Source: Nitrospirota bacterium (GTDB taxonomy: Bacteria; Nitrospirota; Nitrospiria; Nitrospirales; Nitrospiraceae). Taken from it: 43,350 nt of DNA. The position numbers and the translations under genes were made by a program. Below are positions 1 to 43,350 of the stretch, piece by piece; the stretch's first letter is position 1, and each line of letters starts with the position of its first letter. The notes beneath the pieces were generated by a model, which searched no databases, was not told the DNA's origin, and was given only the letters and a program-made list of their open reading frames with translations. The stretch is from positions 1 through 43,350 of the forward strand of contig JACAFD010000220.1 in NCBI GenBank assembly GCA_013388555.1. The letters are read 5' to 3'.

Positions 1-123
1 GTGCGAAGCTTCAAGGAAATTCTCGATGGCAAGTATGACCACCTCCCGGAACAGGCGTTCTACATGGTCGGCTCCATTGAAGAAGTGATTGCGAAGGCCG
101 AAAAGATGGGAGTCAAGGTATAA
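1..123 (+). CDS. atpD: F1 ATP synthase beta subunit, C-terminal end (partial)
   Basis: Only the last 40 codons and the TAA stop are inside the window. The frame reads through [20 protein letters not shown], followed by [13 protein letters not shown], which is the typical C-terminal end of the catalytic beta subunit of F-type ATP synthase. This subunit holds the catalytic nucleotide site of the F1 head on the cytoplasmic side of the membrane. The gene directly precedes atpC, the usual order at the end of an atp operon. The stop codon (121-123) lies inside the left arm of a long inverted repeat, so the last five or so codons are part of that element. Confidence 0.95.
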
Positions 124-216
124 GCAGGCGGGCGCTCTTGTGCTCGCAGAACGCGCACGATAAAACGGTGCTCGTTCGATGCGCGCACGTCAAAGCATCC
201 CGCCTGCTTATACCTT
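115..216. repeat. 102-bp palindromic element between atpD and atpC
   Basis: A perfect 18-bp inverted repeat bounds the element: aaggtataagcaggcggg at 115-132 and its exact reverse complement at 199-216, with 66 bp between. The inside holds GTGCTCG twice (140-146 and 168-174), exactly 28 bp apart, and further GTGC/GCAC pairs that could form secondary stems. The left arm includes the last codons and stop of atpD. As RNA this would be a very stable stem between two co-transcribed genes, possibly a processing, stability or partial attenuation site. It may equally be a small repeat element that inserted at the gene end. The structure is seen directly; the role is not known. Confidence 0.85.
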
Positions 217-238
217 TTGATGAGCACGTAGGAGGGAC

Positions 239-652
239 ATGGCTGGAAAGTTATTATTAGAAGTTGTGACGCCGGAGAAGTTGCTCTTGAGCCAGCAGGT
301 GGATGAGGTCAACGCCCCTGGCTCAGAAGGAGAGTTCGGCGTGTTGCCGGGACATTGTCATTTTCTTACGACGTTGCGCATCGGTGAGCTTCGTTATCGC
401 GTCGGAGATCAGACCAACCACATGGCGATCCTCTGGGGCTATGCAGAAGTCACTCCGACGAGCGTCACGGTCATGGCCGAGATCGCCGAGAAGGCTGAAG
501 ATATCGACGTAGACCGCGCACAAGCGAACGTGGAAAAAGCTGAAAACCGCTTAAAGGCCGGAGGCCTGCCGTCCGAACTCAAAGAAGCCGAAATCAGCCT
601 CGAAAAAGACCGCCTCCGCAAGAGAATCGCCGAACGAGTCCACAAGAAATAG
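239..652 (+). CDS. atpC: F1 ATP synthase epsilon subunit
   Basis: The 137-residue protein is the epsilon subunit of the F1 rotor, which couples gamma rotation to the c-ring and restrains ATP hydrolysis. The N-terminal beta-sandwich covers roughly residues 3-87 (starting LLLEVVTPEKLLL, with SEGEFGVLPGHCHFLTTL in the middle) and the C-terminal helical hairpin covers about 90-137, rich in Glu, Lys and Arg. Length is normal for the family. The start is supported by a strong AGGAGG sequence about 5 bases upstream of the ATG. It follows atpD after a 115-base gap that is unusually long and is filled by the palindromic element. A hairpin 23 bases after the stop probably ends the operon. Confidence 0.96.
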   Translation: MAGKLLLEVVTPEKLLLSQQVDEVNAPGSEGEFGVLPGHCHFLTTLRIGELRYRVGDQTNHMAILWGYAEVTPTSVTVMAEIAEKAEDIDVDRAQANVEKAENRLKAGGLPSELKEAEISLEKDRLRKRIAERVHKK

Positions 653-674
653 GAATTGGAAGGAGCGTAAGGGA

Positions 675-695
675 CAAGGTCAAGCCATGACCTTG
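675..695 (+). terminator. Hairpin after atpC, possible operon terminator
   Basis: CAAGGTCA (675-682), a 5-base loop, and TGACCTTG (688-695) make a perfect 8-bp stem starting 23 bases after the atpC stop. No clear T-run follows, so this is not a textbook intrinsic terminator. It sits between the converging atpC and aldo/keto reductase genes, where a transcript end from either side would be expected. Confidence 0.5.
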
Positions 696-731
696 CAGCG
701 CAACCTACGCAGCTGTGCAGTATGCGCCTTC

Positions 732-1709
732 TTACCAGGCATAGGCCTCTGGGGCAGGCCCACCTGGACCTGGGAAGATGTCATCGAGCCGTCTCAAGGT
801 GTCCTGGCTCAATGTGAGACTCAACACCCGCATCGTGTCGTTCAACTGCTCCATCGTGCGCGGCCCGATAATTGGCGATGTGACGGACTTTTGGTGCAGT
901 AGCCAGGCCAGCGCCACATCAGCCTGGCGCTCACCGAGTTGCGTGCACAGCCTGTCATAGGCTTCCAGTTTTGGACGATGTTTCTCGATCTCTTTCTGTA
1001 GATCCTGGTCAGCACGTCGACCGACTTTCGCTGGCTCTAATGCTCCAGCCAGCAGCCCACGCGCGAGTGGGCTCCAGGGTATTAGGCCAATGCCATAGGC
1101 TTGGCAGGACGGAATGACTTCCAATTCGATCGTTCGCTCGGTCAAATTGTAAAGACTCTGTTCGGACACGAGTCCAAGGAAATGGCGGCTGCGCGCCGAT
1201 TCTTGCGCCTGGACCAGGTGCCAGCCGGCGAAGTTGCTGCTGCCCACATACAGAACCTTGCCTTCCCTGACCAACTGCTCCATCGCCTGCCAAATTTCTT
1301 CCCAAGGCGTCTCCCGATCGACGTGATGCATCTGATAGAGGTCGATGCAGTCCGCCTGAAGACGTCGGAGGCTATCCTCGCAAGCCCGCTTGATGTGCAG
1401 TGCCGACAGGCGAGATTGATTAGGCCACTCGCCCATCCGACCGAATACCTTCGTCGCCAGGACAACTTTTTCTCGCCGCCCGCCCCCCTGGGCAAACCAA
1501 CGGCCAACGATCTGCTCCGTCCACCCTTCGCCGACCTTCCATCCATAGACATTCGCCGTATCAAAAAAGTTAATGCCTAACTCCAACGCCTGATCCATTA
1601 CGGCGAAACTGTCTGCCTCGTTCGTCTCAGGGCCAAAATTCATCGTGCCCAGACAGAGCCGGCTTACTTTCACTCCCGAGCGACCGAGATGGACATATTG
1701 CATAGACAT
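732..1709 (-). CDS. Aldo/keto reductase
   Basis: A 325-residue cytosolic oxidoreductase of the aldo/keto reductase (TIM-barrel) superfamily, which reduces aldehydes or ketones with NADPH. The catalytic tetrad is visible: Asp50 and Tyr55 in FFDTANVYG, Lys87 in VVLATKV, and His128 or His129 in LYQMHHVD. The N-terminal strand YVHLGRSGVKVSRLCLGTMN and the motif GLIPWSPLARGLL near residue 210 are typical of the YajO/YghZ-like branch. Length is normal. The gene stands alone, converging with atpC and diverging from the thioredoxin-like gene at 1885; its substrate cannot be told from sequence. The 169-base divergent region contains a TATGCA/TGCATA inverted repeat that might be an operator. Confidence 0.93.
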   Translation of the reverse strand: MSMQYVHLGRSGVKVSRLCLGTMNFGPETNEADSFAVMDQALELGINFFDTANVYGWKVGEGWTEQIVGRWFAQGGGRREKVVLATKVFGRMGEWPNQSRLSALHIKRACEDSLRRLQADCIDLYQMHHVDRETPWEEIWQAMEQLVREGKVLYVGSSNFAGWHLVQAQESARSRHFLGLVSEQSLYNLTERTIELEVIPSCQAYGIGLIPWSPLARGLLAGALEPAKVGRRADQDLQKEIEKHRPKLEAYDRLCTQLGERQADVALAWLLHQKSVTSPIIGPRTMEQLNDTMRVLSLTLSQDTLRRLDDIFPGPGGPAPEAYAW

Positions 1710-1884
1710 CGTCTGGAATTATGCCGTTATTCTCTAACGCTATGCAACGTAGCGGATGCATACACATCATGGTCTTCCTCTCCTTCCATGCTATGTATAT
1801 GTAAGCCTGGCCCCCTAGTCGGCCAGCGTCCAGACGTGTAGAACATCTCCGCCCTTTCGTTCACCATGACTCAATCAGGTGCCT

Positions 1885-2460
1885 ATGGCAGTCGCATCGA
1901 TGATGCTTCCGCTCCGAACAGCAGCTCCCCCCTTTGCCTTACGCGATGTCGTGAGCGGACAAACTTATTCGCTCGACTCGTTTGCCGGCAAGACCGCCTT
2001 GCTGGTCATCTTTATGTGCCGGCACTGTCCCTATGTCGTGCATGTCCAGGACGAAATCGCCAGGATCGGCCAAGAGTACGAAGGCAGCGGGCTGGGCATC
2101 ATCGGTATCAGTAGCAATGACCCGGCACACTATCCAGATGACGCGCCGGAGCGGCTGAAGGAGATGGCGCAACGGCTCAAGCTTCGTTTTCCCTTGTGTT
2201 TCGACGAATCTCAAGAAGTCGCCAAGGCCTACAAGGCTGCTTGCACTCCGGACTTTTATCTGTTCGATCATGGCCGGCGGCTCGTCTATCGCGGCCAGCT
2301 CGACGACAGTCGCCCCGGCAATGATAAGCCGGTCACAGGCCGCGATCTTCGTGCAGCCATCGAAGCCGTGCTCGCCGGCAAGCCAGTCGATTCCAACCAA
2401 AATGCCAGCATCGGCTGCAGCATCAAATGGAAGCCCGGCAACGCGCCGCCATATACCTAG
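1885..2460 (+). CDS. Thioredoxin-fold redoxin (AhpC/TSA-like)
   Basis: A protein of about 191 residues with a thioredoxin fold. The redox motif is CRHC (Cys45 and Cys48 from the ATG at 1885), in the context IFMCRHCPYVVHVQ, as in the thioredoxin family proteins that usually carry MCNHCPYV. The strand TPDFYLFD supplies the cis-Pro position. No signal peptide is evident, so it probably acts in the cytoplasm as a thiol oxidoreductase or peroxiredoxin-like enzyme. The ATG at 1885 is preferred because AGG at 1877-1879 has proper spacing; a GTG at 1879 in the same frame is the alternative. The gene is alone and is followed immediately by a palindromic repeat that overlaps its stop codon. Confidence 0.85.
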   Translation: MAVASMMLPLRTAAPPFALRDVVSGQTYSLDSFAGKTALLVIFMCRHCPYVVHVQDEIARIGQEYEGSGLGIIGISSNDPAHYPDDAPERLKEMAQRLKLRFPLCFDESQEVAKAYKAACTPDFYLFDHGRRLVYRGQLDDSRPGNDKPVTGRDLRAAIEAVLAGKPVDSNQNASIGCSIKWKPGNAPPYT

Positions 2461-2536
2461 CAGGCTGTTCAAACAGTTCGACGGTAACCTCGACCTAAGC
2501 CTTCTTCATTCGTTGCGGCCTTGCTGAACAGCCTGC
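2460..2536. repeat. Palindromic repeat after the redoxin gene (REP-like)
   Basis: GCAGGCTGTTCA at 2460-2471 pairs perfectly with TGAACAGCCTGC at 2525-2536; the 53 bases between include CGTTGCGGCCTTGCTG. It begins at the last base of the redoxin stop codon. From memory it resembles a dispersed intergenic element of Nitrospira genomes, but this was not checked. It could act as a transcription terminator or mRNA 3'-end stabiliser. A related structure is present at 33998-34064. Confidence 0.7.
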
Positions 2537-2683
2537 AGTTGCTTCTGAGCGAATCTGTGAGGATCCGACCCTACTGCTTCTGTCGTGCTTGAGTAGTGTG
2601 TCAACACCTTGCTAGGACCCGTTGCGTAGACCCTGTGAAAGGAGTACCTTTTCTGGCGTTCGCAATCCAAAAGGAGGCCAACC

Positions 2684-3868
2684 ATGAAACCCTTCCGACT
2701 CCTCTCCGTGACATTTTTGCTGCTGCTCTCATGCACTTCGCTGGCATCGGCGGAACTGCTTGCCCTCTTAAACTACGAGAGTAAACCGGGTCAGGCCACG
2801 AGACGAGAGGGGATCGCGATTATGGACATCGACCCCGAGTCTTCGGACTTTGGGAAGATCTTGATGGATATTCCGCTTCCGCCGGACCTCGTCGCTCATC
2901 ACATCTTCTTTAACCGCGATCGGACCAAGGCCTACATCACGGCTCTGGGAAAACGCGAGCTGCACGTCATGGACCTGACGCGTTTCCCCTATCGGTTGCG
3001 AGCGATTGCTGTGCCAGATTGTCAGGTCTCGGAAGACCTGGTGGTGTCGGAAGATAACCGGATCTGGTACCTGACCTGTATGGGCTCGAGCACGGTGATT
3101 ATGGGTGATGCACTGAATGATGTGCCCATCAAGACCATCCGCACGGCTGATCCGGCAACGGCCTTTATCCTCTATCCGCACGGTATTGCGATTCACAACG
3201 GCATTGATCGGGTCCTCATCACCAGCACCGTCAAGCCGGATAACATGGCAGAAGCCGGCGAGACAGTCACGGTATTGGAGGCCAGTACCGGGAAGGTGCT
3301 GTCGACGCACAAAGTCTCATCGAAACCGTCTCCGGCCAAAGCTGCACCAGTCGAAGTGATGTTTGCCCCGAATTCGAATCCACCTGTGGTGCACATCACA
3401 AATATGTTCGAAGCCACGCTGTGGGCCGGGATCTGGGATCCCAAGACCCAATCGTTTTCCTTTCATCAGGTTGATGACTTCGGCGCCAGAGAACAAGGGA
3501 TGCCCCTGGAAATGCTCTATAACGCGAAGGGGGACCGCTTGTACGTCACGACGGCCAAGCCGGGATTCGTCAATCTGTATGATAATACCGATCCCCGACA
3601 GCCGACGTTTCTTCAGGCCATTCCTGCCGCTCCAGGCGCCCATCATAGCGTCCTGTCGCCCGATGAACGGTACCTGTTCGTTCAGAATAGTCTGCTCAAC
3701 CTGGAAGGCTTGAGCGATGGGTCCATCACGGTGATCGACCTGAAGAATGACAAAGTCCTGGGCAGCATCGATACCTTGAAAACACAGGGGTTCAACCCCA
3801 ACTGCATCATGCTACTCCCGAATCATTTTCGCCCAGGGGGATTGCGTGCAGGCCTGATTCTCGAATGA
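2684..3868 (+). CDS. Exported YncE-like beta-propeller protein
   Basis: A 394-residue exported protein. Residues 1-23 form a signal peptide ending SLASA. The rest consists of YVTN/YncE-type propeller blades, for example VAHHIFFNRDRTKAYITAL near 66-85 and AHHSVLSPDERYLFVQNSL near 322-340. Histidines recur at blade starts (AHH, PHG, VVH, AHH), as in selenium-binding-protein/methanethiol oxidase propellers that bind copper, so a metal site is possible but unproven. The start is supported by AAAGGAGG about 8 bases upstream. The next gene, rluD, follows on the same strand after 115 bases. No enzyme activity can be named; it may be a periplasmic binding or scaffold protein. Confidence 0.8.
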   Translation: MKPFRLLSVTFLLLLSCTSLASAELLALLNYESKPGQATRREGIAIMDIDPESSDFGKILMDIPLPPDLVAHHIFFNRDRTKAYITALGKRELHVMDLTRFPYRLRAIAVPDCQVSEDLVVSEDNRIWYLTCMGSSTVIMGDALNDVPIKTIRTADPATAFILYPHGIAIHNGIDRVLITSTVKPDNMAEAGETVTVLEASTGKVLSTHKVSSKPSPAKAAPVEVMFAPNSNPPVVHITNMFEATLWAGIWDPKTQSFSFHQVDDFGAREQGMPLEMLYNAKGDRLYVTTAKPGFVNLYDNTDPRQPTFLQAIPAAPGAHHSVLSPDERYLFVQNSLLNLEGLSDGSITVIDLKNDKVLGSIDTLKTQGFNPNCIMLLPNHFRPGGLRAGLILE

Positions 3869-3983
3869 ACCGGTGGCAAGTCGTTCCTTCATCTGTCGCC
3901 ATCGGCCGGCAGTTCCGAGTATCGAATATAGGCATGGGGTAAGGGACGAGGGGCTCGGAAGCACTGATGAGATCGATTCTTCT

Positions 3984-4949
3984 ATGGTGACTGAGTTTGT
4001 CGTGACGGCCGGCGAGCTGCCGAAACGGCTGGATGTCTTTCTGGTCAATCGTGAGCCCAAGTTATCGCGATCAGCATTGCAACGGCTGATAGAGCAGGGA
4101 CGTGTTCGGATCAACGGTCAGACCGTCAAACCCAGCTACAAAATCAGGCCGGGCGACAGGATCGCCTTCGACATTCCGAAAGCGGAGCCGCTGGCACTCA
4201 AAGGGGAATCGATCCCTCTCGAGATTCTCTACGAAGACAACGTCTTGTTGATCTTGAATAAACCGGCCGGCCTGGTCGTCCATCCTGCACCTGGTCATTG
4301 GGGCGGTACGTTGGTGAATGCCCTCCTCCATCATTTTCAGACATCCGGCGGCACCGTTTCGACGATCGGCGGGAAAGAACGGCCTGGGCTGGTTCATCGG
4401 CTGGACAAGGATACGTCCGGCGTGATGGTCATCGCCAAAACAGACGAGGCCCACCGCGCACTTTCGGCTCAATTCAAACAGCACACGATCACGCGTATCT
4501 ATGAGGCACTGATCTCAGGCGTGCCCAAAAAAGGACATGGGTTAATCCAGCTGGCCATAGGCCGTGACAGGAAGGAACGAAAAACATTCTCCGCCTACAC
4601 GGCGCGACCCAAGGAATCCGCGACAGAATACAAAGTGGACCATCGATTCGGGAAACTCGCCGCCCATGTGCTTTTGTACCCCCGTACCGGCAGGACTCAC
4701 CAACTTCGTGTCCATTTGACATTCCTGGGCCATCCAATCCTGGGAGATCAGACCTATGGCGGGAAAAAGGTCTGCAGGGTGGAGAGCATCGAAATTCCCC
4801 GCGTGATGCTGCATGCGAGGACCCTGGGTTTCCATCATCCGTCCACCGGTGAGTTTCAGGAATATACTAAGTTTTTCCCCTCAGACATGGAGCAGGTCGT
4901 TCAGGCCCTCGATGGTCTTACGCCTCCTCTTGTCGTTCGACAATCTTGA
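3984..4949 (+). CDS. rluD: 23S rRNA pseudouridine synthase RluD family
   Basis: A 321-residue RluA/RluD-type pseudouridine synthase, which isomerises uridines in 23S rRNA. An S4 RNA-binding domain lies at about residues 13-60 (KRLDVFLV, LSRSALQRLIEQGRVRING). The catalytic domain has the signature HRLDKDTSGVMVIAK with catalytic Asp141, and RTGRTHQLRVHL near the C-terminus. The ATG at 3984 is chosen because the S4 domain begins just after it; an upstream GTG at 3875 would add 37 residues of unlikely composition. It is followed after 48 bases by a small unknown gene on the same strand. Confidence 0.93.
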   Translation: MVTEFVVTAGELPKRLDVFLVNREPKLSRSALQRLIEQGRVRINGQTVKPSYKIRPGDRIAFDIPKAEPLALKGESIPLEILYEDNVLLILNKPAGLVVHPAPGHWGGTLVNALLHHFQTSGGTVSTIGGKERPGLVHRLDKDTSGVMVIAKTDEAHRALSAQFKQHTITRIYEALISGVPKKGHGLIQLAIGRDRKERKTFSAYTARPKESATEYKVDHRFGKLAAHVLLYPRTGRTHQLRVHLTFLGHPILGDQTYGGKKVCRVESIEIPRVMLHARTLGFHHPSTGEFQEYTKFFPSDMEQVVQALDGLTPPLVVRQS

Positions 4950-4997
4950 CTGGCCTTTCAACGTGGCGTCAGCAGTGCCGCCTCAAAGGATGAGTTC

Positions 4998-5420
4998 ATG
5001 CAGACTGGCGATGTGCTGGACGTGATGGGTGGGCTCGTGGCTCAGTTGAAGCTTTATGCGGCCAAATTGCCGCCGGTTGTTCATTTGGCTGTGGTGCCGA
5101 CGGGAGTGAAGCCCACGTTTGAGGCGGTTGAGGAGTATGAGGACATTGTCTCCCGATTCCGGAGCCAGAGTGCCGGGACCCCCTATAAAGGCCTGAACGG
5201 ATTATTTGTGGAATCGCTTGAAGCGTTCGAGGTTGGCAGATTGTTCGGTTCCGTCCATCCACTCCTCTCGGTGCTCGACCATATGGAACGGATGCAACGA
5301 GATAAAGAAATCGAAATCGGGCGGCTCGATGAGAAGCGTACAGCCGACTATCGATCCGCCCTGAATAAGATTCTACCAGGCAACAAACCGGAGCTGGATG
5401 GCGCAGGACGGGGAATATGA
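4998..5420 (+). CDS. Hypothetical protein, 140 residues
   Basis: An unrecognised 140-residue protein. It has no signal peptide, membrane segment or cysteine pairs. The first half contains a hydrophobic strand (PPVVHLAVVPTG) followed by an acidic helix; the second half (about 85-130) is strongly charged and probably helical (DHMERMQRDKEIEIGRLDEK), possibly a short coiled coil. An AAAGGATG sequence lies 8-13 bases upstream of the ATG. It is 48 bases downstream of rluD and may be co-transcribed with it. Codon use looks like that of its neighbours, so it is probably a real gene of narrow distribution. Confidence 0.7.
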   Translation: MQTGDVLDVMGGLVAQLKLYAAKLPPVVHLAVVPTGVKPTFEAVEEYEDIVSRFRSQSAGTPYKGLNGLFVESLEAFEVGRLFGSVHPLLSVLDHMERMQRDKEIEIGRLDEKRTADYRSALNKILPGNKPELDGAGRGI

Positions 5421-5428
5421 CTGGACTT

Positions 5429-5492
5429 CTGAGTTAGAAGTGCTGAGTTTGGCCTCAACTCAAAACTCTGAACTCAGGACTCAGAACTCCGC
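5429..5492. repeat. Degenerate 7-bp tandem repeats in inverted halves
   Basis: The right half (5458-5492) is five consecutive heptamers that all begin ACTC, such as ACTCAAA and ACTCAGG. The left half holds CTGAGTT twice (5429-5435 and 5443-5449), 14 bp apart and thus in the same 7-bp step, and this unit is nearly the reverse complement of the right-hand heptamers. The whole can fold into a long imperfect hairpin between two convergent genes, where it could serve as a bidirectional terminator. Heptamer short tandem repeats are known from cyanobacteria; their occurrence here is read directly from the sequence. Confidence 0.75.
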
Positions 5493-5499
5493 GAAGCGG

Positions 5500-5679
5500 T
5501 CAGTGCCCCATCTTTGGGCCTGCCGCATTTTCGCCTTGTGATACGAGCTTGAATCGAACAGTCGATCCGCATCGAGGACACTTGCCACGTATGGTTTCCG
5601 AATCCAGCTGTTCGTACTGGTCTTCTTTCAGCCACATGAGCTGCTTGCACTTGGGACAGGTTCGTACTTGCGTTGCCAT
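5500..5679 (-). CDS. Small zinc-ribbon protein
   Basis: A 59-residue protein with two CxxC knuckles, CPKC (after MATQVRT) and CPRC about 27 residues later, which together form a likely zinc ribbon. The remaining sequence is polar with no membrane segment. The ATG at 5679 is preferred over one 21 bases upstream because GAGGAAC precedes it at ribosome-binding distance. Partner and role are unknown; such mini-ribbons often bind nucleic acid or help assemble larger enzymes. The gene converges with the unknown gene ending at 5420 and diverges from the acetyltransferase at 5742. Confidence 0.75.
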   Translation of the reverse strand: MATQVRTCPKCKQLMWLKEDQYEQLDSETIRGKCPRCGSTVRFKLVSQGENAAGPKMGH

Positions 5680-5741
5680 GTTGTTCCTCGTACACTCCAC
5701 GTAATCTGGGTTGATCGAACTCGAAGATAATCTAGTACAAG

Positions 5742-6173
5742 ATGCCTCTAACCCTCAAGCCCGCCATCACGTTCTCTGAAAAGAAACATCTCGACCCATC
5801 CAAACTCGTCCGCCTCTACCAGCAAGCGCCTTGGGCTAAAGGACGGACCCTTGAAGAGGCGCGTGAGATGTTGCGGCACACCGATGTGGCAGTCACGGCC
5901 TGGGACAGTGACCTGCTGATCGGATTTGGACGGGTCTTAACAGACTATGTCTACAGAGCGACCATTTGGGATGTAATCGTCGATAAGGCCTACCAGGGGC
6001 AGGGTGTCGGCACCGATATCGTCCAGCGGATCTTGACCCACCCACGTCTCAAGAAAGTCGAGCTTTTCTGGCTCTGTACCCGCATGCCGGGCTTTTATGA
6101 AAAGTTGGGCTTTAGCTCAAAGGAGCAGACCGGGATGGTGTGGAGCCGAACGAAACAAGGCCGACAGAAATAG
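5742..6173 (+). CDS. GNAT family N-acetyltransferase
   Basis: A 143-residue acetyl-CoA-dependent N-acetyltransferase. GNAT motif A is clear at about residues 78-98 (VIVDKAYQGQGVGTDIVQ), with QGQGVG as the pyrophosphate-binding loop. The C-terminal part PGFYEKLGFS is the usual motif B. Length is normal for a stand-alone GNAT domain. Substrate (small molecule or protein) cannot be predicted. It lies upstream of pyrE with a gap of 107 bases and need not be functionally linked to it. Confidence 0.88.
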   Translation: MPLTLKPAITFSEKKHLDPSKLVRLYQQAPWAKGRTLEEAREMLRHTDVAVTAWDSDLLIGFGRVLTDYVYRATIWDVIVDKAYQGQGVGTDIVQRILTHPRLKKVELFWLCTRMPGFYEKLGFSSKEQTGMVWSRTKQGRQK

Positions 6174-6280
6174 TGTACATTCATCGGGTCGGTGATCCTT
6201 GGTTTCTATCCATCTCGCCGGCACCGTCCAACCAACGGCCGAGGTCATTTGATCATCGTGAGTAAGGAAGAACAAGGTAC

Positions 6281-6859
6281 ATGACCATTCGGGATGACCT
6301 CGCTCGCTCGTTCCACGACACGCGGTCGTTCAAGTGGGACCCCATCCAGCAATTTACACTGGCGTCCGGCCAGAAGAGTCCCTTCTATGTCGATTGTCGA
6401 TCGCTCATGGCCCACCCTGGGTCCAGACGGCTCGTGGGGCAACTCGCGTATGAAGCATTGGCCGGGGTGCCGATCGACTGCCTTGGAGGGCTCGAAATCG
6501 GCGCAATCTCAATTGCCACGACCATCTCGGACTATTGCTACGGTGCGACTCCTCGACGGAACTGGCGTACCTTTGTCGTGCGCAAGCAAGCAAAAGACCA
6601 TGGATTGGGGAAGCTGATCGAAGGAGCGGTATGCTCGGGAGATCGCGCGTTGATCGTAGACGATGTGTTGACCAGTGGTGGATCCCTCCTAAAAGCGATT
6701 GCCGCGGCCCGACAGGCAGGCCTCCTGGTAAGTCAGGCACTCGTGATCGTGGATCGGAAAGAGCAAGACGGGCGCGCACGGGTCGAACAGGAAGGAGTGT
6801 CGCTGATCAGTCTTCTGACGATCGACGATCTCACACGACAACAGGTTGGAACACCCTAG
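6281..6859 (+). CDS. pyrE: Orotate phosphoribosyltransferase
   Basis: A 192-residue enzyme that converts orotate and PRPP to orotidine 5'-phosphate in pyrimidine synthesis. The PRPP-binding motif ALIVDDVLTSGGS lies at residues 123-135; the substrate loop FTLASGQKSPFYVDCR is at 25-40 and the catalytic flexible loop VVRKQAKDHG at 99-108. Length is normal for bacterial PyrE. No other pyr genes are near, so it is a scattered biosynthetic gene. The start has AAGGT about 6 bases upstream. Confidence 0.95.
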   Translation: MTIRDDLARSFHDTRSFKWDPIQQFTLASGQKSPFYVDCRSLMAHPGSRRLVGQLAYEALAGVPIDCLGGLEIGAISIATTISDYCYGATPRRNWRTFVVRKQAKDHGLGKLIEGAVCSGDRALIVDDVLTSGGSLLKAIAAARQAGLLVSQALVIVDRKEQDGRARVEQEGVSLISLLTIDDLTRQQVGTP

Positions 6860-6906
6860 GAGCCTGTCCGACATTGCCTTCGTGACGAGGCGAGCCCTCT
6901 CAGGAA

Positions 6907-7215
6907 TCATTTACATCGAAACCGAATGCCCCACCGGCGCTCCTCGACAATGTCCTGCGAACCTTCTATAGGACTGACCATGCGTATTCTTCCTTTGGCC
7001 TCCCCTTCCTGCACGATGGTATAGAGTCCGCCGCATTTCTCCTTCATGAGAATGAGGGCCTCTTGCCGAAACGATGAGAGCAACGATCCCTGCTCTCCCT
7101 TGAAGGGATAGGTCACAACCCCTCCGTCTTCACTTTCCTGGACCAGCTTTGCTCCCTCGGCACAGCCAGCCAAGGCGATGACAAAGAGGACAGCGAGGCT
7201 TGACCAAACCTTCAT
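6907..7215 (-). CDS. Small lipoprotein, function unknown
   Basis: From the ATG at 7215 this is a 102-residue protein with a lipoprotein signal peptide: Lys at position 2, a hydrophobic stretch, and the lipobox LAGC with Cys18 as the lipidated residue. The mature part has one further cysteine pair (Cys near KEKCGGLY and the C-terminal RCK) that might form a disulfide. It is not a recognised domain. Longer starts up to 7287 are rejected because they would put a very polar sequence before the signal peptide. It is divergent from the periplasmic rhodanese gene. Confidence 0.75.
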   Translation of the reverse strand: MKVWSSLAVLFVIALAGCAEGAKLVQESEDGGVVTYPFKGEQGSLLSSFRQEALILMKEKCGGLYTIVQEGEAKGRIRMVSPIEGSQDIVEERRWGIRFRCK

Positions 7216-7289
7216 GCGGCCCCTATCATACTCGTCGGCATCATCCCTGTCAGAGGATTCACCGCCTTGTTTCATGGAAGGAGCCAACC

Positions 7290-7715
7290 GTGATCATGCG
7301 TATACTCCTAACCATTGCCAGCCTCTTTCTTGTGTCTGCCATTTCGATCAGTGCGGTGTCTGCCCATCATTCCTACCTGCTCACCGTTCAGCAATTGCGT
7401 GCCGGTTTGACCAAGGCCTCTTCGACGCCACAGAAGGGTTTCATCTTGATCGATGTCCGATCTCCGGAAGAACATGCAACGGGCTTCATTCCTGGAACCG
7501 ATTTGAACATCGACTTCAGGGAAATTCAGGCCCGGCATCGGGAAATCGGAGCCCAGTTGATAGACCATCTCGTCGTCTATTGCCAATCAGGCCATCGAAG
7601 CAACATTGCAGCAGAAACATTGGCCGATTTAGGTTATACGCATGTCTACAATGTGAACGGCAGCATGAATGCCTGGCTCGCGGCAGGCTTTCCGGTTGAA
7701 TCGAGGCGTCGGTAG
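7290..7715 (+). CDS. Exported rhodanese-domain protein
   Basis: A single-domain rhodanese with a signal peptide (about residues 1-25, ending VSA before HHSYL), so it acts in the periplasm. The active-site loop is VVYCQSGHRS, with catalytic Cys98 in a CxxGxR arrangement; FILIDVRSPEEHATGFIPG is the usual N-terminal motif. It would transfer sulfane sulfur or act on thiosulfate, persulfides or similar. The GTG at 7290 is preferred over the ATG at 7296 because AAGGAG (7278-7283) is 6 bases from the former and 12 from the latter. It converges with the phosphodiester glycosidase gene with only 17 bases between. Confidence 0.9.
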   Translation: MIMRILLTIASLFLVSAISISAVSAHHSYLLTVQQLRAGLTKASSTPQKGFILIDVRSPEEHATGFIPGTDLNIDFREIQARHREIGAQLIDHLVVYCQSGHRSNIAAETLADLGYTHVYNVNGSMNAWLAAGFPVESRRR

Positions 7716-7732
7716 CTCACATTTCAACGAAC

Positions 7733-8623
7733 TCACCTGGCACTGGTCTTCGCGCCACCTTGTTCCCGGCGCGGGCTGACTCCGATCACAGCCGGAAGTC
7801 CTATGTGGGTCAGGGTGGTACCGTCCAACAGAGGGAGCCAGCTATGTAACCCGGCCATCTTAGACGTGGCTTGTCGGAGCGCGGAGCTGACAGCAACGTC
7901 AGAAGAGGATCCTCCATCCATAGCCATGACCTGGCGTAGGGGTGGAAAGGCATCCCGCAGACATTCCCCAAGGGCATGGAGTGATGTCGCTTTCGTCGTC
8001 TTAAATACGAGGAGATGCCCGTCGCCTTTTTCTGCGACCAAAGTCTGATGGGCGCGTTTTCCTGTTTGACGCACGCGGATTTTTCCTGTCCGGTCAAGGA
8101 GCATGAGGGATTGCGCAACCTCTCGATAGGGAGGGTCTCCTTCATCGAACGTGTCGAAGGTCAAGTCTAAGACCCGTGCGCGGCGTGTGCGATCCACCGA
8201 TGGTTCCGCCACAAATAATCCTAGCCAGGTGGGGTGCCGCTTGCTCCCCAGCGAACGGCCGTTTCCATAGAGCAGCCCGAGATACGCGTAATTCTCACGA
8301 AAGAGCCCCGCATTGAATACTAGATCGTGGCCGGTTCGCTCCTGCCATTGGCGAATATCGAGCGGGCCTGAGAAACCGTCTTGTTGGTAATAGTGTACGG
8401 TAAAGCGATAGCGATCGGGGTCGATCTCGACAGCGACCAGCGGCGCAACATCCTGACATTGTGTGGGAGGATTCCAGACAGAAATGGATAAGCCATCTCC
8501 GAGTTGACCCTCGGTAAGGGTCTGCGCCGTCGTCGTCGAAAGCTCACTGAACACGACAAACATGATACCTAACAGAAACCGGACGACAGTGAGAGACCTC
8601 TGGAAGTGTATGTTTTGTACCAT
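7733..8623 (-). CDS. Phosphodiester glycosidase domain (NAGPA/DUF2233) protein
   Basis: A protein of about 296 residues with an N-terminal hydrophobic signal or anchor (SLTVVRFLLGIMFVVF) and a NAGPA/DUF2233 domain. Family hallmarks are DLVFNAGLF near the first third and MAMDGGSSSDVAV near the end, the latter holding the catalytic region. Family members cleave GlcNAc-1-phosphodiester bonds, so a role in envelope polysaccharide or phosphodiester-linked sugar turnover is likely, outside the cytoplasmic membrane. The ATG at 8623 is chosen; a GTG at 8647 in frame adds eight residues. No ribosome-binding site is obvious for either. A large nested palindrome lies upstream. Confidence 0.82.
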   Translation of the reverse strand: MVQNIHFQRSLTVVRFLLGIMFVVFSELSTTTAQTLTEGQLGDGLSISVWNPPTQCQDVAPLVAVEIDPDRYRFTVHYYQQDGFSGPLDIRQWQERTGHDLVFNAGLFRENYAYLGLLYGNGRSLGSKRHPTWLGLFVAEPSVDRTRRARVLDLTFDTFDEGDPPYREVAQSLMLLDRTGKIRVRQTGKRAHQTLVAEKGDGHLLVFKTTKATSLHALGECLRDAFPPLRQVMAMDGGSSSDVAVSSALRQATSKMAGLHSWLPLLDGTTLTHIGLPAVIGVSPRREQGGAKTSAR

Positions 8624-8659
8624 AGTGTCTGAGCAGGTCGCGGACACACTATTCCGGCC

Positions 8660-8812
8660 TGCTGAAATACGAAGGTCCGTACGGGCGGCACACAGGAGAA
8701 CCCTCCAGCAGGAAGCTCAACAATGCCGCTCTCGTCGTTCGTGAAACGTCCGAATCCGGAAACGAACGACGCTTCACGGGTTCGATCTAGCTGCTGGAGG
8801 AATATTTCAGCA
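8660..8812. repeat. Nested three-arm palindrome, 153 bp
   Basis: Three perfect 10-bp inverted repeats are nested in order: TGCTGAAATA (8660-8669) with 8803-8812; CCTCCAGCAG (8702-8711) with 8791-8800; CGTCGTTCGT (8733-8742) with 8762-8771. The centre (8741-8782) proceeds in 7-bp steps, for example GTGAAAC, then later ACGAACG and ACGCTTC. This predicts one long interrupted hairpin or cruciform. It fills most of the 278-base gap between two minus-strand genes, the hybrid kinase ending at 8902 and the glycosidase starting at 8623, so it may end the kinase transcript. No protein-coding content was seen in the gap. Confidence 0.8.
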
Positions 8813-8901
8813 TCCTGCTTCGATCAAGTATAGAGAGTGCCCGTCCAGAGCGTCAAATCATTGGAGGAAGAGGGTCGACAGCTTCGATCCTCCCCTTGCA
8901 G

Positions 8902-10527
8902 TCAGCGCGGTATTTCGGGGGAAGCCGATGGGGAGGAAGCATCGCTCGTCGCGGACACTGCGCTGGAGTCAAGTAGGTTGCGCACCGCGCAGGCGAGCAC
9001 CTCAGGAGTAAAGGGCTTTTGCAAGAAACTGCTCATGCCCTCTTCTTGTCCTGCCATAATACCGATGTCATCCATGTAACCGGATATGAACAGGGTTCGT
9101 AAATCCGGTTTGATGGCGGAGAGATGTTGTGCCAGTTCCCGTCCGCCCATGCCCGGCATGACGACATCGGTCAGGAGAAGCTGGAACGATCCGGCTTGTT
9201 GCGTCGCCAGCAAGCAGGCATCAACTCCGTTCTTGGCTTCTACGACCCGGTAGCCCAGCTTCCGCAGTTCGTCTCGCACGAGCGTACGGACGCTTGTTTC
9301 ATCTTCCACTAAAAGAATCGTTTCCGTGCCCCTCTGAGACCGTGCCAAGGCCTCAGGCACCGCGGTGGTGAGGATGTCGGTCTCGACGCTCGGGAAGTAC
9401 AGATCAAAACGCGTACCGTGGCCTACTCGGCTGTTGACATCAATAGCGCCACCGCATTGGGTGACGATCCCAAATACCGTCGACAGACCTAGGCCCGTGC
9501 CCTTCCCCTCCTCCTTTGTGGTGAAGAACGGTTCAAAGATATGGGCTTGTGTCTTGCGGTCCATGCCACAGCCGGTATCGCTGACGGTCAACCGGACATA
9601 CTGACCTGGCGGTAAGGGGGCGAGATGGTAGACGGGACTTCGGGTCAATTCCACTTGGGCAGTTTCGATCGTGAGCGTGCCACCCTTCGGCATGGCATCC
9701 CGCGCATTGACGACGAGATTGGCCAGGACCTGTTCAAGCTGAGATTGATCGGCGCGCAGCCGCGCGTTGGTCGGATCGAGCCTACTGATGAAATGGATGT
9801 CTTCGCCGATGAGGCGTCGCAGCAAACTTTCCAGGCTCGTGACAACCGTATTGAGCGACAGAGCTTTGGGGTCAAGTGCCTGTTTGCTGCTGAACGTCAG
9901 CAGTTGTCGGATCAGTGTCGCGGCACGATCGCCGGCTTTCAGTGTTTCTTCGATCTTTCCGCGAAGGGGATGTTGAGGGCCAAGCTCCGTCAAGAGGACT
10001 TGGCTGTAGCCCATGATGACGGTCAGGAGATTATTGAAATCATGCGCGATACCTCCGGCCAACCGGCCAACTGCTTCCATTTTCTGGGACTGCCGAAACT
10101 GTTTCTCGCTTTGTCGAAGCGCCTCTTCCGCCCGTTTCCGTTCGGCGCGGTCATCGAGCTCACGCAGTGCTCGCTGGACTGATGGCACAAGCCGTCCGAG
10201 CCGTTGCTTGAGCACATAGTCCGTCGCGCCATGATGCATGGCGTCGATAGCCAGTTCCTCTCCAATGGTGGCCGAGACGAAGAGAAAGGGCACATCAGGA
10301 CAGTGCTGACGGGCTAAGGTCAGCGCCGTCATGCCGTCAAAGCCCGGGATCGAATAGTCCGCCAAGATGAGGTCCATCCGGCATTCCTTGAGAGCCGACA
10401 CGAATGCCTGCCTCGTGTCGACGACTTGCGACTGGCAGGGAATCCCGCCCTCGATCAAGGTGGTCGCAATGAGGTCAGCATCGACTGGGTCGTCTTCGAG
10501 GTGCAGTAGGCGGAGCAGGGGTTTCAC
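8902..10527 (-). CDS. Hybrid histidine kinase, receiver-kinase-receiver
   Basis: A 541-residue cytoplasmic protein with no membrane segment and no PAS or GAF sensor domain. Domains in order: receiver at about 5-120 with phosphoacceptor Asp57 (LILADYSIPG); short coiled coil at 125-150; HisKA with His162 in GRLAGGIAHDFNNLL; HATPase with the N box near 270-280 (NLVVNARDAMP), DTGCGMD and GTGLGLS; second receiver at about 402-520 with Asp454 (LLLTDVVMPGM). Input therefore probably arrives by phosphotransfer or binding at the N-terminal receiver. It starts with GTG behind AAAGGA and is the third gene of a three-gene signalling operon, 28 bases after the stand-alone receiver. Confidence 0.93.
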   Translation of the reverse strand: MKPLLRLLHLEDDPVDADLIATTLIEGGIPCQSQVVDTRQAFVSALKECRMDLILADYSIPGFDGMTALTLARQHCPDVPFLFVSATIGEELAIDAMHHGATDYVLKQRLGRLVPSVQRALRELDDRAERKRAEEALRQSEKQFRQSQKMEAVGRLAGGIAHDFNNLLTVIMGYSQVLLTELGPQHPLRGKIEETLKAGDRAATLIRQLLTFSSKQALDPKALSLNTVVTSLESLLRRLIGEDIHFISRLDPTNARLRADQSQLEQVLANLVVNARDAMPKGGTLTIETAQVELTRSPVYHLAPLPPGQYVRLTVSDTGCGMDRKTQAHIFEPFFTTKEEGKGTGLGLSTVFGIVTQCGGAIDVNSRVGHGTRFDLYFPSVETDILTTAVPEALARSQRGTETILLVEDETSVRTLVRDELRKLGYRVVEAKNGVDACLLATQQAGSFQLLLTDVVMPGMGGRELAQHLSAIKPDLRTLFISGYMDDIGIMAGQEEGMSSFLQKPFTPEVLACAVRNLLDSSAVSATSDASSPSASPEIPR

Positions 10528-10555
10528 AGGTCCTTTGTTTGGAGGTGACTCGAGG

Positions 10556-10999
10556 CTAAGAGCCTTCGGGCGGCGGTTCGTTAATCACACCCCAAAAGAC
10601 ACCGAGTTCTTTTACGGCCGTGATGAACTGGTGGAACTCAACCGGTTTCACCACATAGGCGTTGGCACCCAACGCATAGCTTTGGGCCAAATCGTCCTCC
10701 TCGCGCGAGGATGTGAGCATGACGACAGGAATCGGTTTCAGATTGACGTCATTCTTAATCGTTCTCAGGACTTCCAGCCCATTAATTTTTGGCATCTTGA
10801 GGTCAAGGAACACGACCACGGGATTCCCCTCCTGCCTGGAGGAAAAGATGCCCCGGCAGTAGAGGTAGTCGAGGACTTCAGCCCCGTCACGACATACCAC
10901 CACTTTGTCGGCAATGTGATGTTCTTCCATCGCGGCCAGCGCAAGCTCGGCATCACGAGGGTTATCTTCTGCGAGCAGAATGGGTTTGACAGTGGTCAT
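10556..10999 (-). CDS. Stand-alone receiver (Rcp1-like response regulator)
   Basis: A 147-residue single receiver domain with no output domain. Acidic residues Glu11 and Asp12 (LLAEDNPRD), phosphoacceptor Asp66 (VVFLDLKMPKINGLEV) and the later Lys of VVKPVEF are in place. The longer loop DYLYCRGIFSSRQEGNP is typical of the Rcp1 family that partners phytochrome-type kinases. The ATG overlaps the stop of the upstream CHASE3 kinase gene by 4 bases (ATGA), implying translational coupling and a cognate pair. With no DNA-binding domain it must pass its signal by phosphotransfer or by protein contact. Confidence 0.93.
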   Translation of the reverse strand: MTTVKPILLAEDNPRDAELALAAMEEHHIADKVVVCRDGAEVLDYLYCRGIFSSRQEGNPVVVFLDLKMPKINGLEVLRTIKNDVNLKPIPVVMLTSSREEDDLAQSYALGANAYVVKPVEFHQFITAVKELGVFWGVINEPPPEGS

Positions 11000-12480
11000 C
11001 TGGGAGCCCTCGCGAGTGGGAGTGAAAAGTAGAAGGTAGCCCCTTGGTCCGGCACCCCTTCAGCCCACGTCTTTCCCCCATGGCGATGAATGATTCGACG
11101 AACGTTTGCGAGACCGATGCCGGTGCCTTCAAACTCATCGTTCCGATGGAGTCGCTGGAAGACGCCGAACAACTTGTTGACATACTGCATATCGAATCCT
11201 ACTCCATTATCACGTACGAAGATTTCAGCTTCGCTGACGCTTCGGTTGGTGGCACCGACTGTGATCTCAGCCTTCGTCCTGGTCGCTGTGAATTTCACTG
11301 CATTGGAGATCAAATTCATGAACACTTGGCGCAACATCGCCGGATCGCCTAACACATTAGGTAGTGGCTGTATTGTCCAGGAGATTGTCCGCCCTTGCAA
11401 GTCAAGACGTAAATCATGAAGAACGGTCGTGACGAGTTGATCCAAGTTGACGGTCGTGCGGAGCATGTCCTGGCGGCCCATACGGGAAAAGACGAGCAAG
11501 TCGTCGATCAGTTGGCCCATCTGCTTGGCGGAATCCGAAATTGTCTGCAGATACCGGCGCGCTTTGTCGTTAAGCGCTTCACCAGCCGACTTGGACAACA
11601 GGGCCGCGTAGCCGTCGATATGGCGGAGTGGGGCGCGCAGGTCATGCGACACCGAATAGCTGAACGCTTCCAATTCCTTATTGGCGGCCTGGAGCAACTC
11701 GCCCCTGGTTTGTAGCTCCATGGCCACGCGGCGACGTTCGGTAACATCGTGATGGATCAGAATGTACACGAAGGCTAAAAGGAAAAATTGCATGACGGCG
11801 CCGAGTCCGAGCAAGGCGATCGTATTTCTCGTGCTCCCAGCGGACTGCGTCACTCGCAACGTGAGCGATCGTTGTTCGGCAGACTCGAGCTCCATCATCA
11901 GGCGTTGGATTCCCTCGAGCTCGGTCTTAGCCGCCCCCGAGAGTGCGAGATGGCGGACGGCTTGATAGCCATGTTTCTCACGTTGAGTGATGGCTTCCGC
12001 CTCCGCTCCGAGTTGCCTGGCGATGAGGCGCTCGAGTGTCCCCACGCGGGTCTGCTGTTCGGGATCCTCGCTCGTCAGACCTCTGAGAAACCGGAGATAT
12101 TCAGGCATCTGTTCGGCCAGGTTCCGGTAGGGTCTGAGGTACGATTCATCGCCAGTGACCAGGTAGCGCCGATGCCCACTTTCAGCGGCGTCGAGGGCTT
12201 GTCCGACTGAGCCGAGTAGCTGTACCAATTCGTGGCTCTTGGTATCGAGCCGGCTGTTCTCGATCAAGACGGAGGTGTTGCGATAGGAAATCGCGGCGAT
12301 AACCACAATCCCAGCAAACACAAGCCCAAAGCCGGCAAGGACTCGTCGTTCAATCGACCAATGGGTAAACCACTCCATGAGCCCGCCCGTCTTGGGAATC
12401 GGTGCCGGACTGATGTCAGGAGTCGGTTCCGATTGAACTGGTTCGGGTTCGACTGGACGTTCCTGCGTGATGGATTCCAT
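10996..12480 (-). CDS. Membrane histidine kinase with CHASE3 sensor
   Basis: From the ATG at 12480 a 494-residue sensor kinase. Residues 5-30 are Pro/Glu-rich. A first membrane segment at about 47-66 and a second at about 220-242 bracket an extracytoplasmic CHASE3 domain, with the family motif SGHRRYLVTGDESYLRPY. The DHp motif FSYSVSHDLRAPLRHIDGY carries His279; the HATPase domain has NLISNAVKFT, DNGVGFD and GTGIGLANV. The DHp/ATPase type is that of phytochrome-like kinases, which pair with Rcp1-type receivers, as in the next gene. An in-frame ATG at 12585 would place a palindrome (12562-12575, TATCCT/AGGATA) inside the gene and give a poor N-terminus, so it is not preferred; the ATG at 12378 is another possibility. 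Confidence 0.88.
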   Translation of the reverse strand: MESITQERPVEPEPVQSEPTPDISPAPIPKTGGLMEWFTHWSIERRVLAGFGLVFAGIVVIAAISYRNTSVLIENSRLDTKSHELVQLLGSVGQALDAAESGHRRYLVTGDESYLRPYRNLAEQMPEYLRFLRGLTSEDPEQQTRVGTLERLIARQLGAEAEAITQREKHGYQAVRHLALSGAAKTELEGIQRLMMELESAEQRSLTLRVTQSAGSTRNTIALLGLGAVMQFFLLAFVYILIHHDVTERRRVAMELQTRGELLQAANKELEAFSYSVSHDLRAPLRHIDGYAALLSKSAGEALNDKARRYLQTISDSAKQMGQLIDDLLVFSRMGRQDMLRTTVNLDQLVTTVLHDLRLDLQGRTISWTIQPLPNVLGDPAMLRQVFMNLISNAVKFTATRTKAEITVGATNRSVSEAEIFVRDNGVGFDMQYVNKLFGVFQRLHRNDEFEGTGIGLANVRRIIHRHGGKTWAEGVPDQGATFYFSLPLARAPR

Positions 12481-12608
12481 ATCACTCAAGCGTGCTTCTG
12501 CATGGGAATGTACGCCCCTGTCGTGGAAACTGTACCCTCCCCCGGAAAACCCTGCAAGAAATATCCTACAGGATACTCGATGCACGCTGGGGCCCGTCCA
12601 CGGTGGAA

Positions 12609-14111
12609 TTAGCCCCCAAACGGGGTGACAGCAGGGGGAACTGGAAGGGCTGCAGTTGGATCAGGGAAGTTTGAAAACATTAAGATCGCAGAGACAACCC
12701 AGTCGGTGACTGGTTGTGGATAGATACCAATCGCGAGCGTACCTGCGAGACAGACGTAGACCACCATTTTAATCGAGCCCGAGACCCTCAGGGGCGAGCG
12801 GTCATGGGGCTCGCTGACATACATCTTTTTCACGACGATGAGATAGTAGTACATGGAAATGACGACGTTGATGAGCCCGACCGTAATGAGTAAGTAGAGA
12901 CCTTCCTTCACGGCTGAGACAAAGATGTACAGTTTGCCGATAAAGCCGGCCAGCGGGGGCACCCCGGCCAGCGACAAGAGGAAAATCAACATGGAAAAAG
13001 CGAGAAATGGCGACCGCCGCCCTAGGCCGCTGTAGTCGTCGATTTCCTCACTGCCGATGGCTTCGCTGACGGCAATGACAACCGCGAAGGCTCCGAGGTT
13101 GGCAAACAGATAGGTCAGGAGGTAGAACAGCATTGCGTCGCTGCCCATTTTCGTCCCGGCCGCGAGCCCAATCAGTATATTGCCAATCTGAGCGATACCA
13201 GAATAGGCCAAGAGTCGTTTCATGTTCTTCTGGGCGATCGCCACGATGTTGCCGTAGGTCATAGACAAGATGGACGCAGCGACAAGCAACAGAATCCAGA
13301 TCGGCTTAAAGGTCGCCAACGCAACGAAGAACATTCTCAGGAGAATGGCAAAGGCCGCTCCTTTGGGTGCGATCGAGAGGAACGCGGTCACCGGAGTTGG
13401 CGATCCATGATACGTGTCGGGAATCCAAGAGTGGAAGGGCACGGCGCCGATTTTGAATCCTAACGCGGCGAAAATCAGCAGGAACCCGATGGCCAGTCCC
13501 GGTGTGGCCTGTACCGCTGTCATATCGGAAAACACCAGCTTGCCAGTTTCTCCATAAACCAAACTGATGCCATAGGCGAGAAGGGCGGCGGCGAAGATAC
13601 CCAGGACGAAAAACTTGATGCCCGCTTCGTTTGAGGCCATGTCTTCGCGGAGATATGCAACAAGGACATAGAAGCCAAGCGTGGAAAATTCCAAGGTGAT
13701 GAAGACCGACAACAGGTCGTTTGCGGAAGCCATAAACATCATCCCGAGGGCAGACATCATGACCAGGAAATAATATTCTCCGCGAAAGAATTTGAATCGA
13801 TGGATGTAATCGATTGAGGCAAGGAGGACAAGGATCGTCGATCCGACGATAAACATTTTGAAAAATAACGCCATCCGGTCGAGGGCGAACATGTTTGCGA
13901 ATAGGGTCCCTGTGATGCCGGCGATATCGAACCAAGCCAGACAGCCGAGAGTGGCGATGAGCCCGGCGATACTGAAGTAGGCTAACTGCTCATTCGGCAG
14001 CCGAGGGAAGGAAAAATCAATAATCAGGATGAAACATAGCCAGCACGTGAGCAGAATTTCCGGCAACAGCAACAGGAGGTCGGAGGGAGATATCGTCAGC
14101 GAGAAGGTCAT
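12609..14111 (-). CDS. nuoN: Complex I subunit N
   Basis: A 500-residue membrane protein of about 14 helices, the antiporter-like pump of complex I nearest to the K/J/A junction. Key charged residues are present: Glu141 in TLEFSTLGFY (TM5), Lys220 in LGFKIGAVPFHSWIPD (TM7), and a Lys in SIAPKGAAFA (TM8). Its ATG overlaps the stop of the second nuoM by 4 bases, and it is the last gene of the operon. No terminator with a T-run was seen in the 128 bases before the CHASE3 kinase start, so read-through into the kinase operon is possible. Confidence 0.95.
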   Translation of the reverse strand: MTFSLTISPSDLLLLLPEILLTCWLCFILIIDFSFPRLPNEQLAYFSIAGLIATLGCLAWFDIAGITGTLFANMFALDRMALFFKMFIVGSTILVLLASIDYIHRFKFFRGEYYFLVMMSALGMMFMASANDLLSVFITLEFSTLGFYVLVAYLREDMASNEAGIKFFVLGIFAAALLAYGISLVYGETGKLVFSDMTAVQATPGLAIGFLLIFAALGFKIGAVPFHSWIPDTYHGSPTPVTAFLSIAPKGAAFAILLRMFFVALATFKPIWILLLVAASILSMTYGNIVAIAQKNMKRLLAYSGIAQIGNILIGLAAGTKMGSDAMLFYLLTYLFANLGAFAVVIAVSEAIGSEEIDDYSGLGRRSPFLAFSMLIFLLSLAGVPPLAGFIGKLYIFVSAVKEGLYLLITVGLINVVISMYYYLIVVKKMYVSEPHDRSPLRVSGSIKMVVYVCLAGTLAIGIYPQPVTDWVVSAILMFSNFPDPTAALPVPPAVTPFGG

Positions 14112-15817
14112 TCAAGCCCCCGTAAGGGTGAGGGGGGGAGGGAGGAAGGGGTCTTCGTCAAGACCAGCGCATCGATTGTCTTTGACGCGCTCGTTGTTTC
14201 ACCGTTCATTACTAATGTTTCACGTTCTAACGAGGCGATCGGCACGACTCGGATGATCTTCGCGATCAAGGGATCGACGCCGGACCGCACCACGTTATAG
14301 AGATGCATGGGAAAGAAAAAGAACCCGACGCTCACGGTAATCATGATGAGCAGCGGAAGACGATCGGCCACAGCGACTGCGTCGTGTGCGTGACTGTACT
14401 TCTGGTCCATGGGTCCGTAGAAGAGCCCTCGCATCATCTTGAACAAGTAGGCCAAGGTCAGGACGATCCCGACCACGGCGACGATGACTTGGAGCGGATA
14501 CTTATTCCAACTGCCGACAATAATCATGACTTCGGCAATGAAGTTCACGGTTCCCGGCACGCCGATCGATGCCATGCAGGCAACCACAAAACAGCCGGAA
14601 ATGAACGGCATGCGATTGGAGAGCCCGCCGAGCGAGGGAATGTCGCGGCTGTGCGTTTGATCGTACACCCAGCCTGCCATGGCGAAGAGCATGCCCGTAG
14701 CCATAGCATGGGCGAACATATACATGACTGCGCCGGTCAAGCTGATATAGTCCAAGGCGGCCATGCCTAAGAAGACATAACCCATGTGACTCGAACTGGA
14801 GTACCCGATGACGTACTTCGTGTCTTTGGCAAAGAACGCCACGAACCCTCCATAGACGATACTGAACATGCAGAGCACGGCCGCGATGGGCATGAGCTCC
14901 CTGGTGGTCTCCGGCAGTATCTCGAACGCCACTCTGATGATCGAAAAATGGCCGAGCTTCATCAGTACGCCTGCATGCAACATACTCGTGGCAGCCGGCG
15001 CGGCAGCATGGCCAACTGGAGACCAAGAATGCAGCGGCCACAGCGGCGCGATTGAGGCGAAGCCGAAAAATATCAGTAGCCAAATGATCTTGTCCAACGT
15101 AGTGCCCAAGACCGGAATGTTCATCAACTTGGCCTGGTCACGAAGGACCAGAATGTCGAACGTGTTCAAGCCGGCATATTTGTAGATCAACAAGATGCCC
15201 ATCAGTGCCGCAACGGCAAACGCCGAGAGAAAAAGCACCAGTTTCATCGCGGCGTATTCTTTACTGTTGGATCCGAAGTTGAAAATGAATCCGACTGAAT
15301 CACGAAGTTTGAGGCCTTCTGGATCCGTCATCTCGTTGTACTTTTTCGTGTGGCTTCCCCACATGCCCAACAGAAGATACATGGGGATCACGGACATTTC
15401 GTAAAAGAAGAAGAGAAAGAAGAGATCCAAGGACATGAAGACGCCGATTGTAGCTGCCGCGAGGATAAGCAGCCAGATGTAGAATTCTTTCGTCCTATCC
15501 TTGATGTGCCAGGAGACGAAAACTCCTGCGAACAACAAGATGCCGGATGCCAGAACCAGCGGGGTCCCGATCCCATCCACACCGAGGTGAAATGAAATAC
15601 CCAACTGGCGAGACCATTCGTATTTCTGGACGAATTGGAATCCCCCCTTCACATGATCATAGGCGTAAAACAAATAGAGTGAGGCGAGCAGGGAGACAAA
15701 GGCCGATCCTGCCGCGATGCCCCGCACAAGCATCGCTTGACGGTTGGAGACAAAGATCAGCGCGATGGCTCCCACGAAGGGTGCAAACAAGATATAAAGC
15801 AGTGTGTAGTCACCCAT
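14108..15817 (-). CDS. nuoM: Complex I antiporter-like subunit M, second copy (NuoM2)
   Basis: A 569-residue NuoM homologue. TM5 Glu140 is present (FFFYEMSVIPMYLLL), as is Lys287 of TM8 (HAGVLMKLGHF). Two features are odd. The TM7 lysine usual in FAVKVP is Ile256 here (GFASIAPLWPLHSW), and the following conserved LPDAH is SPVGH. The loop between TM5 and TM6 (about 155-186) has roughly 27 extra residues compared with the first copy. The C-terminal tail (SLPPSPLRGLE) looks like recently annexed non-coding sequence. It starts 5 bases after the first nuoM stop. It is the extra fourth pump-like subunit of a 2M complex I, with a possibly altered or absent proton path. Confidence 0.93.
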   Translation of the reverse strand: MGDYTLLYILFAPFVGAIALIFVSNRQAMLVRGIAAGSAFVSLLASLYLFYAYDHVKGGFQFVQKYEWSRQLGISFHLGVDGIGTPLVLASGILLFAGVFVSWHIKDRTKEFYIWLLILAAATIGVFMSLDLFFLFFFYEMSVIPMYLLLGMWGSHTKKYNEMTDPEGLKLRDSVGFIFNFGSNSKEYAAMKLVLFLSAFAVAALMGILLIYKYAGLNTFDILVLRDQAKLMNIPVLGTTLDKIIWLLIFFGFASIAPLWPLHSWSPVGHAAAPAATSMLHAGVLMKLGHFSIIRVAFEILPETTRELMPIAAVLCMFSIVYGGFVAFFAKDTKYVIGYSSSSHMGYVFLGMAALDYISLTGAVMYMFAHAMATGMLFAMAGWVYDQTHSRDIPSLGGLSNRMPFISGCFVVACMASIGVPGTVNFIAEVMIIVGSWNKYPLQVIVAVVGIVLTLAYLFKMMRGLFYGPMDQKYSHAHDAVAVADRLPLLIMITVSVGFFFFPMHLYNVVRSGVDPLIAKIIRVVPIASLERETLVMNGETTSASKTIDALVLTKTPSSLPPSPLRGLE

Positions 15818-15822
15818 ACGAC

Positions 15823-17388
15823 TTAATCCACCCGTACTGGCTGCGTGGAATCGATTGACGCGACGGTCCCCCGTTCCAGTCGATCCACCAACGCCTGCAC
15901 CGATCCGTTCATCATTCTCAAGAAGGGGCTGGGATAGAGCCCAATCCAGAGGATCATCACCGCCATGGCCGTCGCAATGAACACTTCGCGTGGATGCAGA
16001 TCACTGATGGAGTCCTTGACAGCCTTGCCGAGCGGTCCCAGCATCGACCGCTCGTAATACCAGAGAAAATACGCCGCGCTGAAGATCACGCCGGTGACGG
16101 CGATTCCTCCATACAACCAATTGGCTTTGAAGGCTCCCAGTAGAATGAGGAATTCGCCGACGAAGCCATTGGTTCCAGGCAAACCGATTCCCGCCAGCCC
16201 GATGAACAAGAAATAGCTTGCGAGAAGAGGGGTCCGTTTGGCCATGCCGCCGAATGAGCCCAATTGAGTGCTCTGCTGCCGTGAATAGAGAAAGCCCGCG
16301 ATAAAGAACAGACCCGCCGTGCTGAATCCCAAGTTGATCATGGTAAGCAGGCTCCCCTGCAATCCCTGATAATTCAAGGCAAACAGGCCGATCACCACGA
16401 ATCTGAGATGGCTGATGCTGCTGAATGCGAGTAGCCGGCGAAAATCTTGCTGGACCAGCGCCATAATGGCCCCATAGAGAATCGCCGCTAATCCCAGCGC
16501 CATGGTGATTGCGACGACGGTCTCGCTTTTCGATGCGTCCGGAAGCAACGGAATGCTAAACCGGATAAAGCCGAATGTCCCGAGCTTCAGCCCGGCCAGC
16601 ACCACCGCCATACCAATTGGGCCTTCGAGGAGGGCGTCGGCAAGCCACGTGTGGAATGGGAACACCGGGGCCTTAAATGCGAAGCCAAGAAACAACAACC
16701 AGAAAATAAGGACCTGCTGGCTCAGTGGGATCGGAACGGAGAGCAGTTCCAACAAGTCAAACGAATAAGTCTGCTCCAGATGCCGCAACGTCGCCCAGTG
16801 ATGAAAATTGATGTTCAGCAACGCGAAGCCCACCAACATGAACACGCTCCCAAGCAAGGTATAGAGCACGAACTTCAGCGCTGCATAGTGCCGCTCCGCT
16901 CCTCCACCCCAGAGTTTGATCAGAAAGTAACTGGGGATAAGCATGAGTTCCCAAAAGACGAAGAAGAGGATCAAGTCGATGGAGAGAAAGACCCCCATGG
17001 TGGTCGTTTCCAGCGCGAGGAGCGCCATCATGTAGACCTTCATCTGATGACGAACGGTGTCCCAGGAATAGATAACGATCAGGACCGTAAGAAATGCGGT
17101 GAGCCCAACGAAGAGGACACTGATCCCATCGACCGCCAGGTGATAGCTGATTCCGAGGGCGGGGATCCATGGCACGTGTTCGGAAAACTGCATGGCGGCT
17201 GAGTCCGGAATGAATCGTAGGAGTACGAACACAGAGAGGGCCAATTCCAAGAGCGCGATCGTCAAGGCCGAAGTCTTGACCATGTCCTCGTCGTCGAAAA
17301 GCCACAGGACAGCGGCCCCTACGAGAGGAAGAAAAAGAATACAGGTGAGAATGGGAAACGTTGACGCCAGTTCTTCTAACATACCCAC
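15823..17388 (-). CDS. nuoM: Complex I antiporter-like subunit M, first copy (NuoM1)
   Basis: A 521-residue NuoM homologue with about 14 membrane helices. It retains the main charged residues: Glu147 (FVFWELMLIPSYFL), Lys239 (LGFAFKAPVFPFHTW) and Lys268 (VVLAGLKLGTFGF). Compared with the usual AGVLLKLGTYG, the TM8 region is two residues shorter, and the usual SHLGF reads SHLRF with Arg329 (codon AGA at 16402-16404). It is 3 bases downstream of nuoL and 5 bases upstream of the second nuoM, so all are surely co-transcribed. It is the more canonical of the two M subunits and probably pumps protons. Confidence 0.95.
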   Translation of the reverse strand: MGMLEELASTFPILTCILFLPLVGAAVLWLFDDEDMVKTSALTIALLELALSVFVLLRFIPDSAAMQFSEHVPWIPALGISYHLAVDGISVLFVGLTAFLTVLIVIYSWDTVRHQMKVYMMALLALETTTMGVFLSIDLILFFVFWELMLIPSYFLIKLWGGGAERHYAALKFVLYTLLGSVFMLVGFALLNINFHHWATLRHLEQTYSFDLLELLSVPIPLSQQVLIFWLLFLGFAFKAPVFPFHTWLADALLEGPIGMAVVLAGLKLGTFGFIRFSIPLLPDASKSETVVAITMALGLAAILYGAIMALVQQDFRRLLAFSSISHLRFVVIGLFALNYQGLQGSLLTMINLGFSTAGLFFIAGFLYSRQQSTQLGSFGGMAKRTPLLASYFLFIGLAGIGLPGTNGFVGEFLILLGAFKANWLYGGIAVTGVIFSAAYFLWYYERSMLGPLGKAVKDSISDLHPREVFIATAMAVMILWIGLYPSPFLRMMNGSVQALVDRLERGTVASIDSTQPVRVD

Positions 17389-17391
17389 GCT

Positions 17392-19356
17392 TTATAGCTG
17401 CATGATGAGCTGAATAATTGCCGCCAGCAGGAAGAGCCCCGCCACAATGATGGCGGCATAGTGATGCACCATCCCGCTCTGCAATTTCCGCCATTGGCGG
17501 GCGGCAAGATGGTTGCCGTAGCCGATCACGTTCAGACCGCTGTAAATCATGTACTTTTCCACCCACGTTGAACCGGCCGCGGCCAGATCAGCCAGGTGTG
17601 CGACCGCGCGCACGAGACCATCGATCACGACTCGATCGAACCAATCAAGCAGAAATCCCAACTTCTTGGTCGGCTCCACCCATAACAGGTCATACAGCTC
17701 ATCGACGTAGTACTTGTTGAGCAAGGTCCTATAGGCCGCCTCAAACTGTGCAGCCAGGCGATCCGGCATTGCGCGATTCATGCTGTACAAATAGTGCGCG
17801 AGGGCCCAGCCCAGCAACGCAATCCCTGTGGCAACCATCATGAGCGTAATCACAAGTCCGGTGCTTGCGTCATGTTCCTCTCCCGTACCCGCAACCGGTC
17901 CGAGGAATTGATGCAGCCAACCATGTTCGGGGGGGAACCCCAAAAACCCACCGAGTATGGACAGAACGCCTAACGCCATTAACGGACCGACCATCACCAT
18001 CGGCGACTCATGGACATGTTCCTCCGTATGATGGTCCATGCGAGACGAGCCATAAAAGGTCAGGTAGATCAGGCGGAACATGTAGAAAGAGGTCAATAAT
18101 GCGCCGGTGGCGGCCATGCCATAGAGCAGGTAGTGGTGATGCGTGAAGGCATGGGCCAGGATTTCATCTTTGCTCCAGAAGCCAGCCAAGGGTGGAATGC
18201 CTGCAATGGCGACGGTGCCAATCAGAAACAGTCGATAGGTCCAGGGAATTTTCCCGCTGAGGCCACCCATCTTTCGAATGTCCTGCTCACCCGAGAGCGC
18301 GTGGATTACCGATCCGGCCGAAAGGAACAAGAGCGCCTTGAAAAAGGCATGGGTCATGAGGTGGAATATGGCAGCCGTATAGGCCCCGATCCCGCACCCG
18401 AGCATCATGTACCCAAGTTGGCTGACCGTCGAATAGGCTAAGACGCGCTTGATGTCTGTTTGCACGAGGCCGATGGTGGCGGCAAACAAGGCTGTGAGTC
18501 CCCCGATGACGCCGACGACGGTCATGGCCGTCGGCGATAAATCGAAAATGGCCTGGTTCCGCACGATCATATAGACCCCGGCCGTCACCATCGTCGCCGC
18601 ATGGATGAGTGCGCTCACGGGTGTCGGGCCCTCCATTGCATCCGGGAGCCACGTGTAGAGAGGAAGTTGGGCTGATTTGCCAACTGCTCCGACGAGCAGG
18701 CAGAGGGCAATCGCGGTCGCCATCTCCGGCGAGAGCTGGTTGACCTGGGCAAAGACCTTCGTATAGTCGAGCGTCTTGAAGTTTATGAAGATGAGGAAAA
18801 TGCCCAGAAGGAAGCCCGCGTCACCGATACGATTTACCACAAAAGCTTTCGAGGCGGCCTTCGCGGCGGAAACCTTGTCATAATAGTAGCCGATCAAGAG
18901 ATAGGAGCAGAGCCCTACCCCTTCCCAGCCAATAAAGAGGACGACATAGTTATTCCCCATGACGAGGAGCAACATGGAGACCATGAAGAGGTTCATGTAG
19001 GTGAAGAATCGTGTGAATCCTTCCTCCCCGTGCATGTAGCCGACGGAATACACGTGAATCAGGAATCCCACTCCCGTGACCACCAGAAGCATGACGCATG
19101 TGAGCGGATCGACGAGATAGGCCAGATTGATGGTGAGGTCACCGCCGAAGATCCATTGATAGGCAATGACTTCATGGGACGTGCCGGTTCGCAGAATGTC
19201 GACAAACACGCTGATCGTGCAGAGAAACGACAACCCTACCGACCCCCAGGCGAGCCTGTGGGCAACGTCGTGGGAATACCTCCTGCCTACGAGTCCATTG
19301 AGGATTACCGCCAGTAGGGGGAACAACGGAATGAGTTTTATGAGTAGATCGGTCAC
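17392..19356 (-). CDS. nuoL: Complex I subunit L
   Basis: A 654-residue distal pump subunit of complex I. Glu145 (FIGWEGVGLCSYLLIG) and Lys227 (GAVGKSAQLPLYTWLPDAMEG) are intact. After the antiporter core, the C-terminal lateral helix region spans about 105 residues between the last two membrane helices, from about MPDRLAAQF to SGMVHHYAA. My recollection of ordinary NuoL proteins gives about 80, so some 20-25 residues are added, located after VVIDGLV. Such lengthening is what known 2M complexes show, since the lateral helix must span one more pump. It begins one base after the nuoK stop. Confidence 0.96.
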   Translation of the reverse strand: MTDLLIKLIPLFPLLAVILNGLVGRRYSHDVAHRLAWGSVGLSFLCTISVFVDILRTGTSHEVIAYQWIFGGDLTINLAYLVDPLTCVMLLVVTGVGFLIHVYSVGYMHGEEGFTRFFTYMNLFMVSMLLLVMGNNYVVLFIGWEGVGLCSYLLIGYYYDKVSAAKAASKAFVVNRIGDAGFLLGIFLIFINFKTLDYTKVFAQVNQLSPEMATAIALCLLVGAVGKSAQLPLYTWLPDAMEGPTPVSALIHAATMVTAGVYMIVRNQAIFDLSPTAMTVVGVIGGLTALFAATIGLVQTDIKRVLAYSTVSQLGYMMLGCGIGAYTAAIFHLMTHAFFKALLFLSAGSVIHALSGEQDIRKMGGLSGKIPWTYRLFLIGTVAIAGIPPLAGFWSKDEILAHAFTHHHYLLYGMAATGALLTSFYMFRLIYLTFYGSSRMDHHTEEHVHESPMVMVGPLMALGVLSILGGFLGFPPEHGWLHQFLGPVAGTGEEHDASTGLVITLMMVATGIALLGWALAHYLYSMNRAMPDRLAAQFEAAYRTLLNKYYVDELYDLLWVEPTKKLGFLLDWFDRVVIDGLVRAVAHLADLAAAGSTWVEKYMIYSGLNVIGYGNHLAARQWRKLQSGMVHHYAAIIVAGLFLLAAIIQLIMQL

Positions 19357-19357
19357 G

Positions 19358-19660
19358 TTACCATTTTAGGAGGTTCATCTCGTCCACGTTCGTGGAGATC
19401 TTCCCACGGAACACGACGATGATGATGGCCAGCCCGATCGCCGCTTCCCCTGCTGCAATGGCAATGATAAAGAGGGCTACCAGTTGTCCCGCCATTGATT
19501 CCAGGTAATAAGAAAACGCTACGAGGTTGATGTTCGCCGCGTTTAACATGATCTCGACAGACATCAGTACGATGATGAAGTTCCGTCTGATCAATACACC
19601 AAGCATGCCGGTGATAAAAAGCACGGCACCGACGGCAATATACGCGCTGAGAGGAACCAT
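19358..19660 (-). CDS. nuoK: Complex I subunit K
   Basis: A 100-residue protein with three membrane helices, matching the family length. The two buried glutamates are visible, in VLMSVEIMLNAANINLVAF (TM2) and AIAAGEAAIGLAIII (TM3), which link the quinone site to the pump chain. It follows nuoJ after 72 bases, a gap larger than most in this operon; the gap holds short 7-bp units around 19683-19703 such as ACGGTTG. It is joined to nuoL with a one-base gap. Confidence 0.96.
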   Translation of the reverse strand: MVPLSAYIAVGAVLFITGMLGVLIRRNFIIVLMSVEIMLNAANINLVAFSYYLESMAGQLVALFIIAIAAGEAAIGLAIIIVVFRGKISTNVDEMNLLKW

Positions 19661-19732
19661 AAATCCCGATGATGGAGATTTAATGTTTAACGGTTGATGA
19701 TCTGCGACAGTTCGCCGTGGTCAATTCAACAT

Positions 19733-20257
19733 TCACTCGCCACGTTTGTCCGCGATCGGTTTTGGGGTTTTAGCCAGCACGATCGCTCCGATGACGGCGC
19801 CTAACAGGAACACTCCAATGATTTCGAACTGCAACAGATAGTCGCTGAACATCTTGATACCAACCGCGTGGGTATCACCATCCTGGAGTACCGCTGCAGT
19901 CGTCGCATCGCCCTTTGCGCCCCCGAAGGGTGAACGGACCAGGAGAGCCAACACATACAATGATCCGATGACCGCAGGAACTAGAAAGTACAGGTATGAG
20001 GAATGGAAATACCGGTCGTCGGTCTTCAAGTTCATGAGCATCAGGACGAAGAGGTACAAGACGAGGATCGCACCAGCGTAGGCGATGACCTGCATGGCCC
20101 AGATGAACTCGGCATTGAGAAGGATAAAGAGTCCGGAGACGTGAACCAAGAGGGCCAGGAGCGCCAGACCGCAATGCACAGGATGCCTGAGCGCCACAGT
20201 CAAAACAGCCGCAGCGATACTGGCAAAAGCGAAGTAGCTAAAGAAGACCACAACCAT
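19733..20257 (-). CDS. nuoJ: Complex I subunit J
   Basis: A 174-residue membrane protein with five helices. The TM3 region MQVIAYAGAILVLYLFVLMLM is the hallmark of NuoJ, whose pi-bulge helix couples quinone chemistry to proton transfer. The C-terminal end EIIGVFLLGAVIGAIVLAK is also typical. It lies 8 bases after nuoI. Nothing unusual was seen. Confidence 0.96.
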   Translation of the reverse strand: MVVVFFSYFAFASIAAAVLTVALRHPVHCGLALLALLVHVSGLFILLNAEFIWAMQVIAYAGAILVLYLFVLMLMNLKTDDRYFHSSYLYFLVPAVIGSLYVLALLVRSPFGGAKGDATTAAVLQDGDTHAVGIKMFSDYLLQFEIIGVFLLGAVIGAIVLAKTPKPIADKRGE

Positions 20258-20265
20258 CGATCGAC

Positions 20266-20853
20266 TCAGCCTAGATGCTTGGGTGGTGGTTGAGTCGGCT
20301 TCAATACCGATTGCGGGAAGTAATACCGATATTCCCTGCTTTCCTCAACGTTCGCTTCCTGATTATGCGCGTACAAGTATTTTTTTGCATCGTCGAGATG
20401 GCGTTCTCCGATTTCGTAGAGCCGTTTCTTATCGAACAGCAAGGTGCGCTTATCGTGGGTCGAGAACTCGTACACCTTTGTCATTGCCAGTGCATTGACA
20501 GGACAAGCCTCGACACAGTAGCCGCAAAAGACGCATTTCGTAATGTCGATGTAAAACTCGCTGGCGTATCGCTGCAGCGGACGCTCCGCATCTTCCGAGC
20601 TGATGACCTTGATACAGCGCGACGGACAAGCGGCCTCACAGAGGTCACAGCCGACACAGCGTTCCTGGTGATCGTCATAGCGTAAGAGTGCGAGTGCCCC
20701 TCGGTGAGTATCGGGGAGGGTTCGCTGTTCTCGTGGATACTGGAAGGTGATGGGTTTGTGAAACATGTGCTTGAACGTGACCTTCATCGCGTCCCAGATC
20801 TCATAGAACAGCGCGGCTTGAAGGATCTGCTTTGTCAGCGTGGCGACACTCAT
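20266..20853 (-). CDS. nuoI: Complex I subunit I, 2x[4Fe-4S] ferredoxin-like
   Basis: A 195-residue peripheral-arm subunit carrying clusters N6a and N6b, which relay electrons to the terminal cluster in NuoB. Two full CxxCxxCxxxCP motifs are seen: Cys66, 69, 72, 76 and Cys107, 110, 113, 117. The N-terminal amphipathic helix (TFKHMFHKPITFQYP) docks to the membrane arm. In ordinary operons nuoH sits directly upstream; here nuoG does, with 19 bases between, and no nuoH is present anywhere in the window. Confidence 0.96.
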   Translation of the reverse strand: MSVATLTKQILQAALFYEIWDAMKVTFKHMFHKPITFQYPREQRTLPDTHRGALALLRYDDHQERCVGCDLCEAACPSRCIKVISSEDAERPLQRYASEFYIDITKCVFCGYCVEACPVNALAMTKVYEFSTHDKRTLLFDKKRLYEIGERHLDDAKKYLYAHNQEANVEESREYRYYFPQSVLKPTQPPPKHLG

Positions 20854-20872
20854 GTGGGCGTTCTGCTCCTTC

Positions 20873-23569
20873 TTACACTTTTTCGATCGTCACGCGGGTT
20901 TGCTTGAATGAAGGAACTCCGGTCGCCGAATCAATCTGGACCGACATCAGGTCTTTTACCGGCGGCTCATTGAAATGCTCCGGAAAGAAGCAAGTCTGCG
21001 GCCCGATGGATTGATCGGGCTGTACCGCCAATTGAACCGAGCCGTGGTCTGATGTGACACGGACCGTCGTCCCCTCACCCACTGCAAGCCGTTCCATATC
21101 TTGGGGATTCATCCTGAGCCGCCCGGTGTTGGGGGCGATCGTGATGAGCCCGGGGGCTTTGGTCGACATCTTACCTGAATGGTATAAAATTTGTCCCATC
21201 AGCAATACAAAGGGCCGCTGAGTCCTGGTATCTCTTGGCGCGGAGGGTCGATAGCGCTCCGCCACATCAGCTGCATAGCCGTCTGAGAAATAGGGCTCCA
21301 GTGTCGGCACAATCTTGCGTGGCTGTCCAAGGTTGTAGTACCCAGGAAGCAACTTCATAATCTCGGCTTGAATATCGTTCGAGGATTCATATCCCCATTG
21401 ACAACCTAGTGCACTGGCCAGTGCCGTCATGATGTGCCAATCCGGCAAACTTTCCCCGATTGGATCGATGGCTTCACGGACCCGCAGGACTCGGCCTTCC
21501 AGATTCGTGAAGGTGCCATCTTTTTCCGCAGAGGTACAAGCCGGGAGCACGGCATGGGCCATGCGCGCAGTTTCGGTCAGAAATGGATCCTGCACGACCA
21601 GTAACTCCAATCGATCCAACGCAGCACGGACTTCCATCGATGCGGGGAATGTGGCAAGAGGATTTTCTCCTATCACATAGAGGGCACGGATCTGGCCGCT
21701 CCTGCAGCGTTTGAGAATCTCCGTAAGATTTGCTCCGGACCCGGCTGCCGGAAGCGTGACGTCCCAGGCCTTGGCAAAACGGTCGCGTACTCCCTGATCG
21801 TCGAATGAGCTTTGACCGGGGAGGTATTCGGGCGCAACACCCATATCCACCGCTCCCTGCTCATTCGGCTCTTCCGTAAGCGTATTCACCCCGCAGCCGG
21901 GCTGGCCCAACTTGCCAGTGATCCAGGCGAGGTCAATCAGCTTCAAGACGTTCTGATAACCATCAGGCCGCCGGACAATACCTTCGGCACAGAGGATGAT
22001 GGATCGGGGAGCTTCGGCAAAGATCGCCGCAGTCGCTTTCAACGCCTCGACCGACATACCGGTCTCCGCAGCCACCTGCTCCAGCGATATGTGGGCCACG
22101 GCCTCCTTCAAAGCCTTGAACGACAACGGGAACTTCTGAGTGCCCTCCTGATCGATCAAGTCCAGCTCCAGGGTGGCCTTCACGATCCCGTCGATCACGA
22201 GGCCTTCCGTTCCTGGCTTGATCAGGAACGGATGGGATGCGAGCTTAGCAATGTTCGTGGTGGCGGAATCAATGACCACCACTTGCGCTTTATAGACACG
22301 AATCGCTTCTTTGATCCGAACGGCTGTGAGCGGGTTCGTCTCCGTAATGTTTGAGCCGATGAGCAGCACGGCCTTGGCTTTGGTCAGGTCTTCCCAGTCG
22401 TTTGGGTTCCGTCCGATCCCCAAAGCATGCCGGGAGGCCTGTACGAAATTGAGGTGGCCGTAGCGCGCGCTGCTGTCAAGATGGTTGGTTCGAAACCCGG
22501 CGCGCATGAGTTTCTGGAAGAGATAGAGCTCTTCATTGGTGCAACGGGCCGTGATTAAGCCGGCAATCGCGTAAGAGCCGTGCTTCCGTTGGATATCGGA
22601 GAACCGATCGACCACCTGATGCATGGTTTCAAGCCAAGGGGCTTCGACGAGCTGATTGCCTTTGCGAAGGAGCGGTTGCTTCAGGCGAGCCGGGCTATCG
22701 ATGTACTCGAACCCAAAGCGCCCTCGCACACAGAGCCCACCGTGTCCCTTGGCCGTGTCGGCCCGGTCCCCCCATTTGTTCTTCCAGGACAGCGGTGAGG
22801 TTACGCGGACCACTTCAGCGTCCTTGGTCTCAAGATACATCTGGCAACCGTCCCCGCAGTAATTACACGTCGTAGTTGTTTTCTTCATCTGCCACGGCTT
22901 GTACAAATATTTTGAGAACTTGTTCGTGATGGCGCCGACCGGGCAGACGGCGAGACAGTCTCCGCAGAACTCACAGGACAGTGCGAGATCTCCCTTTGGC
23001 ACGACTTGATTGAATCCACCCTTTTTCATGAACTGGAGTGCGTCGATCATCAGCACGTCTTTGCATACGTTGATGCATTCCGCGCAGGCAATGCAGCGGT
23101 TCATGTTAAAGTCGAGCGCGGGGCTGCGTGTATCTTCCGGAATAAACTTCTGTTTCGCGTTCGCCAGGTTCGTGACCCCGTGCTGAAAGGCCGTGTCTTG
23201 CAGCTCACAATGACCGTCGGCGTCACAGACCGGGCAGTCGAGTGGATGGACCGAGAGATGCTTTTCCACGGCTTTCTTCCTGGCCTGGAAGAGATCCTCC
23301 CCTTCTGTTCTGATGATCATCCCGGCCGTCGCTTTGGCGGAGCAGGAACGAACAGGCGCTTTCTTGCCTTCCTGCATCACCAAACACATGCCACAGGAGC
23401 CGAAGGGATCGAAGGTATAGTGGTAGCACATGGCCGGGATGATTTTACCCGTGCTCGAGATGACGTCATAGAGCGAGACCCCGCTCTTTGCCATCACAGA
23501 TTTTCCGTCGATCGACAGTTCGATCTCGGCTGCTTCCACGTCAGGATTGGTTGCTGGCTTTAAACCCAT
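20873..23569 (-). CDS. nuoG: Complex I subunit G, formate dehydrogenase-like
   Basis: An 898-residue iron-sulfur and molybdopterin-fold subunit. Ligands in order: [2Fe-2S] Cys48, 59, 62, 76; His-ligated [4Fe-4S] His108, Cys112, 115, 121; two complete ferredoxin motifs, Cys159/162/165/169 and Cys199/202/205/209; and CNYCGDGC at 235-242 with Cys280. Ordinary NuoG has only one cluster in the third region, whereas two complete motifs plus CVRGRFGFEYIDSPARL and ITARCTNEELYLFQKL are features of NAD-linked formate dehydrogenase alpha subunits. At the position of the catalytic Cys/Sec (usually DHCARLCHS) it has DSSARYGHL, with Gly371, so formate oxidation is not expected. It lies between nuoD and nuoI; nuoE and nuoF are absent. 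Confidence 0.9.
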   Translation of the reverse strand: MGLKPATNPDVEAAEIELSIDGKSVMAKSGVSLYDVISSTGKIIPAMCYHYTFDPFGSCGMCLVMQEGKKAPVRSCSAKATAGMIIRTEGEDLFQARKKAVEKHLSVHPLDCPVCDADGHCELQDTAFQHGVTNLANAKQKFIPEDTRSPALDFNMNRCIACAECINVCKDVLMIDALQFMKKGGFNQVVPKGDLALSCEFCGDCLAVCPVGAITNKFSKYLYKPWQMKKTTTTCNYCGDGCQMYLETKDAEVVRVTSPLSWKNKWGDRADTAKGHGGLCVRGRFGFEYIDSPARLKQPLLRKGNQLVEAPWLETMHQVVDRFSDIQRKHGSYAIAGLITARCTNEELYLFQKLMRAGFRTNHLDSSARYGHLNFVQASRHALGIGRNPNDWEDLTKAKAVLLIGSNITETNPLTAVRIKEAIRVYKAQVVVIDSATTNIAKLASHPFLIKPGTEGLVIDGIVKATLELDLIDQEGTQKFPLSFKALKEAVAHISLEQVAAETGMSVEALKATAAIFAEAPRSIILCAEGIVRRPDGYQNVLKLIDLAWITGKLGQPGCGVNTLTEEPNEQGAVDMGVAPEYLPGQSSFDDQGVRDRFAKAWDVTLPAAGSGANLTEILKRCRSGQIRALYVIGENPLATFPASMEVRAALDRLELLVVQDPFLTETARMAHAVLPACTSAEKDGTFTNLEGRVLRVREAIDPIGESLPDWHIMTALASALGCQWGYESSNDIQAEIMKLLPGYYNLGQPRKIVPTLEPYFSDGYAADVAERYRPSAPRDTRTQRPFVLLMGQILYHSGKMSTKAPGLITIAPNTGRLRMNPQDMERLAVGEGTTVRVTSDHGSVQLAVQPDQSIGPQTCFFPEHFNEPPVKDLMSVQIDSATGVPSFKQTRVTIEKV

Positions 23570-23656
23570 GATGATTCGTCCATGGTTGATGGCTTATGGT
23601 TAACGGTTAGTGCAACAAGATTCTTCATGAACCATCCACCGTTCAGCATTCCTCGC

Positions 23657-24901
23657 TTATCGGTCGCACTCCCCCATCACAATGTCGTAGGTCCCAAAGA
23701 TCGTGACCGCATCGGAAATCATGTAGCCCCTGGACATATGGTCAAAGGCGCCCATGTGAATAAAAGAGGGGGCGCGAATTTTCAAGCGGTAGGGTTTCCC
23801 GCCGCCGGTGCTGACGATGTAGAATCCCAATTCCCCTTTGTGCGCTTCGGTCCCGCAATAGATTTCCCCCGGAGGAGCGTCGAAGCCCTGCGAGAAAAGC
23901 TTGAATTGCTGGATCATGGACTCCAAATTCGTAAAGACTCGTTGCTTCGGCGGCAACGTCACGCTGGGCACATCGGCCATAATGGGGCCATCCTGCATCT
24001 GCTCCAGGCATTGGCGGATGATTTTGATGCTCTCGTACAGTTCCTGAACGCGAATCCAATACCGGTCGTACGTGTCACCGTTCTTGCCGAGGGGCACACT
24101 GAATTCGCATTTCGCATAGGCCGAATAGGGCTCGGCCTTACGGAGGTCGTAATCGACTCCCGAACCGCGGAGCGTCGGCCCACTCAGCCCGAAACTCACG
24201 GCGTCTTCCGCCGAGATGATGGCCACTCCCTTGGTCCTTCCGAGCCAAATTCGGTTCTTTTCAAGGAACACCACATACTCGTCTATTTTTGGCGGAAAGT
24301 AGTCCAGAAACTGCTTCAGCTTCTCGAACAGCGAGGGCGTGAAGTCTCGCTCGACGCCGCCGATGCGATACCAACTGGTTGTGAGGCGTGCGCCGCAGAG
24401 TTCGTCGAACCAGTCCATCAGAATTTCTCGATCCCGGAAACAATAGAAGAAAACGCCCATGGCTCCGATGTCGAGGGCCTGCGTACCGAGCCAAAACTGA
24501 TGCCCGACGATCCGTTGTATCTCCGCCACGATGGTGCGCAGATATTCTGCACGGTCTGGCACGGTGATATTCATAAGCTTCTCGACCGCGCGGCAGTATG
24601 CAAAATTGTTGTACATCGCGCAGACATAGTCCAACCGGTCGGTGTGGGGGATAAACTGGTGATAGGTGCCGTCTTCTGCCAGCTTCTCCACACCGCGGTG
24701 CAGATATCCCAGCACGGGAGTGGACTTGACGAGGCGTTCTCCTTCCAATTCGAGAATTACTTTCAATACCCCATGGGTGGCAGGGTGCTGGGGACCCATG
24801 TTGAGCAGGAGTTCCTCTGAACGTAACGTAGGGAGGGTCTCGCTTTCCGGATGAGCCGGATCGATTTTGTAGACGGTTGTTCTCTGATCTTCCATGGCCA
24901 T
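23657..24901 (-). CDS. nuoD: Complex I subunit D (49-kDa type)
   Basis: A 414-residue peripheral-arm subunit that, with NuoB and NuoH, forms the quinone-binding site. Landmarks include NMGPQHPATHGVLKVILELEG at the start (quinone-site His and Tyr region, residues 31-50), YLHRGVEKLAE, and the C-terminal FDIVMGECDR-type ending (here TYDIVMGECDR). Length is normal. It is not fused to NuoC, which lies 8 bases upstream. An 87-base spacer before nuoG carries 7-bp units at 23582-23609. Confidence 0.96.
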   Translation of the reverse strand: MAMEDQRTTVYKIDPAHPESETLPTLRSEELLLNMGPQHPATHGVLKVILELEGERLVKSTPVLGYLHRGVEKLAEDGTYHQFIPHTDRLDYVCAMYNNFAYCRAVEKLMNITVPDRAEYLRTIVAEIQRIVGHQFWLGTQALDIGAMGVFFYCFRDREILMDWFDELCGARLTTSWYRIGGVERDFTPSLFEKLKQFLDYFPPKIDEYVVFLEKNRIWLGRTKGVAIISAEDAVSFGLSGPTLRGSGVDYDLRKAEPYSAYAKCEFSVPLGKNGDTYDRYWIRVQELYESIKIIRQCLEQMQDGPIMADVPSVTLPPKQRVFTNLESMIQQFKLFSQGFDAPPGEIYCGTEAHKGELGFYIVSTGGGKPYRLKIRAPSFIHMGAFDHMSRGYMISDAVTIFGTYDIVMGECDR

Positions 24902-24909
24902 CGTCTATC

Positions 24910-25413
24910 CTACCGAGCCGTTTCGTCAAGGAACTCAAACGTGTCGCGCCAGCCCTTGCCACGGAGCGGAAAATCTTTTCGCAACGGATAGCCCTCGGTG
25001 TAATCGTCCGGTAAAAGGATCCGTCGGAGATCCGGATGGTGCCGGAAGCGGATTCCCATCATGTCGTAAACTTCGCGCTCCATAAAATCCGCGCCCTTCC
25101 AGAGATCCGTCAGGGAATCCACGATACAATCCGACTCCGGCACCCTGGTCTTGAGCCGGATGCGATGGCGTTTCTTGATGGAGTAAAACTCATACACGAC
25201 TTCAAACCGTTCTTCGTCGTCAGGCCAATCGACCGAACTCACATGCACGATATAATCAAAGTCCATGGCCGGATCGTCATGAAGGAATTGTGCAACTTCA
25301 TGGAGTCGATCCCGTGTCACAGTCACAGCAAGATCGCCACGCCATTCGACGGCTTGTACGAAGCCGGCGGCAAAGCTTTCTTGAAGTCGGCTGGCCAGTT
25401 GCTGCAAGGACAT
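24910..25413 (-). CDS. nuoC: Complex I subunit C (30-kDa type)
   Basis: A 167-residue peripheral subunit. The family signature is VRIRLKTRVPES followed by WKGADFMEREVYDMMGIRF and HPDLRRILLPDDYTEGYPLR, which is complete. It stabilises the NuoB-NuoD interface and carries no cofactor. It sits 10 bases after nuoB and 8 bases before nuoD. Confidence 0.96.
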   Translation of the reverse strand: MSLQQLASRLQESFAAGFVQAVEWRGDLAVTVTRDRLHEVAQFLHDDPAMDFDYIVHVSSVDWPDDEERFEVVYEFYSIKKRHRIRLKTRVPESDCIVDSLTDLWKGADFMEREVYDMMGIRFRHHPDLRRILLPDDYTEGYPLRKDFPLRGKGWRDTFEFLDETAR

Positions 25414-25423
25414 TGAGCGAGAC

Positions 25424-25951
25424 CTATATTTTATGGCTGGGCTTGACCTGATCCGGTTGTCTCACGAACACGCGCTTTAGCATGATTCGCTCTTGTAACT
25501 TGAGAATACCGTCAAAAAGCGCTTCAGGCGTGGGAGGACAACCCGGCACATAGATATCGACCGGCACAAAGCGATCGACACCCTGGACGACGCTATAACT
25601 GTCGTAGATATTCCCTGATGTGGCGCAGGATCCCATTGCGATGACATATTTCGGCTCAGGCATCTGATCGTATAATTTTCGTATGACGGGGGCCATCCGC
25701 CGGCAGACTGTACCAGCCACGAGCATCAGATCTGACTGGCGTGGTGAGGCCCGAAACACACCGGCACCATAGCGGTCCATATCGTACCGGGACGAGACTG
25801 CGGCGATCATTTCGATCGCGCAGCAGGCAAGGCCAAACGTCATAGGCCACAGTGAGCCCTTGCGAGCCCAATTGACCGCTTTTTCCACCGTCGTCGTGAC
25901 GATATCTGGCGTGCTGTCCTTGCTATGACGACCAATTTGGATCAGTCCCAT
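25424..25951 (-). CDS. nuoB: Complex I subunit B (cluster N2)
   Basis: A 175-residue subunit holding cluster N2, the last cluster before quinone. All four ligands are present: adjacent Cys43 and Cys44 (LACCAIEM), Cys109 ([10 protein letters not shown]) and Cys138 ([12 protein letters not shown]). The segment [20 protein letters not shown] is canonical. Its start overlaps the end of nuoA by 10 bases. Confidence 0.97.
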
Positions 25952-26325
25952 TCCAGAGCCCCCTTACGCCAAGCATAGACGTAGGCCACCAAAAACAATC
26001 CGATGAAGACCAGCATTTCAATCAACCCGATCAACTCGATCTTGGTGAAGACCACTGCCCATGGGTACAAAAAGATGACCTCAATATCGAAAATAACAAA
26101 GAGCATCGCGAAAATGTAGTAACGAACCGGGAAGGGCATTCGAGCATCCGAGAATGGCTCTGATCCGCACTCATAAGAGGAGAGCTTTTCCGCCTCCGGA
26201 TATTTCGGCTGGACCAGATAACTGACGACCAGCGACCAGATGCCAAAAAACAGCGCTACGACAACAAAGAACAAAATCGGGAAGTAGTGGGTCAGGTACT
26301 CAGAGAGCAACTCAAAACCGCCCAT
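25942..26325 (-). CDS. nuoA: Complex I subunit A
   Basis: A 127-residue membrane protein with three helices. The conserved loop [19 protein letters not shown] (with the reporter Cys) and the TM2 motif [18 protein letters not shown] are complete. It is the first gene of the twelve-gene operon, and its ATG is preceded by AAAGGT about 8 bases upstream. A candidate promoter lies some 40 bases upstream. Confidence 0.97.
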
Positions 26326-26366
26326 AGCTCTGACCTTTCAACATCTTGAGATACAGGAAGAGCTGG

Positions 26367-26395
26367 ATATTAGCCTCTGGATTGCGGGATAGCAA
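26367..26395 (-). promoter_or_regulatory. Candidate promoter of the nuo operon
   Basis: On the minus strand TTGCTA (26390-26395) and TAATAT (26367-26372) are separated by 17 bases, at 41 bases or more upstream of the nuoA ATG. The -35 matches 4 of 6 and the -10 matches 3 of 6 consensus positions, so it is weak evidence. The rest of the 247-base gap (26326-26572) shows no gene and no clear repeat. Confidence 0.3.
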
Positions 26396-26572
26396 GCGTT
26401 CAAAGGACCTGCCAGCCCGACCCAATAGTCCTAGACTCTGCTGTATGGAAAAATATCCCAAGCACACTGAGAAATCAGCATGTTGCGCCGACTTTGCTGA
26501 TGTCGGTTTGGGTGAGGTTAAGCCGACACAATCCTGATCTACCCACGAGCTGCGTATGCCTGGCGGAGTAGA

Positions 26573-26785
26573 TTACTTCTGAGGAATTCCCCGCTTATAG
26601 AGTGTGGTGGGTGCCATGCGATCTGATGGCATGCGCAAATGGGAAGGCGGCATTTTGTCAATTCGATCCCACTCAAGCTCCAGAGCCGAGAAGGCCTCGG
26701 CTTTCTTGCGTCGGTGAATCTGGGTCTTGATACGGGAATGATCTGAGCGTTGAGCGTCCTGGATGGAAGCCTGGTCGAGCCCCAT
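26573..26785 (-). CDS. Hypothetical protein, 70 residues
   Basis: From the ATG at 26785 (preceded by AAGGAG with 8-base spacing) this is a 70-residue, strongly charged, soluble protein. The middle (RIKTQIHRRKKAEAFSALEL) is probably one helix and the C-terminal third is Pro-rich. No domain is recognised. It is divergent from the OmpA-family gene and lies between that gene and the nuo operon. The good ribosome-binding site argues that it is translated. Confidence 0.65.
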   Translation of the reverse strand: MGLDQASIQDAQRSDHSRIKTQIHRRKKAEAFSALELEWDRIDKMPPSHLRMPSDRMAPTTLYKRGIPQK

Positions 26786-26875
26786 GGATAGAACTCCTTT
26801 AGTAAGAAGCCACACTCCAAATCAGGTTAGCATCGGGTTAATCAACAGGTCAAGGAGTGAAAGGCCCTAATATCC

Positions 26876-26903
26876 TTGACAATACAGGACTATTTGCTAT
26901 GGT
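26876..26903 (+). promoter_or_regulatory. Sigma-70 type promoter of the OmpA-family gene
   Basis: TTGACA (26876-26881) is a perfect -35 box; TATGGT (26898-26903) is a fair -10 box, with a 16-base spacer. It lies 40 bases upstream of the ATG, which has AAGGA at ribosome-binding distance. This is the best promoter in the window. Confidence 0.7.
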
Positions 26904-26942
26904 TCTCACAGTAATACTTGCCTCACATGAAGGACAACCACT

Positions 26943-28472
26943 ATGGCTAAGAATTCTGTAACACATGTCATCTCTCTGATGGTCTGGAGCTTGGCCACAC
27001 CGCTCCTTCCTCTAGCCTGGGGAGCAGACAATCTCGATTCGGTCAGATTTGGAGAACAGGCCTTGGCCTACTCATCCGGCTCCATCCAGCGGTCGACTCC
27101 ACAAGATGGGTTCGTGAATGTGATAACCGGTGATAACCAGACAACCGGAGATCATATGATATTGGGGAGTCGGGATACCCTCTACCTACGGCTGAACAAT
27201 CCCGGCGATGTGGCCCTAGGAGATCTTTTCACAATATACAGACGTACGCACAAGGTATTCCATCCAATCACCGGTCAATACCTAGGTCACCTGGTTAATC
27301 GGCTCGCAGTGGTTCAGGTGAGTCAAATTGACAAGGAACTGACCACGGTCCAGGTCATTCGGGCCTACGCAGCTGTATCGCCTGGAGACCCGGTGATGAG
27401 GTTCGTACTTCCGACTGACGAGGAAGCAGTAGTCGGCCAGCCTTCCGCCGGCGATGCGGAGGGACGAGTTGTGGACTTCCAATCAAACATGGGGACAATG
27501 AACCTCGTGGCGCAAAGGAATGTCGTGTACCTGGACCGGGGACGGGAAGACGGGATCAGGCCTGGAGATCGAATGGAGGTGATCCGATCCGGAGGGAGTC
27601 TTCCTCAGCGAGTCGTGGGTGAGTTGAAAATCCTGTCCATTGAAGAACGAACCGCCACAGCACTGATCACAAAATCGATCTCCCGCATTCTCAAGGGTGA
27701 TCGCCTTAGGGTCGTGGTTCATGCTCCTGAGGTCATACCGATCTCTCAATCACCCCAACAGTCTCTAAATGCGCCGCCAACCGAGGCTCGTTCCTCAAGC
27801 AAGTTTCAAGTACAGAATGCTGCTGGCGAAACCCGAATCAGTCTCAGTGACTTTATGAAGCAGATTCGGTTTGAATCGGGCGAAGCCACAATCAGGTCCG
27901 AGGGCTATCAGGTGCTCGACGAACTGATCACGTATCTCAAGACCGCTGACGGCGATCAGTGGATTCGAGTCGAGGGTCATGCGGATAACATGGAGATCGG
28001 TCCTTCGCTCCAGTCGCTCTACCAGACGAATTGGGACTTGTCGAAGGCCCGGGCTAGGGCTGTCCTCCGCTACTTGAACGAGAAGGGCGGGATCGATTCT
28101 GTGAAACTGTCATCGGTCGGTTATGGCGATACGAAGCCGATCGCCAGCAATGCCACAGAAGTCGGTCGACAGCAGAACCGTCGTGTGGATATTGTCCTCT
28201 CTCCGCCCGAGTTGGCCACAGAACAATCTGGACCGGCGGCGAAGCCCGTTGAGGCCGGGAATAATGGATCTATCATGTCCCGTCTCAGCCCAACGGAAAG
28301 CAGAACTCCGATCTCCGCAATGAACGCGACAACCCCGGTGGCTTCCCCCGATCCATCCATGGTGGAGCCCTCGTCTGTCCCTGGAAATCCTGCCTCAGCG
28401 ACCATTCCACCCTCAGTCGGCCAGGGCACTTCTGACCGGAAATCCGAGGCTCCTGTAGCCCCTCTACAGTAA
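26943..28472 (+). CDS. OmpA-family peptidoglycan-binding envelope protein
   Basis: A 509-residue exported protein. A signal peptide covers about residues 1-27. Two similar beta-rich modules follow, with VALGDLFTIYR near 90-100 and GIRPGDRMEVIR near 204-215; these resemble FlgT-C-type domains. The OmpA domain is at about 305-420, with VEGHADN (343-349), NWDLSKARA (363-371) and RQQNRRVDI (409-417) that bind peptidoglycan diaminopimelate. The last 90 residues are Pro/Ser/Thr-rich and disordered. It has its own promoter and is followed by a strong hairpin, so it is a single-gene unit. A role in anchoring the outer layers or a motility apparatus is possible; no flagellar genes are near. Confidence 0.87.
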   Translation: MAKNSVTHVISLMVWSLATPLLPLAWGADNLDSVRFGEQALAYSSGSIQRSTPQDGFVNVITGDNQTTGDHMILGSRDTLYLRLNNPGDVALGDLFTIYRRTHKVFHPITGQYLGHLVNRLAVVQVSQIDKELTTVQVIRAYAAVSPGDPVMRFVLPTDEEAVVGQPSAGDAEGRVVDFQSNMGTMNLVAQRNVVYLDRGREDGIRPGDRMEVIRSGGSLPQRVVGELKILSIEERTATALITKSISRILKGDRLRVVVHAPEVIPISQSPQQSLNAPPTEARSSSKFQVQNAAGETRISLSDFMKQIRFESGEATIRSEGYQVLDELITYLKTADGDQWIRVEGHADNMEIGPSLQSLYQTNWDLSKARARAVLRYLNEKGGIDSVKLSSVGYGDTKPIASNATEVGRQQNRRVDIVLSPPELATEQSGPAAKPVEAGNNGSIMSRLSPTESRTPISAMNATTPVASPDPSMVEPSSVPGNPASATIPPSVGQGTSDRKSEAPVAPLQ

Positions 28473-28490
28473 ATTCATCCTACCATCACG

Positions 28491-28518
28491 GAGGGTTGAC
28501 AACTGGACGTCAACCCTC
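28491..28518 (+). terminator. Strong hairpin after the OmpA-family gene
   Basis: GAGGGTTGAC (28491-28500), an 8-base loop, and GTCAACCCTC (28509-28518) form a perfect 10-bp stem 18 bases after the stop. No T-run follows, so either it works as a non-canonical terminator or it protects the mRNA 3' end. Confidence 0.6.
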
Positions 28519-28593
28519 GCCGAACCCCCGCGATAATTCTTCCGTCACTTCTCTTTCGTTGTTCCCCCATTTCCCGTACTGCTACAATGCCAC

Positions 28594-30918
28594 ATGGCTT
28601 CGACTCAAGCAGCCCCTCCGCACACAGAACCAGAGCCTGTATTCGCAGATGTCATCGTCCCGCGGCATCTGGCAGGCCCCTTCACCTACACCGTGCCCTT
28701 GTCCCTCAGAACGACACTACGCATTGGACATCGAGTGCTTGTGCCCTTCGGACGGTCGCTTCTTCAAGGAGCCGTGATCGCCCTCTCCCAGGCCCTTCCT
28801 GCGAGTTTTGATCGAGCGCGCCTCAAGGAGATTCAGTCGCTGATTCCTGAGGAGACTCCAACAGATGTGTCATCGAACCTATTCCAGCTCTCGCGGCGAG
28901 TGGCCGAACAATATGTCGCGCCCTGGGGGCAATGTCTCAGGCTCGTGCTGCCTCCGGCACCCAAACAGCGGGCGAATGTCAGCCGCTACGAACTGACGGA
29001 ACAAGGGCGGGCCGCGCTTGTGGCACGCAAATCTTTCTCAGTGAAGGTGCGGGCGCTGCTTACTCGTCTCGGGAGAAAACCTTCAGGACTTCGCCGATCA
29101 CCCGGCAGTACCGGTACTGCCGAGTTGTTGGAAGATTTCAAGATTCGTGGATGGGTGGTGGAGGTCCAGGATCAGCCGTTGGCCTCGACAGCGCCGCTCA
29201 CTCGACTATCCAGACAGATGAATCAGGGCAACTCCGGTATCACTACACCGCTCATTCCTGACACCTCAACATTTTGGGCCGGACCCCTGTTCGAAGCCCT
29301 GAGAGGACAAGGACCGTCTCGGGTTCTGGTGCAAGCTCCCTGGGGCGATCGGTTGAGGCTGTTGCAGTATGCCATTCGCCTGGCACTCGACCGAGGAAAA
29401 GCGGTCCTCATCCTCGTCGGCGAAGCAGAGCGGGCCCAGTGGGTTGCCGAGTTGATCTGCAATCACGAGACAGGCATCTCAGCGGCTTGTTTCCATAGCG
29501 GTCTCTCGGACCAGGTGAAAGCCGAGCTATGGGACCAGATCCATCGGCAGGTCGTTCGAGTGGTCGTAGGAACCAGGTCGGCCATCTTTCTCCCATTGAC
29601 CGGAATCGGAGTGATGTGGATCGAAGGAGAAGAAGATGCGGCGTTTAAAGAAGCACAAGAGCCTCGCTACCATGCACGGGACGTGGCATGGTTGAGAGCG
29701 CAAGATGAACAGGCGGTGCTGGTCCTGAGCTCTTCCCATCCGTCCCTGGAGACCAGAGCGGCTGTGGGGCAACGCGGAGTTGTTGTATGTAAGTCCATAC
29801 CGTTCGAAGATCGACCGAGTGTCCAGGTCGTTGATTTGCGTGATCATGGCCACGGTGCTGTGCTGACCCAGCCGCTCGTTCGGGCTATCGAGCAGGCGAT
29901 GAGTCGCCAAGCCGGCGTCCTCTTGTTTCTCAACCGAAAAGGCTATGCAGGCGCCCTCGTCTGTCGAGACTGCGGCCAGGTTCCCCGCTGTCCTGCCTGT
30001 CGCGTGGCCCTGATGTACTCTCGGCGGGCAAGTCGCCTACTCTGTTCCTACTGCGGGGGCGGTGCGCCCATGCCCGAGACCTGCGTCTCCTGTTCCGGTC
30101 CTCGTATGCAGTTGATCGGGGAGGGAACAGAGCGATTAGAAGAGGAGGCGAAGCGATTGTTTCCCCAGGCGGCAGTGATTCGGCTTGATGGAGATACCCT
30201 GCAGCGACCAGCCCAAGCCGCGGCCCTCTGGCGGAAGGTCGAGCAGGGTGAGTGGGATATCATCGTCGGCACACAACTGCTGCTACGGCGCGGGCCTCTC
30301 CCGAGGATGGGTCTAGTTGGGATTGTGCAAGCGGATGCAGGGCTCAGCATGCCGGATTTCCGATCTGCCGAACGTACCTATCATATGCTCCTCGATGCGG
30401 TCAGTCTCGCCGACACAGCAAGGCATGGCGGGCAGGTGATCGTGCAGACCTATCTAACCTCTCATCATGCCATTCAGGCTGTGGCTCAGAACGACGAATC
30501 AGTCTTCGTAGTGGAAGAGCTGTCCCATCGGGCAGCACTGGGGTATCCACCTACGGTGTACCTGATCGCCCTTCTTGTATCGGGATCCGATGAGAAAATG
30601 GTTCGCGACGCTGCCTCTGCCTGGGTGGCTCGCCTCACCGCCTCTTCTTCACCATCCGTGGCCAGACCGGCTATCCCAGAAAAGGCCCCTTCGACAGCTG
30701 ATTCGATCGGTCGGCCCGACCGTCTCACTGTTCTGGGGCCAGTCCCCTCTCCTGTGTCGAGACTCCGTGGGCGATACCGGTGGCAAATACTCGTGAAGTC
30801 TCTCGAACGGGAAGTGGGGCTCGAAGCGGTGCGGGTGACGGTCAAGGAAATGGAACGAACTTATCAGCGCCGAGTCGTCAAGTTCGATATCGACGTTGAT
30901 CCGATCGCGGAGTGGTAA
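28594..30918 (+). CDS. priA: PriA homologue with decayed helicase motifs
   Basis: A 774-residue protein collinear with PriA, the primosomal protein that reloads the replicative helicase at stalled forks. The N-terminal DNA-binding domain (FADVIVPRHLAGPFTYTVP) is normal, and all eight zinc cysteines are present (457, 460, 466, 469, 484, 487, 497, 500). But the Walker A site, usually GxTGSGKT, reads QAPWGDRLRL (247-256); the DEEH box reads EGEED (344-348); GSATPS reads SSSHPS (379-384); and the motif VI QxxGRAGR reads AVSLADTAR (602-610). ATP-driven unwinding is therefore unlikely, as in actinobacterial PriA. The reading frame is intact, so the protein is probably retained for a structural loading role. 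No ribosome-binding site is clear. Confidence 0.88.
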   Translation: MASTQAAPPHTEPEPVFADVIVPRHLAGPFTYTVPLSLRTTLRIGHRVLVPFGRSLLQGAVIALSQALPASFDRARLKEIQSLIPEETPTDVSSNLFQLSRRVAEQYVAPWGQCLRLVLPPAPKQRANVSRYELTEQGRAALVARKSFSVKVRALLTRLGRKPSGLRRSPGSTGTAELLEDFKIRGWVVEVQDQPLASTAPLTRLSRQMNQGNSGITTPLIPDTSTFWAGPLFEALRGQGPSRVLVQAPWGDRLRLLQYAIRLALDRGKAVLILVGEAERAQWVAELICNHETGISAACFHSGLSDQVKAELWDQIHRQVVRVVVGTRSAIFLPLTGIGVMWIEGEEDAAFKEAQEPRYHARDVAWLRAQDEQAVLVLSSSHPSLETRAAVGQRGVVVCKSIPFEDRPSVQVVDLRDHGHGAVLTQPLVRAIEQAMSRQAGVLLFLNRKGYAGALVCRDCGQVPRCPACRVALMYSRRASRLLCSYCGGGAPMPETCVSCSGPRMQLIGEGTERLEEEAKRLFPQAAVIRLDGDTLQRPAQAAALWRKVEQGEWDIIVGTQLLLRRGPLPRMGLVGIVQADAGLSMPDFRSAERTYHMLLDAVSLADTARHGGQVIVQTYLTSHHAIQAVAQNDESVFVVEELSHRAALGYPPTVYLIALLVSGSDEKMVRDAASAWVARLTASSSPSVARPAIPEKAPSTADSIGRPDRLTVLGPVPSPVSRLRGRYRWQILVKSLEREVGLEAVRVTVKEMERTYQRRVVKFDIDVDPIAEW

Positions 30919-30921
30919 CTG

Positions 30922-31365
30922 CTATTTGTTCCTACGGGAGCGGCCTGATCGTACCATGGGTGTAGGGGTGCCGGTCGTCTCGGTTGATGGAGCGACGAAG
31001 GGCTGACCGGCTCTCTTGAAGAACCCATATGAAAACGTGATCCAAAAGACCGCTGAGACGAGTCCTGTCAGAGCGGCTGAGAGAATCGTCCCCATTTGTT
31101 CGTCGGTCGGCTCCATCGTGATCGAGCGAACCTGAACCATCGTGACAATGGGCCACACAAGACTCTCTACGCCAAGCAACAGGGTGGCCCAGGCCCAGAC
31201 CAGCCCGATCGTGCGCCCCTTCCAGATTAGAAACCCTACGACGCATCCTGCGATGAGAAACACTCCCCACAGTGATATCGAGTCCCACGCCAGCCAGGCA
31301 CCCGCCGCTACAACGAGGCCACCAAGCAAAGCATTGAGTTGGGGTCCCCACCATGCGTTGACCAT
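30922..31365 (-). CDS. Four-helix membrane protein, unknown
   Basis: A 147-residue integral membrane protein with about four hydrophobic helices (near 11-29, 31-48, 53-75 and 93-113) and a short Ser/Thr/Pro-rich, basic tail (RSGRSRRNK). No conserved domain is recognised. It converges with priA with only 3 bases between stops. A 206-base gap without genes separates its start from the end of rluF upstream. Confidence 0.72.
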   Translation of the reverse strand: MVNAWWGPQLNALLGGLVVAAGAWLAWDSISLWGVFLIAGCVVGFLIWKGRTIGLVWAWATLLLGVESLVWPIVTMVQVRSITMEPTDEQMGTILSAALTGLVSAVFWITFSYGFFKRAGQPFVAPSTETTGTPTPMVRSGRSRRNK

Positions 31366-31571
31366 ACTGAGGATCGTTCTCCATGGATCATGCGGGAACT
31401 AGTGTGAATTCCGACGCCGTGGTTGTCAATGGATGTACGCCTCGGCAAGGTAGGGAAAGAAACACGTCTAGCGACCTGCGGAACACTCTTGCCAGTCTAC
31501 TACCCCGGATCGTGCCTTCCCGCATTTCTTACACTATGGTCGCTGACGGACCCCTGCACTATCCTGCGAGG

Positions 31572-32348
31572 TCACCCATTCGCTCCCGTAGTGCCCTGAC
31601 TGCTTCCTCGTCTGACAGCCCGAAAGAGCTGCTCACGTTCCCCTCCGGTGAGTGGCTTCCACTCTCCGGGGCCTAATCCATCAAGCGTAATGTGGATGAT
31701 CCGGACACGATGCAAGGTGAGAACCCGATACCCCAAGACTTGGCACATGCGCCGGATCTGTCGATTGCGTCCTTCGGTAAGGGTGATACGGAATCGTGTG
31801 GGATCGAGTCGTTCTATCCTGCAGGGCTTGGTTGGGCGTTCGAGAATGACAACCCCTTGAGTCATGCGGTCGATGAACGTCTGATCGAATGGATGATCGA
31901 CCGACACCTCGTATTCCCGCTCATGCCCGTGCTCGGTCCGTAGAATCTCGTTCACAATGTCCCCGTCGTTCGTCAGAAGAATGAGACCGGAAGAGTTCTT
32001 GTCGAGTCGACCGATCGGAAAAATCCGTTCAGGATGGCCGATCTCTGCGATGATATTACGAGGTACATGTGACTCACTGGTCGTCGTCACACCTACCGGC
32101 TTGTAATACTTAATATAGAGCGGGACCGTCCCCCAGGGAATCTCTTGACCGTCTCGCGCGATCACGTCGCCAGGACCGACCTGATCTCCCAAGCTGGCCA
32201 CCCGCTGATTGATCGTGACGCGACCGGATTCGATGAGGCGGTCAGCCTCTCGCCGTGAACAGATGCCGTGGTGGGTAAAAAACTTATTAATACGAAGCTT
32301 GTCGGTCACGGGCTGGTATGCCGTTTCAATGGACGCGGCGGCCCGCAT
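31572..32348 (-). CDS. rluF: 23S rRNA pseudouridine synthase RluF-type
   Basis: A 258-residue RsuA/RluB/RluF-family enzyme. The S4 domain lies at about 18-65 (LRINKFFTHHGICSRREADRL). The catalytic motif is FPIGRLDKNSSGLILLTNDG with Asp116, and the C-terminal LTEGRNRQIRRMCQVLGYRV is typical; the phrase GDIVNEILR points to RluF rather than RluB. It modifies uridine in 23S rRNA. Its start lies inside the end of the agmatinase gene (23-base overlap), so the two are translationally linked although unrelated in function. Confidence 0.88.
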   Translation of the reverse strand: MRAAASIETAYQPVTDKLRINKFFTHHGICSRREADRLIESGRVTINQRVASLGDQVGPGDVIARDGQEIPWGTVPLYIKYYKPVGVTTTSESHVPRNIIAEIGHPERIFPIGRLDKNSSGLILLTNDGDIVNEILRTEHGHEREYEVSVDHPFDQTFIDRMTQGVVILERPTKPCRIERLDPTRFRITLTEGRNRQIRRMCQVLGYRVLTLHRVRIIHITLDGLGPGEWKPLTGGEREQLFRAVRRGSSQGTTGANG

Positions 32349-33258
32349 TGATCCGTCCCAACATGCGGTAGATCAATCGGGCGATACAAAACTGTGGAGC
32401 GACGAACCCTTCTATCGGAGCAATCTCGCTGATATCCATCCCGAGGATACCTGGTCCATTCGCTAAGGCTGTTATGAGGTTCACCGTATCGTACCACCCC
32501 AACCCGCCGGGCTCAGGAGTGCCGAGTGCAGGAACCAGCGAAGCATCAAGCCCATCACAATCGAAGGTCAGGTAGACGGGCCCACGACAGGCCTTCACCA
32601 CATCGGGAATCCAGCGGGAGGCCTTGCCTTCGTACGGGCCTGACTGGTCAAGAATATCGGCGGCAAAGAACGTGGTAATTCGACCGGTGCTCTTAATGCA
32701 ATCGATCTCCTCGGGAGAGATGGAGCGAATGCCGACTTGAACCAGCGGCAACCCGTCGTCGACCACGCGGGCCATCACACTGGCGTGGCTATACGGATTC
32801 CCTCCGTAGGCCTTCCGCAAGTCTCCATGCGCGTCGATTTGCACTACACAAAGATCGGGATAGCATCGGGCATGGGCTCGGATGGCCCCAAGTGCGCCGG
32901 TATGTTCTCCCGTCAAGGTGACAACAAAACGCCCGGTACCGACAGAGGGGGTGACAAACGCCTCAATTGCCTCCACCGCTTGCTGATCGATTTTGCCGTC
33001 GAGAGCGAGCGAGCGAGCGGTGGCAACGCCACCCCACTCCCGATAGGGCTCACATCGAAGCGTTTCGTCGTATAGCTCAACTTGTTGGGATGCCTCGATG
33101 ATGGCCGAAGGGCCTCGATCTGAGCCCCGCACATAGCTGGATGTATGCTCATAGGGCGCAGGCAAGACGTAGACGCCCGCCTGGTCAGGATGGCACCAGG
33201 GTTCTTCGAGCCCGAGGAAGTTCTGGTCTATGCCTTCCCATCCAGCGGGAAGTGTCAT
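32326..33258 (-). CDS. speB: Agmatinase / arginase-family ureohydrolase
   Basis: A 310-residue ureohydrolase. The binuclear manganese ligands are visible: His119 (LTGEHTGALG), Asp142, His144 and Asp146 (QIDAHGDLR), and Asp233 and Asp235 (FDCDGLDAS). The substrate motif ALGTPEPGG is complete. Agmatinase (agmatine to putrescine plus urea) is favoured over arginase because the gene lies 23 bases downstream of a pyruvoyl-dependent arginine decarboxylase, which makes agmatine. The two steps give putrescine from arginine without ornithine. Confidence 0.92.
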   Translation of the reverse strand: MTLPAGWEGIDQNFLGLEEPWCHPDQAGVYVLPAPYEHTSSYVRGSDRGPSAIIEASQQVELYDETLRCEPYREWGGVATARSLALDGKIDQQAVEAIEAFVTPSVGTGRFVVTLTGEHTGALGAIRAHARCYPDLCVVQIDAHGDLRKAYGGNPYSHASVMARVVDDGLPLVQVGIRSISPEEIDCIKSTGRITTFFAADILDQSGPYEGKASRWIPDVVKACRGPVYLTFDCDGLDASLVPALGTPEPGGLGWYDTVNLITALANGPGILGMDISEIAPIEGFVAPQFCIARLIYRMLGRINAGRRVH

Positions 33259-33281
33259 GGGCGTATGCTCACGCGGCAGGT

Positions 33282-33848
33282 CTACCGACGCCGCTTCGGT
33301 ATGTTTTCTTCAGGAATGAACACGGCCAATGCGATGACTGTCGTCCATCGATTGGGTTTTCCGACAGCAGACTGGGTGATGTTTTGGGTCCGAACGATCT
33401 TGCCGGCCATCTTGAAAACCTGTTCCCGTTCCTTCCACGCGATGTTCGGATCGAACTCGACGCCGAGTGTCGTGGCCAACATCTGTGCCGCCAAGTCTTC
33501 AGTATACTCACCTGTCTCTTCATCCGTTTCACCATGCGCATGGTGCTCGGACAGATACCCGTATGTTCGACGATCGGTTGGGACCGCCAATCCAATCGAG
33601 GCAGAGGCGAGGCGATTCCGCTCATTCGTTTCCGACCGCGCCATCACACAGAATGTGATTTCACCGGGGTTCAATAATTTCTCACCGCGCGCACGGGGGA
33701 TAATTTTGCAATTCGGTGGAAGAATCGAAGACACCGTGACGAGGTTACAATAGGCGACGCCAGCGCCGCGCAAGGCTTGCTCGAATGAGGCCAGTTTTTC
33801 CTTGTGGACCCCGACGCCTCGCGTCAAAAACATTTGCGTAGGTACCAT
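33282..33848 (-). CDS. Pyruvoyl-dependent arginine decarboxylase
   Basis: A 188-residue proenzyme of the PvlArgDC family, which decarboxylates arginine to agmatine. The self-cleavage site is [11 protein letters not shown] with Ser40-Ser41; Ser41 would become the pyruvoyl group of the alpha chain. Downstream motifs ([32 protein letters not shown]) match the family. It is followed by agmatinase after 23 bases. This decarboxylase type is commoner in archaea and chlamydiae than in most bacteria, where PLP-dependent SpeA is usual. Confidence 0.93.
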
Positions 33849-33997
33849 CGTTTCTACTCCTTGCTATGTTAGACAAACCGAGTGGCAGGCGCCCTGTTTA
33901 AGAGAAGTGCACGCCTACCGTGAACTCAACTGGGCACAGGGTCGCTGTTGTACCAAGATTGGCAACGCTTCGCAATATCCTACGGCATTTTTTCCGA

Positions 33998-34064
33998 CAG
34001 GATGCTCAAAAAAAGTCCGCCAGCGTTAGAGGAAGGTTAAGGTTGAGCTATTTTGAACATCCTG
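33998..34064. repeat. Palindromic intergenic repeat upstream of the decarboxylase
   Basis: CAGGATG-CT-CAAAA (33998-34011) pairs with TTTTG-AA-CATCCTG (34051-34064), a 7+5 bp stem with a 2-base mismatch bulge. The loop holds GTCCGCCAGCG. It resembles, from memory, a dispersed element of Nitrospira genomes, and its arms share the plan of the 2460-2536 element. It lies in the 275-base gap between the aldehyde dehydrogenase end and the decarboxylase start, where no gene is seen. Confidence 0.65.
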
Positions 34065-34123
34065 CGGGGGTGTTTTCTCCGTTGTGCCACACGCGCAGAC
34101 CCTGAAGACATTTCCCCCACCTG

Positions 34124-35563
34124 CTAGATCCCAGCAGGTGGCTTGAGGTTCAACACCAGCATACGGAGCTCGGTCATGTCCTCGATCGCGGCCCGAACCC
34201 CTTCACGCCCGACCCCGGAGTCCTTCACGCCGCCATACGGCATGTGATCGGCGCGAAACGTCGGAATCTCATTTGCCAGCACGGCCCCGACCTCAAGGTG
34301 CCGAAAGGCATGAAAGATTTTATTCACATCCTGGGTGAACACTCCGGCCTGGAGCCCATAGTCAGACTGATTGAGCGCCGTGATCGCTTCGCCAAAGTGG
34401 CGGTAGGGTGTCACAGTCACCACCGGGCCGAAAACTTCCTGACAAGAAACCTTCATGGTTGGTGTGACGTGAGAGAGGACGGTCGCCTCCATCACCGATC
34501 CCATTCGCTTGCCACCCAGAAGCACTCGGGCACCTTGCGACACAGCTTCCCCGACCCATGCTTCGAGACGATGGGATGCGGCTGGATCAATCAACGGTCC
34601 AACCACTGTCGAATCGTCGCTCGGGTCGCCGGCCTTCAGACGTGCGACTTGAAACAGAAACTTCGTGGTGAAGAGGTCCGCAATGGAATGGTGGACGAAG
34701 ATTCGTTGAACCGAGATGCAGGTCTGACCGGCATACCCGAACCCGCCCACTGCACAACGCTGTGCGGCAAGTTCGAGATCGGCATCGGGCTCCACGATGA
34801 CGCCTGCGTTCCCACCAAGCTCCAACACAACCTTTTTTTTCCCACACTTGACCTTCAACATCCATCCCACGGCGGCACTGCCGGTAAAGCTCAGGAGTTT
34901 GAAACGAGGATCGACGACAAGCTGTTCTGCGGTCCCATTGTCGCAGGGCAGGATGTTCACTGCGCCAGGTGGAAGTCCAGCCTCCAGAACAACCTCTCCC
35001 AAGAGTAATGCGGTCAGAGGCGTTTGTGGCGCTGGCTTGATAAGGATGGAATTGCCGGCGGCCAGCGCCGGAGCGACCTTGTGAGCAACAAGATTCAGGG
35101 GAAAGTTAAAGGGGGTAATCCCAAGCACCGGACCAATGGGAACACGACGGATGATGCCGAGATGCGAGTCCGTTCCCGGCGTCCAGTCAAGGGGGATCAC
35201 CTCGCCGGGTATCCGCCTCGCCTCTTCAGCCGCAACAGTAAATGTCTGGACGGCCCGATTCACTTCACGTTTCGCGTCGGTAATCGGTTTGCCAGCTTCA
35301 GCCGTCATCAGGCGGGCAAATTCCTCGCGTCGGTCGTAGAGTCCGCCGGCGATCTTTTGCAGCGCATGGTAGCGCGCGTGGGACGGCAAGGCTCCCATTG
35401 TAGCAGCAGCCTCGACCGTCGATTGGATCGCTGTTTCGGCATCAGCGGAGTTTGCATTGGACACCTCGGCGAGTAGCCGCCCTGTGAATGGATTGTTCAC
35501 AGGTACCACGGTCTCCCCGTGCCGCCACAGACCTCCAATTAAAAATGGACGTGGTTCCTGCAC
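34124..35563 (-). CDS. NAD(P)-dependent aldehyde dehydrogenase
   Basis: A 479-residue aldehyde dehydrogenase. Catalytic residues are in place: Asn153 (TPFNFPLN), Glu248 (VVLELGGN) and Cys282 (YAGQTCISVQR); the cofactor loop FTGSAAVGW is at 226-234. Length is normal. Substrate is uncertain. Because the gene cluster makes putrescine and may rearrange polyamines, an aminoaldehyde such as 4-aminobutanal is a reasonable guess, but phosphorylated or lactaldehyde-type substrates are equally possible for this branch. It lies 26 bases after the small zinc-ribbon gene in a minus-strand run. Confidence 0.9.
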   Translation of the reverse strand: MQEPRPFLIGGLWRHGETVVPVNNPFTGRLLAEVSNANSADAETAIQSTVEAAATMGALPSHARYHALQKIAGGLYDRREEFARLMTAEAGKPITDAKREVNRAVQTFTVAAEEARRIPGEVIPLDWTPGTDSHLGIIRRVPIGPVLGITPFNFPLNLVAHKVAPALAAGNSILIKPAPQTPLTALLLGEVVLEAGLPPGAVNILPCDNGTAEQLVVDPRFKLLSFTGSAAVGWMLKVKCGKKKVVLELGGNAGVIVEPDADLELAAQRCAVGGFGYAGQTCISVQRIFVHHSIADLFTTKFLFQVARLKAGDPSDDSTVVGPLIDPAASHRLEAWVGEAVSQGARVLLGGKRMGSVMEATVLSHVTPTMKVSCQEVFGPVVTVTPYRHFGEAITALNQSDYGLQAGVFTQDVNKIFHAFRHLEVGAVLANEIPTFRADHMPYGGVKDSGVGREGVRAAIEDMTELRMLVLNLKPPAGI

Positions 35564-35589
35564 GAAGACGCTCCGCTTGAGGTGAAGAT

Positions 35590-35859
35590 CTAGTCGGCGG
35601 ACTCAACCGATGCTGCAGGAGCCGACTCGTGGCTGGCCTGCTGCTGGGCGACACCGGCTTTCGCAATCAAATCTTCCGTACCCCAATCATGAATCGCCTC
35701 AAGCGTGAAAGCCTCATACGTTGAGACACCTTGGCACGTCGGACAATCCGGCATCGGCACCTTGCCATGGAAGACTTCTGATAAGCATGACATGCAGACC
35801 CAGTAGGCGGGTTCTCCCTCACGCAGCGGAACAGACCAAAACGATTGTGTTGCAGACAT
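35590..35859 (-). CDS. Small double-CxxC zinc-ribbon protein
   Basis: An 89-residue protein. CMSC (after YWV) and CPTC some 14 residues on would form a rubredoxin-like or zinc-ribbon knuckle. The first residues (SFWSVPLREGEPAYWV) and an acidic, Ala-rich tail flank it. No signal peptide is seen. It is 9 bases after the DsbA-like gene and 26 bases before the aldehyde dehydrogenase, so it is probably part of the same transcript. Whether it binds zinc or iron, and its role, cannot be told. Confidence 0.75.
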   Translation of the reverse strand: MSATQSFWSVPLREGEPAYWVCMSCLSEVFHGKVPMPDCPTCQGVSTYEAFTLEAIHDWGTEDLIAKAGVAQQQASHESAPAASVESAD

Positions 35860-35868
35860 AGGTAATCC

Positions 35869-36576
35869 TTAGTGAATGATGAACTGATTGTGCTGTGCCA
35901 CCGCTGTCGACCCCTGGGACTCAGTAGGCGCTCCCTGGGAACGAGGGATGGTGGCTAACATGCGATCGATCTCCTCGGCAAAGTCCTGGAATGGGACTGC
36001 ACCAGGGATGGCGATCGCCGGCTCCTTCTCAGTAGGCCCCCCAGCCGTTCGCATCAGAATAAAACCTGGGGTGCCGCGAAATCCCCACCGATTCGCCTCG
36101 TTACGATTCTGGAAAATTGATTCGAGATATTGCCGTTCGTCGAAACACTTCGCAAACGCCGTCTGATCCAAGCCGATCGCCTTCGCATAACCTTTGAACG
36201 ATCCCGAGTCTAAACGGCCTCGCTCGCTGAAGAGCCGATCGTGCATCGGCCAATATTGGCCTTGGGCTCCGGCGCAGCGCGCCGCCACTGCCGCCTCAAC
36301 GCCAATGCCCTGGTCCGCTCGAGGATAATCTCGATACATAAACCGCACTTTGCCCGTCTCGATATATTTGGCCTGCAAGCGAGGCCAGGTCTCCTGAAAG
36401 AACTTCGCGCAATACCCACACGTGAAGTCAGAGTACTCGATCAAGGTGATCGGCGCGTCCGCGCTTCCTCTGATTCGTCCGTCGTCCGTGATCGACCCAG
36501 CGCCGGCCTGAGTCAGGTGCACGAGCAACAGCAGTCCCGCCGCAGCAACTGTGCGAACGCAGTGCGAGCCCATCAT
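35869..36576 (-). CDS. DsbA-like periplasmic thioredoxin-fold protein
   Basis: A 235-residue exported protein with a signal peptide at about 1-26 (ending AGAGS) and a DsbA/thioredoxin-4 domain. The active site is DFTCGYCAKFF with Cys53 and Cys56, and the cis-Pro loop is RGTPGFILM. It is probably a disulfide oxidase or isomerase in the periplasm. Its ATG overlaps the stop of the deoxyhypusine synthase-like gene (ATGA), an odd pairing of a periplasmic and a cytoplasmic enzyme. The last 30 residues are polar and probably disordered. Confidence 0.88.
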   Translation of the reverse strand: MMGSHCVRTVAAAGLLLLVHLTQAGAGSITDDGRIRGSADAPITLIEYSDFTCGYCAKFFQETWPRLQAKYIETGKVRFMYRDYPRADQGIGVEAAVAARCAGAQGQYWPMHDRLFSERGRLDSGSFKGYAKAIGLDQTAFAKCFDERQYLESIFQNRNEANRWGFRGTPGFILMRTAGGPTEKEPAIAIPGAVPFQDFAEEIDRMLATIPRSQGAPTESQGSTAVAQHNQFIIH

Positions 36577-37679
36577 GTACGGGGAGTGCCTTTGGCTTTC
36601 ATTCGCTCCAGCAGCCCGACCATGAGGAGAGGCCAGACGGCCGTGGCGTCACTCAATACTTCGGCAAAGCGCCCACCTGCTTCCGGGGGCACAAACTTTC
36701 CCCACGAAATACCCTCTTGATAGGTACAGCCGCTCAACCCACCCAAATGGTCCGGTTCCGGACAGATCCGAACCCCGTATTGGAATCGAGGCGGCTCTAC
36801 ATGAAGGCCCAGCCGGGTATTGCTGATCTCAATGTAGGGGCCGACTTGCTGCGCCCAATTACGAGGCACCCCTCCCCCGATCGTAAAGATCCCGCGCCGC
36901 TTGGCAGAAATGACATGGCTCGCGTAGCTGTTGAGATCGAGATATGGATTGAACGATGGATAAGAGCGAAGAATCGTACGCAGCACATCAAGGTCACTTC
37001 CTCCCTGTAACTGCGCATGGACCTGACTGAGATCTCGACTCATGGCCCAGGTTCCAATATCTAATCCCATCTCGGAATCGGTAAAAGCGGGAATAAAGAC
37101 CGGGACGTTTTTCAGATACGCGCTTTTGAGAATACCCGTTCCGTCATATTCCTCTGCGAGCGTCCGCCCCAGCTCGCGAGTGAGGATTTCAGAAGAAAGG
37201 GACCGGTCCTGATCCATCCGCTTCATCGTTCGGGCAACAACTTGTTCTACGTAATTGAGGTTGGACTCCATCTCCAGTGTGTCGTAGACCCGGTTATAGC
37301 CCTTCGCAAACAGCTCTTGGTCGGACATAGATGAATGGTGCCGATAGTGTGTTTTACCGACGGACTCGCTCAATCCATGGGCGATCAATGCTCCGGTCGA
37401 GACGACACATTGCACCATGCCATGATCGATCATCGCGCTGATGATCTTGCCCATCTTCGCAATGGTCATTGCCCCTGACAGCGTCAACACAACGGAGCAG
37501 TCAGGATCTTCGATCATTGTCCACAGCACTTCGTAGGCCTCACCCAGTCTGCGGCCCCCAAAGGCTGTCTTGCGCATGGCGGTCAGCAAGCCATCGAAGG
37601 AATCAATTTGTTCCGGGTCGAGAGGCTCGAGCGCTTCGAGGCCGTCTTTCGCCCCATCGTGGAATTCACGTGCACCCAT
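36573..37679 (-). CDS. Deoxyhypusine synthase-like protein
   Basis: A 368-residue homologue of deoxyhypusine synthase. Its active-site segment GISWGKF carries Lys328, matching the human lysine that forms the covalent butylamine intermediate. NAD-binding parts (TLSGAMTIAKMG, VSTGALIAHGL, FTDSEMGLDIG, TIGGGVPRNW) are present. Bacteria lack eIF5A, and bacterial homologues are thought to act on small amines, for example as homospermidine synthases. Being near PvlArgDC and agmatinase supports a polyamine role. A promoter with good spacing lies 49 bases upstream, so it probably starts the transcript that runs through the DsbA-like, zinc-ribbon and aldehyde dehydrogenase genes. Confidence 0.88.
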   Translation of the reverse strand: MGAREFHDGAKDGLEALEPLDPEQIDSFDGLLTAMRKTAFGGRRLGEAYEVLWTMIEDPDCSVVLTLSGAMTIAKMGKIISAMIDHGMVQCVVSTGALIAHGLSESVGKTHYRHHSSMSDQELFAKGYNRVYDTLEMESNLNYVEQVVARTMKRMDQDRSLSSEILTRELGRTLAEEYDGTGILKSAYLKNVPVFIPAFTDSEMGLDIGTWAMSRDLSQVHAQLQGGSDLDVLRTILRSYPSFNPYLDLNSYASHVISAKRRGIFTIGGGVPRNWAQQVGPYIEISNTRLGLHVEPPRFQYGVRICPEPDHLGGLSGCTYQEGISWGKFVPPEAGGRFAEVLSDATAVWPLLMVGLLERMKAKGTPRT

Positions 37680-37996
37680 AGACGAGTCTACCTACCATAA
37701 CTAGTGAAAGGGAAAACGGAGCATTACTTTATACACAACCGACGATGGAGGCGTCAACGAAGTTTGAGCGATTCGTTCCCCTGCCGCATCCTGCTGCGTG
37801 AGCCACATGGCACGTGTGTCGAACCACAAGAATTGGCGAGCAGGACACCGCAGAGTGGAGTTAACTCGACCTGAACGATCGAGCCGTAAACGCAACGACC
37901 TCCATGATATATGGGCAAGATGGTCGCGCACGTTCCTGCCCACTTCAATGAGCCCCTATGGCTGCGCCACGTACGCACTCATTTCGGAGGGCCCAT
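37680..37996. other. 317-base intergenic region with a promoter and a short palindrome
   Basis: No convincing gene is present. It holds the candidate promoter at 37728-37757 and a perfect 10-bp palindrome GAGTTAACTC at 37858-37867 that could be a regulator site. Open frames here are short and without ribosome-binding sites. Confidence 0.6.
37728..37757 (-). promoter_or_regulatory. Sigma-70 type promoter of the deoxyhypusine synthase-like gene
   Basis: On the minus strand TTGACG (37752-37757) and TATAAA (37728-37733) are 18 bases apart, ending 48 bases before the ATG at 37679. Both boxes match 5 of 6 or nearly so. Confidence 0.5.
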
Positions 37997-39598
37997 CTAA
38001 TGCGAGCCAACGCGCACGGCAGGACTTTCCACCGCCGATGGTGGACCCACCTCGATAAGATTGGGAACGGGTTCCTGGTAGGAGTTCAGGTAGGCATGAT
38101 GATCGTGCGTGATCGCCCCTTCAGGAAGCATGTCCCATAACGGACCCAGCTTCCGCCGAATTTTTCTTGCATAACACGGTGGCACCACCAACGTGCCGCC
38201 TTCCATAAACCGTCGGACCGACAGATCCGTATCCAGGAATCTTCGGATTTTCGTGTGGTGATATATCTGGCCGAACCCACTCGACACCGACCGAATGAAA
38301 TTCAACCATCTCGGAGTCCAGCCCCGATTCAGCATCGCACGCTTCGCAATCATCGGCCAGGAAAACGCGTGCTGCGACAGATCCACGACATGATCATAAA
38401 ATTCCGGCCAGGCATAATGCTTGGGACGCACATTCATCGCGTGAAGGTTATCGAGAAAATGAAAGGGAAATGGCAGCACCCGCCCTTCCCGTTGCAATTC
38501 CCGGTTAAAGGGGGCCGCTTGACCAAATGCCGTAATCAGGTTAAACGCCGGAAAAGCCCCTGGGGCGAGATCCAAAAATTGCTTGGTGAGTTCAAAGGGC
38601 TCAGGTCCCTGATCTGAATCCATTCCCAACACAAAATTGACCTGGACATAGGGGATATAGCGAAGGATCAAATTGATATGATCCGCCACCTGCTTCACCT
38701 TTTCTTGTCCGGTATGGTGGCCCGTCCTGGATTTTTCTCCCATGTCATACCACGACTCAATGCCCGGCAAAATCGCCTTGAATCCATTTGCGCGTAATCG
38801 CTTGAGATGGGGCTCGGACAGCAGCGACAGCGTACTTTCTGCAACAAAGTCGATACTATTGGGGGGAATCGCCGTTTCGATTGCCCGCATATACTCCTCA
38901 AACCGGACCCCGAAATTCGGGTCGTGCCAGCCCACCATCTGTCGTTTCAGCTTTGTTCGCAGAAATTTCAAATCTTCACTGATCTGGTCAAATGACAAGG
39001 GCTGATAATCAACATTGGCGTCCACACAAAACCCGCAGGTATAGGGACACCCCATGCTGCCGATCATGGGCACCATTTTAAAGGAGGTGGGAGCTTTGGC
39101 GAGGGTCGGCTCGATGAATTTCCACCGTTCCTTGACTCCCGGCAACTCGGTCGGCTGTCGAGCCGCGGCGAGCTGGACCCCAAGCGGACGGTGCGGTGAA
39201 CAATCGGCGAGAATAGCGTGAATCAGATTCTTGTCGGTAAACCCCACCACATAGTCGAAATACTTGGCGGCATCCTGCGGATAGCTGCGCGCATGTGGCC
39301 CGCCTATCACCGTCACGGCTCCGCGAGAGCGATACATATTACTAATGGCATAGGCGGTCAGCGCCGATCGGGTAAAGGCCCCGATAAACACAATATCCGT
39401 CTCGTTCAGCAATTCCTGGTGGAGATCTTCTCGGCCGGTGTAGCACACAAAGCGCACCTGATGGCCCAATTCTTCACACCACACCCCGACGACCTGCGGC
39501 ATAATGCTCGCCAGATTTGGATTCATCACGCGGGTATAGAGGGACTTCGTGGGACCCTTGGTGACCAGATCCAGAATAGTCACCCGAAGTGAGCGCAT
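37997..39598 (-). CDS. Radical SAM protein with N-terminal cobalamin-binding-like domain
   Basis: From the ATG at 39598 a 533-residue protein. The first 130 residues form a Rossmann-like B12-binding-type domain (NPNLASIMPQVVGVWCEELG, DIVFIGAFTRSALTAY, VTVIGGPHARSYP). The radical SAM cluster motif is SMGCPYTCGFC with Cys184, Cys188 and Cys191. Such enzymes often transfer methyl groups or do C-C chemistry on lipids, cofactors or peptides; the substrate is unknown. The start is preferred because GGAGG lies 7 bases upstream; an in-frame ATG 33 bases earlier is the alternative. The last 120 residues (KIRRFL, VPPCYARKIRRKL) are basic and not recognised. It has a 12-bp palindrome 108 bases upstream. 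Confidence 0.87.
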   Translation of the reverse strand: MRSLRVTILDLVTKGPTKSLYTRVMNPNLASIMPQVVGVWCEELGHQVRFVCYTGREDLHQELLNETDIVFIGAFTRSALTAYAISNMYRSRGAVTVIGGPHARSYPQDAAKYFDYVVGFTDKNLIHAILADCSPHRPLGVQLAAARQPTELPGVKERWKFIEPTLAKAPTSFKMVPMIGSMGCPYTCGFCVDANVDYQPLSFDQISEDLKFLRTKLKRQMVGWHDPNFGVRFEEYMRAIETAIPPNSIDFVAESTLSLLSEPHLKRLRANGFKAILPGIESWYDMGEKSRTGHHTGQEKVKQVADHINLILRYIPYVQVNFVLGMDSDQGPEPFELTKQFLDLAPGAFPAFNLITAFGQAAPFNRELQREGRVLPFPFHFLDNLHAMNVRPKHYAWPEFYDHVVDLSQHAFSWPMIAKRAMLNRGWTPRWLNFIRSVSSGFGQIYHHTKIRRFLDTDLSVRRFMEGGTLVVPPCYARKIRRKLGPLWDMLPEGAITHDHHAYLNSYQEPVPNLIEVGPPSAVESPAVRVGSH

Positions 39599-39912
39599 AA
39601 ACAACCTCCCACGATCCGTGGCGATGAACACGGCTTACGGCAACTGTAGCAGACTCAGTGAGTGTTCTTCGTCAGGGGAGCCTTACAGGTGCTATCGAGC
39701 AGCGTACTATTAATAGTCTTAGGATGCTATCAATAAATTCAAAGAGGGTCAAAGTTTTTCCAGAGCCGGCGAGCTAGAGAACTTGATGTCGTATGAGTTT
39801 TGTTAGTCTGTGCTGAGGAATTCAAAAAAAAGAACGCTCTTGGGCTAGCATCTTGATTGGGCTTGTGTGACTATTTTTGTGACCAGACTAGCTGGGAAGG
39901 AAAGGGAAATCG
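39599..39912. other. Gene-poor region upstream of the radical SAM gene
   Basis: No gene is seen over 314 bases. A perfect 12-bp palindrome ACTATTAATAGT lies at 39706-39717, upstream of the radical SAM gene, and might be an operator. The stretch 39720-39870 looks AT-richer than its surroundings. Confidence 0.55.
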
Positions 39913-40176
39913 TCACCACCATTGCTGGTGGTCGCCTCGATTTACCAACTCGGCGCAGTGGTCCAGCAGCACGATAAGACAATCCTCAAATGTTCTACTG
40001 TCTCCCTGTATAAATGCTTCATCCATTGTCGTTAAGGACTCATGGATTTGAGCGCAGCTAACCAGCTCGGGCGGCATCCCATTGAGCCGTCTCAATGCCG
40101 ACTGCCATGCCCGTTCCCAATCTCGACCACTCCACTTGGTTGGCTCGTTCTTCGGACAATTCCACCTGCTCTGCAT
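39913..40176 (-). CDS. Hypothetical protein, 87 residues
   Basis: An 87-residue soluble protein that is not recognised. It starts with an ATG at 40176 preceded by AGGAGGGAG, an excellent ribosome-binding site, which is the main reason to call it. It has four cysteines and many Trp (SGRDWERAWQSALRRLN); the second half is predicted helical (SRTFEDCLIVLLDHCAELV). An ATCATT/AATGAT inverted repeat at 40213-40226, 37 bases upstream, might be a regulatory site. It stands alone in an otherwise empty kilobase. Confidence 0.65.
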   Translation of the reverse strand: MQSRWNCPKNEPTKWSGRDWERAWQSALRRLNGMPPELVSCAQIHESLTTMDEAFIQGDSRTFEDCLIVLLDHCAELVNRGDHQQWW

Positions 40177-40629
40177 GCTCCCTCCTGAGCGAGTCAAACC
40201 AGGCCGAGAAAAATCATTTCAATGATCATCGCAAATCCTATTCTTAAGAACCCATGTCCACCTGCGATGATGCAGTAGCGGCGTGACAGGCAAGTAACAA
40301 CCCTATAAGCGCGGTGTTAATTGAGGGGAACCTGTTTGTGACGTCTTTTCTTGTCGATGAATATGCGGCTTTATCTGGCAGCCAGCAGGCCATGCGGCTG
40401 ACACCCCTTCCCAAGGGTGGCCCTACAGTACCCAAACAACGCTCCCTAAGACGGTACGCGAGGTTTTTGGACTAACCGTTAAACGTGTATTCATTCCCTC
40501 ATAACTTTCTGTAAATTTGCTCTTTTTCATCCCGTTCTGCTTGCGCTGGCTACCACACTTCCGTTAGCGTCACGAGTTCGTGCAGGAACCAGAGATGAGC
40601 AACTCACAATAGTCATAATCGAGGAGAAC
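40177..40629. other. 453-base intergenic region
   Basis: No gene is seen. The region holds the 6-2-6 inverted repeat at 40213-40226, a TCATCGCA/TGCGATGA pair around 40227-40270, and an AT-rich stretch (40470-40530) before the DsbA-like gene that may hold its promoter, although no boxes with good spacing stand out. Confidence 0.55.
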
Positions 40630-41403
40630 ATGCGGAAAGAATACAGGAGTGCTGGGTTAACGTGTGTCGCCACGAAGGCGGCTATGATGGGTGTCTTGCT
40701 CACGTCCATGACGATACTGCCAGCGTGGGCTGAGGTGTCGACACTGCCCGTGCAGCCTGCACTCGACCAGGCCATCGAGCAATACATTCGGTCGCATCCT
40801 GAGGTGATCGTGCAAGCAGTTCGGTCATGGGAGGTGAAGCGCCAAGAGGAGGAGAGGATACGGGTCATGCAGGCGATTGCGACACACCAGAATGAGTTGC
40901 TGGGAGATCCGGCCTCTCCCGTCAGCGGCAATGCGGAGGGGAGTGTCACGGTGATCGAGTTCTTTGATTATCGCTGTGGATACTGCAAGCGTGTGGCGGG
41001 GACGGTGACGCAGTTGCAAAAGGACGAGCCAGGCGTGAAGGTAGTCTACAAAGACTTTCCTATTTTAGGTGAGGCGTCGGTCTTTGCGGCGCGCGCGGCG
41101 CTAGCTGCTCAAAGGCAAGGCAAACACCAGGCGTTTCACGAGGCGATGTTGGCATCCGAGAATGAGCTGACCAAAGAAGAAGTCTTTGTCATCGCCGAGC
41201 GGGTCGGCTTGGACGGCAAAAAGCTCGAAGCCGATATGGACTCACCTGAATGGCAACGCGCGCTTGATCGCACGAGTGATCTGGCCAGACAACTCGGCAT
41301 ATCCGGAACTCCGGGGTTTGTAGTGGGCAGCGAATTGCATGCTGGTGCCCTTGACCTTACGAGCCTGAAGGGCCTCGTGGCAAGAGCAAGAACGACTCAC
41401 TAG
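40630..41403 (+). CDS. DsbA/ScsC-like periplasmic disulfide protein
   Basis: A 257-residue exported protein. A signal peptide ends near residue 34 (PAWA). An N-terminal helical segment (about 42-90, with IRSHPEVIVQAV) is typical of ScsC/Com1-type proteins and may drive oligomerisation. The thioredoxin domain has FFDYRCGYCKR with Cys116 and Cys119 and the cis-Pro loop GISGTPGFVVG. It is a likely disulfide isomerase or oxidase. The ATG is preceded by GAGGAG with 3-base spacing. It differs clearly from the DsbA-like protein at 35869-36576 and shares only the CGYC site. Confidence 0.9.
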   Translation: MRKEYRSAGLTCVATKAAMMGVLLTSMTILPAWAEVSTLPVQPALDQAIEQYIRSHPEVIVQAVRSWEVKRQEEERIRVMQAIATHQNELLGDPASPVSGNAEGSVTVIEFFDYRCGYCKRVAGTVTQLQKDEPGVKVVYKDFPILGEASVFAARAALAAQRQGKHQAFHEAMLASENELTKEEVFVIAERVGLDGKKLEADMDSPEWQRALDRTSDLARQLGISGTPGFVVGSELHAGALDLTSLKGLVARARTTH

Positions 41404-41458
41404 AATTCCCTGGACTTGGCTGTGCGCAGAATAACTAGGTAGGCGGAAGATCGAGTCG

Positions 41459-43240
41459 TTAGAATCCGCTTCCGCCGCCGCCGCCGAAGCCTCCGCCGGA
41501 GAATCCTCCCGACGATCCACTGCTGCTGCTGATGCTGAACCCTGATCCTCCTGTGCTGCGGGGGGCGGAGGTCATCATCGTGGTCGCCGCGGCGGACATG
41601 TGAGAAAGGTTGCCGACAAAACTCCGCGGGCGGAAGTCGGCGAAGTTGGTTCCTTGATACCAGGTGGGGGGCTGGGTGTAAATCCCCTCGAATGCGCGGA
41701 CCCAATTCCGCTCCACGCCCAAGGCCATGGCGAAGGGCAGAAACTTCTCAAACATCTGAGGGGTCTTTATGACGCGTTGAAAGCGATCGGATTCGACACG
41801 CGTCAGGAATTCCTCGAAACCGAGCACTTTTTCCAGGGCCCGTGTGCCGCGAATGGTTCGGGCAGGCATGAACCATCCGAACCCGAGAATGATCAATCCT
41901 GAGAGGACGCCTGCGGCGATACCGGTCTGCAGCGCGATACCATACTGCTCGCTCAACCACATAGCCCCAAAAATCGCCCCGATCGCTACGATGATGCCGA
42001 CGGTCATATAGGTTTGTTTGACTCGATCAGGCCGCCGCGCATAGTACCCGCGGCTCAGGAGTTGCTCCAGAAGAGAGGATTTGATCCCATCTAAGCGGGC
42101 ATAGAAGCGATTCTCCAGGTCGGACAGAGCGACGATTGGGACGCTGTCGTCTGAAAAGATCCCGTTCATGATCGAGCGCTCGTGCTGCTTCAGCCCTGTC
42201 CACTCGGAGGAGGGCTTGAGCCGATGCAAATGATAGGCGGTACTTGACCAGAGCCCGAGCAGCTTGGATCCGTGGCGCTCTTCGATCCGCAGGTAACCCC
42301 GAACGGCAAGGTCGACCAGCGTGGCGGTGATATCTCGGAGATCCGGTGAGTTGTCAAGAAGTGTCCCGAGCTCAGCCGGCGTCAACCTATCGGGTGGCTC
42401 ATAGGCCACCGTAATCGCGCGGAGTCGCGGGTCGCGTCCGACCCGGTACCAGAGATACCACATGAGCCCAAAGACGCCGATCGGCATCGCCAACGGCCAG
42501 TTCGACTGGAAAAATAACTGTGTCAGCTGCAGCCGGCCTGGTGCGGTGAGCAGTCCTTTATCCCATCCGACCACGGCAGTGAGGCCTTCGCGGAACCCGA
42601 GCGAGCGCGTCATCCTGTACAGGACTTCCGAGCCCGTGATCCGCACCTCGGCCTGCTGTTCGCGGGCCCCATAGGTGCCGCTGAACGCCAGGGCTTTCAC
42701 GCCGCTTGCCCCCACTGGTAGGAGCACCCTGGCCGCCACGGATTCGATGGGGACCTCCCATTCGTCGCCGGTGATATTCCAATAGAGTTCGTCGTGGTCC
42801 TCGAAGTACTTCAGGCTGTTGGATACCTTGTAGGTCAGGACCAGTGTTTTCGTCGTGTCCTGCGCCCCGGGCAGCCAGATCTTGAAGCTCCGGTAGTGCC
42901 GATCTCGAAAGCTCTCGTACTTGAGAGGCGCGTGGTGCTCGTCCGTCACGCTCACCAAATCCAACAGCAAGGTGTAATTGAAGCCCTGCGGCGTGCGATA
43001 TTCGACGGGGATATCGCGTTTCAATCCGTTCCATGATCCGGTGAAGCGCGGGCGAATCGTTTCGGTAACCAGAAGGTCGCCGCTGGCGAGCACCTGAATG
43101 TCGGCCTGAAACTGCTCGATCACGAGCGAGCGGGCGTTGGCCTGGGTACTCCCAATGGCCAGAAGCCAGCCCAGGAGCAGAAGGCCAAGACGGATGACGT
43201 TAGGCGCGTGCATAAGGAAGGAGTACCGCTGCCGGCCCAT
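41459..43240 (-). CDS. DUF2207 membrane protein
   Basis: A 593-residue membrane protein. A signal peptide or anchor lies near residues 10-36 (ending QANA). The extracytoplasmic DUF2207 domain follows (VIEQFQADIQVLASGDLLVTE, WNGLKRDIPVEY), then a membrane helix near 250-267, a cytoplasmic region, two helices near 415-460, and a tail made of Gly, Ser and Phe (GGFSGGGFGGGGGSGF). Family members commonly neighbour LemA, as here; their role is unknown. The ATG at 43240 starts 9 bases after the lemA stop; the ATG at 43213 gives a cleaner signal peptide, and neither has a clear ribosome-binding site. Confidence 0.87.
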   Translation of the reverse strand: MGRQRYSFLMHAPNVIRLGLLLLGWLLAIGSTQANARSLVIEQFQADIQVLASGDLLVTETIRPRFTGSWNGLKRDIPVEYRTPQGFNYTLLLDLVSVTDEHHAPLKYESFRDRHYRSFKIWLPGAQDTTKTLVLTYKVSNSLKYFEDHDELYWNITGDEWEVPIESVAARVLLPVGASGVKALAFSGTYGAREQQAEVRITGSEVLYRMTRSLGFREGLTAVVGWDKGLLTAPGRLQLTQLFFQSNWPLAMPIGVFGLMWYLWYRVGRDPRLRAITVAYEPPDRLTPAELGTLLDNSPDLRDITATLVDLAVRGYLRIEERHGSKLLGLWSSTAYHLHRLKPSSEWTGLKQHERSIMNGIFSDDSVPIVALSDLENRFYARLDGIKSSLLEQLLSRGYYARRPDRVKQTYMTVGIIVAIGAIFGAMWLSEQYGIALQTGIAAGVLSGLIILGFGWFMPARTIRGTRALEKVLGFEEFLTRVESDRFQRVIKTPQMFEKFLPFAMALGVERNWVRAFEGIYTQPPTWYQGTNFADFRPRSFVGNLSHMSAAATTMMTSAPRSTGGSGFSISSSSGSSGGFSGGGFGGGGGSGF

Positions 43241-43249
43241 CGGGTGACA

Positions 43250-43350
43250 TCAACGGGCCACCGGTTCGAAACTCACCTTCGGCACAGCCCGCTCCGCCGC
43301 TTCGGTGATCTCGAAGAATTCGCGCGGCCGGAAGTTGAAGGAGTTCGCAA
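43250..43350 (-). CDS. lemA: LemA family protein, C-terminal end (partial)
   Basis: The last 32 codons read NSFNFRPREFFEITEAA and then ERAVPKVSFEPVAR before a TGA stop (43250-43252). This matches the usual LemA C-terminus, whose last part runs FKPREYFE and a VPKV-type ending. LemA proteins are membrane-anchored helical bundles of unknown function that often pair with DUF2207 proteins. The rest of the gene is beyond the window. Confidence 0.85.
   Translation of the reverse strand, partial: ANSFNFRPREFFEITEAAERAVPKVSFEPVAR

Follow-up and report, generated by a model that had tools for sequence, protein, structure and literature searches.

The window, by which we mean the whole 43,350-nucleotide stretch of DNA analysed, carries a single-copy priA gene with altered helicase motifs, whose features are the following:

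28594–30918, + strand: priA, single copy, an open frame with an ATG start encoding 774 residues of a PriA predicted to be ATPase-dead
28642–28953, + strand: 3′ DNA-binding domain (3′BD), residues 17–120, intact (PF17764, 79 bits)
28978–29169, + strand: winged-helix region, residues about 129–192, present (from AlphaFold2 secondary structure and linker lengths)
29332–29361, + strand: former Walker A site (motif I), QAPWGDRLRL, residues 247–256, one residue shorter than in live (motif-bearing) PriAs
29569–29583, + strand: motif Ib, GTRSA, residues 326–330, kept
29623–29637, + strand: former DEEH box (motif II), now EGEED, residues 344–348
29665–29682, + strand: aromatic-rich loop, RYHARD, residues 358–363, kept
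29728–29745, + strand: former motif III, SSSHPS, residues 379–384, with SAT lost and PS kept
29923–29943, + strand: motif IV, LFLNRKG, residues 444–450, kept
29962–30093, + strand: zinc-binding cysteine-rich region with eight cysteines, residues 457–500
30268–30294, + strand: motif V, GTQLLLRRG, residues 559–567, with GTQ kept and the KGHD half lost
30397–30423, + strand: former motif VI, AVSLADTAR, residues 602–610, standing where live PriAs have the QVAGRAGR region; arginines lost
30556–30906, + strand: PriA C-terminal domain (CTD), residues 655–771 (PF18074, 57 bits)

The frame is open over its full length, as the earlier note had claimed, and its product belongs to the PriA family. It scores 383.9 bits with TIGR00595 (curated cut-off 230.35), exceeds the cut-offs of both PF17764 and PF18074, and can be aligned end to end with the E. 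coli and Klebsiella PriAs of solved structure. PF18319 alone falls below its cut-off (17.8 bits against 26), although all eight zinc cysteines are present (residues 457, 460, 466, 469, 484, 487, 497 and 500). Each of the eight was also found in 111 of the 111 relatives counted, so that the zinc cysteines are intact, as had been stated, and the match to PF17764 bears out the same statement for the N-terminal DNA-binding domain. The host genome is a 99.5%-complete draft of 3.52 Mb in 327 contigs. No second priA was found in it; the next matches to TIGR00595 are Mfd, UvrB and RecG. Elsewhere in the window, on the reverse strand, a pseudouridine-synthase-like frame (31572–32348) and an agmatinase-like frame (32326–33258), whose roles were judged by eye from the sequence, overlap by 23 bases.

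Alignment with motifs I, II, III, V and VI of the E. coli and Klebsiella PriAs places the altered motifs where the earlier note had put them. Compared to live PriAs, GVTGSGKT is replaced by A-PWGDRL, DEEH by EGEE, GSATPS by SSSHPS, GTQMxxKGHD by GTQLLLRRGP, and QVAGRAGR by DAVSL...ADTA. The accompanying description, that every helicase motif is lost, is slightly overstated: the erasure covers motifs I, II, III and VI and half of motif V, whereas motif Ib, motif IV and the GTQ of motif V survive. The signature of an active PriA DEXH helicase (Walker A GxTGSGKT, DEEH, SAT and QxxGRxGR) is not found in the window PriA, which instead has the pattern of a PriA pseudohelicase: its catalytic motifs are gone and the remainder of the protein is conserved. 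Judging from the missing catalytic residues, ATPase and helicase activities are predicted to be absent.

An AlphaFold2 model of the window PriA (pLDDT 85, pTM 0.84) has a complete PriA fold. Its best matches among solved structures are PriA chains (Z 30–36), and it superposes onto fork-bound E. coli PriA (8fak_H) with an rmsd of 2.9 Å over 581 residues. The domain order and fold are those of the E. coli (8fak, 6dgd) and Klebsiella (4nl4, 4nl8) proteins, with which it shares the zinc domain, the aromatic-rich loop, and motifs Ib and IV. E. coli PriA is an active 3′–5′ DEXH helicase with PriB, DnaT and DnaC as partners; the window PriA, in contrast, appears ATPase-dead by sequence, and its genome contains DciA. 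In the model, strand 242–247 runs nearly straight into helix 250–266, with no space between the two for a phosphate-binding loop. ATP might still be bound or hydrolysed via a rebuilt site, for which one could cite the arginine that replaces the Walker A lysine in 87% of the clade to which this PriA belongs (the window clade, below) and the acidic residues still found at motif II. However, the P-loop glycines and GKT are gone along with one residue, the predicted strand nearly abuts the helix at residue 250, the motif VI arginines are missing, and K230R by itself abolishes the ATPase of E. coli PriA (PMC4504706); we regard a rebuilt site as very improbable.

PriA was obtained from 280 of the 296 Nitrospirota genomes searched, and 111 sequences entered the motif counts, in which canonical residues were scored at 14 catalytic positions. 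The mean is 13.9 of 14 in 28 motif-bearing Nitrospirota PriAs, compared to 1.1 of 14 in 64 sequences of the window clade; the loss of catalytic residues in this clade is not a product of chance. Within the order, every sequence read (families f1, f2 and f3) shows the loss, as do those from f8, a sister family in the same class. The motifs are retained in families f4–f7, f9 and f10 of the class and in another group of Nitrospirota families. The zinc cysteines, the glycine of motif Ib and the NRxG of motif IV are present in 100% of the window clade. In the public species set, the named members of this dead group comprise Nitrospira MAGs (e.g. RBC048, RBC085 and CMX_2) and Nitrospirales bacterium NPIRA06. 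In a simple pattern search, nearly all of the other 73 public loci (from Bacillota, Acidobacteriota, Planctomycetota and others) had canonical or near-canonical motifs, with a few departures. Six PriA frames from other phyla (L102, L118, L108, L117, L137 and L164) contain DEEH and failed the strict GxTGSGKT pattern; these may be truncations or further variants. Six genomes with estimated completeness of 92–99% (G105, G257, G175, G239, G215 and G244) gave no PriA match, which could reflect gaps or true absence.

The alteration of all catalytic motifs together, in a genome that is a draft of many contigs, might be read as a degrading pseudogene or as a sequencing or assembly error. Against this, nine congeners and every sampled PriA of three families show the same dead state, the frames are open, all eight cysteines are retained, and dN/dS over the whole gene is about 0.17–0.32 in close pairs. 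The low dN/dS indicates that the dead PriA is maintained by purifying selection, and we give decay or error next to no weight. The earlier note had named two refuting outcomes, a corrected sequence with the Walker motifs restored, or an intact second PriA together with relaxed selection on this one, which would mark a decaying copy; neither is encountered here, the congeners being alike, a second priA absent and dN/dS low. One outlying dN/dS of 0.53 involves the N-interrupted sequence of congener G108 and is untrustworthy. The apparently split priA of that genome was dismissed as a scaffold artefact, as each piece ends in a 100-N run inside the gene. Its halves (L072 and L073, on G108:C22) lie 54 kb apart in opposite orientation, indicating a misassembly.

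A second ATPase-dead PriA clade was found in 13 sampled families of the phylum (f15, f21, f23, f25–f31, f33, f35 and f38; L182–L201). Here the Walker A lysine is mostly replaced by glutamate, with no one-residue deletion, and motif VI is three residues shorter; in the window clade, by contrast, the lysine has become arginine with the deletion, and motif VI is rewritten. The winged helix is gone in the four second-clade proteins checked, in which about 30 residues separate the 3′BD from the helicase lobe, compared to about 100 or more elsewhere. The open frames of this clade are only 607–705 residues long. PriA trees were made without the motif columns, from a sample that left out the actinobacterial dead PriA and to which outgroup phyla were added in one version. 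With or without these phyla, each dead group forms one clade, giving two changes in total, and the loss in the window clade maps to an ancestor of the order. Uniting both dead groups in one clade is just short of being rejected by the PriA data taken alone (AU p 0.053), and the tree of RecG, an independent gene, rejects such a union for the organisms (p 7e-57). A single origin of the two clades was discarded on the strength of the RecG result for the organisms and of the differing replacement residues. Family f8 is joined to the order in the PriA tree, with a support of 95–98. In the RecG tree, a long branch with a genome of the live-PriA family f4 (L230, G119) lies inside the dead group, separating f8 from the order, and f8 may therefore represent a third loss of the PriA ATPase.

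Actinobacteria have a PriA lineage without helicase motifs, and the state seen here had been presented as either an independent loss or a shared trait. It proves to be both, inherited across the whole order and separate from the losses in Actinobacteria and in the second clade. Actinobacterial PriA (PRK14873, “primosome assembly protein PriA”) likewise lacks helicase motifs, and its independence is read from family-model scores: the window PriA obtains 53–175 bits from the PRK14873 models, compared to 458 bits from PRK05580, and the best PRK14873 model (174.9 bits) lies below its cut-off of 812, placing the two proteins in different lineages. M. tuberculosis Rv1402 has been treated as an essential helicase loader by one review (PMC5694481).

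Mean identity differs between domains in a manner that depends on the group, and, as the live and window groups are unequal in depth, only the order of the values within each group is to be read: live PriAs have a higher value for the ATPase lobe (HD1, 0.54) than for the 3′BD (0.34), and in the window clade the order is reversed (3′BD 0.45, HD1 0.39). Such a reversal would be expected if constraint had shifted from the motor to DNA binding. The fast-evolving parts of window-clade PriA are the winged-helix, linker and C-terminal regions. Within residues 102–106 (window 28897–28911), the window PriA has Arg102 and Gln106, at positions that are variable across the clade and equivalent to E. coli Trp82 and Tyr86, the aromatic residues of the SSB-tail pocket. 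More than 90% of the PriAs that are live or belong to the second clade have tryptophan and tyrosine there. The contact with the SSB tail may thus also be gone in the window PriA.

The PriA of D. radiodurans (Deinococcus-Thermus) resembles the window protein in being full length with motifs I and II broken. This motif-deficient protein has no measurable ATPase or unwinding activity, but its affinity for ssDNA and forks is near normal and it binds DnaB (PMC4504706). Its Walker A lysine is replaced by arginine in a site that matches poorly yet is still recognisable, whereas the P-loop of the window PriA is shortened; the latter protein, known from sequence, also differs in belonging to another phylum and in the erasure of motif VI and half of motif V. 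ATPase-dead mutants of E. coli PriA, such as K230R, are still able to assemble the primosome (PMC4504706).

We propose, with a probability of about 0.85, that the window PriA is a pseudohelicase that acts as an ATP-independent fork-recognition scaffold and helps to reload DnaB. The 3′BD, the dead lobes, the zinc domain and the CTD would together clamp an abandoned replication fork. In E. coli, the zinc domain, second lobe and CTD enclose the lagging-strand ssDNA in a pore upon fork binding, and the same change exposes a docking surface (PMC10175261). All parts forming this pore are retained in the window PriA, which would hold the lagging-strand ssDNA and present it to the DnaB-DciA loading machinery. 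Restart without PriA unwinding, as proposed earlier, would then follow from the parallel with the D. radiodurans protein (PMC4504706). If the nascent lagging strand is unwound at all, other helicases would do so, with RecG and a PcrA/Rep-type SF1 helicase both present, or its unwinding would be confined to forks on which ssDNA is already exposed.

We consider it unlikely that the protein has left replication restart for another role, such as that of a regulator or of a repair scaffold, and has ceased to load DnaB. The altered SSB-docking aromatics in much of the clade are compatible with such a change, as is the fact that the DnaB link of the window PriA is drawn by analogy, but the parts with which E. 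coli PriA grips the fork (3′BD, zinc domain, CTD and lobes) are retained, this is the only PriA of the genome, and DnaB binding persists in the pseudohelicase of D. radiodurans (PMC4504706).

As regards the loader of the proposed scaffold, DciA has been suggested to work with PriA in Caulobacter (PMC9825169). It was found in 47 of 47 genomes tested, and also in control genomes of Thermus, Deinobacterium and Corynebacterium. Since genomes with live and dead PriA possess it alike, DciA does not explain the loss of the PriA ATPase, and gain of a compensating loader was rejected. Gain of a compensating SF1 helicase was likewise rejected, as UvrD/PcrA-type counts are no higher where the ATPase is lost. 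The order is without the 300-bit PcrA/UvrD type of its class-mates and has a diverged relative instead:

L243, 480–2663 (G000:C172): diverged PcrA-like SF1 helicase (about 250 bits with PF00580; 447 bits with pcrA, cut-off 911)

Ordinary PcrA is mostly kept in the second dead clade. Full-length RecG is present in 28 of the 30 sampled genomes, being not found in G023 and broken in G251, a single-contig genome whose recG (C1:1762921–1764643) apparently forms two frames and contains an internal TAA.

The PriA pseudohelicase is already known as a kind, with the D. radiodurans example demonstrated. What is new, relative to the papers searched, is the breadth of the loss (a whole order, including Nitrospira), the completeness with which the site is erased and its recurrence inside Nitrospirota; a search of this literature on PriA loss in Nitrospira and Nitrospirota found no relevant paper. 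In textbook replication restart, PriA is regarded as a helicase. The order-wide loss and the separate second loss suggest that restart rarely needs the PriA motor. Further losses of the ATPase would be those of Deinococcota and Actinobacteria. The zinc domain and the fork-binding parts are retained in each Nitrospirota loss, and we lean, at somewhat better than even odds, towards the view that the ATPase was lost at least twice, perhaps three times, in this phylum and that what selection universally maintains in PriA is the ATP-independent work of recognising forks and loading the helicase. If so, unwinding would be an optional add-on of PriA, possibly dispensable only with DciA as the loader. 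The annotation “PriA helicase” in Nitrospirota often names an activity that is probably absent. The two loss lineages provide natural replicates for finding the indispensable part of PriA, and an entire order, including the Nitrospira nitrifiers, apparently has no PriA other than a motorless one.
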